From: Jiangella alba
GTDB taxonomy: Bacteria > Actinomycetota > Actinomycetes > Jiangellales > Jiangellaceae
Reading direction: 5' to 3'
DNA: 64,000 nucleotides
Assembly: GCF_900106035.1 (NCBI RefSeq)
Contig: NZ_FNUC01000004.1
Location: forward strand, 2,170,001-2,234,000
Positions 1-64,000 of the stretch are shown in pieces (the first letter of the stretch is position 1; every line of letters begins with the position of its first letter). Made by a program: the position numbers and the translations under genes. The notes under the pieces are model-generated. The model was not told the DNA's origin. It was given only the letters and a program-made list of their open reading frames with translations, and made no database searches.

Positions 1-2
1 GG

Positions 3-203
<201 letters not shown>

Positions 204-207
204 CCTG

Positions 208-759
208 GTGACAGACGCACCCCGGCCCGCCGGGCAGACGATCGGCCTGGCCGTCCCGATCCCTGAGCCCTACGGCCGCGAGCTGCAGGACTGGCGCCGC
301 TCGTTCGGCGACCCGCTGGCCGACGCCATCCCGGCGCACATCACGTTGCTGCCGCCGACGGCCATCGCCGACGCCGACCGCGCCGGCGTGTACGAGCACC
401 TCGACAAGGTGGCCGCGCGGTTCGCGCCGTTCCGCGTCCACCTGCGCGGCACGGCGACGTTCCTGCCGGTGTCGCCGGTGGTGTTCGTGGCGCTCGCGCA
501 GGGCATCTCGGCCTGCGAGCGGCTGTCCGGGGCCATCCGCACGGGACCGCTCGACATCGAGCTGTCGTTCCCGTACCACCCGCACGTCACCGTCGCCCAC
601 CACGTGTCCGAGGAGGCGATGGACAACGCCTTCGACACCCTCGCCGGCTACGACGCCGGCTTCGACGTCGCGGCGTTCAGCCTCTACGAGCACGGCGACG
701 ACGGCTACTGGCGGCGCGAACGGGACTTCGTCCTGACGGGAGAGGCAGCGCGCGTGTGA
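208..759 (+). CDS. 2'-5' RNA ligase / cyclic phosphodiesterase family protein
   Basis: This 183-residue protein belongs to the 2H phosphoesterase superfamily, whose two H-x-T motifs form the active site for opening 2',3'-cyclic phosphates or joining 2'-5' RNA ends. Both motifs are visible: HIT at residues 44-46 and HVT at 126-128. I chose GTG 208 because an earlier in-frame ATG (124) would overlap trpS by 80 bases and add an arginine/proline-rich stretch that looks like shadow translation. It sits 4 bases after trpS and overlaps the following membrane-protein gene by 4 bases (GTGA). The cellular substrate cannot be inferred. Confidence 0.85.
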   Translation: MTDAPRPAGQTIGLAVPIPEPYGRELQDWRRSFGDPLADAIPAHITLLPPTAIADADRAGVYEHLDKVAARFAPFRVHLRGTATFLPVSPVVFVALAQGISACERLSGAIRTGPLDIELSFPYHPHVTVAHHVSEEAMDNAFDTLAGYDAGFDVAAFSLYEHGDDGYWRRERDFVLTGEAARV

Positions 760-1778
760 TCCCCCGGCTCCGCGCCATCTGGGAACGGCTGCAGCGGACG
801 CTGCCGCTTCGCGCCTGGAAGCGCTACGGCGACCTGCGCGGGAACCGGCTGGCCGGAGCGTCCAGTTTCTACGGGTTCGTCTCGCTGTTCCCGCTGCTGG
901 TGCTGGCCGCCGCGATCGTCAGCGCCATCGCCGGGCCGTCCGGCGTCGAGACGGTGCAGGAGATCGTCGACGACAACCTCCCAGGCCTGAAGATCGACGT
1001 CGCGACGTTCCACCGCAACGCCGGGACGGTCGGGGTGATCGGCGCCGCGGTGCTGCTGTTCACCGGACTCGGCTGGGTCGACTCGGTCCGGGCGGCGGTC
1101 CGCTCCATGTGGGGGCTGGACGACCAGCCCGGCAACATCGTCGTGCGCAAGGGCCTCGACATCGTGTCGCTGGCCGGGCTCGGCGTGCTGATCCTGGTGT
1201 CGTCCGGCGCCAGCGTCGTCCTCGTCTCCTACGCCGGCGAGGTGCTCGACTGGCTCGGGTTCGGCAGCGGCTGGATGCTCCGGCTGGTCACCGGCCTGGT
1301 CTCGGTGGGCGGCAGCATGGCGCTGTTCGCCTACATGCTGTCCGGCCTGCCGCGCATCGTGGTCCCGGTGCGCAACCTCGCGGTCGTGTCGCTGCTCAGC
1401 GCCGTCGTCTTCGAGATCCTCAAGCAGTTCCTCGTCCAGTACGTCGTCGGAACGGCGACGCAGAGCTCGTACGCGGCGTTCGCCGCGCCGCTGGCCCTGC
1501 TGGCCTGGATCTACCTGGTGACCCGCCTGCTCATGGTCGCGGCGGCGCTGACGGCCGAGAGCGCCATCGACGAGCTCGAGGAGGACGAGCGCGCGCAGGC
1601 GGCGCCGGCTCAGCAGGTGGCCGCCGCTCCGGTCGACGTGCTGTCGCCGGGCCAGGTCCGGGCGACGGAGGTCGCCGCGGGCGCCGTGCTCGGTGCGGTG
1701 GGCGTGGCGCTCGTGCTGACGGCGGCCCGCGCCGCCCGCACGGTGCGCTCCGCGTTGCGCCGTCAGCGCGACGAGTAG
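756..1778 (+). CDS. YihY/BrkB family inner membrane protein
   Basis: A 340-residue integral membrane protein with about six hydrophobic helices. The early segment LAGASSFYGFVSLFPLLVLA is typical of the YihY/virulence factor BrkB family (formerly misnamed ribonuclease BN). The C-terminal 70 residues form a charged Ala-rich linker followed by one last helix. The GTG start overlaps the stop of the 2'-5' ligase gene, implying translational coupling. The gene ends 16 bases inside the convergent carboxypeptidase gene. Family function is not established; a role in transport or envelope has been suggested. Confidence 0.85.
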   Translation: MIPRLRAIWERLQRTLPLRAWKRYGDLRGNRLAGASSFYGFVSLFPLLVLAAAIVSAIAGPSGVETVQEIVDDNLPGLKIDVATFHRNAGTVGVIGAAVLLFTGLGWVDSVRAAVRSMWGLDDQPGNIVVRKGLDIVSLAGLGVLILVSSGASVVLVSYAGEVLDWLGFGSGWMLRLVTGLVSVGGSMALFAYMLSGLPRIVVPVRNLAVVSLLSAVVFEILKQFLVQYVVGTATQSSYAAFAAPLALLAWIYLVTRLLMVAAALTAESAIDELEEDERAQAAPAQQVAAAPVDVLSPGQVRATEVAAGAVLGAVGVALVLTAARAARTVRSALRRQRDE

Positions 1779-3031
1779 CGGCCGGACGACTTCGGGCGGC
1801 GGCGCCGCAGCGCGAAGCCGAGGCCACCGGCGAGCGCCGCGGCGGCGAGGCTGAGCCAGACCACCGGAGGCACGTCGTCGGAGCTGCCGCCGGGGCTGCT
1901 CAGGGCGTCGCCGTAGTCCTGGAGCGGGTTGCGGCCGAGGATGTCGCCGTCGTCGGCCGCCTCGGTGACCATGGCCTCGACCTCGTCGGGCGCGACGAGG
2001 TGGCCGACGGCCGGGGTGTCGGGCGTGGCGTAGGCCCAGTCGAACAGCGCGGCGGCGGCGTCCTCGGCCCGGCCCTCGGCGCCGAGGACCGTGACGATGA
2101 GCGTGCGGCCGTCGCGCTCGACCGCGCCGACGAAGGTGTGGCCGGCGAGCGTGGTGTAGCCGGTCTTCAGTCCGATGGCGCCCTCGTAGGAGCCGAGCAG
2201 GCGGTTCTGGTTCTGGATCTGGAACGTCGCGCCGCCGGCGTCGGGGAAGTCGTAGACGGGTGTGGCGGCCAGCTCGGCGATGGTGGCGTCGCCGAGGGCC
2301 TCGCGGCCGATCAGCGCGAGGTCGTACGCCGACGACAACTGGCCGGGGGAGTCGAGACCGTGCGGCGTGATGGCCTTGGTGTCGAACGCGCCGAGCCGGC
2401 GAGCCTCGTTGTTCATCTTGTCGACGGTGACGTCCTGGCCGCCGGCCGCCTCGGCGATGGCGTGCGCGGCGTCGTTGCCGGACGCGAGGATCAGGCCGTG
2501 CAGCAGCTGGTCGACGGTGTAGGTCTGGGCGGCGACGATGCCGACGCGGCTGCCCTCGACCGACGCGTCGGCCTCGGTGGCGACGTAGGTCTCGTCGGGC
2601 TCCAGCGCGGCGTCGGTGGCCAGCGCCGTCAGCAGCTTGATGGTGCTGGCCGGCGGACGGCGCTCGTGCGGGCTGTACGCGGCCAGCACGTCGCCGGTCT
2701 CGGTGTCGGCGACCAGCCACGCCTGGGCGTCGAGGACGGGCAGCGGCGGCGCCGTGGGCGACACCAGCGCGACGCCGGTGGCGGCCAGCTCCTCGCCGCC
2801 GACGACCTCGTCGACGGGAGAGTCGGCCGGCGGCTCCAGGACGGTGGGCGAGGGCGTGACGGGCAGCGCGGGCGTCTCGCTGCCCGCGGGCGTCTCGACC
2901 GGCGCCTCGGCGTGGGCCGGCAGCAGGGCGCCGGTGCCGAGCACGACGAGCGCCGCCACCGGCACGATCCAGACGCGGCGGCTGCGGGAGGAGCGCAGTA
3001 CAGGGCCCATGGTCGAGGTCAGACTAACCAT
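1763..3031 (-). CDS. D-alanyl-D-alanine carboxypeptidase (penicillin-binding protein, DacA-type)
   Basis: A 422-residue secreted serine peptidase that trims the terminal D-Ala from peptidoglycan stem peptides outside the membrane. The three penicillin-binding motifs are in order: STIK at 129-132 (nucleophile Ser129), SGN at 184-186 and KTG at 289-291. Residues 18-41 form a signal segment, residues 42-95 a Pro/Thr-rich linker, and residues about 393-412 a C-terminal transmembrane helix followed by basic residues, so the protein is membrane-anchored. A second Met at codon 8 is an alternative start. It begins 16 bases after the marR stop, so both are probably on one transcript. Confidence 0.9.
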   Translation of the reverse strand: MVSLTSTMGPVLRSSRSRRVWIVPVAALVVLGTGALLPAHAEAPVETPAGSETPALPVTPSPTVLEPPADSPVDEVVGGEELAATGVALVSPTAPPLPVLDAQAWLVADTETGDVLAAYSPHERRPPASTIKLLTALATDAALEPDETYVATEADASVEGSRVGIVAAQTYTVDQLLHGLILASGNDAAHAIAEAAGGQDVTVDKMNNEARRLGAFDTKAITPHGLDSPGQLSSAYDLALIGREALGDATIAELAATPVYDFPDAGGATFQIQNQNRLLGSYEGAIGLKTGYTTLAGHTFVGAVERDGRTLIVTVLGAEGRAEDAAAALFDWAYATPDTPAVGHLVAPDEVEAMVTEAADDGDILGRNPLQDYGDALSSPGGSSDDVPPVVWLSLAAAALAGGLGFALRRRRPKSSGRYSSR

Positions 3032-3047
3032 TGCGCGGCGCGATCGG

Positions 3048-3548
3048 TCAGCTCGGTGCGTCGTCGAACGGCAGGACGAGGGTCCGCAGCAGGCCGGAGA
3101 GCTGGTCGCGTTCGTCGGCGCCGAGCCCGGCCAGCAGCCGCCGCTCGTTCGCCAGCAGCCCCTCCAGCGCGGCGTCGACGGACGTCTTGCCGAACTCGGT
3201 GAGCCGGACCCGGACGGCCCGGCGGTCGTACTCGTCGCGGCGCCTACTGACCAGTCCGCGGGCGGTCAGCTTGTCGACGCGTGCCGTCATGGTGCCGCTG
3301 GTGACCAGCGTCTGGCCGAGCAGCACGCCCGGCGACAGCTCGTACGGCTCGCCGGTCTTGCGCAGCGCGGCGAGCACGTCGAACTCCCACGGTTCCAGCC
3401 CGTGCTCGGCGAACGCGGCCCGCCGCTCGCGGTCGAGATGCCGGGCCAGCCGGCTGACGCGGGACAGCACCTCCATGGGGCTGACGTCGAGGTCGGGCCG
3501 CTCGTGCCGCCACGCCTCGGTCAGCCGGTCGACCTCGTCCTGCGCCAT
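3048..3548 (-). CDS. MarR family transcriptional regulator
   Basis: A 166-residue winged-helix regulator. The recognition region (residues about 70-105, TLVTSGTMTARVDKL) and the wing (SRRRDEYDRRAVRVRLT) fit the MarR family, which usually dimerises, binds palindromes and releases DNA on binding a ligand or on oxidation. It is divergent from the methyltransferase gene at 3637 and upstream of the carboxypeptidase gene. Two palindromes in the 88-base divergent region are the obvious operators. The inducing signal is unknown. Confidence 0.9.
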   Translation of the reverse strand: MAQDEVDRLTEAWRHERPDLDVSPMEVLSRVSRLARHLDRERRAAFAEHGLEPWEFDVLAALRKTGEPYELSPGVLLGQTLVTSGTMTARVDKLTARGLVSRRRDEYDRRAVRVRLTEFGKTSVDAALEGLLANERRLLAGLGADERDQLSGLLRTLVLPFDDAPS

Positions 3549-3576
3549 GGTCCGACTCTACGGCCTCCGCCAAGTT

Positions 3577-3620
3577 TCTTGACGTCGAGAGAGTGGTCTG
3601 ATTTATCTTGGTCTCAAGAT
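3577..3620. promoter_or_regulatory. Divergent promoter with two MarR-like palindromic operators
   Basis: TCTTGACGTCGAGA (3577-3590) is a palindrome with one mismatch, and ATCTTG-GTCT-CAAGAT (3605-3620) is a perfect 6-4-6 inverted repeat. A sigma70-type promoter for the rightward gene, TTGACG (3579-3584) and TTATCT (3603-3608) with an 18-base spacer, lies across both. Both palindromes share the TCTTG half site. Repression of the methyltransferase gene, with autoregulation, by the adjacent MarR protein is inferred. Confidence 0.65.
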
Positions 3621-3636
3621 GATGAGAGGTGGAGCG

Positions 3637-4395
3637 ATGTGGGATCCGGACCGCTACCTGACCTTCGCCGCGCAGCGGGCGCGGCCGTTCGCCGACCTGC
3701 TGGCGCAGGTGCGGGCCACGGACGTGACGGAGGTCGCGGACCTCGGCTGCGGGCCGGGCACGCTCACCGCCGACCTCGCTCGGCACTGGCCGGGGGCGCA
3801 CGTCGTCGGCGTCGACTCGTCCGCGGAGATGATCGCCGCGACCCCCGCCGACCCGCCCGCCGGGGTCGAGTTCCTCCACGCCGACCTGCGCGACTGGGCG
3901 CCGGAACGCCCCGTCGACGTGCTGATCAGCAACGCGACGCTGCAGTGGGTGCCCGGGCACCTCGACCTGCTGCCCCGGCTGGCCGGGCACGTCGCCGACG
4001 GCGGCTGGCTCGCCTTCCAGATCCCCGGCAACTTCGCCGAGCCCGCGCACGTTCTGCTGCGCGAACTGGCCGCCGGAGACCGGTGGCCGATGCTGCACGA
4101 CCTCGAGCGGCCGTCCGCGCACGAGCCCGCGACATACCTCGACGCGCTGCTCGACCTCGGGTTCGCCGCCGACGTCTGGGAGACCACGTACGTCCAGCTG
4201 CTGCCGGGCGACGACGCCGTGCTGGAGTGGATGAGCGGGACGGGGCTGCGTCCGTACCTCACCGCGCTGTCCGGCGCCGAGCGGGACGTGTTCGTCGCCG
4301 AGTACCGCGACCTGCTGCGCGCCGCCTACCCGCCCGGCCGGCACGGGACCGTGCTGCCCTACCGGCGCATCTTCGCCGTCGGCCACCGAGGGTAG
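3637..4395 (+). CDS. tam: Trans-aconitate 2-methyltransferase
   Basis: A 252-residue SAM-dependent methyltransferase. It opens with MWDPDRYLTFAAQRARPFAD, and SAM motif I is ADLGCGPGTLT; both are characteristic of Tam, which methylates trans-aconitate and relieves inhibition of aconitase by this side product. The ATG at 3637 follows a GAGGTGGAG ribosome binding site. An upstream ATG at 3619 lies inside the second palindrome and is unlikely to be used. The gene is divergent from marR, a pairing that suggests inducible expression. Confidence 0.88.
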   Translation: MWDPDRYLTFAAQRARPFADLLAQVRATDVTEVADLGCGPGTLTADLARHWPGAHVVGVDSSAEMIAATPADPPAGVEFLHADLRDWAPERPVDVLISNATLQWVPGHLDLLPRLAGHVADGGWLAFQIPGNFAEPAHVLLRELAAGDRWPMLHDLERPSAHEPATYLDALLDLGFAADVWETTYVQLLPGDDAVLEWMSGTGLRPYLTALSGAERDVFVAEYRDLLRAAYPPGRHGTVLPYRRIFAVGHRG

Positions 4396-4409
4396 GGCTG
4401 TCCCCAGGG

Positions 4410-4471
4410 CCGGACGGGTGGTGGCGGGATGTCACCGGACGGGTGGTGGCGGGATGTCACCGGACGGGTGG
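4410..4471 (+). repeat. 25-base tandem direct repeat, 2.5 copies
   Basis: A 25-base unit starting CCGGACGGGTGGTGGCGGG recurs at 4410, 4435 and 4460, the last copy stopping after 12 bases. It ends 19 bases before the desaturase start codon and so would lie in the promoter or 5' leader of that gene. Copies are identical over the shared length. It may be a binding-site repeat or simple slippage. Confidence 0.8.
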
Positions 4472-4490
4472 CAGCTCCGAGGATCGGAGC

Positions 4491-5525
4491 ATGACCTCTC
4501 AGACCGACGTCCCCGCTGCTCCGCGGCCCGGCAGCGACTACGCGCGGCTCGCCCGGAAGATCAACGAGGCGGGGCTGCTGGACCGCCGGCCCGGCTACTA
4601 CGCGGTCCGCATCGGGCTCGTCGTCGTGGGCTACGCGGCGGCGTGGAGCGTCTTCGCCGCCGTCGGCGACTCGTGGTGGACGCTGGCGCTGGCCGCCGTG
4701 CTGGCCGTCGTGTTCGCGCAGGTCGCGCTCGTCGCCCACGACCTCGCGCACCGGCAGGTGTTTCGCCGCCGCAAGCCCAGCGAGATCGCCGGCCGCATCG
4801 CCGGCAACCTCGGCATCGGCATGAGCTACGGCTGGTGGCAGGACAAGCACACCCGGCACCACGCCAACCCGAACCACGAAGAGCTCGACCCCGACGTGTC
4901 GCCGGAGCTCCTGGTCTGGTCCGAGCGGCAGGCGAGCAAGGCCGGCGGGCTGACCCGCGTCATCGCCGCGCGCCAGGCGTTCCTGTTCTTCCCGCTGCTC
5001 ACGCTGGAGGGCTTCAACCTGCACGTCGCCAGTGTCAGGGCCACCCTCGACCCGCGGCTGAAGCGGCGACGCCTGGAACTGGGCCTGCTGCTCGCCCACT
5101 TCGCCGGCTACCTCGCGCTGGTCCTCGCCGTGCTGCCGCCCGGCAAGGCCGTCGCGTTCATCGTCCTGCACCAGGCGCTGTTCGGCATCTACCTCGGCTG
5201 CACGTTCGCGCCGAACCACAAGGGCATGCCGACGCTCACCGCCGAGGACGAGCTCGACTACCTGCGCAAGCAGGTGCTCACCTCGCGCAATGTCAGCGGC
5301 GGACCGCTCATGGACGTCGCGCTGGGCGGCCTCAACCACCAGATCGAGCACCACCTGTTCCCGAACATGCCGACACCGAACCTGCGCAAGGCCAAGCCGA
5401 TCGTCCGGCAGCACTGCGCGGCGCTGGGCGTGCCGTACGCCGAGACCACGCTGATCGAGTCGTACCGCATCGCGCTGCGGCACATGCACGACGTCGGTGA
5501 GCCGCTGCGAAGCCACGCACAGTGA
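4491..5525 (+). CDS. Membrane fatty acid desaturase (DesA/linoleoyl-CoA type)
   Basis: A 344-residue integral membrane di-iron desaturase. The three histidine clusters that bind the two irons are present in order: HDLAH, HTRHH and HQIEHH. The last box, with Q replacing the first H of a typical HxxHH cluster, is the form seen in acyl-lipid front-end-type desaturases. Two hydrophobic pairs surround the boxes. ATG 4491 follows a purine-rich GGATCGGAGC site. A 25-base tandem repeat sits just upstream. Regiospecificity cannot be told; a role in adapting membrane lipid unsaturation is inferred. Confidence 0.88.
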   Translation: MTSQTDVPAAPRPGSDYARLARKINEAGLLDRRPGYYAVRIGLVVVGYAAAWSVFAAVGDSWWTLALAAVLAVVFAQVALVAHDLAHRQVFRRRKPSEIAGRIAGNLGIGMSYGWWQDKHTRHHANPNHEELDPDVSPELLVWSERQASKAGGLTRVIAARQAFLFFPLLTLEGFNLHVASVRATLDPRLKRRRLELGLLLAHFAGYLALVLAVLPPGKAVAFIVLHQALFGIYLGCTFAPNHKGMPTLTAEDELDYLRKQVLTSRNVSGGPLMDVALGGLNHQIEHHLFPNMPTPNLRKAKPIVRQHCAALGVPYAETTLIESYRIALRHMHDVGEPLRSHAQ

Positions 5526-5612
5526 TGCCGACCACCCCAAACGGCGCCGCATCGGCACGAGTTCCGGCAAATCGCCACGCAGAGTGATCGCCAGGCGCTA
5601 CTTTTGGTCCTC

Positions 5613-6323
5613 GTGGGGGGACACAAACGAGCGCCCAGCGGCGCCGCCCAGGCGCTGCGCCACGTCCGTCGGCACACCCTGCGGTTCGTGGCGCTCGCCG
5701 CGCTCACCGTCCCGGTCGTCGCCGTCGTGGCGGGCCAGGGCGAGCCGGCGATCTTCGGGCGCAACCGGACACCGGATATCTCGGAGGGGCAGAATCCGGA
5801 GCTCCGCGGCTCGGGCGAGTCCACGGGCACACCGACGCCACCGGCAGCACCTCCGGCGTCGGCCACCCCGGCACCCCAGCCGACGGCGGGCCGGCCCGAC
5901 GCGGCCGGCCCGCCGCCGGACCTCGGTTCCGCCCCGTCGACCGGCGGGAGCACCGACGTGCCGGCGGGCGGCGACGGCGACGACGAGGTGCCTGCGGGGA
6001 CCACGCCGGACGACGGCCCCGGCGGCCCCGACGGCGACACCGACACCGACCGGCCGCCGTCGCCGCCGGAGGGTGAGACGCACGAGCCGCAGCCGTCGCC
6101 GTCGTCCACCTCCCAGCCGCCGAGCCACGAACCGACCCCGACCTCGACGCCGTCGGTGCAGCCGACCACCCCGCCGAAGCCGCCCGAGCCGAAACCGACG
6201 CCGACCCAGGAGCCGCCGAAGCCGCCGGCGACGCCGAAGCCGTCCACCCCGCCGCCGGACGAGGGCGACGGTGGCGGCTCGCTGATCTGCCTCGACGTGC
6301 TGGGGATCCAGATCTGCCTGTGA
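5613..6323 (+). CDS. Proline-rich, membrane-anchored or secreted hypothetical protein
   Basis: About 236 residues. A basic N-terminus is followed by one hydrophobic segment (FVALAALTVPVVAVVAG), then about 160 residues almost wholly Pro, Thr, Gly, Asp and Glu, typical of a wall-spanning extracellular stalk. It ends in a short hydrophobic tail LICLDVLGIQICL with two cysteines eight residues apart. GTG 5613 is preferred over TTG 5604: a TACTTT -10-like box at 5599-5604 would place transcription start at or next to this GTG, so the message may be leaderless. The GTG is immediately followed by a G-run. No family recognised. Confidence 0.6.
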   Translation: MGGHKRAPSGAAQALRHVRRHTLRFVALAALTVPVVAVVAGQGEPAIFGRNRTPDISEGQNPELRGSGESTGTPTPPAAPPASATPAPQPTAGRPDAAGPPPDLGSAPSTGGSTDVPAGGDGDDEVPAGTTPDDGPGGPDGDTDTDRPPSPPEGETHEPQPSPSSTSQPPSHEPTPTSTPSVQPTTPPKPPEPKPTPTQEPPKPPATPKPSTPPPDEGDGGGSLICLDVLGIQICL

Positions 6324-6326
6324 GCG

Positions 6327-6986
6327 TCAGCCGTCGGTGAGGCGGGGCTTGTGCTCCAGCCCGGACAGCCCGTTCCAGGCGAGGTTGACCAGGTGCGCGG
6401 CGACGTCGGCCTTCTTCGGCGAACGCACCTCCAGCCACCACTGGCCGGTCAGCGCGACCATGCCGACCAGCATCTGCGCGTACATGGGTGCGTGCTTCGT
6501 GGCGATGCCGCGCGCCTTGAACTGCGCTGCCAGGATGTGCTCGACCTGGCTGGCGGCGTCGGAGATGAGGCTGGCGAACCCGCCGGTCGAGTGCGCGACC
6601 GGGGAGTCGCGGACCAGGATGCGGAAGCCGTCGGTGGACATCTCGATGTAGTCGAGCAGCGCCAGCGCGGCCCGCTCGAGGATGACCCGCGGGTGCGCGG
6701 GCGTCGCGAGCGCCGTCGTGATGCGGTCGAGCAGCTGCTCCATCTCGCGGTCGACGACGACGGCGTACAGCCCTTCCTTGCCGCCGAAGTGCTCGTAGAC
6801 CACCGGCTTGGAGACGCCGGCCCGGGCCGCGATCTCCTCGATGGACGTGCCGTCGTAGCCGCGCTCCGCGAACAGCGCGCGGCCCACGTCGAGCAGCTGC
6901 TCGCGGCGCTGCTTGCCGGTCATGCGGACTCTGCTGGGCGTGGCGCGTGGCCTCGTCGCGACGTCGTCGGTCACGCGACCCATCAT
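6327..6986 (-). CDS. TetR family transcriptional regulator
   Basis: A 219-residue repressor with an N-terminal HTH at about residues 25-70 (LLDVGRALFAERGYDGTSIEEIAARAGVSKPVVYEHFGGKEGLY), the standard TetR signature, and an all-helical ligand domain. Start is uncertain: ATG 6986 or the adjacent ATG 6983, or Met22 (6923) just before the HTH. It lies 22 bases after the acyl-CoA desaturase gene on the same strand, so it is probably cotranscribed and controls that operon through the palindromes at 8021-8067, responding to acyl-CoA or fatty acid state (inference from desaturase-TetR pairs elsewhere). Confidence 0.9.
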   Translation of the reverse strand: MMGRVTDDVATRPRATPSRVRMTGKQRREQLLDVGRALFAERGYDGTSIEEIAARAGVSKPVVYEHFGGKEGLYAVVVDREMEQLLDRITTALATPAHPRVILERAALALLDYIEMSTDGFRILVRDSPVAHSTGGFASLISDAASQVEHILAAQFKARGIATKHAPMYAQMLVGMVALTGQWWLEVRSPKKADVAAHLVNLAWNGLSGLEHKPRLTDG

Positions 6987-7008
6987 GCTCCCGTGCCGGG
7001 GCAGAAGC

Positions 7009-8007
7009 TCACTCCGCGATGAGGTTGGCTTCGCCGCCGTAGTCGTCGACGCGCTTGGACTGGATGCGTTCCGGGCTCGGCCAGCGCACGTCCCACACCC
7101 AGCCGGCCTTCTCCAGGGCCCAGATGACGCGGGCGCTGGAGTCGATCTGGCCCTTGAGCACGCCGTGCCGCGCGCAGGTCGGGTCGGCGTGGTGCAGGTT
7201 GTGCCACGACTCGCCCATCGACAGGAACGCCAGCCACCACACGTTGCCCGACTTGTCGCGGCTCTCGAACGGCCGCTCGCCGATGGCGTGGCAGATCGAG
7301 TTGATCGACCACGTGACGTGGTGCAGCAGGCCGATGCGGACCAGCGTGGCCCAGAAGAACGCCGTCAGCGCGCCGTGCCACGACCACGTCGCCAGCCCGC
7401 CGATGATCGGCGGCAGCAGCAGCGACAGCGCGACCCACAGCGGGAACAGCTTGCTGATGCGGCGGATGTCGTCGTCCTTGATGAGGTCCGGCGCGAACTT
7501 GCGCGCGTCGGTCTGCTCGACGTCGAACAGCCAGCCCATGTGCGCGAACCACATGCCCTTGATCAGCGCCGGGACGGTCTCGCCGTAGCGCCACGGGGAG
7601 TGCGGGTCGCCCTCCTTGTCGGCGAACTTGTGGTGCCGGCGGTGGTCGGCCACCCAGCGGATGACCGGCCCCTCGACGGCCATGCTGCCGGCGACGGCCA
7701 GCGTGTTCTTCACCGCGCGGTTCGCCTTGAAGGCACGGTGCGTGAAGTGCCGGTGGAAGCCGACGGTGACCCCGTGGCCGGTGAACGCGTAGAAGGCCAC
7801 CGCGAGCACGACGTCGAGCCAGCTCAGGTAGCCACCCATCCACGCGACGGGGATGGCGGCCACGAGCGCGACGAACGGGACGGCGATGAAGACGCCGATC
7901 GTGATGCGTTCGCCGAGCGTCTGCGTATCGCCCGACAGCGTGCCGCGAGGAAGCTCGCTCGGCGCCGGTGGGGACTGCTGGCTGTTCGCCGTGTCCGTGG
8001 AAGCCAT
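7009..8007 (-). CDS. Acyl-CoA/stearoyl-CoA desaturase (delta-9 type)
   Basis: A 332-residue membrane desaturase. The eight-histidine signature of the delta-9 acyl-CoA family is complete: HRHFTH, HRRHH and HNLHH, with hydrophobic pairs before the first box and between the second and third. It introduces a cis double bond into saturated acyl-CoA using O2 and two electrons. Start ATG 8007 follows CAGGAGAC. It heads an operon with the TetR gene 22 bases downstream. A cluster of palindromes in the 60 bases upstream is the likely operator. Confidence 0.92.
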   Translation of the reverse strand: MASTDTANSQQSPPAPSELPRGTLSGDTQTLGERITIGVFIAVPFVALVAAIPVAWMGGYLSWLDVVLAVAFYAFTGHGVTVGFHRHFTHRAFKANRAVKNTLAVAGSMAVEGPVIRWVADHRRHHKFADKEGDPHSPWRYGETVPALIKGMWFAHMGWLFDVEQTDARKFAPDLIKDDDIRRISKLFPLWVALSLLLPPIIGGLATWSWHGALTAFFWATLVRIGLLHHVTWSINSICHAIGERPFESRDKSGNVWWLAFLSMGESWHNLHHADPTCARHGVLKGQIDSSARVIWALEKAGWVWDVRWPSPERIQSKRVDDYGGEANLIAE

Positions 8008-8020
8008 GGGGGTCTCCTGT

Positions 8021-8067
8021 GTAAGGGGAACCTTCCTTACGGCACCGTAACCTACGTTGCCGTAGGT
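8021..8067. promoter_or_regulatory. Array of three palindromes upstream of the desaturase-tetR operon
   Basis: Three inverted repeats lie end to end: GTAAGG-N8-CCTTAC (8021-8040), TTACGG-CA-CCGTAA (8037-8050) and ACCTACG-TTGC-CGTAGGT (8050-8067), all with perfect arms. The first two overlap by four bases and share the CCTTAC/TTACGG stretch, so binding at one could exclude the other. They begin 14 bases upstream of the desaturase start codon. They are the probable targets of the adjacent TetR protein, and possibly of a second regulator. Confidence 0.65.
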
Positions 8068-8150
8068 CGTATAGCCCGGATCTTCCGATGTGTCCTGCTT
8101 CGCCCTGGTGGGCGCGAGATGGGTTATCCACAGGGTGGCGACCGGACGAC

Positions 8151-8185
8151 TTGATGACTATCGGTAGCAATGTAAAGCTATAGCC
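8151..8185 (+). promoter_or_regulatory. Putative promoter for a leaderless transcript
   Basis: TTGATG (8151-8156) and TAAAGC (8173-8178) are separated by 16 bases in an AT-richer stretch. Transcription would start close to ATG 8186, and no ribosome binding site precedes that ATG, so the mRNA is likely leaderless. Leaderless messages are common in actinobacteria. Confidence 0.5.
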
Positions 8186-9055
8186 ATGACGATCGAACGC
8201 CTCGTGGACGACACCGAACTGGCCGCGCGCGTGCACGCCATGCGCGCCGATGGAAAGACCTACGTCGAGATCAAATCCGAGCTGGGCATCGGCGCCAGCA
8301 CCATCAGTCGCATTCTCGGCGTTTACGGGAAGGGGCGGGCGCGGCCCCGGGTGACGGACGTACTGCGGGGGCGGGCGCGTGCGTTGCGTACTGACGGCCG
8401 GTCGGTGCCCGAGATCGCCGCGGAACTGGGTCTGGCCAGGAGCACGGCCTGGCTGGTCACCAAGGACATCCCGTGGACCCTGACCGAAGATCGCGCAGAG
8501 GCGCGTGCGGAGGCCTCGCGGGCCGGATGGCGACACAGGAAGGCTCAAACCGCCGCCGAGCGCGAGCGGATCACCCGCACCATCGCATCGACATTCGGCG
8601 AGTTGACCGACCGTGAACTGCTGATCGCCGGCGCCGTGGCCTACTGGGCCGAGGGCGCCAAGTCCAAGCCGTGGAATCCCGTCGAGGATCTGAGCTTCAT
8701 CAACAGCGATCCGGACATGATCCGCCTCCACCTGGAGTGGCTGGCGGTGCTCGGGGTCGACCCGAAGCGGCTGCGGTTCCGGTTGTCGATCCACGAGTCC
8801 GCTGACGTGGCGGCAGCTACGGCGTACTGGGCCGACGTTGTGGGAGTGTCGAGCGAACGGTTCGCCCGAGCCACGCTCAAGAAGCACAACCCCAAGACGG
8901 TGCGCAAGAACGTCAACGAGGGCTACCGGGGCTGCTTGGTCGTGCGGGTGTCGAAGGGTGCGCCGGAGTACCGGATCATGAACGGCTGGTGGTCGGCGGT
9001 GGCCGGAGCGGTGCGATCGAGGCGATACCGTAGTGGGGTGCGGGCGGCGATGTGA
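8186..9055 (+). CDS. Double-HTH protein with LAGLIDADG-like C-terminal domain
   Basis: A 289-residue protein whose function is not known to me. Two helix-turn-helix-like segments are visible: residues about 12-45 (DGKTYVEIKSELGIGASTIS) and 62-95 (DGRSVPEIAAELGLARSTAW). The C-terminal half contains LIAGAVAYWAEGAKSK, then FINSDPDMIRLHLEWL, resembling one LAGLIDADG-type endonuclease fold unit. The layout would suit a DNA-binding protein or a degenerate homing endonuclease turned regulator. It is AT-richer and less codon-biased than its neighbours and sits directly upstream of tRNA-Gln, a position consistent with past integration. Confidence 0.75.
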   Translation: MTIERLVDDTELAARVHAMRADGKTYVEIKSELGIGASTISRILGVYGKGRARPRVTDVLRGRARALRTDGRSVPEIAAELGLARSTAWLVTKDIPWTLTEDRAEARAEASRAGWRHRKAQTAAERERITRTIASTFGELTDRELLIAGAVAYWAEGAKSKPWNPVEDLSFINSDPDMIRLHLEWLAVLGVDPKRLRFRLSIHESADVAAATAYWADVVGVSSERFARATLKKHNPKTVRKNVNEGYRGCLVVRVSKGAPEYRIMNGWWSAVAGAVRSRRYRSGVRAAM

Positions 9056-9072
9056 CAGCCGGGCGCCATTTT

Positions 9073-9146
9073 TCCGCCGTAGTGTAATCGGTTAGCACGG
9101 CACCCTTTGAAGGTGTTCGGTCCAGGTTCGAGTCCTGGCGGCGGAG
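9073..9146 (+). tRNA. tRNA-Gln (TTG anticodon)
   Basis: A full cloverleaf can be drawn over 74 bases. The acceptor stem TCCGCCG pairs with CGGCGGA and the discriminator base is G. The D stem is GTGT/GCAC. The anticodon stem GCACC/GGTGT encloses loop CTTTGAA with anticodon TTG, reading CAA. The T arm is CCAGG-TTCGAGT-CCTGG. No CCA is encoded. A short T-arm-like fragment GGTTCGAATCCC follows at 9150-9161. Confidence 0.95.
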
Positions 9147-9251
9147 CGTGGTTCGAATCCCGAATCGGGTCATTGATCGAGTTCTCGTCGGCGACACCGG
9201 ACAGGTACCCTCGGAACCGAGCCCGCCACCGAAGCCGAGGAGCACGAACGC

Positions 9252-10706
9252 GTGACTACGCGCCCGGCAGCCGTCGTCGTTCTCGCCGCTGGCGAGGGCA
9301 CGCGGATGAAGTCGTCCACCCCGAAGGTCCTGCACGAAGTGGCCGGCCGCAGCCTCGTCGGGCATGCCGTCGCCGCTGCGCAGGAGCTGAAGCCCGACCA
9401 CCTGAGCGTGGTCATCGGGCACGGCCGTGATCTCGTCGCCGCGCATCTGGCCGAGGCCGCGCCGGGCGTCACCACCGCCGTCCAGGAGCAGCAGCTCGGC
9501 ACCGGCCACGCCGTCGGCGTCGCGCTCGAGACGCTGCCCGAGCTCGACGGCGTCGTGGTGGTGACGTACGGCGACGTGCCGCTGCTGACCGGCGACACCC
9601 TGCACGAGCTGGTCGAGCAGCACGTGGCCGACGGCAACGCGGCCACCGTGCTCACCGCGCACGTCGCCGACCCCACCGGGTACGGCCGCATCGTGCGCGA
9701 GGCCGACGGCGGGGTGCGCGCCATCGTCGAGCACAAGGACGCCGACGAGGCGACGCTGGCGATCACTGAGATCAACTCCGGCATCTACGTCTTCGACGCC
9801 GCCGTGCTGCGCGCCGGGCTGGGCCGCATCACCACGCAGAACGCGCAGGGCGAGCTGTACCTCACCGACGTGCTCGGGCTGGCGCGCCAGGACGGCCGCC
9901 GCGTCGGTGCCGTCGTCACCGGCGACGCCTGGCAGACCGAGGGCGTCAACGACCGCGTCCAGCTGGCCGCCATGAACCGCGAGTTCAACCGCCGCGTCAC
10001 CGAGAAGTGGATGCGCTCCGGCGTCACCATGATCGACCCCGCCACCACGTTCATCGACGTCACCGTCACGCTCGAGCGCGACGTCGTGCTGCGGCCGGGC
10101 GTGCAGTTGCGCGGGCGCACCGAGATCGCCGCCGGCGCCGAGGTCGGCCCCGACTCCACGCTCATCGACACCGTCGTCGGGCCGGGCGCCAGCGTCGTGC
10201 GGGTGCACGCCCACGGCGCGCAGATCGGCGCCGACGCCGCTGTGGGCCCGTTCACCTACCTGCGCCCGGGTGCCGTGCTGGAGGCGAAGGCGAAGGCGGG
10301 CGCGTACGTCGAGATCAAGAAGTCGACGGTCGGCCCCGGCGCCAAGGTCCCGCACCTGACCTACGTCGGCGACGCCACCATCGGCGAGGGCGCGAACATC
10401 GGCGCCGGCACGATCTTCGCCAACTACGACGGCGTCGCGAAGCACCCGACCACGGTCGGCAAGCACGTGTTCGTCGGCAGCGACTCCGTGCTCGTCGCGC
10501 CGGTCGAGCTGGCCGACGGCAGCTACGTCGCGGCCGGGTCGACGGTCGTGTCGGCGACGGAGCCGGGCGAGCTGGCCGTCGCGCGCGGCCGGCAGCGCAA
10601 CATCGCGGGCTGGGTGGCGCGCAAGCGTCCCGGCACCAAGACCGCCGCCGCGGCCGAGGCCGCGGCCGGTGACACCACGGGGACGAACGAGGGGGACGAG
10701 CCGTGA
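9252..10706 (+). CDS. glmU: Bifunctional UDP-N-acetylglucosamine pyrophosphorylase / glucosamine-1-phosphate N-acetyltransferase
   Basis: A 484-residue cytoplasmic enzyme making UDP-GlcNAc for peptidoglycan and surface polysaccharides. The N-terminal uridyltransferase half shows VVVLAAGEGTRMKS (the nucleotide-binding LxxGxGTxM-type motif) with the distal Lys in STPKVLHEVAG. The C-terminal half is a left-handed beta-helix of hexapeptide repeats carrying acetyltransferase activity (GAYVEIKKS, NYDGVAKH). A Gly/Ala/Thr-rich tail follows. GTG 9252 places the motif close to the N-terminus as expected. The stop overlaps prs by 4 bases; the glmU-prs-rplY-pth order is conserved in actinobacteria. Confidence 0.97.
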   Translation: MTTRPAAVVVLAAGEGTRMKSSTPKVLHEVAGRSLVGHAVAAAQELKPDHLSVVIGHGRDLVAAHLAEAAPGVTTAVQEQQLGTGHAVGVALETLPELDGVVVVTYGDVPLLTGDTLHELVEQHVADGNAATVLTAHVADPTGYGRIVREADGGVRAIVEHKDADEATLAITEINSGIYVFDAAVLRAGLGRITTQNAQGELYLTDVLGLARQDGRRVGAVVTGDAWQTEGVNDRVQLAAMNREFNRRVTEKWMRSGVTMIDPATTFIDVTVTLERDVVLRPGVQLRGRTEIAAGAEVGPDSTLIDTVVGPGASVVRVHAHGAQIGADAAVGPFTYLRPGAVLEAKAKAGAYVEIKKSTVGPGAKVPHLTYVGDATIGEGANIGAGTIFANYDGVAKHPTTVGKHVFVGSDSVLVAPVELADGSYVAAGSTVVSATEPGELAVARGRQRNIAGWVARKRPGTKTAAAAEAAAGDTTGTNEGDEP

Positions 10707-11683
10707 CGGGGATCCGCGCCACCGGCACCAAGACGCTCATGCTGTTCGGGGGCCGCGCGCACCCCGAGCTGAACGAGGAGGTCGCCGAGCACCTGGGCGT
10801 CCGCCTGGTGCCGAGCAAGACCTTCAACTTCGCCAACGGCGAGATCTACGTACGGTTCGAAGAGAGCGTGCGCGGCAGCGACGCGTTCGTCATCCAGAGC
10901 CACACCGCTCCGATCAACGAGTGGATCATGGAGCAGCTGATCATGGTCGACGCGCTCAAGCGGGCGTCGGCCAAGCAGATCACCGTGGTCATGCCGTTCT
11001 ACGGGTACGCCCGGCAGGACAAGAAGCACCGCGGCCGCGAGCCCATCTCCGCCCGCCTGGTCGCCGACATGTTCAAGACCGCCGGCGCCGACCGCCTGAT
11101 GGCCGTCGACCTGCACACCGCGCAGATCCAGGGCTTCTTCGACGGCCCGGTCGACCACCTGTGGGCGCTGCCGATCCTGGCCGGCCACGTGCAGGAGAAC
11201 TACGCGCCCGAGAACATGACCGTGGTGTCGCCCGACGCCGGCCGGGTGCGGGTGGCCGACGTCTGGGCCGACCGCCTGGGCACGCCGCTGGCGATCATCC
11301 ACAAGCGGCGCAACCCCGAGGTCGCCAACGAGGTGAAGGTGCACGAGGTCGTCGGCGACGTCGAGGGCCGCACCTGCTTGCTGGTCGACGACATGATCGA
11401 CACCGCCGGCACCATCTCCCAGGCCGCCGAGGCGCTGATGGAGGCGGGCGCCGAGGGCGTCCTCGTCGCCGCCACGCACGCCGTCCTGTCCGGCCCGGCG
11501 GTCGATCGGCTCAAGAACTCGGTCGGCATCAAGGAAGTCATCGTCACCAACACGCTGCCGATCCCGCAGGAGCGCCGGTTCGACAAGCTGACGGTGCTGT
11601 CCATCGCGCCGCTGATCGCCCGGGCGATTCACGAGGTGTTCGAAGAGGGTTCGGTCACCAGCCTCTTCAACGGCAACGCGTAG
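10703..11683 (+). CDS. prs: Ribose-phosphate pyrophosphokinase (PRPP synthetase)
   Basis: A 326-residue enzyme that makes PRPP from ribose 5-phosphate and ATP for nucleotide, His and Trp synthesis. Visible signatures are the flexible loop FYGYARQDKKHRGREPISARL, the divalent metal and ribose site VDLHTAQIQGFF, and the PRPP-binding loop LLVDDMIDTAGT. Length matches class I enzymes. GTG 10703 overlaps the glmU stop (GTGA), so translation is coupled. A 187-base gap with its own promoter separates it from rplY. Confidence 0.97.
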   Translation: MTGIRATGTKTLMLFGGRAHPELNEEVAEHLGVRLVPSKTFNFANGEIYVRFEESVRGSDAFVIQSHTAPINEWIMEQLIMVDALKRASAKQITVVMPFYGYARQDKKHRGREPISARLVADMFKTAGADRLMAVDLHTAQIQGFFDGPVDHLWALPILAGHVQENYAPENMTVVSPDAGRVRVADVWADRLGTPLAIIHKRRNPEVANEVKVHEVVGDVEGRTCLLVDDMIDTAGTISQAAEALMEAGAEGVLVAATHAVLSGPAVDRLKNSVGIKEVIVTNTLPIPQERRFDKLTVLSIAPLIARAIHEVFEEGSVTSLFNGNA

Positions 11684-11708
11684 CCGCCCGGGGAGGTTCG
11701 GGGCCGGT

Positions 11709-11738
11709 TTCACATCGGGGCTGCTCCGGGGCTAGACT
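11709..11738 (+). promoter_or_regulatory. Putative promoter of rplY-pth
   Basis: TTCACA (11709-11714) and TAGACT (11733-11738) are spaced by 18 bases. Transcription would begin near 11745 and give a leader of about 125 bases before rplY. The leader contains a short CCTCG-G-CGAGG inverted repeat at about 11749-11759. Confidence 0.45.
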
Positions 11739-11870
11739 TCGAGGGTTGCCTCGGCGAGGGTGCAGTTTCTGCTGCCACCGTGATCGACGCGGTGCGCAGT
11801 CGGTGCGCGCCCTTGCCCGAGCCCGACGTGCCGCTGACCGCCCACCGTGCATTCGCGAGGAGTCCTCACC

Positions 11871-12518
11871 GTGTCCGACGTCAAGATCGCCGCCGAGCTG
11901 CGTACCGAGTTCGGCAAGGGCGCCGCGCGCCGACTCCGCCGCGCCTCCAAGGTTCCCGCGGTCCTCTACGGTCACGGGACCGACCCCGTCCACCTGGCGC
12001 TGCCGGGCCACGACACCATGCTCGCGCTGAAGACCGCCAACGTGCTGCTCACCCTCGACATCGAGGGCCGGGGCAGCGAGCTGGCGCTGCCGAAGCACGT
12101 CCAGCGCGACCCCCTCAAGGGCTTCATCGAGCACGTCGACCTCCTGCTGGTCAAGCGCGGCGAGAAGGTCACCGTCGAGGTGGCGGTGCACGTCACGGGC
12201 GACGCCGCGCCGGGCACGCTGGTCAACCTCGACCAGCCGACCGTCTCCATCGAGGCCGAGGCCACCCACCTGCCCGAGGGCATCGAGGTCTCCGTCGAGG
12301 GCCTCACCGAGGGCACCCAGATCCTGGCCAAGGACCTCGTGCTGGCGCGCGGCTCGTCGCTGGCCGGCGACCCCGACCAGCTGGTCGTCAACGTCACCGC
12401 CGCCCCGACCGCCGAGCAGCTCGAGGGCGAGACCGAGGAGGGCGAGGCCGCCGAGGGTGAGGCCACCGAGGCCGCCGCCGAGGAGGCTCCGGCCGAGGCG
12501 CCTGCCGACGAGTCCTGA
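11871..12518 (+). CDS. rplY: 50S ribosomal protein L25 / general stress protein Ctc
   Basis: A 215-residue long-form L25 (TL5/Ctc type), which binds 5S rRNA in the large subunit. The N-terminal L25 domain is residues about 1-92 ([26 protein letters not shown]). The C-terminal beta domain is residues about 95-185. An acidic Glu/Ala-rich tail of about 35 residues follows, typical of high-GC actinobacterial forms. GTG 11871 is chosen because it lies after a GAGGAG site and directly before [10 protein letters not shown]; the upstream ATG 11847 adds residues that do not fit the family. Confidence 0.95.
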
Positions 12519-12549
12519 GTTCACGTCCGCCGGGCCGGGGAGCCTGCCG

Positions 12550-13131
12550 ATGTCCGACGCGTGGTTGGTCGTCGGGCTGGGCAACCCCGGCCCGACGTAT
12601 GCCGGCACCCGGCACAACGCCGGGGCCATGGTGGTCGACCTGCTCGCCGAGCGGGCCGGCGCGCCGCTGAAGTCGCAGCGCAAGTTCCGGGCCGACGTCG
12701 CCGAGGTGCGTCTCGGCGACCTGCCCGGCTCGCGCGCCGTGCTGGCCAAGCCGCACACGTACATGAACGAGTCCGGCGGGCCGGTGGCGCTGCTGGCCGA
12801 CTTCTACAAGATCACCCCCGACCGCCTGCTGGTCGTGCACGACGAACTGGACCTCCCGTTCGGCACGGTGCGGCTGAAGCTCGGCGGGGGTGACAACGGT
12901 CACAACGGGCTGCGCTCCGTGCGCGCCCGCATCGGCACCGGCGACTACTGCCGCCTGCGGTTCGGCATCGGCCGGCCGCCCGGGCGCATGGACCCCGCCG
13001 CATTCGTCCTCAAGCCGTTCTCCACTGTTGAGAAGCGTGAGATCGACCTCGAGGTCGACCGCGCGGCCGACGCCGCCGAAGCGGTGGTCGTCGACGGCCT
13101 GACCTACGCGCAGAACCACTACAACGGCTGA
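12550..13131 (+). CDS. pth: Peptidyl-tRNA hydrolase
   Basis: A 193-residue enzyme that releases peptides from peptidyl-tRNA that dropped off ribosomes. The family signatures are clear: [21 protein letters not shown] at the N-terminus with the catalytic His in [15 protein letters not shown] with the substrate Asn, and [14 protein letters not shown] with the catalytic Asp. ATG 12550 starts just before the first signature. It is 31 bases after rplY, within the conserved glmU-prs-rplY-pth block. Confidence 0.97.
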
Positions 13132-13234
13132 GCCGACCCGGACCACTCGTCCGAAATCGACGCATTCGACTGGTCCCCTTCGGCCCTTGCGCGTATAGTC
13201 CGTCCCAGTTTCGTCGGCTTGATGATGGGCCGGC

Positions 13235-13259
13235 GGGGGGTATCGGAGCCTTGGGGGGG
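13235..13259 (+). promoter_or_regulatory. Double G-run leader upstream of the glycosylphosphotransferase gene
   Basis: Six G at 13235-13240 and seven G at 13253-13259, the second only two bases (CC) before ATG 13262. A TATAGT -10-like box lies at 13194-13199. This is one of ten gene starts in the window with a G-run in this position; the TTGGGGGGGCC form matches the 43.0, 42.3 and 49.2-49.4 kb sites. Confidence 0.55.
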
Positions 13260-13261
13260 CC

Positions 13262-14776
13262 ATGGCTACGGTCGATCTGTCGTCGGCTGGTGCGCGCACA
13301 CGTTCGCGGAGAGCTACGTCCGAATTCGACGGACGCGGTCCGCAGACGCCGTCGGCGACCCGTCCTTTTCGCTACCGCCGCGTCACCGCGGCCGGTGACC
13401 TGCTGACCGGAGCCGTCGCGGCCGTCGTCGCCGTGCTGCTCTCGTGGTCACGTCCGGACGCCGCGGCCGCGCTCGCGGCCATGGCGGTCGCGTGGCCGCT
13501 GGTGCTGACGGTGAAGACGGGCCGCGCGGACCGGCTGTTCGGGGTCAAGAACACCTACAGCGACGTGCTGCGGGCGCTGACCGCGGTGGTCGCCGTCCTG
13601 GCCGTGGCCGGCGCGGTGCTCTCGATCCGGCTGCTGGGCACGCCGTTCCTGGCTGCCGCGGCGATCCTGGCCGGCGGCTCGATCACGGTGCGGCTGCTGG
13701 TGCAGCGCAAGCTGCGCCGGCTGCGCACGCTGGGCCGCGCGACCCGGCGGACGCTGCTGGTCGGGCCGGCGAGCGGCATCGTCGCCACCATGGACCGCTT
13801 CGCCCGCGACGGCGAGCACCCGCTGTCCGTGGTCGCGGCCTGCGTCGAGGACGACGGCACCCAGCCGCCGGCCGCGGTGCCGGTGGTCGGCACCATCGTC
13901 CGCGGCATCCCGGGTCACGACGACGTCCTGCGCGACGAGGAGATCGTCCACGCGGTGCGGCTGGCCGCCCAGCGGGTGCGGGCCCGCACGGTGTGCGTCA
14001 CGCCCGGCTCGGAGTTCTCCGGCGAGCGCCTGCGCGCGCTGAGCTGGATGCTCGGCGACATCGGCATCGACCTCGTCACCGACCTCGGCCTGTCCGACGT
14101 CGCCGAGCACCGGATGGGCCTGGGCAGCATGGGCTCGAGCGTGCTGCTGCACGTCAAGCAGGTCCGCCCGACCGGGCTGCGGCTGGTCGCGAAGGTCGCC
14201 ACCGACCGCGTGCTGGCGGCGCTGATGCTGCTGCTGCTCGCGCCGCTGCTGCTGACGATCGGGCTCGCGGTGAAGCTCACCGACTCGGGCCCGGCGCTCT
14301 ACCGGCAGGTGCGGGTGGGTCGCGACGGCCTGTACTTCACCATGATGAAGTTCCGCACGATGTACGTCGACGCCGACCAGCGCCGCGCGGAGCTGCTGGA
14401 CGCCGCCGACGGCGACGGGCCGATGTTCAAGATGCGCCACGACCCGCGCATCACCCGCATCGGCCGGCTGCTGCGCAAGTACTCGCTCGACGAGCTGCCG
14501 CAGCTGATCAACGTGCTGCGTGGTGACATGTCGCTGGTCGGGCCGCGGCCGGCGCTGCCCGAGGAGGTCGCGACGTACGACGGCACCGCCCGGCGCCGGC
14601 TGGCCGCGATCCCCGGCATGACCGGGCTGTGGCAGGTGAGCGGCCGGTCCAACCTCACCTGGAGCGAGACGGTGCGGCTGGACCTGCGCTACGTCGACAA
14701 CTGGTCCTACGGCGAGGACGTCCGGCTGCTCGGCCGCACGGCCGGGGCCGTGGTGCGCAGCACCGGCGCCTACTGA
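13262..14776 (+). CDS. Exopolysaccharide polyprenyl glycosylphosphotransferase (initiating sugar transferase)
   Basis: A 504-residue membrane enzyme that transfers a sugar-1-phosphate from a nucleotide sugar to undecaprenyl phosphate, the first step of polysaccharide repeat-unit synthesis. About four N-terminal helices and a CoA-binding-like region precede one helix at about residue 318 and the bacterial sugar transferase domain (residues about 310-500). That domain shows MMKFRTMYVDA, KYSLDELPQLINVLRGDMSLVGPRP and IPGMTGLWQVSGRS. It stands apart from the main EPS genes at 42-64 kb but shares their G-run leader. Its 3' end overlaps the convergent NmrA-type gene by 7 bases. Confidence 0.93.
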   Translation: MATVDLSSAGARTRSRRATSEFDGRGPQTPSATRPFRYRRVTAAGDLLTGAVAAVVAVLLSWSRPDAAAALAAMAVAWPLVLTVKTGRADRLFGVKNTYSDVLRALTAVVAVLAVAGAVLSIRLLGTPFLAAAAILAGGSITVRLLVQRKLRRLRTLGRATRRTLLVGPASGIVATMDRFARDGEHPLSVVAACVEDDGTQPPAAVPVVGTIVRGIPGHDDVLRDEEIVHAVRLAAQRVRARTVCVTPGSEFSGERLRALSWMLGDIGIDLVTDLGLSDVAEHRMGLGSMGSSVLLHVKQVRPTGLRLVAKVATDRVLAALMLLLLAPLLLTIGLAVKLTDSGPALYRQVRVGRDGLYFTMMKFRTMYVDADQRRAELLDAADGDGPMFKMRHDPRITRIGRLLRKYSLDELPQLINVLRGDMSLVGPRPALPEEVATYDGTARRRLAAIPGMTGLWQVSGRSNLTWSETVRLDLRYVDNWSYGEDVRLLGRTAGAVVRSTGAY

Positions 14777-16014
14777 ACCGCCTGCGGGGCGTCGTAGTAG
14801 AAGACCTCCTCGCGGACGATCCGGCCGTCGGCGACGGTGTAGAGCGACAGCTTCGTGGTGCTGGTCCGGGCGCCGGTCGGGGTGTGCGTCTGGTCGAACC
14901 GGAAGCGGACGGCGAACCGGCCGGTGGCCAGGAACGGCCCGTCGACGTCGACGGCATGGATCTCGACGTCGGCGAGCAGCCGGTCGGCGTTCTCGACGAC
15001 CTCCGCCATGCCGCGCCGTTCGACCGGTTCGCCACCGGTCTCCATCGGCGCGACCCGCACGAGATCGGGGCTCATCAGAGCGTCCAGCGCGTACAGGCGG
15101 CCGGCCCGCATGAGCGCGACGTACTGGTCCGCGACCGACCGGACGCCGGCCGCGGGCAGGAAGTCGGCGGCGTGGTCGGCGGCCCAGTCGCGGAACCGGC
15201 GGGCCGGGCGGCCGGTGAGCTGCTCGACGGTGTCCACCACTGGCTCCGGCTGGTCGGCCAGCGTCGCCCAATACGCCAGCCCGGCCGCCGCGAACTCCGC
15301 GTCGCCGAACCGCTCGGCCAACTCGGCCAGCGCCTCGTCCGGAGGCTGCTCGTCCCAGCGCACCGGCCGGCCGATCGCCTCGCCGATCTGCCGGGCCTGC
15401 TCTGCCTGCGTGATCGTCTCCGGGCCGGTGAGGAGGTGCACGGCGCCGGCGTGCCGGTCCGGGTCGGTGAGCGCGACGACGGCGACGTCGGCGAGGTCGC
15501 GCTCGTGGATCAGCGACCGCCCGGCCCTGCCGTACGGTGCGCGGATCACGCCGGTGTGTGCCTGCGCGGCCCAGTCCAGAGTGTTGCTGGCGAACCCGCC
15601 GGCGCGCAGCATCGTCCATCGCACGCCGGAGTGGCGCAGCGCGTCCTCGACCGCGCCCCAGATGCCGTTCTCTGCCGCCGGACGGTCGTCGCTGACGTTC
15701 ATCGCGGACAGGTAGACGACGTGCCGTGGTGCGGTGGCCAGCGCCGCCGCGACCGCCGGCAGGTGGTCGGGGTCGAAGGACGGCCAGAGCAGGAACACGC
15801 GGCCGACGCCGTCCAGCGCCGGGGCCAGCGTCTCCGGCCGAGTGAGGTCGCCGGCGGCGACGTCGACGCCGGCCGGCAGGGTCGCGCGGGCTCGCTCGGG
15901 ATCGCGGGCCAGCGCCCGGACCGGCAGCCCGCGGCCGGCCAGCGTCCGGACGACGTGGCGGCCGACGTTGCCGGTGGCGCCGATGACGAGGGTGAGGGGG
16001 TTCGTGATGCTCAT
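14770..16014 (-). CDS. NmrA-like NAD(P)-binding protein fused to a SnoaL-like domain
   Basis: A 414-residue two-domain protein. Residues 5-285 form an atypical short-chain reductase fold with GATGNVGRHV at the N-terminus, as in NmrA/YtfG-type quinone reductases or redox sensors. Residues about 295-410 (SVADQYVALMRAGRLYALDALMSPDLV to FYYDAP) look like a SnoaL/NTF2-type barrel, which can be catalytic or ligand-binding. The fusion suggests an oxidoreductase acting on a small aromatic or quinone-like compound, but the substrate is unknown. It is divergent from a SoxR-like gene, so expression may respond to redox-cycling compounds. Confidence 0.8.
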   Translation of the reverse strand: MSITNPLTLVIGATGNVGRHVVRTLAGRGLPVRALARDPERARATLPAGVDVAAGDLTRPETLAPALDGVGRVFLLWPSFDPDHLPAVAAALATAPRHVVYLSAMNVSDDRPAAENGIWGAVEDALRHSGVRWTMLRAGGFASNTLDWAAQAHTGVIRAPYGRAGRSLIHERDLADVAVVALTDPDRHAGAVHLLTGPETITQAEQARQIGEAIGRPVRWDEQPPDEALAELAERFGDAEFAAAGLAYWATLADQPEPVVDTVEQLTGRPARRFRDWAADHAADFLPAAGVRSVADQYVALMRAGRLYALDALMSPDLVRVAPMETGGEPVERRGMAEVVENADRLLADVEIHAVDVDGPFLATGRFAVRFRFDQTHTPTGARTSTTKLSLYTVADGRIVREEVFYYDAPQAVQ

Positions 16015-16028
16015 TCCCCAAGGCTCAG

Positions 16029-16059
16029 ACTTAAACCTTGGTTCAGGTCAAGCTACGGT
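16029..16059. promoter_or_regulatory. SoxR-type dyad and soxR promoter
   Basis: ACTTAAACCTTGGTTCAGGT (16029-16048) is a 20-base dyad with 7 of 9 arm bases paired, centred between the divergent genes. For the rightward gene, TTAAAC (16031-16036) and TACGGT (16054-16059) are 17 bases apart and would start transcription at about ATG 16066, giving a leaderless mRNA. The dyad covers the -35 region. For the leftward gene, TTGACC (16051-16046) is a good -35 box but the -10 is weak, as expected for a MerR-family-activated promoter. Confidence 0.6.
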
Positions 16060-16065
16060 GGGCGC

Positions 16066-16446
16066 ATGCCTGAACTGACCATCGGTGAGCTGTCCGAGCG
16101 CAGCGGCGTGCCGGCGTCCACGCTGCGCTACTACGAGCGGCACGGCCTGCTCCGCAGCCGCCGGACCACGGGCAACCAGCGGCGCTACGACGAGGCGATG
16201 CTGCGGCAGGTGGCGTTCATCCGGGCCTCGCAGCGGGTCGGCATCCCCCTGGCCGACATCGGCGGGGTGCTGGAGTTCCTGCCCGAGGGTGGGACTCCGA
16301 CGCCGGAGTTCTGGGCCCGGGCGGCGCAGTGCTGGGGCCGGGCGATCGACGAGCGCATCGCGGCGCTGGAGCGGCGGCGCGAGGTGTTCAGCGCGTGCGC
16401 GGAGTGCGGGTGCCTGGCGTTCGGCGAGTGCGCCCTGGTGGCGTGA
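16066..16446 (+). CDS. soxR: SoxR-like redox-sensing MerR family regulator
   Basis: A 126-residue MerR-type activator. The winged HTH is at the N-terminus (IGELSERSGVPASTLRYYERHGLL), followed by a dimerisation helix. The C-terminus has C111-x2-C114-x-C116-x5-C122, exactly the spacing that binds the [2Fe-2S] cluster in SoxR. Oxidation of that cluster by redox-cycling drugs or pigments activates target promoters. Actinobacterial SoxR usually controls few genes, often for small-molecule oxidoreductases or efflux; the divergent NmrA/SnoaL gene is the obvious target here. Confidence 0.9.
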   Translation: MPELTIGELSERSGVPASTLRYYERHGLLRSRRTTGNQRRYDEAMLRQVAFIRASQRVGIPLADIGGVLEFLPEGGTPTPEFWARAAQCWGRAIDERIAALERRREVFSACAECGCLAFGECALVA

Positions 16447-16486
16447 CCGGATACTGGACGCAACGTCTCGGATAATGGGCGAGCGC

Positions 16487-16506
16487 GTGATTCCGGGCGG
16501 GATCAC
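16487..16506. promoter_or_regulatory. Dyad upstream of the cysQ-cysD-cysN operon
   Basis: GTGATTCCGGGCGGGATCAC pairs 7 of 8 bases in each arm around GGGC. It lies 39 bases before the GTG start of cysQ and 40 bases after soxR, a good place for an operator of the sulfate-assimilation operon. The regulator is not identified. Confidence 0.45.
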
Positions 16507-16545
16507 CCTAGGCTGGGTCGTTCGAGACCGGCTTCGAGGAGTTCC

Positions 16546-17304
16546 GTGGCATCGTCTGACGCGATCCTGGCCGCCCGCCTCGCCACCGAGGCGGGCGCGC
16601 TGCTGCTCGCGCTGCGCCGCGACCACGACCCGTCCGCCGGCGCTCAGGCGCTGCGCGACGCCGGTGACGCCGCGGCGCACCGGTTCCTCGTCGCCGCGCT
16701 GGCCGAGCAGCGTCCAGGCGACGCCGTGCTCAGCGAGGAGGCGCCCGACACCGCCGAGCGGCTGGACGCCCGGCGGGTCTGGATCGTCGACCCGCTCGAC
16801 GGCACCCGCGAGTTCGGCGACGGCCGCGACGACTGGGCGGTGCACGTGGCGCTCTGGCAGGACGGCGAGCTGGCCGCCGGCGCCGTCGCGCTGCCCGGCC
16901 TCGGCGCCACGCTGACCAGCGACCCCGCCGCCGTCGTCCCGCCCCGCCCGGCCCACGCCGCGCCGCGCCTCGCCGTCAGCCGCAGCCGTCCGCCCGCCGC
17001 CGCCCAGCGCGCCGCGGCCGCCCTGGGCGCCGAGCTGGTGCCGATGGGCTCGGCCGGGTTCAAGGTCGCCGCCGTCGTGCGCGGCGAGGCCGACGCGTAC
17101 GTCCACGCCGGCGGCCAGTACGAGTGGGACTCCGCCGCGCCGGTGGCCGTCGCCCGGGCCGCGGGCCTGCACGCCAGTCGCGTCGACGGCTCGCCGCTGC
17201 GCTACAACGAGGCCGACCCGTACCTCCCCGACCTGCTCGTCGCCCGCCCGGAGCTCGCCGACGCGCTCCTGGCCGCCGTCGCCGAACCCGCGAGGTCCGC
17301 ATGA
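16546..17304 (+). CDS. cysQ: 3'(2'),5'-bisphosphate nucleotidase / inositol monophosphatase family protein
   Basis: A 252-residue Mg-dependent phosphatase. The family metal-binding motifs are present: SEEAPD (for the usual EE of GEE/SEE), WIVDPLDGTREF (DPxDGT) and YEWDSAAPVAVARAAG (WDxAAP). It would hydrolyse 3'-phosphoadenosine 5'-phosphate formed in sulfate activation. GTG 16546 follows a CGAGGAG site. It overlaps cysD by 4 bases (ATGA), which supports CysQ over inositol monophosphatase. Confidence 0.88.
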   Translation: MASSDAILAARLATEAGALLLALRRDHDPSAGAQALRDAGDAAAHRFLVAALAEQRPGDAVLSEEAPDTAERLDARRVWIVDPLDGTREFGDGRDDWAVHVALWQDGELAAGAVALPGLGATLTSDPAAVVPPRPAHAAPRLAVSRSRPPAAAQRAAAALGAELVPMGSAGFKVAAVVRGEADAYVHAGGQYEWDSAAPVAVARAAGLHASRVDGSPLRYNEADPYLPDLLVARPELADALLAAVAEPARSA

Positions 17305-18209
17305 CGATCCACGAGTACCAGCTCTCGCAGCTCGACTACCTCGAGGCCGAGGCGGTGCACATCTTCCGCGAGGTCGCCGCCGAACTGGAGCGCCCGGTGC
17401 TGCTGTTCTCCGGCGGCAAGGACTCCATCGTCATGCTCCGGCTGGCCGAGAAGGCGTTCTGGCCGGCCCCGATGCCGTTCCCCGTCATGCACGTCGACAC
17501 CGGGCACAACTTCCCCGAGGTGCTGGAGTTCCGCGACCGCCGGGTCGCCGAGCTGGGCGTCAACCTCGTCGTCGCGTCCGTGCCCGACGCCATCGAGCGC
17601 GGGCTGGTGGCCGAGGAGCCGAACGGCTCGCGCAACCGCATCCAGACGCCGGTGCTGCTCGAGGCGGTCGAGAAGCACCGGTTCAGCGCGCTGTTCGGCG
17701 GCGCCCGCCGCGACGAGGAGAAGGCGCGGGCCAAGGAACGGGTGTTCTCGTTCCGCGACGACTTCGGTCAGTGGGACCCGAAGAACCAGCGCCCGGAGCT
17801 GTGGAACCTGTACAACGGCCGCATCCACCTGGGCGAGAGCATCCGGGTGTTCCCGCTGTCGAACTGGACCGAGCTCGACGTCTGGCACTACATCCAGCGC
17901 GAGGAGATCGCCGTCCCAGCGATCTACTACGCGCACGAGCGCGAGGTGTTCGAGCGCGACGGCATGCTGTTCGCGAACAACGAGTTCTGCCGCCCGCGCG
18001 AGGGCGAGCCGACGTTCACCGCGACCGTCCGCTACCGCACCGTCGGCGACGCGTCGCTGACGGCCGCGGTGCGCTCCGACGCCGACACCGTCGAGAAGGT
18101 CATCGAGGAGGTCGCGGCCACCCGGCTCACCGAGCGCGGTGCCACCCGCGGCGACGACCGCGTCAGCGAGGCCGCGATGGAGGACCGGAAGAAGGAAGGC
18201 TACTTCTGA
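17301..18209 (+). CDS. cysD: Sulfate adenylyltransferase subunit 2 (ATP sulfurylase small subunit)
   Basis: A 302-residue PAPS reductase-fold enzyme that forms adenylyl sulfate from ATP and sulfate together with the GTPase CysN. The PP-loop is LLFSGGKDSIVMLRLAEKAF, followed by MHVDTGHNFPEVLEFRD. The long conserved C-terminus (FSFRDDFGQWDPKNQRPELW, KEGYF end) is the CysD form rather than CysH. It overlaps cysQ and is one base from cysN, so the three form a tight operon for sulfate activation. Confidence 0.97.
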   Translation: MTIHEYQLSQLDYLEAEAVHIFREVAAELERPVLLFSGGKDSIVMLRLAEKAFWPAPMPFPVMHVDTGHNFPEVLEFRDRRVAELGVNLVVASVPDAIERGLVAEEPNGSRNRIQTPVLLEAVEKHRFSALFGGARRDEEKARAKERVFSFRDDFGQWDPKNQRPELWNLYNGRIHLGESIRVFPLSNWTELDVWHYIQREEIAVPAIYYAHEREVFERDGMLFANNEFCRPREGEPTFTATVRYRTVGDASLTAAVRSDADTVEKVIEEVAATRLTERGATRGDDRVSEAAMEDRKKEGYF

Positions 18210-18210
18210 G

Positions 18211-19461
18211 ATGGATCTGCTCAGGTTCGCCACCGCCGGCTCCGTCGACGACGGCAAGAGCACGCTGATCGGGCGGCTGCTGTTCGACTCGAAGGCGATC
18301 TTCACCGACCAGCTCGAGAGCGTCGAACGCACCAGCCAGCAACGCGGCGACGAGTACACCGACCTATCGCTGCTCACCGACGGCCTGCGTGCCGAGCGCG
18401 AGCAGGGCATCACCATCGACGTGGCGTACCGCTACTTCGCCACGCCGCGGCGCAAGTTCATCATCGCCGACACCCCGGGGCACATCCAGTACACCCGGAA
18501 CATGGTCACCGGCGCCTCGACGGCCGACCTCGCGATCGTGCTGGTCGACGCGCGCAAGGGGATGGTCGAGCAGAGCCGGCGGCACGCGTTCCTGGTGTCG
18601 CTGCTGCGGGTGCCGCACCTCGTGCTCGCCGTGAACAAGATGGACCTCGTCGACTGGTCGCAGGAGGTGTTCGAGGGCATCGAGAAGGAGTTCTCCTCGT
18701 TCGCGACCAAGCTCGACGTCCCCGACCTCACCGTCGTCCCGATCTCCGCGCTGCACGGCGACAACATCGTCAGCCGGTCGCCGAACATGCCGTGGTACGA
18801 GGGCCCGTCGCTGCTGCACCACCTCGAGCACGTGCACATCGCCAGCGACCGCAACCTCGTCGACGTCCGGTTCCCGGTGCAGTACGTCATCCGGCCGCAG
18901 TCGCTGCAGCGCACCGACTACCGCGCCTACGCGGGCCAGGTCGCCGGCGGCGTGCTCAAGGCCGGCGACGAGGTCATGGTGCTGCCCAGCGGGTTCACCA
19001 CCCGCATCGCCGGCATCGACACCGCCGACGGCCCCGTGGGCGAAGCGTTCGCGCCGATGTCGGTGACGGTCCGGCTCGAGGACGAGATCGACATCTCCCG
19101 CGGCGACATGATCTGCCGCCCGCACAACCAGCCGGCGGTCGCGCAGGACATCGACGCCATGATCTGCTGGATGGCCGAGACGCCGCTGGCGCCCGGGCAG
19201 AAGCTGGCGATCAAGCACACGACGCGGTCGGCGCGGGCGCTGGTGAAGGAGCTGCAGTACCGCCTCGACGTCAACTCGCTGCACCGCGACGACACCGCCA
19301 CCCAGCTCGGCCTCAACGACATCGGCCGGGTGCGGCTGCGTACCACCGTGCCGCTGCTGGCCGACGAGTACCGCCGCAACCGGCAGACCGGCGGCTTCAT
19401 CCTCATCGACGAAGCCACCAACCGCACGGTGGGCGCCGGCATGATCACCTCGGCGAGCTGA
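18211..19461 (+). CDS. cysN: Sulfate adenylyltransferase subunit 1 (GTPase)
   Basis: A 416-residue EF-Tu-like GTPase that drives ATP sulfurylase. G1 is GSVDDGKSTLIGRLL, G3 DTPGHIQY, G4 NKMDLVDW, and the effector threonine lies in ERTSQQRGDEYTDLSLLTDGLRAEREQGITIDVAYRYF. Two beta-barrel domains follow. The length shows that no APS kinase (CysC) domain is fused, and none follows, so PAPS synthesis must be encoded elsewhere or the cell uses APS directly. The lasso cluster begins 47 bases downstream on the same strand. Confidence 0.97.
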   Translation: MDLLRFATAGSVDDGKSTLIGRLLFDSKAIFTDQLESVERTSQQRGDEYTDLSLLTDGLRAEREQGITIDVAYRYFATPRRKFIIADTPGHIQYTRNMVTGASTADLAIVLVDARKGMVEQSRRHAFLVSLLRVPHLVLAVNKMDLVDWSQEVFEGIEKEFSSFATKLDVPDLTVVPISALHGDNIVSRSPNMPWYEGPSLLHHLEHVHIASDRNLVDVRFPVQYVIRPQSLQRTDYRAYAGQVAGGVLKAGDEVMVLPSGFTTRIAGIDTADGPVGEAFAPMSVTVRLEDEIDISRGDMICRPHNQPAVAQDIDAMICWMAETPLAPGQKLAIKHTTRSARALVKELQYRLDVNSLHRDDTATQLGLNDIGRVRLRTTVPLLADEYRRNRQTGGFILIDEATNRTVGAGMITSAS

Positions 19462-19473
19462 GCGAGGGTGCGC

Positions 19474-19505
19474 TACAGTTCGCCATAGCAGGATTCTTTG
19501 GGGGG
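19474..19505 (+). promoter_or_regulatory. Promoter-like element and G-run leader of the lasso peptide cluster
   Basis: A TACAGT -10-like box (19474-19479) lies in the 47-base gap after cysN. A run of six G at 19500-19505, in the context TTTGGGGGGCCG, stands three bases before ATG 19509 and is the only candidate ribosome binding site. The -35 region is weak, so read-through from the cys operon is possible. Confidence 0.45.
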
Positions 19506-19508
19506 CCG

Positions 19509-19772
19509 ATGAAACTGCGCACCAATAGCGTCAGCTGGCGCGAGATCGACGGCGAGACGGTCATTCTGGACCTCTCGTCGTCCACCTACTTGAAGACCAA
19601 TGCCGCGGGCTCGACCATCATGCGGCTGCTGGCCGAGGAACGCACCACCGCGGAACTCGCCGACGGCCTCGTCGAGGAGTACGGCATTCCGGCCGAGCAG
19701 GCCACGGCGGACACCGAGACCTTCGTCGCGATGCTGCGCGAGCGGAACCTTCTCGAGACCGCCGATTCCTAG
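19509..19772 (+). CDS. Lasso peptide RRE protein (PqqD-like, B1)
   Basis: An 87-residue PqqD-family protein, MKLRTNSVSWREIDGETVIL onward, with the typical LDLSSSTYLKTNAAGSTIMRLL stretch and a helical C-terminus. In split lasso systems this RiPP recognition element (called B1) binds the precursor leader and delivers it to the peptidase B2. Placement directly before two precursor genes, the cyclase and B2 supports this role. It opens the cluster. The start is set by ATG 19509 after the G-run. Confidence 0.92.
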   Translation: MKLRTNSVSWREIDGETVILDLSSSTYLKTNAAGSTIMRLLAEERTTAELADGLVEEYGIPAEQATADTETFVAMLRERNLLETADS

Positions 19773-19845
19773 TGTCCGTTCCAGCGGCGTTCGGCCGCCG
19801 GTCCGGCAGCTCCATCCATCCGCAGAAACGAAAGTGGGGGCTCTG

Positions 19846-19980
19846 ATGGCGTACGAAGCGCCGACGCTCGAGGAGATCGGCTCGGTCCGCGAGCTCACGC
19901 TCGCCGCGAGCGGCCGTGGCCGATCCGACCAGGTCCAGTGGTTCCGTTACGACAACGACCCCGGTGGCGTGCTGTCCTGA
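19846..19980 (+). CDS. Lasso peptide precursor A1
   Basis: A 44-residue precursor missed by ordinary size filters. The leader (residues 1-19) has the actinobacterial motif YxxPxLxxxGxxxxxT exactly: Tyr3, Pro6, Leu8, Gly12 and Thr18. With Thr at the penultimate leader position, cleavage after Leu19 gives a 25-residue core starting AASGRGRSD, so Ala1 would be joined to the side chain of Asp9 in a nine-residue ring. The tail carries Trp, Phe and Tyr that could act as steric plugs, and ends GGVLS with Ser at the C-terminus, a possible kinase target. A GTGGGGG stretch lies 5 bases upstream. Confidence 0.92.
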   Translation: MAYEAPTLEEIGSVRELTLAASGRGRSDQVQWFRYDNDPGGVLS

Positions 19981-19983
19981 CGC

Positions 19984-19996
19984 CCCGGCAACCGGG
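19984..19996 (+). terminator. Small hairpin after precursor A1
   Basis: CCCGG-CAA-CCGGG, three bases beyond the A1 stop codon. It has no T-run and is weak, so it may slow decay or partly terminate rather than end the transcript. Confidence 0.3.
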
Positions 19997-20145
19997 ACGG
20001 AACGGTCGGAAAGCGGTTGTCCGAGGAAATGTAGGCAAAAGCCTCCAACAATGGCTTCCGGGCGGTACGATCTCGGTCTGTTAGAAGGCAGGGCGTTGGT
20101 GGATGCGCTGCCGTTATCGCCTCCGCAGTGAGGCTTCGAGAAGGG

Positions 20146-20148
20146 GGG
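20146..20148 (+). promoter_or_regulatory. G-run leader of precursor A2
   Basis: Six G at 20143-20148 (GAAGGGGGGCACGGCC) precede ATG 20156 by seven bases. A TACGAT -10-like box at 20066-20071 in the 175-base A1-A2 gap could provide A2 with its own promoter. Confidence 0.45.
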
Positions 20149-20155
20149 CACGGCC

Positions 20156-20299
20156 ATGGCGTATCAGCCACCCGTGTTGGAAGAGGTCGGATCCGTGCGT
20201 GAGTTGACACTCGCGCAGGGCGGCCAGGGCTCGTCGGACCAGTTCCTCTGGTTCAAGTGGGGGAACGACAAGCCGCCGGGCGGTGGCGGCCTCTCCTGA
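20156..20299 (+). CDS. Lasso peptide precursor A2
   Basis: A 47-residue paralogue of A1 with a nearly identical leader (MAYQPPVLEEVGSVRELTL) that keeps every residue of the YxxPxLxxxGxxxxxT motif. Cleavage after Leu19 gives a 28-residue core beginning AQGGQGSSD, again with Ala1 and Asp9 as ring partners. The tail contains WFKW-type aromatic residues as possible plugs, a Pro/Gly-rich segment and a C-terminal LS. The two cores conserve ring size, the aromatic cluster and the terminal Ser but differ elsewhere, which suggests gene duplication and divergence under one set of enzymes. Confidence 0.92.
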   Translation: MAYQPPVLEEVGSVRELTLAQGGQGSSDQFLWFKWGNDKPPGGGGLS

Positions 20300-20311
20300 C
20301 GCCGTCAGCCA

Positions 20312-20357
20312 GAGACACGGCGGAGTCGTCCGGTCACCGGTGACTCCGCCGTGTCTC
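20312..20357 (+). terminator. Strong intercistronic hairpin between precursor A2 and the cyclase
   Basis: GAGACACGGCGGAGTC (20312-20327) pairs perfectly with GACTCCGCCGTGTCTC (20342-20357), a 16-bp stem; the 14-base loop itself contains CCGGT-C-ACCGG. No T-run follows. Position 13 bases after the A2 stop and 26 before the cyclase start suggests partial termination or 3'-end protection so that precursor mRNA exceeds enzyme mRNA. Confidence 0.8.
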
Positions 20358-20382
20358 GCTCGTGGTGTCGGGGGAGCATCGC

Positions 20383-21597
20383 GTGAATCCACATTCCGCC
20401 GCAGCGCGAATGGACGCCGGTTCGGCGCAATCCACGCCGCGCTATTTCCGGCTTTCCGCGTTCGAGATCGCCACGTCCTGGGTGCACGGCTCGTTGTCCG
20501 CGCCGCCACCTCCGGAGACGGCCGCGACTCCACGCGAGGCACTGGACGACGCCCTGCGCCCGGCACTGCTGCGCGCGCCGTGCTTCGTCTCGTTCTCCGG
20601 CGGGCGTGACTCGTCGGCCATCCTGGCGGCCGCGACGGCACTGGCCCGGCGCGAGGGGCACGCCGACCCCGTCCCCGTCACCGAGATCTACCCGGACGTC
20701 CCCGACGCCGACGAGGCGGACTGGCAGCGGCTGGTGGTCGAGCACCTCGGCCTGACCGAGTGGGTGCGGCTGCCGATCCGGGGCGAGAGCGACCTGCTGG
20801 GCGACGGCGCCAGGACCAGCCTGCTGCGCCGCGGCGTGCTGTGGCCGCCGCCGTTCCACGTCAAGGACCGGCTGTTCGAGACCGTCACGGGCGGGTCGAT
20901 CCTCACCGGTGAGGGCGGCGACGAGGTCATCGGGCCGCGCCGCACGACCCCGGTGACGCTGCTGGTGCGCAAGCGCCGCCGGCCCCGTCCGGAACTGCTG
21001 GCCGCGACCGCCGCCGCGCTGGCGCCGGGCCCGGTGCGCGCGTTCCGGGTGCGCCGTCAGATGAGCGGCGACGCGCAGCAGCCCTGGCTGCGTCCGGCGG
21101 TCGCCCGCCGGCACCGCCGGCTGCTCGCCGCCGACGAGGGGTCCGAGCCGCTGGCGTGGGACCGGTCGCTGTGGTGGGTGCGGCACCGCCGCGCCGTCGA
21201 CGCCGTCATCGCCAACTACTCCGCGCTGGGCGCCGAGTTCGACGTGGCCGTCGGCCACCCGCTGCTCGACACCGGCTTCCTCGCCGCGCTCACCCGCTTC
21301 GGCGGCCGGTGGGGGTTCGCCGGGCGCACCGCGCTGATGCGCATCCTGTTCGCCGACGTGCTGCCCGACGAGATCCTGCGCCGGTCCAGCAAGGCCAGCT
21401 TCGACCGCGCCTACATGGGCGAGCCGACGCGCGCGTTCGCCCGCGACTGGGACGGCTCGGGCGTGGACGCCGCACTCGTCGATCCCGAGACGCTACGGGC
21501 CGGTTGGCTGTCCGACCGGCCCTCGACCCTGTCCGGCACGCTGCTGCAGCAGGCCTGGCTGGCCGCGCAGCCCAGCCCTCCGCGAGGTGCCGCATGA
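20383..21597 (+). CDS. Lasso peptide cyclase (asparagine synthetase-like, C), short form
   Basis: A 404-residue member of the asparagine synthetase C family, which in lasso clusters activates the Asp/Glu side chain as an AMP ester and forms the ring amide. The ATP PP-loop SGGRDS is at residues 72-77 and GEGGDE further on. Typical lasso cyclases have about 200 residues of glutaminase-like fold before the PP-loop; here only 71 precede it, so that domain is missing. GTG 20383 follows GGGGGAG at a good distance; GTG 20362 would add only seven residues. The stop overlaps B2. Confidence 0.9.
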   Translation: MNPHSAAARMDAGSAQSTPRYFRLSAFEIATSWVHGSLSAPPPPETAATPREALDDALRPALLRAPCFVSFSGGRDSSAILAAATALARREGHADPVPVTEIYPDVPDADEADWQRLVVEHLGLTEWVRLPIRGESDLLGDGARTSLLRRGVLWPPPFHVKDRLFETVTGGSILTGEGGDEVIGPRRTTPVTLLVRKRRRPRPELLAATAAALAPGPVRAFRVRRQMSGDAQQPWLRPAVARRHRRLLAADEGSEPLAWDRSLWWVRHRRAVDAVIANYSALGAEFDVAVGHPLLDTGFLAALTRFGGRWGFAGRTALMRILFADVLPDEILRRSSKASFDRAYMGEPTRAFARDWDGSGVDAALVDPETLRAGWLSDRPSTLSGTLLQQAWLAAQPSPPRGAA

Positions 21598-22049
21598 GGA
21601 ATCCCCTGACGCTGGTCCGGGCCGTACCGCTGCGCGAGTGGCCGTCCGTCTGGGCGGCCGCCGTCATCGCCGCGACGGTCGAGGTCGGCCTGCGGGTCGC
21701 GCGGCTGCCGCGGCTGGCCGCCTGGCTGGGCGCCCCGCTGGGGCTGGAACAGGAGTCGCCGCTGATGCCGGCCGGCGGTGCGACGGCGCGGCTGTCCGCG
21801 ACCGAGCGGCGGCGGCTGCGCGCCACCTGGCGCGTGCTGCGGCACTGGCCGTTCGGCGACACCTGCCTGCGCCGCGCGCTGGTCGGCGGACACGTGCTGC
21901 GCCGCCGGAAGCCGGTGCTGCGGGTCGGCGTCGCCAAGATCGAGGGGCGGATCCAGGCGCACGCCTGGCTGGAGATCGACGGCGTGAGCCTGGACCCGGT
22001 CGGTGCGGCCACGTACCGGACGTTCGAGGCGATGGGCGGGACGCGATGA
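21594..22049 (+). CDS. Lasso leader peptidase (transglutaminase-like, B2)
   Basis: A 151-residue cysteine protease-like protein of the lasso B2 family, which removes the leader after the penultimate Thr region. The conserved block is GDTCLRRALVGGHVLRRRKP with catalytic Cys91, then AHAWLEIDGVSLDP with His123 and the Asp that follows. The N-terminal 60 residues are helical. It overlaps the cyclase by 4 bases and the kinase by 4 bases, so all three are translationally coupled. Confidence 0.92.
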   Translation: MRNPLTLVRAVPLREWPSVWAAAVIAATVEVGLRVARLPRLAAWLGAPLGLEQESPLMPAGGATARLSATERRRLRATWRVLRHWPFGDTCLRRALVGGHVLRRRKPVLRVGVAKIEGRIQAHAWLEIDGVSLDPVGAATYRTFEAMGGTR

Positions 22050-23002
22050 GGACGGAGCGGCAGCTGCTCTACGGACTTCGGGTGGCCTCGGAGGTCCCGC
22101 TGCACCAGGAACGGGCCGTCGCGGCGGAGGGGGAGCCGGACGTCGACATCCGGTGGGGCGACCCGGTGCCGCTGACGACGCATGCGCCGGCCGGGCGGGT
22201 GCTGGCGCACCTCGAGACCGACCAGCCGTACTACACGTTCACCCAGGTCGCCGACGGCGGCTGGCTGCTGCGGTTCTACCGGACCTGCGACTTCGTCGTC
22301 GCGCCGGACGGCCGCTCGGTGCGGGTGCACGTCGTCGAGGGCGCCGACCCGGGCATCGCCGGGATCCTGACCGCCGGCGCGCTGCTGTCGTTCCTCGTGA
22401 CGATCCGCGGCGACGTCGTGCTGCACGCCAGCGCGGTACAGATCGGTGGCGGCGCGGTCGCGTTCGTCGGCCGCTCGGGCATGGGCAAGTCGACGATGGC
22501 GACCTTGATGTGCGCGGCCGGCGGCGAGCTGATCACCGACGACGTCCTGCGCCTGGACGACGACGGTGACGGGCGGCCGGTCTGCCGGCTGGGGGCGACG
22601 GAGCTGCGGTTGCGCAAGTCCGCCGCCGAGCTGGTCGAGCAGTTCGCCGTCGCACCGTCCAGCCGGCTCACCAGTGACGCCCGCGACGCCCTCAGCGTGG
22701 CGGCGTCGCGGGCCGACCGGGTGCCGCTGGCCGGGATCGTGTTCCCGCTGCCCGACCGGGAGCGCACGTCGATCGAGCTGACCCGCATGGGCGCCATGGA
22801 CGCGCTGATCACGTTGCTGCGGTTCCCGCGGCTGCTCGGCTGGACCGATCCGGAGATCCTGGACCGGCAGTTCCAGCAGGCGGGCGAGCTGGTCGAGCGG
22901 GTCCCGGTGTTCGTGGCACACGTGCCGTGGGGCCCGCCGTTCTCGCCGGCGGTCGCGCCGGCCATCGCCGACGCCGTCGGGCTGGGGACGCGGGTGGGCT
23001 GA
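22046..23002 (+). CDS. HPr kinase-like lasso peptide kinase
   Basis: A 318-residue protein of the HPr kinase/phosphorylase-like fold: a beta-rich N-terminal domain, then residues about 125-300 with HASAVQIGGGAVAFVGRSGM and Walker A GRSGMGKST at 142-150, followed by LITDDVLRL. In lasso clusters of the paeninodin type such kinases phosphorylate the hydroxyl of the C-terminal Ser of the precursor. Both precursors here end in Ser, which supports that role. It is translationally coupled to B2 and closes the cluster. A carbohydrate-type HprK role is unlikely because HPr is not encoded nearby. Confidence 0.85.
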   Translation: MRTERQLLYGLRVASEVPLHQERAVAAEGEPDVDIRWGDPVPLTTHAPAGRVLAHLETDQPYYTFTQVADGGWLLRFYRTCDFVVAPDGRSVRVHVVEGADPGIAGILTAGALLSFLVTIRGDVVLHASAVQIGGGAVAFVGRSGMGKSTMATLMCAAGGELITDDVLRLDDDGDGRPVCRLGATELRLRKSAAELVEQFAVAPSSRLTSDARDALSVAASRADRVPLAGIVFPLPDRERTSIELTRMGAMDALITLLRFPRLLGWTDPEILDRQFQQAGELVERVPVFVAHVPWGPPFSPAVAPAIADAVGLGTRVG

Positions 23003-23008
23003 GCGCCG

Positions 23009-23428
23009 TCAGCCGTGGCGGTACAGCGGCGACGCGCCTGACGTCGCGCCCGAGTGGGCGGCCGGTTCGGCGGGGGCGGCGGTCGCGGTCCCGGTGCCGG
23101 CCGCGGCGCGGTGGGCCTGGCCGAGCCAGTCGCTCACCTCGGGCTCGTCGGCCTCGCGGCCGGTCTTGCGCTCGTGGCGGGCGACCTGCTCGCGCAGGTA
23201 CTCGATCTCTTCGCGGCGGGCCCGCGAGCGGTTCACCCCGGCGACGATCGCCAGGATCCCGAGCATGAGCAACAGTCCCGCGGCGATGCCCGCGGCGAAG
23301 ACGCCCCAGACCGGCGAGTCGAGATCGACGTCGAACGCGCTGAGCGTGACGCTGTCGCCACCGGCGATGACGGCGACGATCACCGCTGCGGCGGCAGCGA
23401 CGATGAGGATCAGTCCGAGCACGATCAT
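23009..23428 (-). CDS. Two-helix membrane protein of unknown function
   Basis: A 139-residue protein with hydrophobic helices at residues about 1-23 and 42-66, then a charged, coiled-coil-prone stretch (SRARREEIEYLREQVARHERK) and a flexible Ala/Thr-rich tail. The layout resembles small LapA-like or wall-associated actinobacterial membrane proteins, but I do not recognise a specific family. It converges on the lasso kinase with only 6 bases between stops. Confidence 0.75.
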   Translation of the reverse strand: MIVLGLILIVAAAAAVIVAVIAGGDSVTLSAFDVDLDSPVWGVFAAGIAAGLLLMLGILAIVAGVNRSRARREEIEYLREQVARHERKTGREADEPEVSDWLGQAHRAAAGTGTATAAPAEPAAHSGATSGASPLYRHG

Positions 23429-23508
23429 GCCGGATCCTTTCGGGTGGCAGGCGACGTGTCAGTAGTCAACTCTTCCCGCGCCCACATCGGGGCAAACCCG
23501 GCACATCC

Positions 23509-24192
23509 CTACTCGGTCTCGCGCATGATGTCGAGGTCGACCGGCCCGTCGATGCCGTCGACCCGGGCGAAGGTGTTGACCTGCCAGACGTGCCAGCGGT
23601 CGTCGGTGGGGCGGCGGAAGAAGCGGTAGTCCCAGAGCCGGCGGTCCAGGCCGTCGCGGACCGGGTAGACGTCGTCCCAGTCCGGACGGACGTAGAACAG
23701 CAGGTCGCGGTCCCAGGCCCGCTCGACCAGCTGCACGAACGCGTCGACCTCGGCCGCCACCTGATCGGCCGGCGGCCGGTCGCTGCAGTTGCCGGTCAGC
23801 TCGAGGTCGATGACCGGCGGCAGCGCGTTGTCGTCGGGCGGGGCGACGGAGAGGAAGTTCTCGGCCTGCGCCGCGCCCGGCGCGCAGAGCGTGAAGAAGT
23901 GGTACGCGCCGCGGTCGAGCCCGGCCTGGGCGGCGCCCGCCCAGTTCTCGTCGAACCACTCGTCGACCCAGCCCTGGCCCTCGCTGGCCTTGATGTAGGC
24001 GAACTGGATGCCGTCGCGGGCCACGGCGTCCCAGTCGATCTCGTCCTGATGGGCGGAGACGTCGATGCCGTAGCGCTCGCCGTTCTCCAGTGCCGGGCGC
24101 CAGTGCGGGACGATGCCGAACCAGAGCACCGCGCCCAGGCCCAGCGCCGCGGCCACCACCACCGAGACGGTGACGATGATGCGACGGCGCAT
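23509..24192 (-). CDS. Secreted or membrane-anchored GH25 lysozyme-like protein
   Basis: A 227-residue protein with an N-terminal hydrophobic anchor (residues 5-27) and a glycoside hydrolase 25 domain. Family signatures are YGIDVSAHQDEIDW near residue 44, FAYIKASEG, GAYHFFT and PPVIDLEL with the acidic catalytic pair. GH25 enzymes cleave the beta-1,4 glycan strand of peptidoglycan. ATG 24192 follows a G-run (24206-24201) and GGGAT; an in-frame ATG at 24213 would add seven residues and place the G-run inside the gene. A role in wall remodelling is inferred. Confidence 0.88.
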   Translation of the reverse strand: MRRRIIVTVSVVVAAALGLGAVLWFGIVPHWRPALENGERYGIDVSAHQDEIDWDAVARDGIQFAYIKASEGQGWVDEWFDENWAGAAQAGLDRGAYHFFTLCAPGAAQAENFLSVAPPDDNALPPVIDLELTGNCSDRPPADQVAAEVDAFVQLVERAWDRDLLFYVRPDWDDVYPVRDGLDRRLWDYRFFRRPTDDRWHVWQVNTFARVDGIDGPVDLDIMRETE

Positions 24193-24200
24193 ATCCCGTT

Positions 24201-24206
24201 CCCCCC
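24201..24206 (-). promoter_or_regulatory. G-run leader of the GH25 gene
   Basis: Six G on the minus strand, eight bases before ATG 24192. If the upstream ATG (24213) is used instead, the run is coding, so this is the weakest member of the G-run set. Confidence 0.3.
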
Positions 24207-24261
24207 GATCCATGCCCTTCGTCCGCCACCTTAACGGTCTGAACGGACGTATCGTCAGCAC

Positions 24262-25047
24262 ATGGCGCCGGACGTCTGGGCCGAGGGCGACGCCTACGAG
24301 GCGTACGTCGGCCGGTGGAGCCGCCGGGTCGCCGCCGCGTTCGTGCCCTGGCTCGACGTCCCCGGCGGCGCGCGGTGGCTCGACGTCGGCTGCGGCACTG
24401 GCGCGCTGACCGAGGCCGTACTGACGCTGGCCGCGCCCGCCTCCGTCGTCGGCGTCGACCCGTCCGCCGGGTTCCTCGGCACCGCCCGCGAACGGGTGCC
24501 GGCCGCCACGTTCGAGGTCGGCGACGCGACGGCGCTGCCGGTCGCCGACGGCGCCGCCGATGCCGTGATCAGCGGGCTGGTGCTGAACTTCGTCCCCGAC
24601 GCGCCCGCGGCCGCGGCGGAGTTCGTCCGGGCGGCCGCGCCGGGCGCCGTCGTGGCGGCGTACGTGTGGGACTACGCCGACGGGATGCAGCTCATGCGGC
24701 ACTTCTGGGCGGCCGCCGCCGACGTCGACCCCGACGGCGCCGGTCTGGACGAGGGCGTCCGGTTCCCGCTGTGCCGGCCGGAGCCGCTGGTCCACCTGTG
24801 GCTGGCGGCCGGCCTGGCCGACGTCGACGTCCGGTCCATCGAGATCCCGACGGCGTTCGCGTCGTTCGACGACTACTGGCGCCCGTTCCTCGGCGGGCAG
24901 GGCGCCGCCCCCGGCTACCTGGCCACCCTGCCGCCGTCACGGCAGGACGCGATCCGCGACGCGGTGCGGGCGCGGCTGCCGGTGGCCGCCGACGGCTCGA
25001 TCGCGCTGACGGCGCGCGCCTGGGCGGTCCGCGGCGTGCGACGCTGA
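24262..25047 (+). CDS. Class I SAM-dependent methyltransferase
   Basis: A 261-residue cytoplasmic methyltransferase with motif I WLDVGCGTGALTEAV, motif II-like VVGVDPSAGFL and motif III region GDATALPVADGAADAVISGLVLNFV, a Methyltransf_11-type layout. The N-terminus WAEGDAYEAYVGRWSR is common in UbiE-like enzymes of actinobacteria. The substrate is unknown. The VOC gene follows 10 bases downstream on the same strand, so the two probably form a small operon. Confidence 0.88.
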   Translation: MAPDVWAEGDAYEAYVGRWSRRVAAAFVPWLDVPGGARWLDVGCGTGALTEAVLTLAAPASVVGVDPSAGFLGTARERVPAATFEVGDATALPVADGAADAVISGLVLNFVPDAPAAAAEFVRAAAPGAVVAAYVWDYADGMQLMRHFWAAAADVDPDGAGLDEGVRFPLCRPEPLVHLWLAAGLADVDVRSIEIPTAFASFDDYWRPFLGGQGAAPGYLATLPPSRQDAIRDAVRARLPVAADGSIALTARAWAVRGVRR

Positions 25048-25057
25048 CGGAGGACAC

Positions 25058-25462
25058 ATGCGGGTGGTCGGTGGGTACGCGGTCGTCGTGACGGACCGGC
25101 TGCGCGAATGCCGCGACTTCTACGCCGGCCGGCTCGGCTTCGCCGTCGTGTTCGAGGCCGACTGGTTCGTGCTGCTGGACGCCGGTGGCGTGGCGGTCGC
25201 GTTCATGCGTCCGGAGCACCCGTCGGCTCCGCCGTCACCCGGCCCGCACGCGGGCGACGGTGCGTTCCTCACCGTCCAGGTGGCCGACGCCGCGGCCGAG
25301 TACGAGACGCTGCGGGCCGGCGGTGCCCGGTTCGCGCTGCCGCTCACCGACGAGCCGTGGGGGCAACGCCGCTTCGGCCTGGTCGACCCGGCCGGGCAGT
25401 GGGTGGACGTCGTGGAGCAGACCGAGCCCGAGCCCGGCTGGTGGGATCCGTACCTGGCCTAG
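25058..25462 (+). CDS. VOC (glyoxalase/bleomycin resistance) family protein
   Basis: A 134-residue single-unit vicinal oxygen chelate protein. The two beta-alpha-beta-beta-beta halves are visible: YAVVVTDRLRECRDFYAGRLGFAVVFEADWFVLL and FLTVQVADAAAEYETLRAGGARF, ending EPWGQRRFGLVDPAGQWVDVVEQ, the usual C-terminal metal-ligand strand. Members bind or detoxify small molecules; which one here is unknown. It follows the methyltransferase gene closely. Confidence 0.88.
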   Translation: MRVVGGYAVVVTDRLRECRDFYAGRLGFAVVFEADWFVLLDAGGVAVAFMRPEHPSAPPSPGPHAGDGAFLTVQVADAAAEYETLRAGGARFALPLTDEPWGQRRFGLVDPAGQWVDVVEQTEPEPGWWDPYLA

Positions 25463-25572
25463 CACGGTTCAGGGCGTCCGCCGCGAGTGTCGGCGCCCGC
25501 CCGTAGGGTGGGAGGCCCTCCCGGCCGGGCGGGGTCCGGCGTCGCTCAGCGCGACAGCGCGACAGCGCGTGC

Positions 25573-25896
25573 TCAGCGCGACAGCGCGTCGTCCAGTTCC
25601 TTCAGCAGCCGGGCCTTCGGCCGCGCCCCGACCAGCGCCTGCACCGGCTCGCCGTCGACGAAGAGCATGAGGGTGGGCAGGGACATGACGCGGTAGCGTG
25701 CGCCGATCTCGGGGTGCTCGTCGTTGTTGATCTTGCGGATGGCGATGGTGCCCTCGAGCTCGCCGGCCAGTTGGTCCAGCATCGGGGCGATCATGTGGCA
25801 CGGCGGGCACCACTCGGCCCAGAAGTCGACCAGCACGGGGAGGTCGCTGCGCAGCACCTCGTGGTCGAACGTCTCGGTGGTGACGGTGAGCGTCAT
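25573..25896 (-). CDS. Thioredoxin
   Basis: A 107-residue thioredoxin with the active site WCPPCHM (CPPC, not the common CGPC) in FWAEWCPPCHMIAPML and the cis-Pro loop VMSLPTLMLF. The CPPC form shifts redox properties relative to classic thioredoxin. ATG 25896 overlaps the stop of the MerR gene (ATGA), so this thioredoxin is translated from the regulator's message and is probably induced with it. The last codons are duplicated just downstream (GCTCAGCGCGACAGCGCG at about 25544 and 25571). Confidence 0.92.
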   Translation of the reverse strand: MTLTVTTETFDHEVLRSDLPVLVDFWAEWCPPCHMIAPMLDQLAGELEGTIAIRKINNDEHPEIGARYRVMSLPTLMLFVDGEPVQALVGARPKARLLKELDDALSR

Positions 25897-26264
25897 GCGT
25901 GGTCTCCCTGGTGCCGTGCCTGGGCGTCGTCGAGCTTGGCCTGGATGCCGGCGCGGATCGTCGTCAGGCGGTCGAGGTAGCCGTCGACCTCGGCGAGCTT
26001 GCGCCGGTACGTCTCGATGGAGTCCGCGCAGGAGTCGCCGGAGGCGTGCCCGGAGCGCAGGCACTCGACGAACGGGCGGGTGTCGTCGAGGCTGAAGCCG
26101 ATGTCCTGCAGCGTCTGGATCTCGGTGACCAGCCGCAGGTCGTCCTCGTCGTACTCGCGGTAGCCGTTGGGCGCTCGCTGCGCCATCAGCAGGCCCTGTG
26201 ACTCGTAGAACCGCAGCGCCCGGGTGGTGGTGCCGGCGCGTTGCGCGAGGTCGCCGATTCGCAT
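25893..26264 (-). CDS. MerR family transcriptional regulator
   Basis: A 123-residue regulator with the N-terminal winged HTH MRIGDLAQRAGTTTRALRFYESQGLL. The effector end contains a Cys pair, ECLRSGHASGDSC, which might sense thiol state or metal. It is followed by thioredoxin with a 4-base overlap. A perfect 20-bp palindrome lies 15 bases upstream. Control of its own thioredoxin operon in thiol stress is inferred; a metal-sensing role is possible. Confidence 0.9.
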   Translation of the reverse strand: MRIGDLAQRAGTTTRALRFYESQGLLMAQRAPNGYREYDEDDLRLVTEIQTLQDIGFSLDDTRPFVECLRSGHASGDSCADSIETYRRKLAEVDGYLDRLTTIRAGIQAKLDDAQARHQGDHA

Positions 26265-26278
26265 GCCTCGACGGTAAT

Positions 26279-26298
26279 CCTTGACGCGCGCGTCAAGG
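26279..26298. promoter_or_regulatory. Perfect 20-bp palindrome, MerR operator
   Basis: CCTTGACGCGCGCGTCAAGG is fully self-complementary and resembles MerR-family sites with TTGAC half sites. It lies 15 bases before the merR start and contains the stop codon of the upstream ROK gene (26293-26295), so the operator is embedded in the end of a coding region. TTGACG on the minus strand can serve as the -35 box. Confidence 0.75.
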
Positions 26299-27510
26299 CA
26301 AGGGGTGCTCGGCCGCCGCCGTCGTGTAGACGTCCAGCAGACGCCGCTCGGCGTCGGCGAGGGCGAGCCGGACGGCGCCGAGGGCGACCGCGTCGTCACC
26401 GAGCCGGGACAGCTCCAGCCGGGGCTCCACCAGCGCGCGCCGGCTCAGGTGCCGTCGCAGCCCGGCCAGGATGACGTCGCCGGCCAGCGTGATGCTGCCG
26501 CCGATCACGACCAGCGCGGGGTCGATGGCGGAGACGAACGAGGCGAGGCCGCGGGCCAGCCGGGCGCAGGCTTCGTCGACGGCCTGCAGTGCTCGCGGAT
26601 CACCGGCGGCCGCGGCGACGAGGACGGCGGCGGAGTCGGGGCTCTCGTCGCCGAGGCTGTGCGCGCGGCGCAGGATCGACGCGGTCCCGACGGCGGACTC
26701 CAGCGGGCCGAGCCCGTCGGCCTGCGTCCCCTGGGGCTCCTCCTCGAGCTCGAGGAACCCGATCTCGCCGGCCGCCCCGTGCGCACCGCGATGCAGCTGA
26801 CCGTCGACCAGCACGGCCGCGCCGATGCGGGCGCCCCACTGGACGAGGATCAGGTTCTCGGCGTCGCTGCCGCTGCCGTTCCACCGCTCGGCCATGACCG
26901 CGAGGTTGACGTCGTTCTCGACTCGCACGGGGCAGTCGAGACGCTGCCGGATCAGGCTGCCGAGCTCCAGCGAGCTCCATCCGGGCACGGACGGCGCCTG
27001 CACGACGGCGCCGCGTTGGTCGTCGACGATGCCGGGCGTGCCGATGCCCACCGCCGCGATGTCCGGCAGCGCCACCGGCACGGCGGCGAGCGCTTGGCGC
27101 ATCGTCGTCTCGACCTGGTCGAGCAGCTCCGCGTGGGTGCGTGCCGCGGTGACGTCGTGGCGCGCGTGCGCGACGACGGTCCCGCTGAGGTCGGCGACGG
27201 CGCAGTAGACCTTGTGTGGTCCGACGTCGATGCCGAGGACGTGCCTGGCGTCGGCGCGGAACCTGAGCACGCGCGCGGGTCGCCCCATGCGCGGCGCATC
27301 GATCTCGGGCGCTTCGGTCTCCTCGACCCAGCCGTCGGCCATCAGCGTCGACACCGCCGCCGTGACCGTCGGACGGGACAGGCCGGTCGCCCGGACGAGT
27401 TCGGTGACGCGGGCGGTGCCCGCGGCGCGGATGGCGCCGAGGACCGCCGCGCAGTTCATGAGACGTAGGACCTGTGGGCCGCTTCCATGTCCGGTTTGCG
27501 TCACTGCCAC
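26293..27510 (-). CDS. ROK family transcriptional repressor (NagC/XylR type)
   Basis: A 405-residue repressor. Residues 15-80 form a winged HTH (TARVTELVRATGLSRPTVTAAVSTLMADGWV). The rest is a sugar-kinase-like ROK domain with VLGIDVGPHKVYCAVADLSG and GGSITLAGD. The zinc-binding cysteine cluster of ROK kinases is not evident, as in some regulator-only forms. It is divergent from the secreted dehydrogenase/transport operon at 27.9-37.7 kb and is its likely repressor, relieved by a sugar or sugar derivative. GTG 27510 is used; GTG 27504 is an alternative. Confidence 0.9.
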   Translation of the reverse strand: MAVTQTGHGSGPQVLRLMNCAAVLGAIRAAGTARVTELVRATGLSRPTVTAAVSTLMADGWVEETEAPEIDAPRMGRPARVLRFRADARHVLGIDVGPHKVYCAVADLSGTVVAHARHDVTAARTHAELLDQVETTMRQALAAVPVALPDIAAVGIGTPGIVDDQRGAVVQAPSVPGWSSLELGSLIRQRLDCPVRVENDVNLAVMAERWNGSGSDAENLILVQWGARIGAAVLVDGQLHRGAHGAAGEIGFLELEEEPQGTQADGLGPLESAVGTASILRRAHSLGDESPDSAAVLVAAAAGDPRALQAVDEACARLARGLASFVSAIDPALVVIGGSITLAGDVILAGLRRHLSRRALVEPRLELSRLGDDAVALGAVRLALADAERRLLDVYTTAAAEHPLP

Positions 27511-27895
27511 CCCTTGACACCGCCGTGCCGTACCAACATAGTGATCTTACGCTACATAGTGAGGAAGGCTTCCTTACTAAGTCTAGGCACGGTCCAACGC
27601 GAGCCACCAGGCCTGCGGCGGGGCGGCCAGCGACAGCGCGGCGCGACTCCGGAGACGCGCGGCGCTCCGTCGGCTCGGACACACCCCGGCCACGCCTGCT
27701 TTCTCGCCCGACGAGCACACCCGTTGCGTAACCGACCGGCATCGGTGCCAGCGGTCGACCGCCCATGGTCCGGATGCGAACCGCGGAGTCCGGATCACGG
27801 GGAACAGCACGCCTTCCTTCGGGAAGTCATGACGGCGACCAGCGATCAACACGGCGCTATTTCACATCGACCGGTACCCCGCCCGGGAGGATGCC
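27511..27895. other. Divergent regulatory region between the ROK gene and the sugar operon
   Basis: A 385-base region without genes. The ROK-proximal part is AT-rich and carries direct repeats and a palindrome (27536-27578). The middle 200 bases are GC-rich with no gene-like frame. Near the operon, CTTCC-TTCG-GGAAG (27813-27826) would form a stable UUCG tetraloop hairpin in the leader, and the operon's ribosome binding site GGGAGG is at 27885-27890. Confidence 0.6.
27536..27578. promoter_or_regulatory. Probable ROK operators: direct repeats and 21-bp palindrome
   Basis: ACATAGTG occurs at 27536-27543 and 27554-27561, exactly 18 bases apart. The second copy runs into AGTGAGGAAG-G-CTTCCTTACT (27558-27578), a 21-base palindrome with 9 of 10 arm bases paired. 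These AT-rich elements stand out in a GC-rich region and lie 26-68 bases upstream of the ROK start, where autoregulation and control of the divergent operon could both occur. Confidence 0.65.
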
Positions 27896-30800
27896 ATGTT
27901 GGGCAAGCGATCCGCTTCGTTACTACTGTTCCTGGCTCTGTTGATGTCAGTCATGGTCAGTGCCCCGGCCGCCGCGCAGCCGGCCGGGGCTGCCGAGAAC
28001 CCCGACGCGACGTTCGCGGAGCTGTCGGCGGCCGACCAGTTCGAGAAGGTGCTGGTGGCACCCGGCATCAACCAGCCGATGAACATGGACATCGCCGACG
28101 ACGGCCGGGTCTACATGACCAGCCGCGACGGCGTCATCCGCGTGTATGACCCGGACATGGGGCACGCGATGGTGGTGGGTGAGCTGGACGTCTTCGACGA
28201 CCACCCGCTGCCGCAGAACCCCGACTTCGAGGGGTCGAAGAACCAGGAGGGCGGCCTGCTGGGCCTGGCCCTGGACCCGGACTACGCGACGAACGGCTGG
28301 ATGTACGTGTACTACACCAGCCGCGCCGAGAACGCGCACTACCTGTCCCGGTTCCACGTCGAGGGCGACCAGCTCGACGTGGCCTCCGAGATCGTCATGC
28401 TCAAGGTGCCGTACAACAAGACGAACTGCTGCCACGTCGCCGGTGACGTCGACTTCGACTCGGCCGGCAACCTGTACCTGAGCACCGGCGACGAGTCGCC
28501 GCCGGACCTCAACCAGCAGTACTCGCCGCTCGACAGCCGCCCGACGCACTGGTACAACGACGACCGCCGGACCTCCGGCAACACGAACGACCTGCGCGGC
28601 AAGGTCCTGCGCATCACGCCGCAGGACGACGGCACGTACACCATCCCGGACGGGAACCTGTTCACCGGCGAGGAGGACGGCGGCGACAAGACCCGGGCGG
28701 AGATCTTCGCGATGGGCTTCCGCAACCCGTTCCGCATCTCGCTCGACCCCGCGACCGACCGGCTGCACATCGGCAACTACGGGCCGGACCGGCTGGGCGA
28801 GTGGACCGAGCGCGGCCCGTGGGGCTTCGACCAGTACATGGCGACGTCCGAGGCGGCCAACTTCGGCTACCCGTTCTGCATCGGGAACAACTACCCGTAC
28901 CGGCCGTGGGACTACGCGACCAACCAGCCGCTGGGCGACTTCTACGACTGTGAGAACGGCCCGGTCAACGACTCGCCGAACAACACCGGGCTGGACCAGC
29001 TCCCGCCGGTGACGCCGGCGACGATCTACTACCCGCGCAGCTGGGCGGGCTGGCCCGAGTCGTGGGCCGGCTGGCCGGCGCAGGAGATCAACCCGATCCC
29101 GGAGCCGTTCCTCAACATGGGCTCCGGCGCGGGCGGGCCGATGTCCGGTCCGGTCTACCGCTACGACGCGGCGCTGCAGTCGGACACCAAGTTCCCCGAG
29201 CACTACGACGGGCGCTGGTTCCTGCTCGACTTCCACCGCGGCCACGTGAAGACGGTCTCGCTGGACGCGAACGAACAGGTCGAGGCGATCGACGACTTCA
29301 TGCCCGGCCAGACCTGGTCCGGCCTGATGGACGGCGAGTTCGGCCCGGACGGTTCGCTGTACGTGCTGGAGGGCGGTGCGTTCGGCAACAGCCCGAACGC
29401 CGGCCTGTACCGGGTCGACTACGTGCCCGACACCGGGCCCGGGCAGTGCGTGACCGACGACTTCGCCGGGACCGAACTGGACCGCGAGGCGTGGCCGACG
29501 ATCGTGCGTGAGAACGCGGCCGGCTACCGGCAGACCGACGGCGCGCTCGAGATCGACATGCTGCAGGGCGACATGATCAGCAACCACCTGAGCGGCAACA
29601 TCAACACCACCGCGCAGAACATGATCATGACTCCGGTGCCCGAGGGGCGCTGGGAGGCCACGGTCACCGTCGACCTGCCGGCGGAGTCGGTCAGTCATGA
29701 CCAGGCCGGGTTCATCATCTACTCCGACGACCAGAACTTCACCAAGGCGGCCTACTTCCCGCCCTACGGCACCGCGGTCAACGGCCGGATGGAGTACCTC
29801 TTCCACCAGAACGGGGAGATCCGCTATCAAGGCGGGGTCGACAACCCGACCATCACCGATGCGCCGCGGACGCTGCAGCTCCGGCTCAGCGGTGACGGTG
29901 AGAACGTGCGGGCCGCCTACTCCCGCGACGGCGTGACCTGGGTCAACGTCGGGCGACCGGCGCCGATCTCGCAGTACGAGGCGCCCCAGTTCGGCTTCTT
30001 CGCCGCCCACGGCCCGAACGAGATCACGACGCCGCTGACCGCGACGTTCTCCGACTACTCGCTGTGCGTCCCGGACGAGCCCGCCTGCGCCGCGCCGCAG
30101 CCCGACGAGGGCTACCGGTCGCTGTGGGACGGCGCCACGCTGACCGGCTGGAACCAGTCCGGTCCCGGCGGGTTCGAGATCGTCCCGGACGGGGAGCGGG
30201 CCGGCTCGTGCGCCCTGGAGTCGATCGGTGACCCCGCCGGCCTGGGGATGCTCTGGCACGAGGAGGAGTTCGAGTCGTACCGGCTGCACGTGGACTTCAA
30301 GGCCGTGGCCGTGGACGACAACTCCGGTGTGTTCTTCGGGTTCCCCGACCCCGGTGACGACCCGTTCGTCGCGGTGCGTCAGGGCTACGAGATCCAGATC
30401 GACGACACCGGTGGCTCGCCGGGCGCCGCGGACAGGTCCAAGACCGGTTCGATCTACACGTTCCAGGCGCCGACGTCGTTCCCGACGGTCGCCGGCCAGT
30501 GGAACGAGATGGAGATCGAGGTCGAGGACCCGATGGTCCGGGTCTGGATCAACGACGTGCTGGTCAACGAGTACGAGAACCCGGAGGGCTCCGGGCGCGA
30601 CCTCGCCTCCGGCTTCGTCGGCATCCAGAACAACCGCGTGTCGGACAACGTGTTCTTCCGCGACATCTGGATCAAGGAGCTCGGCGACACCCAGTGCCCC
30701 GAGCCGCAGACGCCGCCGGCGGGCTTCGTGCCGCTGTACGACGGCGAGACGCTTGAGGGCTGGACCATGGCCGGCCCGGGCGGTTTCGAGATCGACGAGT

Positions 30801-32434
30801 GCGGGCTGCTCGAGCCGTACGGCGGCATGGGCCTGCTCTGGTACGACCAGCAGACGTTCAAGGACTACGTCATGCGGGTCGACTTCCGGGTCCAGGCGCC
30901 GGACGACAACTCCGGCGTGTTCGTCCGGTTCCCCGACCCGCAGGGCGACGCGGGCCGGCCGGTGAACGAGGGCCACGAGGTGCAGATCTACGACGCCACC
31001 ACCAACCCGATGACCCGGACCGGGGCGATCTACAACTTCGCACCGGCCGAGCCACTGGCCACGAAACCCATCGGTGAGTGGAACACGATGGAGATCGAGG
31101 TGATCGGCCAGGAGTACCGCGTCACGCTCAACGGCGTCGAGGTCACCACGTTCACCGGCGACGGCACCCGTCCCCTGGAGGGTTACGTCGGGCTGCAGAA
31201 CCACTCGTCGGGCCAGGCGGCCGGTGAGAGCGTCGAGTTCCGCAACGTCTGGATCAAGGAGGTCCAGGACGAGCTCACGGTGGACGCCGCGCTGACGCCG
31301 CCCGAGCCCGACGGCGCCAACGGCTGGTACGTCTCGCCGGTCACGCTCGGCCTCGAGTCCAACAACGCGGACGCGGAGCTGTTCTGGCGGCCGCGGACGG
31401 ACGAGACGGAATGGCGCACCTGGACCGAGCCGGTGCTGTTCGACACCGACGGTGTCTACAACATCGACTACAAGGCGGCGGTCCCCGGCAGCGGCGGAGA
31501 GCCGGTCGAGAAGGAGATCCTCGTCGGCTCGGGCGGTTTCGGGTTCAGCGAGACCGACTTCAGCGTGGCGCAGGGCGACACCGTCAAATTCCAGTACGTC
31601 CCCGGCTACGCACACGACGTCGTGATCGCCGACGCGAACGGCCAGGTGCTGGCGTCGCGTCCGCTCGGCGACGACTGGGAGGACGACCCGTTCTTCTTCG
31701 ACGCCGCCGAGGTGGGCACGTACTACGTCTACTGCACGCCGCACTCGAACCGGCCCAACCCGGGCGATCCCACGACGTGGGCCGGGATGGTGGCGAAGTT
31801 CGAGGTGACGCCGTCCACCGGTCAGCCCCCGGTCGAGACCGGGATCGAGGAGATCGAGTTCCTCATCGACCAGACGGCGCCCACCACCACGGCATCGCTG
31901 GCCGGTGAGCAGGCCGGCGACGTCTACACCGGTCCGGTGACGGTGACCCTCGGCGCGCAGGACGCCACGTCCGGTGTCGCCGGGACGCAGTACCGGATGG
32001 CGGGCACGGAGGAGCCGGTGGCCTACACCGAGCCGATCACCGTCACCGAGCCCGGCGACCACGTCGTCGAGTTCCGGTCGACGGACGTGGCCGGTCACAC
32101 CGAGGAGTGGCAGACGGCCGCGTTCACTATCGGCGACGGCGACCCGGGCACGTGCCCGGAGCCGGACCCGCGGGAGACCGTCATGATCGGCGACCTCGAC
32201 AGCGGCGTGACCAACTACGCCCTTGACGACGGGTGCACGGTCAACGACCTCATCCTCGACGACGACGAATGGGCCGGCCACGGCGCGTTCGTGCGGCACG
32301 TCGGGGACGTGACCAGCCAGCTGGTGGCCGACGGCGTGCTCACCGCCAGGGAGCGCAGCGCCATCGTCAACACCGCCGCCCGCAGCGACATCGGACGCCC
32401 GGCATCCCACCGGATGTCGTGGTCCATGTCCTGA
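27896..32434 (+). CDS. Secreted multidomain protein: PQQ-type sugar dehydrogenase, two DUF1080 domains, cupredoxin, Ig-like domain
   Basis: A 1512-residue exported protein with a signal peptide (cleavage about Ala27). Residues about 45-510 form a glucose/sorbosone dehydrogenase beta-propeller (GGLLGLALDPDYATNGWMYVYY; the likely catalytic His in NCCHVAGDVDFD). Residues about 516-715 resemble a DUF1349 jelly roll. Two DUF1080 (3-keto-disaccharide hydrolase-like) domains span about 736-930 and 941-1117, each with LWDG/LYDG...GW and DDNSGVF. A plastocyanin-like domain (about 1206-1305) has candidate copper ligands His1240, Cys1280, His1283 and Met1298. An Ig-like domain and a short C-terminal region follow. 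It heads the ABC-transporter operon and is divergent from ROK. Oxidation plus cleavage of a glycoside outside the cell is inferred. Confidence 0.88.
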   Translation: MLGKRSASLLLFLALLMSVMVSAPAAAQPAGAAENPDATFAELSAADQFEKVLVAPGINQPMNMDIADDGRVYMTSRDGVIRVYDPDMGHAMVVGELDVFDDHPLPQNPDFEGSKNQEGGLLGLALDPDYATNGWMYVYYTSRAENAHYLSRFHVEGDQLDVASEIVMLKVPYNKTNCCHVAGDVDFDSAGNLYLSTGDESPPDLNQQYSPLDSRPTHWYNDDRRTSGNTNDLRGKVLRITPQDDGTYTIPDGNLFTGEEDGGDKTRAEIFAMGFRNPFRISLDPATDRLHIGNYGPDRLGEWTERGPWGFDQYMATSEAANFGYPFCIGNNYPYRPWDYATNQPLGDFYDCENGPVNDSPNNTGLDQLPPVTPATIYYPRSWAGWPESWAGWPAQEINPIPEPFLNMGSGAGGPMSGPVYRYDAALQSDTKFPEHYDGRWFLLDFHRGHVKTVSLDANEQVEAIDDFMPGQTWSGLMDGEFGPDGSLYVLEGGAFGNSPNAGLYRVDYVPDTGPGQCVTDDFAGTELDREAWPTIVRENAAGYRQTDGALEIDMLQGDMISNHLSGNINTTAQNMIMTPVPEGRWEATVTVDLPAESVSHDQAGFIIYSDDQNFTKAAYFPPYGTAVNGRMEYLFHQNGEIRYQGGVDNPTITDAPRTLQLRLSGDGENVRAAYSRDGVTWVNVGRPAPISQYEAPQFGFFAAHGPNEITTPLTATFSDYSLCVPDEPACAAPQPDEGYRSLWDGATLTGWNQSGPGGFEIVPDGERAGSCALESIGDPAGLGMLWHEEEFESYRLHVDFKAVAVDDNSGVFFGFPDPGDDPFVAVRQGYEIQIDDTGGSPGAADRSKTGSIYTFQAPTSFPTVAGQWNEMEIEVEDPMVRVWINDVLVNEYENPEGSGRDLASGFVGIQNNRVSDNVFFRDIWIKELGDTQCPEPQTPPAGFVPLYDGETLEGWTMAGPGGFEIDECGLLEPYGGMGLLWYDQQTFKDYVMRVDFRVQAPDDNSGVFVRFPDPQGDAGRPVNEGHEVQIYDATTNPMTRTGAIYNFAPAEPLATKPIGEWNTMEIEVIGQEYRVTLNGVEVTTFTGDGTRPLEGYVGLQNHSSGQAAGESVEFRNVWIKEVQDELTVDAALTPPEPDGANGWYVSPVTLGLESNNADAELFWRPRTDETEWRTWTEPVLFDTDGVYNIDYKAAVPGSGGEPVEKEILVGSGGFGFSETDFSVAQGDTVKFQYVPGYAHDVVIADANGQVLASRPLGDDWEDDPFFFDAAEVGTYYVYCTPHSNRPNPGDPTTWAGMVAKFEVTPSTGQPPVETGIEEIEFLIDQTAPTTTASLAGEQAGDVYTGPVTVTLGAQDATSGVAGTQYRMAGTEEPVAYTEPITVTEPGDHVVEFRSTDVAGHTEEWQTAAFTIGDGDPGTCPEPDPRETVMIGDLDSGVTNYALDDGCTVNDLILDDDEWAGHGAFVRHVGDVTSQLVADGVLTARERSAIVNTAARSDIGRPASHRMSWSMS

Positions 32435-32452
32435 CGCTCGCTGACAGCCGAC

Positions 32453-32491
32453 GTCCGGCGCCGGCCCGCCACCCGCGGGCCGGCGCCGGAC
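32453..32491 (+). terminator. Perfect 17-bp hairpin between the secreted enzyme and the binding-protein gene
   Basis: GTCCGGCGCCGGCCCGC (32453-32469) pairs with all 17 bases of GCGGGCCGGCGCCGGAC (32475-32491) around a CACCC loop. No T-run follows. It probably sets relative mRNA levels by protecting the upstream message or stalling transcription before the transport genes. Confidence 0.8.
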
Positions 32492-32529
32492 CAGGACCCC
32501 TCAACCCCTCGAACCACACGGGAGATCTC

Positions 32530-33849
32530 ATGTCGAACCGACTCGGCCGGCTGGCACCGGCCGTGTGCGCGGTCCTGGTGCTCGCCGCCTGCGGCGAGAG
32601 TTCCGATCCGCGGGAGAACACCGACGCCGCCGACGGCGACGACGGAGGCGGCAGCAGCGGCGGCCAGGTCACGCTGGTCATGGAGAGCTGGCGCAACGAC
32701 GACCTCGCCATCTGGGAGGACGTCATCCTGCCCGCGTTCCACGAGCAGCACCCGAACATCCGGGTGACGTTCCAGCCGACGGCGCCGGACGAGTACGACG
32801 CCGCGCTCGACGCCAAACTGTCCGGCGGCACCGCGGGCGACCTGATCACCTGCCGGCCGTTCGACGTCTCCCTGCGCCTGTTCGAGGAGGGTCACCTCGC
32901 CTCGCTCACCGACCTCGAGGGGATGGACGCCTTCGGCGACGTCGCCCGGGCCGCGTGGTCGACCGACGACGGCTCGGAGTCGTTCTGCGTCCCGATGGCG
33001 TCGGTGATCCACGGCTTCCTCTACAACAAGACGGCCTTCGACGAGCTCGGCCTCACGCCGCCGGAGACGGAGGAGCAGTTCCACGAGCTGCTCGGCACGA
33101 TCGCCGCCGACGGCACGTACGCCCCGCTGGTCATGGGCACCGCCGACCAGTGGGAGGCGGCGACCATGGGCCTGCAGAACATCGGCCCGAACTACTGGAA
33201 CGGCGAGGAGGGCCGGCAGGCGCTCATCGACGGCGCCGAGCGGTTCGACGACGAGCAGTACGTCGCCGCCTTCACCGAGCTGGCCTCGTGGGCGGAGTTC
33301 CTGCCCAGCGGCTACGAGTCGATGACCTACCCCGACGCGCAGAACATGTTCACCCTCGGCCGCGGGGCGATCTTCCCGGCCGGTTCCTGGGAGATCGCGC
33401 TCTTCAACGAGCAGGCGGACTTCGAGATGGGGGCGTTCGGCCCGCCGGTGCCGGAGGGCCAGGACACCTGCTACATCAGCGACCACACCGACATCGGCGT
33501 CGGCATGAACGCGGCCACCGAGCACCCGGACGAGGTCAGGACGTTCCTGGAGTGGACCACCTCGGCCGAGTTCGCGGACCTGTACGCCAACGAGCTGCCG
33601 GGGTTCTTCCCGATGTCCGACCACGACGTCGAGGTCGACGACCCGCTGGCGCAGGAGTTCCTCAGCTGGCGCGACGACTGCGAGTCGACCATCCGCAACT
33701 CGTACCAGATCCTCTCGCGCGGTGAGCCCAACCTGGAGAACCAGCTCTGGGACCTCAGCGCGCAGTTGCTGAACGGCACCGTCCAGCCGGCCGATGCCGC
33801 CGCCCAGGCCCAGGCGGGCCTGGAGCGCTGGTACGAGCCGCAGCAGTAG
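32530..33849 (+). CDS. ABC transporter sugar-binding lipoprotein
   Basis: A 439-residue extracellular solute-binding protein of the carbohydrate (family 1) type. The signal peptide ends in a lipobox LAAC with Cys21 as the lipid-modified residue, followed by an acidic Gly/Ser linker. The mature part has typical motifs TLVMESWRNDD, IWEDVILPAFHEQHPNIRVTFQ and LYNKTAFDELGL. It delivers substrate to the two permeases that follow at 33859 and 34829. No ATPase gene is present, so a shared MsiK-like ATPase elsewhere is expected. Confidence 0.92.
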   Translation: MSNRLGRLAPAVCAVLVLAACGESSDPRENTDAADGDDGGGSSGGQVTLVMESWRNDDLAIWEDVILPAFHEQHPNIRVTFQPTAPDEYDAALDAKLSGGTAGDLITCRPFDVSLRLFEEGHLASLTDLEGMDAFGDVARAAWSTDDGSESFCVPMASVIHGFLYNKTAFDELGLTPPETEEQFHELLGTIAADGTYAPLVMGTADQWEAATMGLQNIGPNYWNGEEGRQALIDGAERFDDEQYVAAFTELASWAEFLPSGYESMTYPDAQNMFTLGRGAIFPAGSWEIALFNEQADFEMGAFGPPVPEGQDTCYISDHTDIGVGMNAATEHPDEVRTFLEWTTSAEFADLYANELPGFFPMSDHDVEVDDPLAQEFLSWRDDCESTIRNSYQILSRGEPNLENQLWDLSAQLLNGTVQPADAAAQAQAGLERWYEPQQ

Positions 33850-33858
33850 GGAGTGCGC

Positions 33859-34818
33859 ATGACCTCGGCGCCTCCCGAGGGGATCGGCATCGACGCCACG
33901 GCCGGGAGCACACCGGCCGTGGCGCCGGCGCCCGCCGCCCGCCCGCGTCGCCGGTTCCGCACCCATCTGGTCGTGTTCATCGCGCCGGCGGCGGTGATCT
34001 ACACGATCTTCATGGTCTACCCGCTGCTCGACTCGCTGCGGCTGAGCCTGTACGCCCCGGTCGACGGCGTCCAGACGTTCGTCGGCCTGGACAACTTCGT
34101 CCACCTGCTCTCCGACGACCTGCTCTCCGACGCGTTCTGGAACGCGGTGTGGAACAACCTGGTGTTCTTCGCCGTGCACTTCTTCGTCCAGAACCCGATC
34201 GGCCTGCTGCTCGCGGCGCTGCTGGCCGCGCCCACGCTGCGGGGCCGGTCGGCGTACCGCACGCTGCTGTTCATCCCGACGACGCTGAGCGTCGTCATCG
34301 TCGGGTTCATCTGGCAGCTGATCATCAGCCCGGTGTGGGGGTTCGTCGAGACACCGCTGCTGGGGCAGTCGAGCACCGCCCTGGTGACGCTCGCGCTGAT
34401 GTCGGTGTGGCAGTACATCGGCATCCCGATGATCCTCTTCTACGCCGTGCTCATCAGCATCCCGGACGAGCTCATCGAGGCGGCGACGGTCGACGGCGCC
34501 GGCGCGTGGTCGACGTTCTGGCGGGTCAAGTTCCCGCTGATCCTGCCCACCGTCGGCATCGTCTCCGTCATCACGTACGTGGCGAACATGAACGCCTTCG
34601 ACCTGATCTACACCGTCAAGGGCGCCCTGGCCGGTCCGGACTTCGCCTCGGACATCATGGGGACGCTGTTCTTCCGCACCTTCTTCGGCTTCCAGCTCCA
34701 GCAGGGCTCCAGCACCATGGGCGCCACCGTCGCCACCATGATGTTCCTGCTCATCCTGGCCGGCGTGCTGGCGTACTTCTACGGCTGGCAGCGACGCATC
34801 CAGAGCTACCAACTATGA
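33859..34818 (+). CDS. ABC sugar transporter permease (MalF/UgpA type)
   Basis: A 319-residue membrane protein with six helices and the conserved cytoplasmic EAA loop DELIEAATVDGAGAWSTFWRVKFPLI, which docks the ATPase. The N-terminal 35 residues are a flexible Ala/Pro-rich extension. ATG 33859 follows AGGGAG; GTG 33853 is also possible. It forms the heteromeric channel with the next gene. Confidence 0.92.
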   Translation: MTSAPPEGIGIDATAGSTPAVAPAPAARPRRRFRTHLVVFIAPAAVIYTIFMVYPLLDSLRLSLYAPVDGVQTFVGLDNFVHLLSDDLLSDAFWNAVWNNLVFFAVHFFVQNPIGLLLAALLAAPTLRGRSAYRTLLFIPTTLSVVIVGFIWQLIISPVWGFVETPLLGQSSTALVTLALMSVWQYIGIPMILFYAVLISIPDELIEAATVDGAGAWSTFWRVKFPLILPTVGIVSVITYVANMNAFDLIYTVKGALAGPDFASDIMGTLFFRTFFGFQLQQGSSTMGATVATMMFLLILAGVLAYFYGWQRRIQSYQL

Positions 34819-34828
34819 GGAGCCCAGA

Positions 34829-35713
34829 GTGAGCGCTGTGAGCACCCCGCCCCGCGGTGTCGCGCGGCCACCGCGGGCGGGCCGGACCTGGCGGGCGCGG
34901 GCCGGCGTGGCCGTCCCGCACCTCATCCTGATCGCCTACGTCGTCGTGGCGTGCGGGCCGATCGCGCTGATCGTCATGAACGCGTTCAAGTCCCGCCAGG
35001 CGATCTTCGAGGAGCCGTTCGCGTTCCCGACGCCGTCGACGCTGGACCTGGGCGGCTTCGAGACGGTTTTCACCCGGGCCCGGTTCGAGCTGTACTTCCT
35101 CAACAGCTTCATCGTCACCGTCAGCACGGTGGTCCTGGTGCTGCTGCTCGGGTCGATGGCGGCGTTCGCCCTGGCCGAGTACCGGTTCGCCGGCATCACC
35201 GTCATCTCGCTGTACATGGCGGTGGGGATCATGATCCCGATCCGCCTCGGCACGGTCGGCATCCTCGACCTCATGGTCCGGCTGAACCTGGTGAACTCGC
35301 TGGCCGGACTGGTGCTGGTGTACACCGCGATGGGACTGCCACTGGCGGTGTTCGTGCTGACCGCGTTCTTCAAACAGGTGCCCGGTGACCTGAAGGACGC
35401 GGCCCGCATCGACGGCGCCAGCGAGTACCGGGTGTACTCGCTGGCCCTGCCGCTGGTGCGGCCGGGCCTGGCCGCCATCGGCGTGTACACCATGCTGCCG
35501 ATCTGGAACGACCTGTGGTTCCCGCTGATCCTCACCCCGGGCGAGGGCGTCCGCACGGTGACGCTGGGCACGCAGTTGTTCCTCGGGCAGTTCGTCAGCG
35601 ACTGGAACGCCGTGCTCGCGGTGCTGACGCTGGCGGCGCTGCCGATGCTGGCGCTGTTCATCATCTTCTCGCGGCAGTTCGTCCGCGGCCTGACGTCGGG
35701 AGCGATCAAGTGA
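34829..35713 (+). CDS. ABC sugar transporter permease (MalG/UgpE type)
   Basis: A 294-residue permease with six helices and the EAA loop GDLKDAARIDGASEYRVYSLALPLVRPGL. The periplasmic-side loop after helix 1 (NAFKSRQAIFEEPFAFP) is typical of the MalG side. It starts 10 bases after the first permease and its stop overlaps the first oxidoreductase by 4 bases (GTGA). Confidence 0.92.
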   Translation: MSAVSTPPRGVARPPRAGRTWRARAGVAVPHLILIAYVVVACGPIALIVMNAFKSRQAIFEEPFAFPTPSTLDLGGFETVFTRARFELYFLNSFIVTVSTVVLVLLLGSMAAFALAEYRFAGITVISLYMAVGIMIPIRLGTVGILDLMVRLNLVNSLAGLVLVYTAMGLPLAVFVLTAFFKQVPGDLKDAARIDGASEYRVYSLALPLVRPGLAAIGVYTMLPIWNDLWFPLILTPGEGVRTVTLGTQLFLGQFVSDWNAVLAVLTLAALPMLALFIIFSRQFVRGLTSGAIK

Positions 35714-36702
35714 GCCGGACGCGGATCGGCATCGTCGGGGCCGGCTTCATGGGCTCCGTCCACGCGGCGGCGTGGGCGGCCTGCCCGGACGCCCGGCTGA
35801 CGGCGGTGCTCGGCGGCTCCGGCCCGCCCACCCGGCTGGCGGACGAGTACGGCATGCGGGTCTGCGCCGGCCTGGACGAGCTGCTCGACCAGGTCGACGT
35901 CGTCGACGTCTGCGTGCCCACCGACCTGCACCACGAGGTCACCGTCCGCGCGGCCAAGGCCGGGCGCGCCGTCGTCTGCGAGAAGCCGCTGGCCCGGACG
36001 CCCGGCGAGGCGGCGGAGATGGTCGCGGTCTGCCGCGAGGCCGGCGTGGCGCTGCTGCCCGCCCACGTCGTGCGGTTCTTCCCCGAGTACGCGGCGGCGA
36101 AGACGGCGGTCGACGCTGGCGCCGTCGGCGAGCCGGCCGTGGTCCGGCTGACCCGCGCGTCGTTCCAGCCCCCGGATGGCTGGTACCTCGACGAGGCGCG
36201 CTCGGGCGGGCTGCACCTCGACCTGATGGTGCACGACCTCGACTACGCCCGCTGGGTCGCCGGCGAGGTCGTGGGCGTGCACGCGCGCAGCCTCCGGGCC
36301 GTCCGTCCGGACGCCGGCACCGACCACGTCCTGGCGATCCTGCGGCACGCGCCGGGCGCCATCAGCCACGTCGAGGCGTCGTGGGCGCACCCGCCGCCGA
36401 CGTTTCGCACCCGCGCCGAGATCGCCGGGACCGCTGGCCTGCTCGAGCTCGACTCCGACCGCAGCGCGCCGGTGCGGCCGAACCTGCGGGCCGGGTCCGC
36501 GGCGGGGCCGATGCCGCTGCCGTCCAGCCCGCTCGCCGAGTCGCCCTACACGATCCAGCTGCGGCACTTCCTCGACGTCGTCCGCGGCGTCGCGGCGCCG
36601 AGCGTGACCGCCGACGACGCACTCGCCGCGGTGCGCATCGCGACGGCGATCGGGCGGTCGATCGCCACCGGCCGGCCCGTGGACGTGGAGGTGGCCGCAT
36701 GA
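35710..36702 (+). CDS. Gfo/Idh/MocA family oxidoreductase 1
   Basis: A 330-residue NAD(P)-dependent sugar dehydrogenase-type enzyme. The Rossmann motif GIVGAGFMGSVHAAAW is at the N-terminus, the EKP motif in VVCEKPLA, and the active-site region GGLHLDLMVHDLDYARW has the conserved Asp/His. GTG 35710 overlaps the permease stop. In a pathway with DUF1080 domains it may oxidise a hexose position to a keto sugar or reduce an imported one. The exact substrate is unknown. Confidence 0.9.
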   Translation: MSRTRIGIVGAGFMGSVHAAAWAACPDARLTAVLGGSGPPTRLADEYGMRVCAGLDELLDQVDVVDVCVPTDLHHEVTVRAAKAGRAVVCEKPLARTPGEAAEMVAVCREAGVALLPAHVVRFFPEYAAAKTAVDAGAVGEPAVVRLTRASFQPPDGWYLDEARSGGLHLDLMVHDLDYARWVAGEVVGVHARSLRAVRPDAGTDHVLAILRHAPGAISHVEASWAHPPPTFRTRAEIAGTAGLLELDSDRSAPVRPNLRAGSAAGPMPLPSSPLAESPYTIQLRHFLDVVRGVAAPSVTADDALAAVRIATAIGRSIATGRPVDVEVAA

Positions 36703-37685
36703 GAGTCGGGTTCCTGTCCACCGCGCACGTGCACGTCGACGCGTACGTCGGCAACGTCCGGGCCGCCGGGGCCGAGGCGACCGGCGTCACCGACGACGAC
36801 GCCGAGCGCGGCGCCCGCTGGGCCGACGCGCACGGGGTGCCGTGGTTCTCCTCGCCCGAGCGGCTGCTCGACACCGTCGACGCCGTCGTCGTCGGGTCCG
36901 AGACGGTGCACCACCGCCGCCTCGTGGAGCAGGCCGCGGCGGCCGGCGTCGCCGTCCTCTGCGAGAAGCCGCTCGCCACGAACGAGGACGACGCCCGCGC
37001 CATCGTCGACGTGTGCGCCGCGGCGGGCGTGCCACTGATGACGGCGTTCCCGATGCGGTTCAGCCCGCCGTTGCGCGAGTGCGCGGCGCTGCTCGCCGAC
37101 GGCGCGCTCGGCCGGGTCTACGCCTGCACCGGCACCAACCAGAGCGTGCTGCCCACGAGGCACGGCGCCTGGTTCGCCGACCCCGTGCTGGCCGGCGGGG
37201 GCGCCGTCATGGACCACGTGGTGCACCTGGCCGACGTCCTGCGCTGGTACCTGGGCGAGGATCCGGTCGAGGTGTACGCGGCCACCAACCGGGTCCTGCA
37301 CCGCGACACCGTGGCCGTCGAGACCGGGGCGCTGGTCATGCTCGGCTACCCGGGCGGCGTGTTCGCGACCATCGACTCCAGCTGGAGCCGTCCGGAGGGG
37401 TATCCCACCTGGGGCGGGCTCACCCTCGAGCTGGTCGGCGAGCACGGCACGATCGCGGTCGACCCCTTCAGCCAGCACCTCACCGTGCACCGCGCGCCGC
37501 CGGGACGGCTGGACTGGCCGGCCTGGGGATCGGACGCCAACCAGGCCATGATCGAGGAGTTCCTCGACGCGGCCCGCCACCGGCGCCGTCCGTCCGTCAC
37601 CGGAGAGGACGGGCTGGCGGCGACGCGGGTGGCGCTGGCGGCCTCGTGGTCCGCCGCCCGCGGCGCGCCGGTCGCGGTGGGCTGA
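36699..37685 (+). CDS. Gfo/Idh/MocA family oxidoreductase 2
   Basis: A 328-residue enzyme overlapping the previous gene by 4 bases (ATGA). The N-terminal nucleotide site is unusual: MRVGFLSTAHVHVDAYVGN replaces the normal GxGxxG loop with a His-containing segment seen in one Gfo/Idh/MocA subgroup. EKPLATN, FPMRFSPP and GGGAVMDHVVHLADVLRW are the remaining family motifs. With oxidoreductase 1 it probably handles successive redox steps on the imported sugar. This is the last gene of the operon. Confidence 0.9.
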   Translation: MRVGFLSTAHVHVDAYVGNVRAAGAEATGVTDDDAERGARWADAHGVPWFSSPERLLDTVDAVVVGSETVHHRRLVEQAAAAGVAVLCEKPLATNEDDARAIVDVCAAAGVPLMTAFPMRFSPPLRECAALLADGALGRVYACTGTNQSVLPTRHGAWFADPVLAGGGAVMDHVVHLADVLRWYLGEDPVEVYAATNRVLHRDTVAVETGALVMLGYPGGVFATIDSSWSRPEGYPTWGGLTLELVGEHGTIAVDPFSQHLTVHRAPPGRLDWPAWGSDANQAMIEEFLDAARHRRRPSVTGEDGLAATRVALAASWSAARGAPVAVG

Positions 37686-38309
37686 GCTAGGCGTACCCGG
37701 CCATCACCGGCGATGTCGCGTGATCGGCACGGTGACGTCTCCGTCGTCTCGGTGCCGCCGTGTCGCCCGTCCCGTCCCGCCCCGGGCCGGGCCGTCCGGA
37801 CGGGGCGGCGACAGGCGATGATCTCCGACGCGTGCTGGCACCGGCGCCACCATGTGCCGTCATGTCAACACAATGCTGACGACGACCGGCCCCACCGCCC
37901 GGGAGCTGACCGAAACCATCCACCTTTTCAGTCGTCATAGCAGCTCAAAAGGTTGATGATCACAGATGGAGGTCATCACTGGTCGTCACGGTGACGGCGC
38001 CGACATCCCTCAGAACGCGGACCAGCTGTCCACAACTCGTCGTCACCCTGAGCGACGGCAGGTCTTCACGCAGAACGGCGGCCAACAACCGGTGCGGTCC
38101 CTTTGCAATGGACACCCATACGCACCACCGCGCGGTCTGCCCCCGAGCGGTGCGTATCGGTGTCCATTGCAAAAGAGGCCGAACACCAGCTCGTGGCCGG
38201 GAGGCACCAGGCCGGTCGAGCGCCGAACCCGGAGCGCACATCCGAACCGATCGCGTTCAGGTGGGGCGGGCCACTCGACCCTCCGCGGATCGATCGGATT
38301 CGGCCCGGG
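37686..38309. other. Intergenic region with a large inverted repeat
   Basis: A 624-base non-coding stretch between the sugar operon and a small hypothetical gene. Composition is lower in GC near 37900-38050. Open frames here lack conserved features. The notable content is the long inverted repeat at 38102-38173 and a small palindrome GTCACGGTGAC near 37985. Confidence 0.6.
38102..38173. repeat. Near-perfect 25-bp inverted repeat with 22-base spacer
   Basis: The left arm (38102-38126, beginning TTTGCAATGGACACC) and right arm (38149-38173, ending GGTGTCCATTGCAAA) are complementary at 24 of 25 positions. The spacer is GC-rich. No transposase is nearby. It could be a bidirectional terminator, a miniature element, or a recombination or protein-binding site. 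No T-run follows either arm beyond AAAA/TTTT next to the stem. Confidence 0.85.
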
Positions 38310-38639
38310 CTACGCCGTCTGCTGGGCCGCGGTGGCGCAGCGGGCCCGGGCGTTGAGCACGGTGAACCCGGTCGGGTGGGCGCTTCCCGTGGGCTCGGGC
38401 GCGGGCGGCGGGTCGATCCAGCGGACCTCGGTGAGGCCCCCGTGGCCGTGGATGCGCTGGACGTCGTCGATGTCGTCGTAGACGGCGACCGACTGGACCT
38501 CCGAGCAGCACCAGGCGAGGGTGACGCGGCCGGTGGGGTACTGCGTGCCGTAGGCCACCAGGCCGGTGCCGGAGACGCCGGTGAGGTCGTAGCGGCGGTG
38601 CAGGCCGAAGCGGCGCGGAAGTGGAGCGGGCTGGCTCAC
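38310..38639 (-). CDS. Small conserved-looking hypothetical protein
   Basis: A 109-residue protein with no family I can name for certain. The middle segment (YDLTGVSGTGLVAYGTQYPTGRVTLAWCC, VYDDIDDVQRIHGHGGLTEVRWID) reads like a small beta-barrel with a His-rich loop and matches a pattern I have seen in actinobacterial hypothetical proteins. GTG 38639 follows GGGGAACGAG at a suitable distance. It stands alone between two non-coding stretches. Confidence 0.65.
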   Translation of the reverse strand: MSQPAPLPRRFGLHRRYDLTGVSGTGLVAYGTQYPTGRVTLAWCCSEVQSVAVYDDIDDVQRIHGHGGLTEVRWIDPPPAPEPTGSAHPTGFTVLNARARCATAAQQTA

Positions 38640-39102
38640 GTGACTCGTTCCCCGTTTCGTTGATCAGGCGTGGCGGCCGGGACCTGGCTGGTCCGACCGG
38701 CCGCCACGCCGGCCTGTGGTGCGCGGTCGACGGCCGTTCGGCGCACCCCGATCGCCATGGGCCGTCCCTTCGCACTCTGGTGGAGATGTCACCAGAGTGA
38801 CACTCCCCACACGATCGTGCAGCGTCACCGCCCGACGTGTGACACGTTGAAACATCGGGAGACACGAGACGCGCGGCAAGTCCGGCATTCGCGACATCTC
38901 ACCCGGTTTTGGCGGCCAAGGCGCCGTTCTCCGCGGGCCTGTCGATTCACTGATCGAAACCGATGCTGGTCAGCGGCGATGGCCGGAGGCGTGGGGCGCG
39001 GCCGGATCCGGCGCGCCCACCTGTCTATCGCGTCCCGCGCGCCCTCGTCGCCCGGAAGGCCGCTCCCGTGACATCGGGCCCGCGACTGTGACGCGCGCGG
39101 TG
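38640..39102. other. 463-base intergenic region, no supported gene
   Basis: It holds the promoter side of the small hypothetical gene and the 3' flank of the exporter operon. Lower GC at 38780-38970. A CGTGT-G-ACACG palindrome is visible near 38837. Candidate frames are Arg/Pro-rich shadows. No terminator with a T-run is apparent. Confidence 0.5.
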
Positions 39103-41109
39103 TCAGCGCGACGTTTCGGGGGAGAGGTAGGCGGCGGCCTGCAGGCGGAACAGCTCGGCGTAGTGGCCGTCGCGGGCCATGAGCTCGTCGTGCGAGCCGT
39201 GCTCGGTCACCCGGCCGTCGCTCAGGACGTAGATGCGGTCGGCCGTGCGGACCGTGGAGAAGCGGTGCGAGATGAACAGCACCGTCCGGCCGCCGAGCAG
39301 GTCGCGCAGCGACTGGAACAACGCGTGCTCGGCCCGCGGGTCCAGCGACGCCGAGGGCTCGTCGAGGATGACGAACGGGGCGTCGCGGAAGAAGGCGCGG
39401 GCCAGCGCGACCCGCTGCCACTGGCCCAGCGAGAGGTCGCGGCCGCCCTTGAACATCCGCGACAGCGCGGTGTCCCAGCCCTGCGGGAGGCCCTGGATGA
39501 CGTCGGCGACGCCGGCCCGGCGGGCGGCCGCCGCGATGGCGTCGATCTCGTCCATGCGGTCGGCGTCGCCGAGGCCGACGTTCTCGCGCGCGGACAGGTG
39601 GTAGCGGACGAAGTCCTGGAAGACTACGGCGACCGACCGGCGCAGCCCCGGCCGCGAGTACGTCGCGACGTCGACGCCGTCCCAGCGGATGGTGCCGCCG
39701 TCGGGTTCGTACAGCGTCGCCAGCAGCTTGGCCAGCGTCGTCTTGCCGGAGCCGTTCTCGCCGACCAGCGCCACGATCTCGCCGGCGTTCAGCCGGATCG
39801 ACACGTCGTCCAGGGCCGGCGCCGTGCTGCCCGGGTAGGTGAAGCTGAGGCCGTCGGCGTGCAGGGCGCCGAACGACGCCGGCGCCGGAGCGCCCGACTC
39901 GGCCTGCTCCGCCGCCGGCCGCATGGCCACGAAGCGGTCGAGGTCGTCGAGGAACAGCCCCGACTCGAAGATCTGCTGCGCGCCCTTGAACAGGGTGCCG
40001 ACCTGGGTGGCCAGCAGCCGGATCGCGACGATCGCCGCGCCGGCCTCGGCCAGCGTGACCCGGCCCTGGCCGACCAGCCAGACCAGCGCCAGCAGCGTGG
40101 CGGCGAGGAACACGGCCGACGCGAGGTTGCCGGCCACGGCCAGTCGGGTGCGGCGGCGCAGGTGCGCCCGCAGGTCCTCGGTGTACGCGGAGTAGACGGC
40201 GTCGAAGCGGGCCCGCAGCGCGCCGGTCAGCCCGTACGCCCGCACCTCCTTCGCCTCGTCGCGGCCGGTCTGCACCAGGCCGAGGTACTGACGCAGCCGC
40301 AGCCGCGGCGTCTGCGCGACGGCGAAGTCGAACTCCAGCCGGCTCTCGCGGCGGGTGCTGAAGAACAGCGGGACGCCGGCCAGCAGCAGGATCGGCAGCA
40401 GCGCCGGCTCGAAGCTGATGATCGCGATCGACAGCCCGACGCAACCGGCCAGCCCGCCGGCCAGCCCGACCAGACCCTGGGTGAGCTGGTACGGCCGGCT
40501 CAGCGCGTTGGTCTGCACCCGCTGCAGCCGGTCGTAGAACTCCGGCGACTCGAACGCCCGCAGCCCCACCGCCCCGGCGACGTCGAGCAGCTGCTGCCAG
40601 GTGGAGCGCAGCACCAGCTCGGACAGCAGCCGCTGCTGGTTGGTCTGGATCGCCGACGCGACCGCCACCAGCGCCGTGATGGTGGCCAGCAGCACGACGG
40701 GGAACACGACCGGCCCGACCCCGCCGCCGTCGCCGACCACCAGGATCGCGTCGAGCACCGCCTTGACGATCAGCACCTGCGCCGCGATGACGGCCGCACC
40801 GAACAGCTGCAGCACCGTCGTGACGACGAACGCGCGCCGGTCCGCGGCCCACGTGAGCCGGATGCTGTGCCCGACCAGCGCGCGCAGCCGGCCCACCGAC
40901 CGCCGCTGCCGCCGCGCCGACGCCGCGAGGTCCACGTAGTCGTCGCTGGCCGGTGGGTCGTCGTCCGGCGGCGGGGGGACGTCGTCGGTCACCGGCGGCA
41001 GGGCGGCGCCGCCGGCCGCGGCCGGCCGGTCCTCGCGCACCGGGCGTCGCGCAGCCGCCTGCGCCGCTCGCGCCCGGGTGCCGGACCGTCCGGCCGCGTG
41101 CCGCGCCAT
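39103..41109 (-). CDS. ABC exporter (fused membrane and ATPase domains)
   Basis: A 668-residue half transporter. About 80 N-terminal residues are Pro/Asp-rich and cytoplasmic. Six helices follow (residues about 90-385), then the ATPase domain with Walker A ALVGENGSGKTTL, signature DLSLGQWQRVALARAF (SLGQ instead of SGGQ), Walker B PFVILDEPSASLD and switch His ISHRF. Homologues export peptides, lipids or glycans. The ATG shares one base with the stop of the nucleotidyltransferase gene, so the two are coupled. It is a candidate exporter for the lasso peptides, whose cluster lacks one. Confidence 0.92.
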   Translation of the reverse strand: MARHAAGRSGTRARAAQAAARRPVREDRPAAAGGAALPPVTDDVPPPPDDDPPASDDYVDLAASARRQRRSVGRLRALVGHSIRLTWAADRRAFVVTTVLQLFGAAVIAAQVLIVKAVLDAILVVGDGGGVGPVVFPVVLLATITALVAVASAIQTNQQRLLSELVLRSTWQQLLDVAGAVGLRAFESPEFYDRLQRVQTNALSRPYQLTQGLVGLAGGLAGCVGLSIAIISFEPALLPILLLAGVPLFFSTRRESRLEFDFAVAQTPRLRLRQYLGLVQTGRDEAKEVRAYGLTGALRARFDAVYSAYTEDLRAHLRRRTRLAVAGNLASAVFLAATLLALVWLVGQGRVTLAEAGAAIVAIRLLATQVGTLFKGAQQIFESGLFLDDLDRFVAMRPAAEQAESGAPAPASFGALHADGLSFTYPGSTAPALDDVSIRLNAGEIVALVGENGSGKTTLAKLLATLYEPDGGTIRWDGVDVATYSRPGLRRSVAVVFQDFVRYHLSARENVGLGDADRMDEIDAIAAAARRAGVADVIQGLPQGWDTALSRMFKGGRDLSLGQWQRVALARAFFRDAPFVILDEPSASLDPRAEHALFQSLRDLLGGRTVLFISHRFSTVRTADRIYVLSDGRVTEHGSHDELMARDGHYAELFRLQAAAYLSPETSR

Positions 41110-42278
41110 CAGGTCGCCGCCCGCGCGTGCGCCTCGACGGCGTCGAGGTACGCGGCCAGCGCCGCCGCGTCGGCCGGCTCGCGCTGCGCGTCGTCGCCGG
41201 CCCGCCCACCCGGCCGCAACCGCTCGCCGACGCCGCGCAGCCCACGTCGCCCGATCGCCGACAGCGTCCGCCCGCCGCTGGAGCGCGCCGACCGGGCCAC
41301 CAGTCGCGGCAGTGACGCCTCCTGCGTCAGTCCCGACACCGGCCGGAACCGGTCGACGGCGCCGGTGACCAGCCGCAGGCCGGCCGAGACACCGAGCCGG
41401 CGGTCGAGGTCGCGCGGCAGCGGCGTGCCCAGCAGCGCCCGGGACCTCGCCAGCACGATCGCCACCGCCGGCGCCGCGCCCCAGCCGGCGGCTCGCCGGG
41501 CGACCTCGTCCCAGTCGTCCACCTGGCGGGCCAGCTGGTCGGCGTCGAGCAGCCAGAGCATCTTGTGCGCGCCGGTGAGCGCGGCGTGCAGGCACACGTG
41601 GACCAGCGAGTCGGCGAGGTCGAGCGTCCACGTGGCGGCGCCGCCGACCGCCCGGCGCACCCGGCGGTCCAGCAGCTCGCCGGTGTCGACGGTGAACTGG
41701 CGCCGGGTCTGCTGCATGTTGATCAGCGACCAGTGCAGGTCGACCAGCACGCCACGGGGGCTGACCAGGTGGATCTCGCCCGGAGTCTGGACGTTGTAGA
41801 GCATGTCCTGGAAGTCGATGACCTGCCAGTCCGCGGCCGTCAGCCACTCGACCGCGGAGCGTAGCTGCTGCGGCGGCACCAGCACGTCGACGTCGGTGTA
41901 GGAGCGCAGCCCGGGCGCGGGATGGGCGTGCTCGGACAGCACCGGTCCCTTGATCGTCACCCACGGCAGCTCGCCGAGCGTGCGGCCGAGATCGTCCAGC
42001 ACGACGGACGCGGTGAGGTGGCGGATCATCGCGGCGTCGCGGTCGGCCTTCAGCTCGGCGGCGACGGCGGGGTCGGACTCGCGCAGCAGCACGTGGGCGA
42101 GCGGCGCCACGCGGTGATGGCGCACGGCGGTGACGAACGCGTCGCGCACCGCGCCGTTGCCGGCCAGCACCGGCGCCTTCGCCCGGCACACCTCGGCCAC
42201 CGCGGCCGAGACAGCCGCACGATGGCGCGCGGACGCGGTGTTCGTCGGAACGGTCGAGGCGTCAACCGACCCCGCCAT
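41109..42278 (-). CDS. Nucleotidyltransferase family protein (PF14907-like)
   Basis: A 389-residue protein with a nucleotidyltransferase-type core: ELPWVTIKGPVLSEHAHP, then RSYTDVDVLVPP with the metal-binding D-x-D, and LVDLHWSLIN. This uncharacterised family is found next to EPS genes and in some lasso clusters, where a member adds sugar to a phosphorylated C-terminal Ser (pseudomycoidin type). ATG 42278 is preferred to ATG 42290 because a G-run and CCAC spacer precede it. It is coupled to the ABC exporter gene. Confidence 0.85.
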   Translation of the reverse strand: MAGSVDASTVPTNTASARHRAAVSAAVAEVCRAKAPVLAGNGAVRDAFVTAVRHHRVAPLAHVLLRESDPAVAAELKADRDAAMIRHLTASVVLDDLGRTLGELPWVTIKGPVLSEHAHPAPGLRSYTDVDVLVPPQQLRSAVEWLTAADWQVIDFQDMLYNVQTPGEIHLVSPRGVLVDLHWSLINMQQTRRQFTVDTGELLDRRVRRAVGGAATWTLDLADSLVHVCLHAALTGAHKMLWLLDADQLARQVDDWDEVARRAAGWGAAPAVAIVLARSRALLGTPLPRDLDRRLGVSAGLRLVTGAVDRFRPVSGLTQEASLPRLVARSARSSGGRTLSAIGRRGLRGVGERLRPGGRAGDDAQREPADAAALAAYLDAVEAHARAAT

Positions 42279-42282
42279 GTGG

Positions 42283-42288
42283 CCCCCC
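42283..42288 (-). promoter_or_regulatory. G-run leader of the nucleotidyltransferase-exporter operon
   Basis: On the minus strand CGTGGGGGGCCAC ends at ATG 42278, four bases after the run. A TACCAT -10-like box lies at 42343-42338, the same hexamer as before the Wzz-like gene at 49.2 kb. A GAGGGGG stretch lies between them. Confidence 0.5.
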
Positions 42289-42351
42289 ACGGATCAGCCC
42301 GCCGGGTCGAACCCCCTCGCGCCCGGTGGATTGACTCATGGTAGACCGCAC

Positions 42352-42389
42352 TCGACATTCGGGACAGTCGACGCCGTACGATCCCTTTC
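42352..42389 (+). promoter_or_regulatory. Putative promoter of a leaderless DUF218 message
   Basis: TCGACA (42352-42357) and TACGAT (42377-42382) with a 19-base spacer; transcription would start at about GTG 42390. No ribosome binding site precedes this GTG. Confidence 0.45.
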
Positions 42390-42917
42390 GTGCGCCGGCT
42401 CGGGGGGAAGCCGCGCCGCCTGGTGATGGTGGGCGCGTTGCTGCTGCTCGCGGTGGTCGTCGTCGAGCTGCGGTTGTTCGTGTTCCCGCCGGCCGACACG
42501 CCATCGCGGGCCGACGCCGTCGTGATCCTGGGCGGCCCCGGCGACCGGCTGGGCCGCGGCTGGGACCTCGCCCGCGACGACGTCGCGCCGGTCGTCGTCA
42601 CGTTCGTGCCGGACCCGCGGCTGTGCGAGCCGCTGGGCGACGACCCGGAGGAGATCTGCCTGACGCCGGAGCCGTCGACGACCCGCGGCGAGGCGCGCAT
42701 GGTGGCCGAGCTGGCGCGCGAACGGGACTGGGACCACCTGGTGGTGGTGACGGCGGCCAGCCAGGCCGAACGCGCCCGCATCCGGCTGGAGCGCTGCTTC
42801 GACGGCGACCTCGACCTCGTGACGGTGCGCGAGGACGGACTGGCCCAGCAGATCTTCCGGGTGTTCTACGAGAACGGCGCGATGATCAAGGCGCTGGCCT
42901 TCCAACGCGACTGCTGA
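42390..42917 (+). CDS. YdcF/SanA-like (DUF218) membrane protein
   Basis: A 175-residue protein with an N-terminal transmembrane helix (residues 11-31) and a DUF218 domain outside the membrane. Signatures are RADAVVILGGPGDRLGRG, STTRGEARMVAELARERDWDHLVVVTAASQAERARIRLERCF. Homologues ElyC/SanA/YdcF affect envelope polysaccharide or peptidoglycan homeostasis. It is divergent from the nucleotidyltransferase gene and precedes the NDP-sugar genes. GTG 42390 is set by the promoter spacing. Confidence 0.85.
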   Translation: MRRLGGKPRRLVMVGALLLLAVVVVELRLFVFPPADTPSRADAVVILGGPGDRLGRGWDLARDDVAPVVVTFVPDPRLCEPLGDDPEEICLTPEPSTTRGEARMVAELARERDWDHLVVVTAASQAERARIRLERCFDGDLDLVTVREDGLAQQIFRVFYENGAMIKALAFQRDC

Positions 42918-42948
42918 TCTCCCGCTCGACGTGTCCCGACCTGCCCGG

Positions 42949-43018
42949 TAGTCTCCTTTCGAGGTGTATTCCGGGCGGGGGGCTCGGAACGCCGCAACGG
43001 GCCTGTGGGCCTGGGGGG
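42949..43018 (+). promoter_or_regulatory. Promoter-like box and double G-run leader of the NDP-sugar operon
   Basis: TAGTCT (42949-42954) resembles a -10 box. G-runs of six at 42977-42982 and 43013-43018 follow; the second, in CCTGGGGGGCAAT, ends four bases before ATG 43023. The CTGGGGGGCAATA string also precedes the Wzz-like gene at 49.2 kb, on the opposite strand. Confidence 0.55.
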
Positions 43019-43022
43019 CAAT

Positions 43023-44057
43023 ATGCGTGTGCTCGTGACGGGCGACCGTGGCTACATCGGCGCCGTCCTGGTTCCCTTCTTCCGCCGCCATGGTCACGAC
43101 GTCGTGGGGCTCGACGCCGGCTGGTACGACGGCTGCGACTTCGGCGCGTTCGCGCCGGGCGAGTCGAGGTCCGGTGACGTCCGCGACGTCACCGTCGACG
43201 ACCTCGCCGGCTTCGACGCGATCATCCACCTGGCGGCCATCTCGAACGACCCGATCGGGCACCTGAACCCGGACGCGACGCTGGCGGTCAACGCCTCCGC
43301 GCCGGTGTACCTGGCCCGCACCGCCAAGCAGGCCGGCGTCACGCGGTTCCTGTTCTCGTCGTCCTGCTCGCTGTACGGCGCCGCCGGCAGCGCGCCGGTG
43401 GCCGAGGACGCGCCGTTCAACCCCGTCACGCCGTACGGCGAGAGCAAGATCGTCGCCGAGGCGCAGCTGTCCGAGCTGGCCGGCGACGACTTCAGCCCGA
43501 CGTACCTGCGCAACGCCACGGCGTACGGCTCGTCGCCGCGGCTGCGTGCCGACATCGTCGTCAACAACCTCACCGGCACCGCGCACACCCGCGGCGAGGT
43601 GCGGCTGCAGAGCGACGGCACCCCGTGGCGGCCGCTGGTGCACATCGAGGACATCTCGCGGGCCTTCCTCGCCGCGCTCGAGGCGCCGCGCGAGGTCGTT
43701 CACGACCAGGCGTTCAACGTCGGCCGCGACGAGGACGTCATGCAGATCCGCGACATCGCCGAGCAGGTCTCCGACATCGTCGGCGTGCCGGTGACGTTCG
43801 CCCGGAACGCCGGCCCGGACCAGCGCGACTACCGCGTCGACTTCTCCAAGATCCACGAGCTGCTGCCGGCCTTCGCGCCGCGGTGGACGGTGCCCGACGG
43901 CATCCGCGAGCTGTCCGCCGACTTCGGCCGCATCGGCATCACCGCCGACGACTTCGAGGGCGCCCGGTACGTGCGGCTGGCCCGGGTCCGCGAGCTGATC
44001 GACGCCGGCCGGCTGGACGCCGAACTGCGCCTGCGGGTCGAGCAGGTGGCCCGATGA
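43023..44057 (+). CDS. NAD-dependent sugar epimerase/dehydratase
   Basis: A 344-residue extended short-chain dehydrogenase acting on nucleotide sugars. The NAD site is [16 protein letters not shown], and the catalytic Ser and Tyr-x3-Lys lie in [12 protein letters not shown] and TPYGESK. ATG 43023 is chosen over 43005 because the family starts with MRVLVTG and the G-run stands before it. It overlaps the methyltransferase gene by 4 bases and begins a four-gene set for a modified NDP-sugar. Confidence 0.92.
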
Positions 44058-45295
44058 GCGCCCCGGCCTGCCGGCTCTGCGGCGCCGAGCTCACGCACAC
44101 GTTCGTCGACCTCGGCATGTCGCCGCCGTGCGAGGCGATCCTCGAGGCCGGCCAGCTCGACCGCGGCGAGACGTTCTACCCGCTGCACGTGCGCATCTGC
44201 CCGCAGTGCCTGCTGGTGCAGTTGCCGGCCTACATCCCGGCCGAGGAGATCTTCACGCACTACGCGTACTTCTCCTCCTACAGCGACTCGTGGGTGGCGC
44301 ACGCCAAGGCGTTCGTCGACGGCGCGGCCGACCGCCTCGGCCTGCATGCCGGCTCCTTCGTCGTCGAGGTGGCCAGCAACGACGGCTACCTGCTGCAGCA
44401 CGTGGTCGCCCGCGGCGTCCGCTGCCTGGGCATCGAGCCGGCGGCGAACGTGGCGCAGGCGGCGCTCGACAAGGGCATCCCGACCGAGGTGCGCTTCCTC
44501 GGCGAGACCACCGGCGCCGAGGTGGCGGCGGCCAACGGCCGGGCCGACCTCGTCGTCGCCAACAACGTGTTCGCGCACGTGCCCGACATCGTCGACTTCG
44601 CCAAGGGGCTGCGGGCGCTGGTGGCCGACGACGGCTACGTCAGCATCGAGATCCCGCACCTGCTCCGGCTGGTCGAGGGCCGCGAGTACGACACCATCTA
44701 CCACGAGCACTACTCGTACCTGTCGCTGCTGACGACGCAGCGGGTGCTGGCGGCCGCCGGCCTCACCGTCGTCGACGTCGACGAGCTGCCGACGCACGGC
44801 GGCTCGCTGCGCACGTGGTCGACGCCGGCCGAGAACGCGGGCGCGCCCAGTGCCGCCGTCGCGAAGGTGCTCGCCGACGAGGCCGCGGCCGGGCTGCACA
44901 CGCTGGAGGGCCACGCCGGCTTCAGCGAGGTCGTCGCCGACGTCCGCAACGATCTCGTCGAGTTCCTCGTCGAGTGCTCCCGCAAGGGCGCGAAGGTGGC
45001 CGGGTACGGCGCGCCCGGCAAGGGCAACACGCTGCTCAACCACTGCGGCATCCGGTCGGACCTACTCGCGTTCACCGTCGATCGCAACCCGTTCAAGCAC
45101 GGGAAGTTCCTGCCCGGCACGCACATCCCGGTGCACCCGGTCGAGCGGCTGGCCGAGGAGAAGCCCGACTACGTGCTGATCCTGCCGTGGAACCTGCGCA
45201 CCGAGATCGCCGCGCAGCTGGAGTACGTGGGTGAGTGGGGCGGGCAGCTGGTGGTCCCGTTGCCGTCCCTGGAGATCGTCCACCCCGGGAGGTGA
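44054..45295 (+). CDS. NDP-hexose C-methyltransferase-like protein
   Basis: A 413-residue SAM-dependent C-methyltransferase of the TylC3/TcaB9 type. The N-terminal zinc site has Cys6, Cys9, Cys49 and Cys52; the SAM domain contains [16 protein letters not shown]. The catalytic His/Glu region reads [15 protein letters not shown], and the C-terminal domain [18 protein letters not shown] is typical. Such enzymes make branched deoxysugars by methylating at C3 (sometimes another carbon) of a keto sugar. It is coupled to the epimerase gene on both sides of the pathway. Confidence 0.9.
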
Positions 45296-45299
45296 CGAC

Positions 45300-46082
45300 A
45301 TGAAGGTCGTGCTGTTCTGCGGCGGGTACGGCATGCGCATGCGCAGCGGCCAGGACTCCGCGCCGAAGCCGATGATGACCGTCGGCGACCGGCCGGTTCT
45401 CTGGCACGTCATGCGCTACTACGCGCACTTCGGCCACACCGAGTTCATCCTGTGCCTCGGCTACGGCGCGCAGTCGGTGAAGGACTACTTCCTCGACTAC
45501 CGCGAGACCGCGTCCAACGACTTCGTGCTCAGCGACGGCGGCAACCGGGTCGAGCTGCTGAGCTCGGACATCAGCGACTGGCGCATCACGTTCGCCGACA
45601 CCGGCATGGACTCCGAGATCGGCGAGCGGCTGCGCCGGGTGCGCCACCACCTCGACGGCGACGAGGTGTTCCTCGCCAACTACGGCGACGTGCTCACCGA
45701 CGCCCCGATGGACCGCATCGTCGACCGCTTCCTCGCCACCGACGACGTCGGCAGCATGCTCACAGTCCGGCCGCACCACTCGTTCCACGTGGTCGACGTC
45801 GACGCCGACTCCAAGATCGTCGGGTTCCTGCCGGCCGAGGACATGGACGTGCGCATCAACGGCGGCTTCTTCGTGCTGCGCCAGAGCATCTTCGACTACC
45901 TCGAGCCCGGCGACGACCTCGTGATGCACGGGTGCGCCCGGGCCGCCAAGGACGGGCGGATGCTGGCCGTCCCGTACGACGGCTTCTGGGCGCCGATGGA
46001 CACCCTCAAGGAGCGGACGATGCTGGAGGAGCTGCACAAGCGGGGTTCGGCGCCCTGGGAGCTCTGGCGGACCGCGCCGTGA
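45300..46082 (+). CDS. rfbF: Glucose-1-phosphate cytidylyltransferase-like nucleotidyltransferase
   Basis: A 260-residue sugar-1-phosphate nucleotidyltransferase. The N-terminal loop is FCGGYGMRMRSGQDSAPKPMM, a variant of the usual GGxGTRL loop, then PVLWHVMRYYAHFG, the pattern of glucose-1-phosphate cytidylyltransferase (RfbF). Conserved NYGDVLTDAP binds metal and nucleotide. Product is probably a CDP- (possibly other NDP-) hexose. With the epimerase and C-methyltransferase it suggests a CDP-linked branched sugar for the surface polysaccharide. Confidence 0.85.
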   Translation: MKVVLFCGGYGMRMRSGQDSAPKPMMTVGDRPVLWHVMRYYAHFGHTEFILCLGYGAQSVKDYFLDYRETASNDFVLSDGGNRVELLSSDISDWRITFADTGMDSEIGERLRRVRHHLDGDEVFLANYGDVLTDAPMDRIVDRFLATDDVGSMLTVRPHHSFHVVDVDADSKIVGFLPAEDMDVRINGGFFVLRQSIFDYLEPGDDLVMHGCARAAKDGRMLAVPYDGFWAPMDTLKERTMLEELHKRGSAPWELWRTAP

Positions 46083-46720
46083 TGCCGCTGACGCTGCCGC
46101 CCGGCGAGCTGGAGGTGCTGTGCCTCGGCGCGCACCCGGACGACATCGAGATCGGCTGCGGCGGCACCCTGCTGACCCTGGCCACCGCTCGTGACGTGCG
46201 GGCCACCGCCCTCGTCCTCACCGGCGCGGGCGAGCGGCGCGACGAGGCGCTGAAGGCGACCGAGCGGTTCCTGCCGGGCGCCGCGGTCGACGTCCGCGTC
46301 GCCGGGCTGCGCGACGGCCGGCTCCCGGCCGCCTGGGACGACGTCAAGGACACCCTGGAGGACGCCGCGCGCACGCTGCGCCGCCCGGACGTCGTCTTCG
46401 CGCCGCGCCGCGACGACGCGCACCAGGACCACCGGCTGATCGCCGAGCTGGTCCCCACCGTCTGGCGCGACGCGCTGGTGCTCGGCTACGAGATCCCCAA
46501 GTGGGACGGCGACCTCGGCCCGGTCAACCACTACGTGCCGCTGTCGGCCGAGGTGGCCCGCCGCAAGGTCGACCTGCTCGACGACAGCTTCCCGTCCCAG
46601 GCCGGCCGCGACTGGTGGGACGAGGAACTGTTCCTCGGCCTGCTCCGGCTGCGCGGCATGGAGTGCCGCAGCCGCTACGCCGAGGCGTTTACCGTGGCGA
46701 AGGCGACGCTGACCTTCTGA
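46082..46720 (+). CDS. PIG-L family deacetylase
   Basis: A 212-residue zinc-dependent N-deacetylase. The metal motif AHPDDIEIGCGG is near the N-terminus with the matching HQDH later (DDAHQDHRLI). Members remove acetyl groups from GlcNAc derivatives in glycolipids, mycothiol or antibiotics; here a polysaccharide sugar is likely because of the gene set. ATG 46082 shares a base with the preceding stop; GTG 46079 is also in frame. Its 3' end overlaps the convergent ligase gene by 32 bases. Confidence 0.9.
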   Translation: MPLTLPPGELEVLCLGAHPDDIEIGCGGTLLTLATARDVRATALVLTGAGERRDEALKATERFLPGAAVDVRVAGLRDGRLPAAWDDVKDTLEDAARTLRRPDVVFAPRRDDAHQDHRLIAELVPTVWRDALVLGYEIPKWDGDLGPVNHYVPLSAEVARRKVDLLDDSFPSQAGRDWWDEELFLGLLRLRGMECRSRYAEAFTVAKATLTF

Positions 46721-48197
46721 CGTCGTTGCGGCGCCAGAACGCCATCAACGGCGTCGCGACGTACTTGTCGCCGGGCGCGGCGACCTGCAGCACCCGTTCG
46801 TGCGGCGATTGATGGTCCAGCCGCCACAGGGCCCCAATGGCTCCCATGACGATGGCGATCACGCCCACGAACGTGGCGAAGGAGAACGAGTCGAACGTGG
46901 CGCTGACCATGAGGCCGACGGGCATGGCGACGGCCAGGGCCTGGGCGAGGTGGCGGGTCTCCTGGTCGGCGCCGCGCAGCCGCAGGCTGCGGCCGACGAA
47001 GTAGGGCGCCAGGAAGAAGATCGTCAGGCCCGTGACGCCCAGGACGCCGCCGGCCAGCAGCGTCATGTAGAGCTGGTTGTCCAGCAGGATGTACTCCGAC
47101 GGGATGACGGTGCCGGCGCCGCGGCCGAACCAGGGCCGCAGCTCCCAGAGGTTCACGACGTAGTCGGTGCGGGCGATGCGGTCCTGGACGCTGGGGTCGT
47201 CCTCGGCGTTGGTGAACAGCGCCCGGATGGTCCCCAGCACGCCCGGCTGCAGCACGTGGAACGCGGCCGTGGCCACGACGCCGAGGATGAGGGCGTTGTA
47301 GCGCTGCCGCCACGGCCACACCGTGGCCATCAGCACCATCCCCATGATCACCGCGAGTGTCGCCGAGCGGGAGATGGCGAACGGGATGCCGGCGGCGATC
47401 AGCCCGACCGCCACCCAGAGCCAGCGGCGCTGCGACCCGGGCCGGGCGAACATGGCGTAGTGCAGGGCGATCGGCAGCACGAGCGCCAGCACCACACCGA
47501 ACTCGATGTAGTGGTTGGCCGTCGACGCCACGCGAGCGAACTCCGGGCCGCCGCGCGCGCCGATGCCGATGAGGTCGGAGTTCAGCGACAGCCCGGGCAG
47601 CTTGATGTACTGGACGAGGTCGACGATGCGCAGGAACTGCAGCGCGCCGATGGCCGCCATCACGGCGGTGAAGCCGACCAGCGCCTTGAGCACGGTGTCG
47701 AGCTGCTTGCGGGTGGCGATGCCGTCGGCGGTCGCCAGCGCGATGCCGGCCGTCGCCAGGACGAAGATGATCCACCGGTCCGCGGCGCTGGCCTCGATGA
47801 CGGGCAGCCCGCGGTCGTAGCCCACGGCGTAGCCGACCAGCTCGACCGCCACCCAGATGCCGACGACCCAGCGGATCGGCTGCGAGCCGCTGGGCAGCTG
47901 GCCGTTGCGGAACACCGACATCAGCCAGAGGAACACCAGCAGCAGGCCGAGCGCCACCGACGGCCGGCCGACGGCGCCCATGCCGCCGATGACCATGCGC
48001 GCCGGGATGAGGAACTGGGCGGCGAGGAACGCGATGAGCAGGACGACGGTGTCGGGCCGGCGGCGGCGCAGCAGCACCGGCTGCCAGTCGTGCCGGACGA
48101 CGTCGAGGTTGCGGGGATGGCGCAGCAGCACCGGCTCCCGGGAGTCCCGCTTCCGGCGGCCGGAACGTGGGGCGACGACGGCCCCGGTGCCGCTCAT
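46689..48197 (-). CDS. O-antigen ligase/polymerase-like membrane protein (Wzy_C)
   Basis: A 502-residue protein with about 11 helices and a basic N-terminal tail of about 40 residues. The long extracytoplasmic loop before the last helices contains WELRPWFGRGAGTVIPSEYILLDNQLYMTLLAGG, the Wzy/WaaL-type G-x-G-x..H/N-Q region. It would polymerise or ligate polysaccharide repeat units on the outer face. The ATG overlaps the Wzz-like stop, and the TAA (46689-46691) lies within the end of the PIG-L gene. Confidence 0.88.
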   Translation of the reverse strand: MSGTGAVVAPRSGRRKRDSREPVLLRHPRNLDVVRHDWQPVLLRRRRPDTVVLLIAFLAAQFLIPARMVIGGMGAVGRPSVALGLLLVFLWLMSVFRNGQLPSGSQPIRWVVGIWVAVELVGYAVGYDRGLPVIEASAADRWIIFVLATAGIALATADGIATRKQLDTVLKALVGFTAVMAAIGALQFLRIVDLVQYIKLPGLSLNSDLIGIGARGGPEFARVASTANHYIEFGVVLALVLPIALHYAMFARPGSQRRWLWVAVGLIAAGIPFAISRSATLAVIMGMVLMATVWPWRQRYNALILGVVATAAFHVLQPGVLGTIRALFTNAEDDPSVQDRIARTDYVVNLWELRPWFGRGAGTVIPSEYILLDNQLYMTLLAGGVLGVTGLTIFFLAPYFVGRSLRLRGADQETRHLAQALAVAMPVGLMVSATFDSFSFATFVGVIAIVMGAIGALWRLDHQSPHERVLQVAAPGDKYVATPLMAFWRRNDVRRSASPSPR

Positions 48198-49219
48198 CGC
48201 TTCCGCGAGGTCTCGGGCTCTGCGGGCTCGGCGTCGGTACCGGCGTCCTGCTCGCGCTTGCTCTTGCGCAGCTGGCGCTTGGTGAACTCGGGATCGAAGA
48301 ACGGATTGCGCTGCGGCCGCTCGCGCTGCTCGTGCTCGATGGCCTCTTCGAGGCTGTGATCGCCCGGCCAGACCCATTCGTTGGTGTTGATCAGGGCGCT
48401 GTTGATGCTCGGGCTGGCCGTGCCGAGGCCGCCGTGGTCGTCGTCGGGCGGGGCCCCGTTCGTGGTGGCCGGCTCGGCCTTGCGGCGGGGCAGTTCGGCC
48501 GGCGGTGCGGCCTCGGTTTCGGCGTCGGGCTCGGCCGGGCCGGTGCCGGCGGTCTCGGCTTCGGCGTCGGCCGCGGACTCGCGGCGCTTCTCGCCGCGGG
48601 CCCGCTTCCGCTCACCGCCGAGACCGCGGGCCCGGGCCCGCTTCCAGAGCCCGATGATGTCGTCGAACAGGACCGCGACGAGCAGGGAGACCCCGGCGCC
48701 GAGGACGCCGACGACGGCCTGGACCCGCAGCTTGCCCTCCTGGACGGCGGCGATGACCGTGGGCGGCTCGAGCACCTGCAGGCCCACCTGCGCCGTCGGC
48801 GGGATGCCGGCCGCCTCCTGGCGGCTGACCAGCTCAGCCGCGGCGACGTCGATGAGCGCGGTGCCGGTGGCGACCGCGTCCTCGGGGTCACCGGAGCGGA
48901 TGGAGAGGTACGCGATGGAGCTGCGCGACTGTGGTGTGACCTCGTAGGCGCCGCCGTGACCGGCGGCGGCGAGCGCGGTGCGCGTCTCGACGCTGTTCAG
49001 CACGATGGTCGCGACCTCGTTGGCGCCGCTGAGGTCGCCGTACGGGTTGGGCAGCTCGGTCTCGCCGGGCCCGGCCACGTACATGATGGTGGCGGTGGCC
49101 TGGTACTCGGGTGCCACGCTGTTACCGGCGCTGACGGCGCCGAGGCCGGTCAGCGCGAGCAGGGGCAGCAGGACATACCAGCGGCGCAAGGCCGCAAGAG
49201 TGATTCGCCAGACGTCCAC
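48194..49219 (-). CDS. Wzz-like polysaccharide chain-length/transport membrane protein
   Basis: A 341-residue protein with two transmembrane helices: residues about 15-36 (WYVLLPLLALTGLGAVSAG) and 155-176 (VQAVVGVLGAGVSLLVAVLF). The extracytoplasmic portion between them begins VAPEYQATATIMYV and carries a Pro-x2-G-like stretch before helix 2, the Wzz/capsule-transport layout. The cytoplasmic tail of about 160 residues is long, charged and lacks an obvious tyrosine-kinase fold. GTG 49219 is set by the family start and a G-run six bases upstream. It is coupled to the Wzy-like gene. Confidence 0.85.
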   Translation of the reverse strand: MDVWRITLAALRRWYVLLPLLALTGLGAVSAGNSVAPEYQATATIMYVAGPGETELPNPYGDLSGANEVATIVLNSVETRTALAAAGHGGAYEVTPQSRSSIAYLSIRSGDPEDAVATGTALIDVAAAELVSRQEAAGIPPTAQVGLQVLEPPTVIAAVQEGKLRVQAVVGVLGAGVSLLVAVLFDDIIGLWKRARARGLGGERKRARGEKRRESAADAEAETAGTGPAEPDAETEAAPPAELPRRKAEPATTNGAPPDDDHGGLGTASPSINSALINTNEWVWPGDHSLEEAIEHEQRERPQRNPFFDPEFTKRQLRKSKREQDAGTDAEPAEPETSRKR

Positions 49220-49360
49220 GTATTGCCCCCCAGCACGTGCTGCCTCGTCACGAGGCTTGCTCCATGGTAGGCGTGGATCACCAGCGCGGCAAAGCGGAAC
49301 AGTCGCGCCAATCGACGATGTCGGACATACTTGCAGTGTCTTGCACTGTGGGGGGGCCAC
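49220..49360. promoter_or_regulatory. Divergent EPS promoter region with paired G-runs and palindromes
   Basis: Leftward leader: TACCAT -10-like box (49269-49264), hairpin GCCTCG-TCA-CGAGGC (49242-49256), palindrome GCACGTGC (49233-49240) and six G (minus, 49231-49226). Rightward leader: CATACT (49326-49331), CAGTG-N5-CACTG (49334-49348) and seven G (49350-49356) four bases before GTG 49361. Both genes have a G-run directly before the start codon, each preceded by a small dyad. Confidence 0.6.
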
Positions 49361-50650
49361 GTGGAGGGAATACGACTCTGTCTTGCCGGCGCGTCGATCG
49401 GCAACGGCAACAGAGGCGTCGAAGCGCTGGGGCGTTCGGTACTCGATGTCATCGACGCGGTCGCGCCGGGCGGCCAGGTCACCGCGTTCGACGACGGCTG
49501 GGGCGTGCGCCCGGACACGTCGGGACGGTACCCGTCCACGACGGTCGAGTTCGCCGGCGTCCGCACGTCGCGGCGCTGGCACCGGCCGGAGAGCTGGGCC
49601 CGCATCCGGGTCGCGCAGGCCTTCGGCGGACGGGGCAACCCGGTGGCCACGCGCATCGCCCGGGCCGACGCCGTCGCCGACATCAGCGGCGGCGACAGCT
49701 TCACCGACCTGTACGGACCGGTCCGGCTGCACTCGGTCGCCGCGCCGAAGCTGGCCGCCGTGCGGGCCGGCCGGCCACTGGTGCTGCTGCCGCAGACGTA
49801 CGGCCCGTTCGACACCCCCGAAGGGCAGGTGCTGGCGCAGCGGCTGATCCGCTCGGCGTCGCTGGCCTACGCGCGTGACCCGCACAGCTACCAGCGGCTG
49901 CTCGAGCTGGCCGGTCCCGGCGCCGACACCTCCCGGCTGCGCGACGGCGTCGACGTCGCGTTCGCGCTGCGCCCGCGCCGGCCGGCGGCGCACGTCGCCG
50001 ACGTCGTCGTGGCCTGGGCCGCGGACGAGGTCGTCGCGGGCGTCAACGTCAGCGGGCTGCTGCGCGACGCCGCCGGGCGGGAGCGGTTCGGGCTGGCCGG
50101 CGACTACGTCGCGACGATGACGGAGCTGGTCCGCACCCTGATCGCGGCCGGCGCCCGGATGCTGCTGGTGCCGCACGTGCAGGTGCCCGGCGGCCAGGGC
50201 GAGAGCGACATCGCCGCCATCGAGCAGGTGCTGGGGGAGCTGACGCCGGCCGAGCGCGAGCGCGCCACCGTCGTGCCGCCCGAGCTGGACGCGGCCGAGC
50301 TGAAGTGGTGCATCGCGCAGTGCGACTGGTTCGCCGGCAGCCGCATGCACGCCACCATCGGCGCGCTGTCGTCGCGGGTGCCGGCCTTCGGCTACGCCTA
50401 CAGCCTCAAGACGTTGGGCGTCTTCGAGACCTGCGGCATGGGCGCCCAGGTCGCCGACGCGCGCGAGCTCGCCGGACCGGCCGCGGTCGAGGCCATGGCG
50501 GCCTCGTTCCACGCCCGCTCCACCAGCCGCGACCTGCTGGCCGAGACCGTGCCCGGCGTCGTCGACCGCGCCCGCGGGCAGCTCGCGGACATCGTCCAGG
50601 ACGTGCTCGGCTGGCGGCACGACGCCGACCGGCGGGGAGCGATCGCGTGA
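49361..50650 (+). CDS. Polysaccharide pyruvyl transferase family protein
   Basis: A 429-residue enzyme of the CsaB/WcaK family, which adds ketal pyruvate from PEP to sugar hydroxyls. Signatures: GASIGNGNRGVEALGRSV at the N-terminus, ADISGGDSFTD, PLVLLPQTYGPF and WFAGSRMHATI. GTG 49361 begins VEGIRLCLAGAS; the alternative TTG at 49331 would place the G-run inside the gene. It overlaps the next gene by 4 bases and opens a rightward five-gene set. Confidence 0.9.
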   Translation: MEGIRLCLAGASIGNGNRGVEALGRSVLDVIDAVAPGGQVTAFDDGWGVRPDTSGRYPSTTVEFAGVRTSRRWHRPESWARIRVAQAFGGRGNPVATRIARADAVADISGGDSFTDLYGPVRLHSVAAPKLAAVRAGRPLVLLPQTYGPFDTPEGQVLAQRLIRSASLAYARDPHSYQRLLELAGPGADTSRLRDGVDVAFALRPRRPAAHVADVVVAWAADEVVAGVNVSGLLRDAAGRERFGLAGDYVATMTELVRTLIAAGARMLLVPHVQVPGGQGESDIAAIEQVLGELTPAERERATVVPPELDAAELKWCIAQCDWFAGSRMHATIGALSSRVPAFGYAYSLKTLGVFETCGMGAQVADARELAGPAAVEAMAASFHARSTSRDLLAETVPGVVDRARGQLADIVQDVLGWRHDADRRGAIA

Positions 50651-51894
50651 CCACCAGGCCCGGCTCGATCCAGGAAGTCGTCGACGCGCACCTGTGCAGC
50701 GGCTGCGGCACCTGCGCGTTCCTCGAGCCCGACGCGCTGCGGATGGCCGACGTGCCCGGCGCCGGGCGGCGGCCGCTGCCGATCGCTAGCGTCAACGGCC
50801 GCGTGGCCGGCGCGGCGCTCGCGGCCTGCCCGGGCGCCCGGCTGGAACACGGGGCCGGCGCGCTGGACGGCGCTCCGCTGGGCGGCAGCTGGGGCCCGGT
50901 CCTGGCGCTCTACGAGTGCTGGGCCACCGATCCCGAGGTCCGGCACCGGGGCTCGTCCGGCGGCGTGATCAGCGCGCTCGCCGCGCACGCCGTCACGTCC
51001 GGCGCGGCCACCGGCGTCCTGCAGGTGCAGGCCCGCGCGGACGCGCCGCTGGAGAACGAGACCGTCCGCAACCGCACGTACGCCGACATCGTCGCCGCGG
51101 CCGGGTCGCGGTACTCGCCGGCCAGTCCGGGGGAGCGGCTGGACCTCGTCGAGGAGGCCGACGGGCGCAGCGTCGTCGTCGGCAAGCCGTGTGACATCGC
51201 CGCCACCCGGCAGGCGGCGCGGCTGCGGCCGTCGCTGGGCGCGAAGGTCGGGCTGACCATCGGCATCTTCTGCGCCGGCACACCGACGACCCAGGGCACC
51301 GAGGAGGTGGTCCGGCGGCTCGGCGTCGACCCGGGCGACGTCACGAAGCTGGACTACCGCGGCGAGGGCTGGCCGGGCCGGTTCCGGCTGCGCACCGGCG
51401 ACGGCCGGACGCCGTCGTTCAGCTACGAGGAGTCGTGGGGCGAGACGCTGCAGAAGCACCGGCAGTGGCGCTGCATGATCTGCCCGGACCACACCAGCGA
51501 GTTCGCCGACCTCGCCGTCGGCGACCCCTGGTACCGCACGGTGCGCGACGGCGAGCCGGGGCGGTCGCTGGTGGTGGTCCGCACCGAGGCCGGCCGGGCC
51601 GCGCTGGAGGCGGCGCTGCGCGACGGCGCCGTCGAGGGCGGGCCGATCCCGCTGGAGCGGCTGCCGCAGTCGCAGCCGAACCTCGCCGCGACCCGCGGCG
51701 CCGTCTGGGCCCGGGTGCGGACGATGCGGCTGGCCGGGCTGCCCGCACCCGACTACGCCGGCCTGCCGTCGTTCCGGCTCTGGCTGGCGCTGGGCTGGCG
51801 CGACAAGCTCCGGTCGACGGCCGGAACGCTGCGCCGGATCAAGGCCAAGCGGCTGCGCGAGCCCGAGCCGCGCCCGATGCGGGAGGTGGCGTGA
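50647..51894 (+). CDS. Coenzyme F420 hydrogenase/dehydrogenase beta subunit-like iron-sulfur protein
   Basis: A 415-residue protein with an N-terminal ferredoxin-like cluster site CSGCGTC (Cys17, Cys20, Cys23) and further cysteines in ACPGAR. The FrhB_FdhB-like core contains HRGSSGGVISALAAHA, VVVGKPCDIAATRQ, GIFCAGTPTTQGTEEVV and CMICPDHTSEFADLAVGDPW. Members are common beside pyruvyl transferases in polysaccharide loci and are thought to be flavin- or F420-linked oxidoreductases acting on the glycan or on electron supply. The actual reaction here is unknown. Confidence 0.9.
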   Translation: MTTRPGSIQEVVDAHLCSGCGTCAFLEPDALRMADVPGAGRRPLPIASVNGRVAGAALAACPGARLEHGAGALDGAPLGGSWGPVLALYECWATDPEVRHRGSSGGVISALAAHAVTSGAATGVLQVQARADAPLENETVRNRTYADIVAAAGSRYSPASPGERLDLVEEADGRSVVVGKPCDIAATRQAARLRPSLGAKVGLTIGIFCAGTPTTQGTEEVVRRLGVDPGDVTKLDYRGEGWPGRFRLRTGDGRTPSFSYEESWGETLQKHRQWRCMICPDHTSEFADLAVGDPWYRTVRDGEPGRSLVVVRTEAGRAALEAALRDGAVEGGPIPLERLPQSQPNLAATRGAVWARVRTMRLAGLPAPDYAGLPSFRLWLALGWRDKLRSTAGTLRRIKAKRLREPEPRPMREVA

Positions 51895-52739
51895 TGGGGC
51901 ACCGCGCCGACATCGTCATGATCACCTACCGCAGCGCCGGCTACCTGCACCTCAGCCTGCCGCGGCTGCTCGAGACCTGCGGCCCGGACGACCGCGTCTG
52001 GCTGTGGCACAACGGCGACGACGAAGCCACCATCGAGGCGCTGCGGCCCTACCGCGACGACCCCCGCGTGTACCGCTACCACCACAGCCGCGAGAATGTC
52101 CGGCTGCGCCCGCCGACGTCCTGGCTGTGGACCGAGTCCGAGGCGCGGTTCGTGTCCAAGGTCGACGACGACTGCCTGGTCGAGCCCGGCTGGCTGGACA
52201 CCTTCACCGCCGCACACGACGCCAACCCCGACTTCGGCGTCATCGGCAGCTGGCGGCACCCCGACGAGGACTTCCGGCCCGAGCTGGCCCGGCGCAAGAT
52301 CCAGACGTTCCGCGACGGCCACCAGCTGATGCGCAACCTGTGGGTCCAGGGCAGCGGCTACCTGATGCCACGCTCGTACGTCGAGCGGCTCGGCGTGCTC
52401 GGCGAGACCGAGTCGTTCACCGGGTACTGCCTGCGGGTGGCCCGCGCCGGCGGCGTCAACGGCTACTACTTCCCGTTCGTCCCCGAGGACCACATGGACG
52501 ACCCGCGCTCGCCGCACACGCTGGTGCGCACCGACGCCGAGCTGGCCGCGCGGATGCCGCTCTCGGCGCAGGCCAACGGCGTCCGGACGGTCGACGACTG
52601 GCTCGCCCAGCTGCGGCAGAGCGCCTACGTCCTGCAGACGGCGTCGCTGAACCCGAACGCCTACCGCGGCTGGCGGCGCCGGGCCAAGGCGGTCCGCAAC
52701 CGGGTGCAGCGGCTGGTCGGGAAGCCGGCGACGTGGTGA
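51894..52739 (+). CDS. Glycosyltransferase, GT2-like
   Basis: A 281-residue GT-A fold enzyme. ADIVMITYRSAGYLHLSLPRLLE starts the nucleotide-binding half, and SKVDDDCLVEPGWL carries the D-x-D metal motif. The rest has no membrane helices, so it acts at the cytoplasmic face. It shares single-base or 4-base junctions with its neighbours, indicating one operon. Donor and acceptor sugars cannot be deduced. Confidence 0.85.
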   Translation: MGHRADIVMITYRSAGYLHLSLPRLLETCGPDDRVWLWHNGDDEATIEALRPYRDDPRVYRYHHSRENVRLRPPTSWLWTESEARFVSKVDDDCLVEPGWLDTFTAAHDANPDFGVIGSWRHPDEDFRPELARRKIQTFRDGHQLMRNLWVQGSGYLMPRSYVERLGVLGETESFTGYCLRVARAGGVNGYYFPFVPEDHMDDPRSPHTLVRTDAELAARMPLSAQANGVRTVDDWLAQLRQSAYVLQTASLNPNAYRGWRRRAKAVRNRVQRLVGKPATW

Positions 52740-53719
52740 TGCCGCCGGTGCCGGCCCCGGCGGCCGTCGACGACGGCGCGTCGGCGGCGGACGTCGTCCT
52801 GGTCACGGTCACGTACAGCAGCGCCGCGATCGTCGAGCGGTTCCTGCGGGCGCTGCCGGCGGCGCTCGACGGCCTCGGGTCGGCGCAGGTGGTGGTGGTC
52901 GACAACGACTCCGCCGACGGCACCGTCGAGCGGGTGGTCGAGCTCGCGCCCTGGGCCGTCGCGGTGAAGGCGGGCGCGAACCTCGGCTACGGCGCGGGCC
53001 TCAACCTCGGCATCGGGCACGTGCCCGCGCGGCGCGGCGTCCTGGTGCTGAACCCGGACGCCGTCCTGCAGCCGGGTGCGGTGCGCCGCCTGCTCGACGC
53101 CGTCGAGGCCGACCCCGCGGTGGGCATCGCCGTCCCCCGCATCGTCGACGCGTCCGGGCGGCTGAAGTTCTCGCTGCGCCGCGAGCCGACCATCGCGCGG
53201 GCGGTCGGCGAGGCCGTGCTCGGCGGCCACCGCGCGGCCCGCTTCCCGCTGCTCGGCGACCAGATCCGCGACCCGTCCCGGTACGTCGACGGCGCCACCG
53301 CCGACTGGGCCACCGGCGCGGCGATGTTCCTGTCCCGCCGGGTGCTCGACGCCGTCGGGCCGTGGTCGGAGGAGTTCTTCCTCTACTCCGAGGAGACCGA
53401 CTACGCCCTGCGCGCCCGCGACGCCGGCTTCCGCCTCGGCTACGTCCGCGACGCCGTCGCCGCGCACCCCGGCGGCGACATGGAGCGCTCGCCGTGGCTG
53501 TGGAGCCTCGTGGCGGTGAACCGCACCAAGCTGTACCGCAAGCGGCACGGGCCGTTGCGCTCCGCCGTCTACTGGGGCGTCGTCGTGTTCAACGAGGCGG
53601 TCCGCGCCGCGCTGGGACGGCGCACCAGCCGGGCCGCGCTGGCCGCCCTGCTGCGCGGCCGGGTCTCGCCGCCGGTCACCGGCCGGAACGGGGGACCGGG
53701 CGCACCGATCCGGCCGTGA
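52739..53719 (+). CDS. Glycosyltransferase, GT2 family (rhamnosyltransferase/WbbL-like)
   Basis: A 326-residue enzyme with the pattern VLVTVTYSSAAIVERFL, VVVVDNDSADGT, GANLGYGAGLNLGI and VLVLNPDAVLQPGAV, then WATGAAMFLSRRVLDAVGPWSEEFFLYSEETDYALRARDAGFRL. This is the WbbL/rhamnosyl-type GT2 layout. ATG 52739 shares its A with the previous stop. It ends 44 bases inside the remains of the convergent fic gene. Confidence 0.9.
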   Translation: MPPVPAPAAVDDGASAADVVLVTVTYSSAAIVERFLRALPAALDGLGSAQVVVVDNDSADGTVERVVELAPWAVAVKAGANLGYGAGLNLGIGHVPARRGVLVLNPDAVLQPGAVRRLLDAVEADPAVGIAVPRIVDASGRLKFSLRREPTIARAVGEAVLGGHRAARFPLLGDQIRDPSRYVDGATADWATGAAMFLSRRVLDAVGPWSEEFFLYSEETDYALRARDAGFRLGYVRDAVAAHPGGDMERSPWLWSLVAVNRTKLYRKRHGPLRSAVYWGVVVFNEAVRAALGRRTSRAALAALLRGRVSPPVTGRNGGPGAPIRP

Positions 53720-54571
53720 TCGTGTCGCCCGTAGGGCTGGCGAGCGCTCGTTCCAGGGAGGTGAAGAGGGAGAGGACGGCCGGCGCCTCGAAGACACGAT
53801 GGCGCTGTCTCCCGATGTTGCGCTGGACCAGCACCCCGGCCTCGACGAGCCGGTTGACGGCGGCACCTGCCGCGACGGCCGACCGCTTGTCAGCGCGGCG
53901 GCGGAGTCGACGGTGACCAGCGGAACCCCGGGAAGCACGGTGAGAAGGAGGTCGAGGGCCGAACCGGCTCGGACCCGGCCGAGGTCCGCTCGCCACTGCC
54001 GCACCAGGTCGTCGATCCTCGTCGCGTACCCCTGCGCGTCGGCGCAGGCACGGCGGGTGGCCACGGCGAACATCCGCAGCCAGGTGGCAGCGGCCTCCGA
54101 ACGTGCGGAGCTGTTCGCCTCTCCCACGTGGCGGAACGAGGTCAGGCCCGAGACGTAATCCTTCGACCACGTGGCCAGGACGAGGCTGATCGGCGGGACG
54201 AAGAGGGGTGCGAGGCCGCGGCGACGCAGCACGACGTGGATGAGCGCCCGCCCAACCCGCCCGTTCCCGTCGCCGAACGGGTGGATGGTCTCGAACTGGG
54301 CGTGTGCGAGTGCGGCCTGGACCAGCGGCGAATGGTCGTCGCCGGACGCGTAGCCGACGAGGTCGTGCAGGAGATCCTCGACCTGTTCGGGTGTGTCGCC
54401 GCCTCGAGCCAGGGCGGCTTCGGCCTCGATGAGCCCGCGCGGCCCGGCATGCAGTCCTTCGATCCGCGATGACGCGACCGATTCCGCTCGCAGCAGGAAG
54501 CGCGCGAGACCGTCCAGGCTGGCATGCCGCGTGCCGTCCCGGTTGAGTGGTCGCCATCGTTGGCCGACCAC
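53676..54571 (-). pseudogene. Fic family protein, frameshifted and N-terminally short
   Basis: The first frame (54571 downward) encodes LLRAESVASSRIEGL and the Fic motif HPFGDGNGRVGRALIHV, then LLTVLPGVPLVTVDSAAALT. There the frame breaks near 53888: the family-like continuation KRSAVAAGAAVNRLVEAGVLVQ is in another frame, and one missing base in GCGCTGAC-AAGCGG would join them. The usual Fic N-terminal domain (about 80 residues) is also absent. Fic enzymes AMPylate target proteins; this copy is probably inactive unless the frameshift is a sequencing error. It interrupts the EPS region between two operons. Confidence 0.8.
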
Positions 54572-54604
54572 CCCTCTGAGCCAAGGTTGCCAGTTGACCT
54601 CAAC

Positions 54605-56482
54605 TTACGGCGTGCCGGCGGCGCGGTGCCGCCGGGTGAAGTCGGCCGCCCACAGGGCGGCGGTGGCGACCCGCGCGAGCAGCAGCGGCGGGGCATGTGG
54701 GCGGCCCGCGACGACGGCGTCGGCCGCGGCGGCGAGCGCGTCGCCCTTCAAGGGTCCGCCGGCCTCGGCGCCCGCGCGCAGCATGCCCGCCAGCCGGTCC
54801 GCGTAGACGGGCCTGGTGCGCAGCAGCAGCTCGGCGGGGAACACCGCCGCCTTCTCGTCCAGGACGTCGGCGAAGTAGGAGACGCCGGTCCGGGCGCGCG
54901 CGATCGCGGCGAGCCGCCCCGTGGCGCGCCGCCCGCCGCGGCGCAGGCCGGAGACCGGGTGCTCGGCGGTCATCCGCAGCCACTGCCGGGGGAACGACTC
55001 GTCGCCGGTCCAGAAGAGGTGCGTCAGGGCGGCCGGCGGATTGCCGTCGTCGCTGCGCGGGATGTCCGCGGTGCGCGTGACGGCCTCGCGGTGGATGCGC
55101 AGGTAGAGGCGCCCGTTCCGGCGGTGCTCCGGCCGCAGCCGGGTCAGGTACTCCAGGAACCGGCCGTCCAGGAACGGTGTCTCGACGTACACGCCGCCGC
55201 GCCGCATGGCGTTGACCATCATGTTGCCCCAGCGGGTCTGCCGGTTGGCCACCTGCCAGAACGTGATCATGTCCGAACGCTGGGCGAAGTCCCAGGGCTG
55301 CAGGGAGTCCAGGATGCTCTCCTGGACGGCCGTGGCCATGCCCGCGGCCAGCCCGGCGTCGGCCAGGAACGGCTGGAGGTGCGGCACCGCCCCCGCGTAC
55401 CGGCCCCAGACCGCCCGCGCGATCTCCGCCCGGCCGGTCAGCCCGTGCGCCTTCTCGTCGCCCCAGAGCGGACCGCCCGCGTGGCCGTTGATGACGGTGC
55501 CGGCCTGCGCCCGGATCGCGTCGAGGAACCAGGTGTCGTACAGCTCCGCGGGGGTGTGGGCGCCGTCGAGGCGCGTGGTCTCGGCGACGGCGTCGGCGAG
55601 CAGGCGGTCGTCGGTCACCGGCAGCGTCAGGTGCGGCAGCCGCACGCGGTCGGCCACCTGGGCGGCGGTGCGCGTCTCGCGGTTGCGCTGGGAGCCGTAG
55701 GTGAACGTCGTCAGCTCGGCGCCGAGGTCGCTGACGGCGGCGGCGACGGCCCGGCTGTCGAGCCCGCCGCTGAGACTCACCGCGGTGTCGGCGGCCGGGT
55801 GGCGGTCGAGGATGCCGGCGATGACGGACGGCCACAGCTCCCGGAACTCGGCCACGGCCTCGTCGTCGGTGAGCCGGGTGCTGGACGGCAGGAAGATCGG
55901 CGTCGACGTCACCTCGGCGGGGGCGCCGGGCCGCCAGGTCAGCGTGGCTCCCGGCGGCAGGATGCGCGCCGCCGCCAGCACGGTGCGCTCGCCGATCGGG
56001 TGCAGCATGGTCAGGTACTCGAGCAGGCCCAGCTCGTCGACGTCGGGAGGGGCGCCGAGCGACACCAGCGACGCCAGGTGGGTCGAGACGAGCAGCTGGT
56101 CGTCGGCCAGCGCCCAGAAGACCGGGATCATGCCGACGCCGTCGTTGCGGACCTCGACCGTGCCGTCGGCGCCGGCGGTGACCACCACGTGCCGGCGCTC
56201 GGCGCCGGCCGTGCGGTCCAGCCCGATGCCGGCCGCCGGTCCGGCCGTGACCTCGGGGACGCCGACGGCCACCTGCAGGGTGTCGCCGGTCCGGCCCACC
56301 GAGCCGGCGCCGCCGCCGGCCGGTGAACAGGTCACCAGCGCGGCGGCGGCGGTCGCGGTCTCGGTACGGTCGTGCCCTTGTGCGCCCGGCAGCAAGGCGG
56401 CGGCCCGCTGGACGGCACTGCTGCGCGCGGCGGCCGCACCGCCTCGCCCAGCGCCGGCCACCACCAGCAGCTCGTGCGACAA
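54605..56482 (-). CDS. Asparagine synthetase-like amidotransferase in the EPS cluster
   Basis: A 625-residue AsnB-family protein. The synthetase domain has the PP-loop SLSGGLDSRAVAAAVSDLGAELTTFTYGS at about residue 240. The N-terminal glutaminase-like domain lacks the catalytic Cys2: it starts LSHELLVVAGAG, so it cannot use glutamine in the normal way. Such proteins occur in polysaccharide loci and may amidate uronic acids or activate other carboxylates. TTG 56482 is used, three bases after a G-run, and 17 bases after the secreted beta-helix gene. It is distinct from the short lasso cyclase. Confidence 0.88.
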   Translation of the reverse strand: MSHELLVVAGAGRGGAAAARSSAVQRAAALLPGAQGHDRTETATAAAALVTCSPAGGGAGSVGRTGDTLQVAVGVPEVTAGPAAGIGLDRTAGAERRHVVVTAGADGTVEVRNDGVGMIPVFWALADDQLLVSTHLASLVSLGAPPDVDELGLLEYLTMLHPIGERTVLAAARILPPGATLTWRPGAPAEVTSTPIFLPSSTRLTDDEAVAEFRELWPSVIAGILDRHPAADTAVSLSGGLDSRAVAAAVSDLGAELTTFTYGSQRNRETRTAAQVADRVRLPHLTLPVTDDRLLADAVAETTRLDGAHTPAELYDTWFLDAIRAQAGTVINGHAGGPLWGDEKAHGLTGRAEIARAVWGRYAGAVPHLQPFLADAGLAAGMATAVQESILDSLQPWDFAQRSDMITFWQVANRQTRWGNMMVNAMRRGGVYVETPFLDGRFLEYLTRLRPEHRRNGRLYLRIHREAVTRTADIPRSDDGNPPAALTHLFWTGDESFPRQWLRMTAEHPVSGLRRGGRRATGRLAAIARARTGVSYFADVLDEKAAVFPAELLLRTRPVYADRLAGMLRAGAEAGGPLKGDALAAAADAVVAGRPHAPPLLLARVATAALWAADFTRRHRAAGTP

Positions 56483-56485
56483 GGG

Positions 56486-56491
56486 CCCCCC
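56486..56491 (-). promoter_or_regulatory. G-run before the asparagine synthetase-like gene
   Basis: Six G on the minus strand in AACGGGGGGCCC, three bases before the TTG start at 56482. It lies between the stop of the beta-helix gene (56500) and this start, the only space for a ribosome binding site. Confidence 0.5.
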
Positions 56492-56499
56492 GTTCTAGG

Positions 56500-57672
56500 T
56501 CAGCCTCCGACCGGTTTCCCGGTGTCAGCCCAGACGTTACCGCTCCACTCGTTTCCGTTCCCGCCGTCCCAGGCGGTCACCGGACCGTACTTGCCGCAGT
56601 CGGAGCTGTACTTGCGGCCGAACTGGTTGTCGATGTAGCTCACGTTGCTCGCGTTCGGGTACTTCTTGGAGTCGACCGATCCGCCGTAGGTGCAGTACGA
56701 CCCGGTCGTGTTCAGGAGGTTGCCCTCGATGAGCACGTTCTCGACCGGCGAGAAGTCGCCGTACATCACCAGCGCGCCGGAGCAGCCGGGACCCTCGCAG
56801 TCGACGTTGTTGCCGGTGATGGTGTGGTCACCGCCGCCGTTGAGGCCGATGGCCGACCGGTGTGCGCCCGAGTTGGGGATGTAGTGGTTGGCGTGGATGT
56901 AGTTGCCGGTGATCACGGCGCCGTTGGTGATGCGCACCGCGCTGCCGACGTCGTGCACGCTGGAGTTGCGCAGCGTGTACGGGCACGGCGAGTAGACGGC
57001 GATGCTCTCGTCGTCCAGCTGCGACGTCCCCGTCACCTCGACGTACTCGATGACGACGTTGGTCGGGCAGCTGCCGTCGTTCTTCTTCGCGATGTGCAGG
57101 CCGTACTTGGCGTCGAACACCAGCCGCACGTCGCGGATGGTGACGTCGTCGTTGACGACCTTGATCCCCGAGGAGACCTCGAGGCCCTCGATGACCTGGC
57201 CGTCCTCGGACGTCGTGATGCCCTTGCTCGGCTTCAGGTCGGACGTGCGCGGTCCCGTGGTGTCCGCGGTCGGGAACGGGCCGTCAGGCTCCGGCGTCGA
57301 CGGCTCCTCCGTCTCGGGAGGCTGGGTCTCTTCCGGCTCTTCGGTCTCGGTGGGCTCGGGCTCGGGCTCGGGCTCGGAGGTCGCCGTCTCCTCGGGGGTC
57401 GGCGTGGGGGTGGGTGTGGGGGTGGGGCGCTCCTTGTGCCAGCCCCACTTGTGGCCGCGGTGCGGCCTGTCCTTGGACGGCGATTCTTCGGACTTGCCGG
57501 CGAATCGAGCCGAACTCACGGTGTCGTCGGCGATCGCCGTCGGCGAGCCGCCGTCGGACTGCAGTGCGTTCGATGCCAGCGCTCCGCCGACGAGAACCGT
57601 GGCGACGAGGGTGGTGGCGACGACGATCTTCCGTCGCGTCCTCCGCGCTGGCGAGCGAGCGTACTTCGGCAT
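56500..57672 (-). CDS. Secreted right-handed beta-helix protein
   Basis: A 390-residue exported protein. A basic tail and signal helix (residues 15-36) precede a Lys/His-rich segment, a Thr-Pro repeat and a Glu/Pro-rich linker (residues about 80-135). Residues about 150-385 form a parallel beta-helix with repeating N-V-T-I and I-x-G-N-x-I patterns (ENVLIEGNLL, AVITGNYIHANHY), as in pectate lyase-like or right_handed beta-helix proteins. Six or more Cys may form disulfides. It may bind or depolymerise the locus polysaccharide. It is followed 17 bases later by the asparagine synthetase-like gene. Confidence 0.82.
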   Translation of the reverse strand: MPKYARSPARRTRRKIVVATTLVATVLVGGALASNALQSDGGSPTAIADDTVSSARFAGKSEESPSKDRPHRGHKWGWHKERPTPTPTPTPTPEETATSEPEPEPEPTETEEPEETQPPETEEPSTPEPDGPFPTADTTGPRTSDLKPSKGITTSEDGQVIEGLEVSSGIKVVNDDVTIRDVRLVFDAKYGLHIAKKNDGSCPTNVVIEYVEVTGTSQLDDESIAVYSPCPYTLRNSSVHDVGSAVRITNGAVITGNYIHANHYIPNSGAHRSAIGLNGGGDHTITGNNVDCEGPGCSGALVMYGDFSPVENVLIEGNLLNTTGSYCTYGGSVDSKKYPNASNVSYIDNQFGRKYSSDCGKYGPVTAWDGGNGNEWSGNVWADTGKPVGG

Positions 57673-58254
57673 GAAATCAAATCCCTGCTGATAGACAACG
57701 CCCCGGGGTCAGTGCCCGTGACCTGGTCGTGACCGTGCCCAATCAAACATGCCGTCTAACCTCACGCAAGCCTGTGACCTGCAGAAAGGTCTGAGAATGG
57801 TCCGGACCACTCGGTTCGGGCGAGCGCGCTGGACGGTCATGATCGCGTGGTGTGGCGCGGGCCGAGGCGGCGACCCGACCAGGGGAGATGACAACATTTC
57901 GGACTTTACGGGCAGCACTGATCATGGTCCGTCGCGAGGCGGGCCAGTTGTCCAAGATCTTCACAAAACCCGGGCCGAATGTGAGGTGGAACTCATGTCG
58001 CCGAGTCGTCTGCGACGCGCTGCGACGGTGCGGATACCGCGACGGCCAACTGGCCGGCCGGGTGTGAATGACGCACCGACGGAATGCGGATGCGCGTCGA
58101 ATTCAACGGCCACCGGACCTCCCCCCTGTGCAGTCACGCTACACGTAGTCGATGCCGAGCAGAAGGCCTTTCCGAGTAGGGAATCGGGCCTCTGGATGGC
58201 ACACTTGGAAGGCGATGTCCGGCGCGGGGGGCGCGGCGGACCCGGGGGGATGGC
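57673..58254. other. Divergent intergenic region with double G-run leader
   Basis: A 582-base region upstream of both the beta-helix gene (leftward) and a glycosyltransferase gene (rightward). It is less GC-rich around 57720-57790 and 57890-58000, where promoters are likely, but no clear -10/-35 pair stands out. Candidate short frames here lack domain features. Confidence 0.55.
58226..58249 (+). promoter_or_regulatory. Double G-run leader of a glycosyltransferase gene
   Basis: Six G at 58226-58231 and six G at 58244-58249, twelve bases apart, the second five bases before ATG 58255. Spacing between the two runs is the same as at the 13.2 kb glycosylphosphotransferase gene. Confidence 0.5.
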
Positions 58255-59190
58255 ATGAGCGATGAACAACCGCGGCTGCCGGCGGTGACGGTGATCGTCC
58301 CGGTGCGCGACGACCCCCGGCTGCGCGACTGTCTCGCCGCCCTGCAACGGCAGGACTACCCGGCCGAGCTGATCGACGTCGTCGTCGCCGACAACGGCAG
58401 CCGCACCGACGTCGCCGCGGCGCTCGAACCGTCCGGGCCGGTGCCGACACGGCTGGTCCGCGAGCCGCGCGGCGGGTCGTACACCGCACGCAACGCCGCG
58501 CTGCGCGTGGCCACCGGCGCCGTCCTCGCGTTCACCGACGCCGACTGCCGGCCCGATCCCGGCTGGGTGTCCGCGGCGGTCGCCGCATTGACGCCAGGCA
58601 CCGGCATCGTCGCGGGGCGGGTCCGTGTCTATGCACGTGACGCCCGGCGGCCGCACCCGGTCGAGGCGTACGAGCTGCTGCACGCCTTCCCGCAACGCAC
58701 CTACGTGAGCCGCGGCGGCGCCTGCGTGACGGCGAACCTGGTCACGACGCGCGAGGTCGTCGACGCCGCCGGCCCGTTCCTCGACGACCTGATGTCCGGC
58801 GCCGACATCGAGTGGAGCCAGCGGGTCAACCGCCTGGGCTTTCGCACCCGTTACGTGCCGGAGGCCGTCGTCGCGCACCCGGCCCGCAGCAGCTTCGGGC
58901 AGGTGCGCGCGAAGCTGGTGCGGGTGATGTCCGGCCGGGCCGAGCGCGACCGTCTGGAAGGACGCGCCCAACCGCCGGGCCGGCCGCCGGCGCGGGCGTG
59001 GATTCCGCCACTCGGCGCATTCCGGCGCGCAGCGCGAAGTCGCGAACTCCCGACCGCACGGGCGAAAGCGGCATTGATCGTCGGCGAGTTCCACCACCGT
59101 TATGTGTCGGCCTGGATCGCGTCGAGAATGGCCGCCGAGAATCGGCGCGCCGATTCAGTTCTTGCTCTGCGCGATTCCGTCGACGAATGA
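58255..59190 (+). CDS. Glycosyltransferase, GT2 family
   Basis: A 311-residue enzyme with PAVTVIVPVRDDPRLRDCLAALQRQDYP, VVVADNGSRTD, NAALRVATGAVLAFTDADCRPDPGWV (the D-x-D is in FTDADC) and GADIEWSQRVNRLGFRTRYVPEAVVAHP. The layout is that of GT2 enzymes that extend surface glycans. Its 3' end overlaps the convergent glycosyltransferase gene by 36 bases. The last 90 residues may form a membrane-associated helix. Confidence 0.9.
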   Translation: MSDEQPRLPAVTVIVPVRDDPRLRDCLAALQRQDYPAELIDVVVADNGSRTDVAAALEPSGPVPTRLVREPRGGSYTARNAALRVATGAVLAFTDADCRPDPGWVSAAVAALTPGTGIVAGRVRVYARDARRPHPVEAYELLHAFPQRTYVSRGGACVTANLVTTREVVDAAGPFLDDLMSGADIEWSQRVNRLGFRTRYVPEAVVAHPARSSFGQVRAKLVRVMSGRAERDRLEGRAQPPGRPPARAWIPPLGAFRRAARSRELPTARAKAALIVGEFHHRYVSAWIASRMAAENRRADSVLALRDSVDE

Positions 59191-60084
59191 TCGCGTTCTG
59201 CCGCCGCGCAGCCGGCGTCGCCATCGCCAGAGCGTGATTCCCGCCTGCCGTTTGAGCCAGGCGTAGGTGAATGCGGCGACCGTTCTGGCCTTGTCCGGCA
59301 ACGGGAGGTCGCTGCGCAGGATCCACCGTTCGATGTCGACGAACACCCGGGCCATCGGCGCGACGCCGGACTTGCGCGGCGCGGCCGAGCCGAACCACTG
59401 CGCGGCCTGGCCGTCGCTCTGCTCGCCGAGCCCGCGGCTGTCGCGGGTGACGCGGCGGAAGAACAGCCGGTCGGGCACCTCGTGCACGCGTCCGGCCAGC
59501 GCGACCTGGGCGAGGAACGTGACGTCGGAGGAGTCGGACGGCGCGATCAGCGTGGTGGCGTCGCGGAGCACGTCGGTGCGGATCACCCCGAAGCACGGGT
59601 TGCACAGCCAGCGGTGCGCGGCGAAGGCGCGCATGCGCCGCCACGGCTCCGGGAACGGCAGGTGCATGCCGTCGCGGTGGTCGCCGATGGGGTCGCCGGC
59701 CTCGTCGATCAGCCGGGTGCCGCCGTAGGCGAGGACGACGCCCGGGTCGGCGTCGAGAACGGCGACGCAGGACGACAGGTAGGTGGGTGCGATCAGGTCG
59801 TCGTCGGCGGCCCACTTGAAGTACGCGCCGCGGGCCAGCTCGACCGGCCGGTTGTAGTTGGCGGCCGCGCCGACGTTAGTCTCGCTGCGGACGTAGCGGA
59901 TCCGCTCATCGCGACGCGCGAACTCGGCGACGATCTGCCCGGTACGATCCGTGGACGCGTTGTCCGACACGATCAGCTCGAGGTCGCGGAAGTCCTGCGC
60001 CAGGATCGACTCCAGGGTCTGCGCGAGGTGGCGTTCGCCGTTGTAGACGGGAAGTCCGACGGTGACGCGGGGGCTGCCGGTCAT
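59155..60084 (-). CDS. Glycosyltransferase, GT2 family
   Basis: A 309-residue GT2 enzyme: RVTVGLPVYNGERHLAQTLESILAQDF, LIVSDNASTDRTGQIV, GAYFKWAADDDLIAPTYLSSC with the A-D-D-D metal motif. It lies downstream of the flippase on the same strand. ATG 60084 begins within the flippase reading frame, which runs 179 bases into it. It is probably translated with the flippase as part of repeat-unit assembly. Confidence 0.9.
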   Translation of the reverse strand: MTGSPRVTVGLPVYNGERHLAQTLESILAQDFRDLELIVSDNASTDRTGQIVAEFARRDERIRYVRSETNVGAAANYNRPVELARGAYFKWAADDDLIAPTYLSSCVAVLDADPGVVLAYGGTRLIDEAGDPIGDHRDGMHLPFPEPWRRMRAFAAHRWLCNPCFGVIRTDVLRDATTLIAPSDSSDVTFLAQVALAGRVHEVPDRLFFRRVTRDSRGLGEQSDGQAAQWFGSAAPRKSGVAPMARVFVDIERWILRSDLPLPDKARTVAAFTYAWLKRQAGITLWRWRRRLRGGRTRSFVDGIAQSKN

Positions 60085-61573
60085 GGCGCACCTTTCTGCC
60101 GCGGATGGTCTGGTAGAGGTCGACGACCTCGTCGCGGGCCCGCGCCCAGGCGACCAGCATCGCCAGCCACGCGAGCACGGCCGCGACCGTGATGAGGATC
60201 AGCCCGGCCAGGGCGGGCCACGACTCCGGCAGGACGGCGCGCATGGCGACGGCCGCCGCGAGCACGGCCGCCGACACCGCCAGCGGACGGAGCACCGCGA
60301 CCAGCGCGTCGACGGGACGCACCGGGGTGTCCCGGCAGGCGACGGCGAACGCCGGCCCGGTCAGCACGATCTGGCTGATGGTGTAGGCCGCGGCGACGCC
60401 CTCGACGCCCCACTGGACGCCGATGAGGAACGCGGTGATGGTCCCGGCGGCGTTGACTGCGGCCCAGACGGCCGCCGCGCCGCCCCGGCCGAACGTCACG
60501 AACAGCCAGCCGGCGGTGGTCGAGATCAGCTGGATCAGGCTGGTCAGCGCCAGCAGCTGGAAGATCGTCGCCGCCTGCGTCCACTGGCCGCCCAGGAACA
60601 CCTCGATGACCTCCGGCGCGGCGACCGCCAGGATGACGACGGCGGGCATGCCGGCGTGCGCGAGGCCGTTGATCGCCCGGCCGTACGCCCGCCGGTATCG
60701 CTCCGGCTCGCCCTGCAGGGCCGACAGCGTCGGCACCATCACCGCGCTGATCGGGTTCTTGATCTGCCGCAACGGCAGCGTCAGCAGTGCGTACGCCCGG
60801 GTGTAGAGGCCGAGCGCACCGGCGCCGAGGACCCGGCCGATGATGATGTTGTCGGCCTGCCGCGAGACCGAGTGGAGCAGGTTCGACAGCGTCACCAGGC
60901 TGCCGAACCGCACCAGGTGCAGGGCCGCCCGCAGCTCGCGCGGCCGTCCCGGGCGCCAGTCCACCGCCAGCCAGACGAACGCCGCGGCCAGCACGACCAG
61001 CAGCACCTGTTGCAGGACCAGCGCCCAGATCCCGAGGCCGGCGGCGGCCGCGGCGATCGCGACGACGCTGGAGACCGTCCGGGCGACCATGTTCCGGGTG
61101 GCCAGCGACTTGAACCGCATGTGCCGGTTGAGCAGCGCGCCGTGCTGCATGGCGACACCGGCGAACGCGTAGCTCACGCCGAGCACCAGGCAGATCTCGA
61201 CCAGTTGCGGCTCGTCGTAGAACGCCGCCAGCACCGGCCCGGTCGCGGCGACGATACCGGCGAGCAGCAGCCCGAACGCGGCGTTGATCCAGAACAGCGC
61301 GTTGACCTGCACCCAGGTGAGGTCCTCGCGCTGGATGACCGCCTGGCTCAGGCCGAGGCCGCGCAGCTGGTCGACGATGACCGTAAGCGTCAGCGCCATC
61401 GCCATCACACCGAAGATCTCCGGCGTGAGCTGCCGGGCGAGGATCGCGATGGTGCCGATCTGGAGCAGGTAGCCCAGCCACTCGCCGCCCATCGTCCACT
61501 TCAGCCCGTGGCCGACCTTGCTTCCGCTCGTTGCGGAGCGTTCCAGGCCGGGATCGGCGGTACCAGTGGACAT
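59906..61573 (-). CDS. Wzx-like polysaccharide flippase (MOP superfamily)
   Basis: A 555-residue reading frame whose first 490 residues form 12-14 helices typical of the PST/Wzx flippase family (GLKWTMGGEWLGYLLQIGTIAILARQLTPEIFGVMAMALTL, then GRVLGAGALGLYTRAYALLTLP). The last 60 residues are Arg-rich and lie within the next glycosyltransferase gene. A one-base shift near 60095 would instead end it at TGA 60081-60083, giving the family's usual 497-residue length and ATGA coupling. Start ATG 61573. It moves lipid-linked repeat units across the membrane. Confidence 0.85.
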   Translation of the reverse strand: MSTGTADPGLERSATSGSKVGHGLKWTMGGEWLGYLLQIGTIAILARQLTPEIFGVMAMALTLTVIVDQLRGLGLSQAVIQREDLTWVQVNALFWINAAFGLLLAGIVAATGPVLAAFYDEPQLVEICLVLGVSYAFAGVAMQHGALLNRHMRFKSLATRNMVARTVSSVVAIAAAAAGLGIWALVLQQVLLVVLAAAFVWLAVDWRPGRPRELRAALHLVRFGSLVTLSNLLHSVSRQADNIIIGRVLGAGALGLYTRAYALLTLPLRQIKNPISAVMVPTLSALQGEPERYRRAYGRAINGLAHAGMPAVVILAVAAPEVIEVFLGGQWTQAATIFQLLALTSLIQLISTTAGWLFVTFGRGGAAAVWAAVNAAGTITAFLIGVQWGVEGVAAAYTISQIVLTGPAFAVACRDTPVRPVDALVAVLRPLAVSAAVLAAAVAMRAVLPESWPALAGLILITVAAVLAWLAMLVAWARARDEVVDLYQTIRGRKVRHDRQPPRHRRTSRLQRRTPPRADPGVDPGAGLPRPRADRVGQRVHGSYRADRRRVRASR

Positions 61574-61581
61574 GGGCGGCT

Positions 61582-64000
61582 TCAGGGCAGCGGGTTGACG
61601 GTGACGGTGCCGAACGTGACGTCGGTATGGTGGGCGATGAGCAGCAGGGACCCGTTGGCCGGGCCGCTGCCGGTGTAGGTGAGGTCCCAGTTCGCCGGCT
61701 CGGGGCCGCCGGCCGGGTACATCTTCATCGAGTACGTGGTCTGGCCGCCGGACGTCGTCTGGGCCCGCACCTTGAAGACGTACTGCTGGCCGAACTGCAG
61801 CGGCGCGTTCTTCTTGCCCCGCACCACCGCGCCGTTGCCGAGCAGCTCCATCCGCGGCGTGGAGAAGAACCGGTACCAGGCGTAGGCGCCGATGGTCTTG
61901 TAGCCCCACGCCGGCTGCTTGCTGTCGACGGCGGAGTGGCCGGGCCAGCGCAGCCCGACGCCGACCATCGCCTCGTTGCTCAGCGGGCTGCCGGCGCCGG
62001 GGCCGATGCCGTGCACGGTGAACGGCACGACGGCCTCGAAGTCGGTCCAGCTCTGGTCGCCGATCGCGATCAGACGGTCGTAGCCGGTGGCGTCCGGCGC
62101 GACGCGGGCCCCGTTGTTGCCGACCGTCCAGAGCCCGTCGACGACGGTGGCCTGGCTGGTGAGCGGCTGGCTGCCGGTCCAGTCGGTGACGAACGGCAGG
62201 CCGGGCGCGGCGACGTCCTGCCGGACCAGCGTGACGGTGTGCTGCGAGACCTCGCCGGTGGTGTCGGTGGCGGTGAGCGTGACGGTGTTCTGCCCGGCCA
62301 CGAGGTCGGTGTAGGTGATGTCGGCGTTGAAGTCGCCGGCGTACTGCAGCCGCCGGCTGTCCGGGCCGACCGTCAGCGTCCGCTGGGCGCCGCCGTTGAG
62401 CGAGTACCGCAGCGACTGCACGCCGTCGCCGTCGGACACGTTGCCGAGCAGGTTGACCTTGGGCTGGGTGCGGCCGCGGGCGCCGAAGCGCTGGGTGTCG
62501 CCGTACCAGACGTCGATGGCGGGGCCGGTGGCCGCCGTCGTCGAGAACGTCCGCGTGGGGCTCGTGGTCGCGTTGCCGGCGAGGTCGGTCGCGACGACGC
62601 GCACCTTGTAGTCGGTACCCGGGGTCAGGCCGGTGACCGAGACCTGCTGGCTGAGGTTCGCGGTGGTCGCCTCGGCCCGCCGCGACCAGGTGTTGCTGCC
62701 GGCCGGCGCGACCTCCGCGACGCCGGTGGCGAACTCGTCGGTGGACCACGCCACGCCGACTGCGCGGGAACCGGGCACGATGTCGCCGAGCGTCACCTCG
62801 GGGGCCGTGGTGTCCGGCGGCGCACCGCCGTCCTCCGGCGAGATCGGCGCGGAGGTCTCGAAGACGTAGTCGACCAGCGCGGTCCAGGCTGGGTTGGGCG
62901 CCGCGACGCCGGCGTACGGGCCGATCTGCGTCACCTGCAGGTTCTGCGTGGTCGTGCCGATCGTCGTCCACGACGTGCCGTTGGCGGACGCGCGGAACGT
63001 GAACGTGTCGCCGACCCGGGTGACCCGCAGCCACACGCCGGTCGAGAACGTCAGCTTCTTCCTGAGCAGTTGTGTCGACGTGCCGCCGGTGGTCGAGGCC
63101 GCGTAGGCGTAGGTCGACGTGCCGTCGCTGTACACGCTGAAGCGCAGCCAGCGCGACGACGACGCCTGGACGATCAGCCCCTCGTCCTGGAACCGCTGGC
63201 TGGGCACGGAGTCGAACTTGACCTCGACCTCGGTGTCGGAGTCGTCGACGGACTGCAGCACCCGGGCGGAGCCGTTCGCGCCCCAGGCGTCGCGGGGCTG
63301 GCCGGCGGGCAGGCCGATGACCAGGCGCGCGTCCTGGGTGCCGGACCCGGCCGTCTCGAACTCCGCGCCGCCGACGGGGTCGACCGTCGTCCAGCGCCCG
63401 GTGTCCAGCGCGGGGGCGGAGAAGTCGTCGCTGACCAGCGAGCCGCCACCCGGCGTGGGCGTCGGCGTCGGGGTCGGCGTGGGAGTCGGCGTCGGTGTGG
63501 GCGTCGGTGTCGGGGTCGGCGTGGGGGTCGGTGTGGGCGTCGGCGTCGGCGTCGAGCCGCCGTCCTCGGGCGTGATCGGTTCGTTCGGGTCGAAGACGTA
63601 GTCGACGGCGGCCGTGTAGGCCGCCGCGGAAGACCCGCCACCGGCCGCGTTGCCCGCGTACGGCCCGGCCTGGTGCACGGTCAGCGCCTGGGTGAACGTC
63701 ACCGCGGACGTCCAGGCGTCGCCGTCGGCCGACCACCGCAGGTTCCAGCTGTTGCCGGTGCGGGTGACCCGCAGCGCGATGCGCGAGTCGACACTGGCCG
63801 GCAGCAGCTGGTTCAGCCGCGACTTCGCGGTGCCGCCGACGGTGCTGGACGCGAAGACGCGCAGGCCGTCGGCGCCGCGGAACACGTCGAACCGGGTGAA
63901 CGTCGTGGCGTCCTGGACGAACAGCAGCCCCTGCATCTGGTTAAGCGTGGCCGGGATGGAGTCGAACCCCACCTCGACCGCGAGGTCGGTGTTGTCGACC
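61582..64000 (-). CDS. Secreted multidomain protein with Thr-Pro repeat and concanavalin-like modules (partial)
   Basis: The frame runs off the window end; 806 residues are visible. Two DUF1349/laminin-G-like modules flank a (Thr-Pro) repeat of about 17 units: the first ends in AAAYTAAVDYVFDPNEPITPEDGG, the second begins LVSDDFSAPALDTGRWTTVDP and ends with YVFETSAPISPEDGG, so they are clear repeats. A fibronectin type III-like domain (APEVTLGDIVPGSRAVGVAWSTDEF) and a C-terminal glycan-binding-like jelly roll follow. The gene precedes the flippase by 8 bases, so it belongs to the EPS operon. Role: surface glycan binding or processing (inference). Confidence 0.85.
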   Translation of the reverse strand, partial: VDNTDLAVEVGFDSIPATLNQMQGLLFVQDATTFTRFDVFRGADGLRVFASSTVGGTAKSRLNQLLPASVDSRIALRVTRTGNSWNLRWSADGDAWTSAVTFTQALTVHQAGPYAGNAAGGGSSAAAYTAAVDYVFDPNEPITPEDGGSTPTPTPTPTPTPTPTPTPTPTPTPTPTPTPTPTPGGGSLVSDDFSAPALDTGRWTTVDPVGGAEFETAGSGTQDARLVIGLPAGQPRDAWGANGSARVLQSVDDSDTEVEVKFDSVPSQRFQDEGLIVQASSSRWLRFSVYSDGTSTYAYAASTTGGTSTQLLRKKLTFSTGVWLRVTRVGDTFTFRASANGTSWTTIGTTTQNLQVTQIGPYAGVAAPNPAWTALVDYVFETSAPISPEDGGAPPDTTAPEVTLGDIVPGSRAVGVAWSTDEFATGVAEVAPAGSNTWSRRAEATTANLSQQVSVTGLTPGTDYKVRVVATDLAGNATTSPTRTFSTTAATGPAIDVWYGDTQRFGARGRTQPKVNLLGNVSDGDGVQSLRYSLNGGAQRTLTVGPDSRRLQYAGDFNADITYTDLVAGQNTVTLTATDTTGEVSQHTVTLVRQDVAAPGLPFVTDWTGSQPLTSQATVVDGLWTVGNNGARVAPDATGYDRLIAIGDQSWTDFEAVVPFTVHGIGPGAGSPLSNEAMVGVGLRWPGHSAVDSKQPAWGYKTIGAYAWYRFFSTPRMELLGNGAVVRGKKNAPLQFGQQYVFKVRAQTTSGGQTTYSMKMYPAGGPEPANWDLTYTGSGPANGSLLLIAHHTDVTFGTVTVNPLP
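63457..63556 (-). repeat. Thr-Pro codon repeat
   Basis: About 17 consecutive ACN-CCN codon pairs make a low-complexity tract within the partial secreted protein. Codon third positions vary, so it is not a simple DNA microsatellite. It codes for a stiff, probably glycosylated spacer between two homologous modules. Confidence 0.85.

Follow-up and report, generated by a model that had tools for sequence, protein, structure and literature searches.

A probable single-domain variant of the lasso-peptide cyclase family encoded by Jiangella alba and other Actinomycetota

In the window (the whole 64,000-nt stretch of the Jiangella alba genome that was analysed), a short gene, here named C, lies in a lasso-type gene cluster. 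We interpret its product as a genuine lasso-peptide macrolactam cyclase, presumably catalytic, of which only the ATP-dependent synthetase domain typical of the AsnB superfamily is left, and we put the probability of this reading at about 85%. C carries an AsnB-type synthetase domain with an intact PP-loop and is encoded together with a precursor (A), an RRE (B1) and a B2 peptidase. C thus adds a new, single-domain form to the lasso cyclases, and we infer that it is an active minimal cyclase.

Gene cluster and reading frame

An earlier note on this DNA, made from the sequence, had placed C in an otherwise complete cluster, and the window indeed has a lasso-type set of A1, A2, B1 and B2 beside it (Table 1). 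The length of C and the position of its PP-loop given there were reproduced. The proposed cores are AASGRGRSDQVQWFRYDNDPGGVLS for A1 and AQGGQGSSDQFLWFKWGNDKPPGGGGLS for A2, each with a proposed ring from Ala1 to Asp9 and a C-terminal Ser. The genes C and B2 share 4 nt where they meet. No transporter gene was found beside the window's own cluster. The source genome comprises 7.68 Mb in 4 contigs.

Table 1. Features of the cluster and a distant homologue of C, in window coordinates
Feature	Position	Strand	Details
B1, PqqD-like RiPP recognition element, 87 aa	19509..19772	+	PF05402 E 1.7e-16; NCBIfam lasso PqqD chaperone E 2.3e-13, below cut-off
A1, lasso precursor, 44 aa	19846..19980	+	NF033521 34.3 bits (cut-off 19)
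A2, second lasso precursor, 47 aa	20156..20299	+	NF033521 33 bits (cut-off 19)
Hairpin between A2 and C, 46 nt	20312..20357	+	16-bp arms 20312-20327 / 20342-20357, perfect, no T-run
C, single-domain lasso cyclase, 404 aa	20383..21597	+	PP-loop SGGRDS at residue 72
B2, transglutaminase-like leader peptidase, 151 aa	21594..22049	+	PF13471 E 1.3e-12; NF033537 60.2 bits (cut-off 33)
K, HPr-kinase-like, 318 aa	22046..23002	+	Hpr_kinase_C E 7e-5 and HprK-related models, all below cut-off
Asn-synthase homologue, full length, 625 aa	54605-56482	-	33 kb from cluster

A missing domain might have been hidden by a wrong start or a frameshift, as the earlier note had pointed out. An in-frame TGA at 20341-20343 shuts the C frame upstream and leaves at most 417 codons open, so an upstream start adding a domain is ruled out. 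The sequence GGGGGAG at 20370-20376 lies 6 nt 5′ of the GTG at 20383, and an alternative GTG at 20362 would give a protein of 411 aa. A frameshift or a sequencing error was excluded because other genomes carry an equally short frame. Compared with five congeners, dN/dS was 0.22-0.35 over the whole gene, which is therefore under purifying selection, and was higher (0.38-1.13) for residues 1-48. Truncation by a sequencing or assembly error, or gene decay, would fit a frameshifted copy in one metagenome-assembled genome (MAG), that of L074; however, relatives with the same short frame refute it, the in-frame stop and the dN/dS values also speak against it, and its probability is negligible.

The hairpin between A2 and C that had been noted earlier was confirmed, with the arms given in Table 1. 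The 75 nt past the A2 stop are predicted to fold at -52.2 kcal/mol. The hairpin is possibly an attenuator or an RNA stabiliser, and may determine how much precursor is made relative to enzyme. Strong folds were also seen 3′ of the last precursor in L010, L012, L015, L030, L031 and L032.

Domain content and predicted structure

The sole Pfam match of C was Asn_synthase (PF00733) at residues 51-375 (E 1.9e-15, 57.9 bits, cut-off 21). Silence of Pfam on the N-terminal part proves little, because the same part of the window's 625-aa homologue was missed too. Length is more informative: only 71 residues precede the PP-loop of C, which leaves no room for a glutaminase-like domain and upholds the earlier statement that C lacks one. 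A two-domain architecture with this N-terminal domain is usual for lasso cyclases, though the literature consulted does not call it obligatory; C does not have it. Some 200 residues before the loop had been given as typical, in agreement with the 209-267 residues found in eight full-length cyclases of lasso-type clusters (the annotated chaxapeptin, lariatin-, albusnodin- and paeninodin-family clusters and four with lasso B2 neighbours). Against NF033535, the NCBIfam 'exception' model for lasso cyclases, which was run on two proteins only (C and the 625-aa homologue), C scored 18.4 bits with a cut-off of 525.

Comparison with actinobacterial C proteins, a check proposed in the earlier note, located the homology: in a profile comparison, residues 45-396 of C aligned with residues 204-595 of the chaxapeptin-cluster cyclase (probability 99.3%, E 1.7e-20). 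A search of PDB by sequence returned a single match (E 0.054) and no cyclase, so comparison was made by fold instead. The AlphaFold2 (AF2) model of C, built from 54 sequences, had a mean pLDDT of 93.3 and a pTM of 0.90. Residues 1-14 were the sole stretch of at least three residues with pLDDT below 50 and are predicted to be disordered; the first strand of the model is at 67-70. The segment before the loop, for which a structure prediction had been suggested, is thus only partly unstructured: the disordered tip is followed by a confidently predicted arm with a conserved motif (E28 in 89%, A30 in 87% and G36 in 93% of aligned members), which does not look dispensable.

Foldseek and VIA-align matched the C model to TsnB9, human ASNS, AsnB, beta-lactam synthetase and carbapenam synthetase (Z 14 to 19). 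TsnB9 was the best match (Z 18.8, rmsd 4.3, 313 aligned), followed by human ASNS (Z 16.8). Beta-lactam synthetase (1mb9_B) from residue 156 (Z 14.3, rmsd 4.3, 253 aligned) and carbapenam synthetase (1q15_A) from residue 158 (Z 15.5, rmsd 4.4, 260 aligned) were matched by the model from residues 20-25. Because these two rows start at 156 and 158, arm 20-48 of the model could correspond to the last part of the domain that was lost; the first aligned target residue varies by row, being 5 in TsnB9 and 208 and 232 elsewhere. No glutaminase-only structure occurred among the 50 matches listed, an absence that by itself excludes nothing. As a control we modelled L077, a full-length cyclase from a B1/B2 locus; this model was poor (pLDDT 60.6, 4 sequences only), and it matched the glutaminase folds of PurF, GlmS and EgtC, several of them over a stretch running from residue 2 to roughly 222 (Z 18 to 23).

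Given that the best structural match, TsnB9, is a hydroxyamidotransferase and that C falls below the cut-off of the NCBI lasso cyclase model, C might be another amide-forming synthetase, for example an amidotransferase. We regard this as very improbable, since lasso precursors and both B genes flank C, the window has no other PF00733 gene less than 30 kb away, and phylogenetic analysis sets C beside lasso cyclases (see below).

Distribution and conservation of the short form

The earlier note had presented C as a stripped cyclase. The short form is real, but it is not a one-off: it represents a family of at least 50 Actinomycetota loci, whose sampled members form one clade. Short C was found in 16 of 198 genomes searched (own included), 12 of which (again including the own) belonged to the same family and showed 59-100% identity, the other four having 41-45%. 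A GTDB profile scan with an alignment of 14 members yielded at least 54 loci. At least 50 of these were short (L027-L076, E 2e-47 or better) and came from at least 48 assemblies, two MAGs contributing two loci each. All are titled Actinomycetota and they include at least 19 named genera of class Actinomycetes, as well as MAGs of Acidimicrobiia, Nitriliruptoria and Thermoleophilia; the nearest named relatives among the matches listed are Jiangella. L077-L080 were weak matches in the GTDB scan and are full-length. When 396 genomes were sampled evenly across the phylum, three matched at E 1e-40, including the window's own, indicating that the family is widespread but rare. The plasmid collection contained no relative of short C.

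With the chosen starts, the 54 aligned short members measure 369-429 aa and have 53-80 residues ahead of the loop. The stop-to-stop frame leaves fewer than 200 residues upstream of the loop in 49 of 54; in the other five the frame stays open far upstream, yet a start codon is also available ahead of the conserved arm. SGGRDSS, D180, R315, R334 and K337 are identical in all 54. L052, L074 and L075 were omitted from this alignment. At L074 (5890-7204; PLCK01000121.1, the contig of L025/L026), the short cyclase lies in two frames of a MAG, probably through an assembly error. In L055, L057, L058, L059 and L062 (Amycolatopsis, Prauserella), each cluster has a pair of short cyclase genes together with two kinds of precursor, and NAGDE replaces EGGDE in one of the two cyclases; the paired enzymes may each act on a different precursor.

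Two trees, with 57 and 54 rows, were built with 32 of the 54 short proteins; L087, L088, L090 and L001 were dropped, and three long-branch rows were also dropped from the second. The 32 short proteins formed one group (100/100). This clade adjoins 14 actinobacterial full-length rows (13 lasso-type and one S. clavuligerus homologue) with support of 96/85, or 100/95 without the three long branches. The branch leading to it is long (1.84), and a topology holding all full-length lasso rows together, with the short clade outside, was not rejected (AU p 0.175 and 0.095). Loss of the domain from within lasso cyclases is favoured by these sequence trees, and a single loss in an early actinobacterial lineage would be the simplest reading.

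Other sources of the missing domain

The missing domain could be supplied in trans, for example by a full-length AsnB-like protein elsewhere. The own genome has five more PF00733 matches, in frames of 602-629 aa, and a further match (at least one) occurs in 9 of 10 other short-C genomes tested. The presence in the own genome of a full-length lasso-type cyclase (C4:644925-646601) and of the 625-aa homologue makes such action formally possible. Frames of 50 loci (5528 in total) were searched with two full-length profiles, because an earlier cyclase profile misses several full-length lasso cyclases. Among the matches listed, 4 of 50 loci (L032, L038, L039 and L061) had an AsnB-type frame longer than short C, or a fragment of such a frame, and L049 has a 662-aa frame matching the glutaminase part only; however, 45 of the 50 had neither a longer homologue nor a glutaminase-like frame in the stretch analysed. 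In the own genome, class II glutaminase models matched only frames of at least 616 aa, although they fail to recognise the degenerate N-terminal part of its full-length lasso cyclase as well, and a degenerate free domain could escape them. In addition, short C is the sole PF00733 match in G036 (an incomplete genome, 78%), and the model of C is confident alone. We consider a partner in trans improbable.

As a specific candidate, the window's 625-aa homologue was rejected, being distant from the cluster (Table 1) and located, as judged by eye, among glycosyltransferase/sugar-like genes. The full-length cyclase of the own genome (L003, 925-2607) and those of L082 and L083 are albusnodin-like, with LAGMDS or LAGVDS replacing SGGxDS.

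Neighbouring genes and precursors

Among the 50 short-C loci in the matches listed, B1-like frames were found in 45, B2-like frames in 44 and kinase-like frames in 48 (E 1e-5), using B1, B2 and K profiles grown on the short-C loci themselves and on L078. Within the stretch analysed, six loci had no B2-like and five no B1-like frame, some of them being on short contigs. Neighbour clustering of the same loci also gave an ABC-transporter-like group in 39 and the PF14907 nucleotidyltransferase-like group described below; two members of each of these groups were checked by Pfam.

Precursor-like frames adjoin C in most loci; no clear precursor was found in L053, L072, L075 and L076. Precursor rows were selected by eye among leader-pattern matches, by leader and place and not by Asp, and the leader Thr served as the counting anchor; 56 rows gave 52 different cores after removal of repeats, the two precursors of L027, which nearly equal those of the window, being left out. 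Asp occurs at core position 9 in 45 of the 52 and is absent there in seven; both window cores have it. Asp or Glu occurs at positions 6, 7, 8, 10, 11 and 12 in 3, 8, 8, 5, 12 and 2 cores, respectively. Position 9 is the ring residue if the cut falls after the residue following Thr(-2), which is where known lasso peptides are cleaved. A C-terminal Ser is present in 47 of 52 cores, and the first residue is Ala in 22, Gly in 19 and E, T, S, Q or V in the rest. In the precursors of L051, L064, L066 and L070, Asp is at position 10, not 9, from the leader Thr, which would mean that the leader is cut at another place or that the ring is larger.

These precursors bear on whether the product is threaded. 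With an open core pocket, short C might close the ring without threading and release an unthreaded branched-cyclic peptide, or threading might need B2 or K. An AlphaFold2 study of McjA/B/C has the core sitting deep inside a cavity of the full-length enzyme, so that loss of the domain could matter (PMC11420955), and the kinase-like gene that accompanies nearly all short C could be a helper. However, the cores keep the lasso pattern of an Asp9 ring and bulky tail residues (e.g., QVQWFRY), and both the leader and the processing genes are of the kinds usually seen in lasso clusters. Absence of threading, or a need for a helper in it, is in our view unlikely.

With regard to the kinase, the profile grown from K matched a gene of a paeninodin-family cluster (L103, 4833-5768) at E 3.5e-29 and a gene beside a haloarchaeal lasso-type cluster at E 4.6e-42, neither of which had been used in building it. 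The former is annotated as 'aldolase', probably a misannotation. The window has both an HPr-kinase homologue, whose kinase models score below curated cut-offs, and precursors with a C-terminal Ser. Judged from sequence, a kinase-coupled, paeninodin-like pathway would be the best reading of the cluster. The tailoring set of pseudomycoidin consists of a kinase and a nucleotidyltransferase, the kinase modifying the C-terminal Ser, according to the accessible parts of two papers (PMC9266682, PMC8498205).

Proposed mechanism and implications

Set beside the computed features of C (short form, conservation, predicted fold and loop) and of its cluster (gene set and precursor pattern), the following would be a plausible order of catalysis, phosphorylation and threading. 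B1 would bind the leader of A1 or A2, and K would phosphorylate the C-terminal Ser of the precursor. B2 would cut after the residue following Thr(-2) and so leave Ala1 with a free amine. C would then adenylate the side chain of Asp9 with ATP, using the PP-loop SGGRDSS, GEGGDE and Lys337 (the last in a catalytic role that we assume by analogy with AsnB and beta-lactam synthetase), and the amine of Ala1 would attack to give a 9-residue ring. For McjC, adenylation followed by amine attack is described in the part of the literature source available (PMC4979651). The N-terminal domain of full-length lasso cyclases is the relic of a glutaminase and, having no ammonia to supply, could be lost; in C, about 200 residues would have been replaced by an ordered arm of roughly 25.

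We know of no product, activity or structure for any short-C member. If the reading of C as a reduced lasso cyclase is true, a clade of natural single-domain cyclases, tied to precursor kinases, would fold lasso peptides and close their rings with no glutaminase-like domain. That domain would then be dispensable for threading, or its closing of the core pocket would be done by the short arm, B2 or the kinase; we lean moderately towards this wider conclusion.

A short or single-domain lasso cyclase was described in none of the open-access titles and abstract openings among the matches listed, a scope outside which subscription journals fall. McjC has about 200 residues before the loop. Given this length, we take the wording of a review, in its accessible portion, to mean that the activity and not the domain was lost; if the domain was meant, its absence from C would be less new. 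According to the available part of a 2026 review, a crystal structure of a lasso cyclase does not exist (PMC13352647). A natural cyclase this compact, some 370-430 residues long and confidently predicted in its fold, lends itself well to structure determination, to defining a minimal cyclase and to engineering. In addition, since the window's C scores below the NCBI lasso cyclase model, kinase-coupled actinobacterial lasso clusters may be under-annotated.

Comparison with known systems

The synthetase-domain fold of C is the same as that of beta-lactam synthetase, carbapenam synthetase, AsnB and TsnB9, whose PDB entries we take to have, in all cases, an N-terminal glutaminase-fold domain; the full-length control model of L077 matches these entries from residue 1 or 2. 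Cyclases of the chaxapeptin, lariatin-family and albusnodin-family clusters share with short C the homologous synthetase domain, the PP-loop, the GGD loop and a TKG-like lysine motif, and the chaxapeptin and lariatin-family loci, like the short-C cluster, have PqqD and B2 partners. The difference lies before the PP-loop, where actinobacterial full-length lasso cyclases have 216-232 residues. In addition, no kinase-like frame was found at 14 full-length actinobacterial places, whereas 48 of 50 short-C loci have one; the flanks searched were shorter in the former (1.5-5 kb vs 6 kb), making this a weak control.

Paeninodin and pseudomycoidin of Bacillota, which have an HPr-kinase homologue and a nucleotidyltransferase, resemble the short-C loci in their split B1/B2, HPr-kinase-like gene and Ser-ending precursors, as far as the accessible parts of the two reports describe them (PMC8498205, PMC9266682). 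PF14907 nucleotidyltransferase-like neighbours, found in 28 of 50 short-C loci by neighbour clustering of the matches listed, are a further likeness to both. The one paeninodin-family cyclase analysed, with 646 aa and 267 residues before the loop, is unlike short C.
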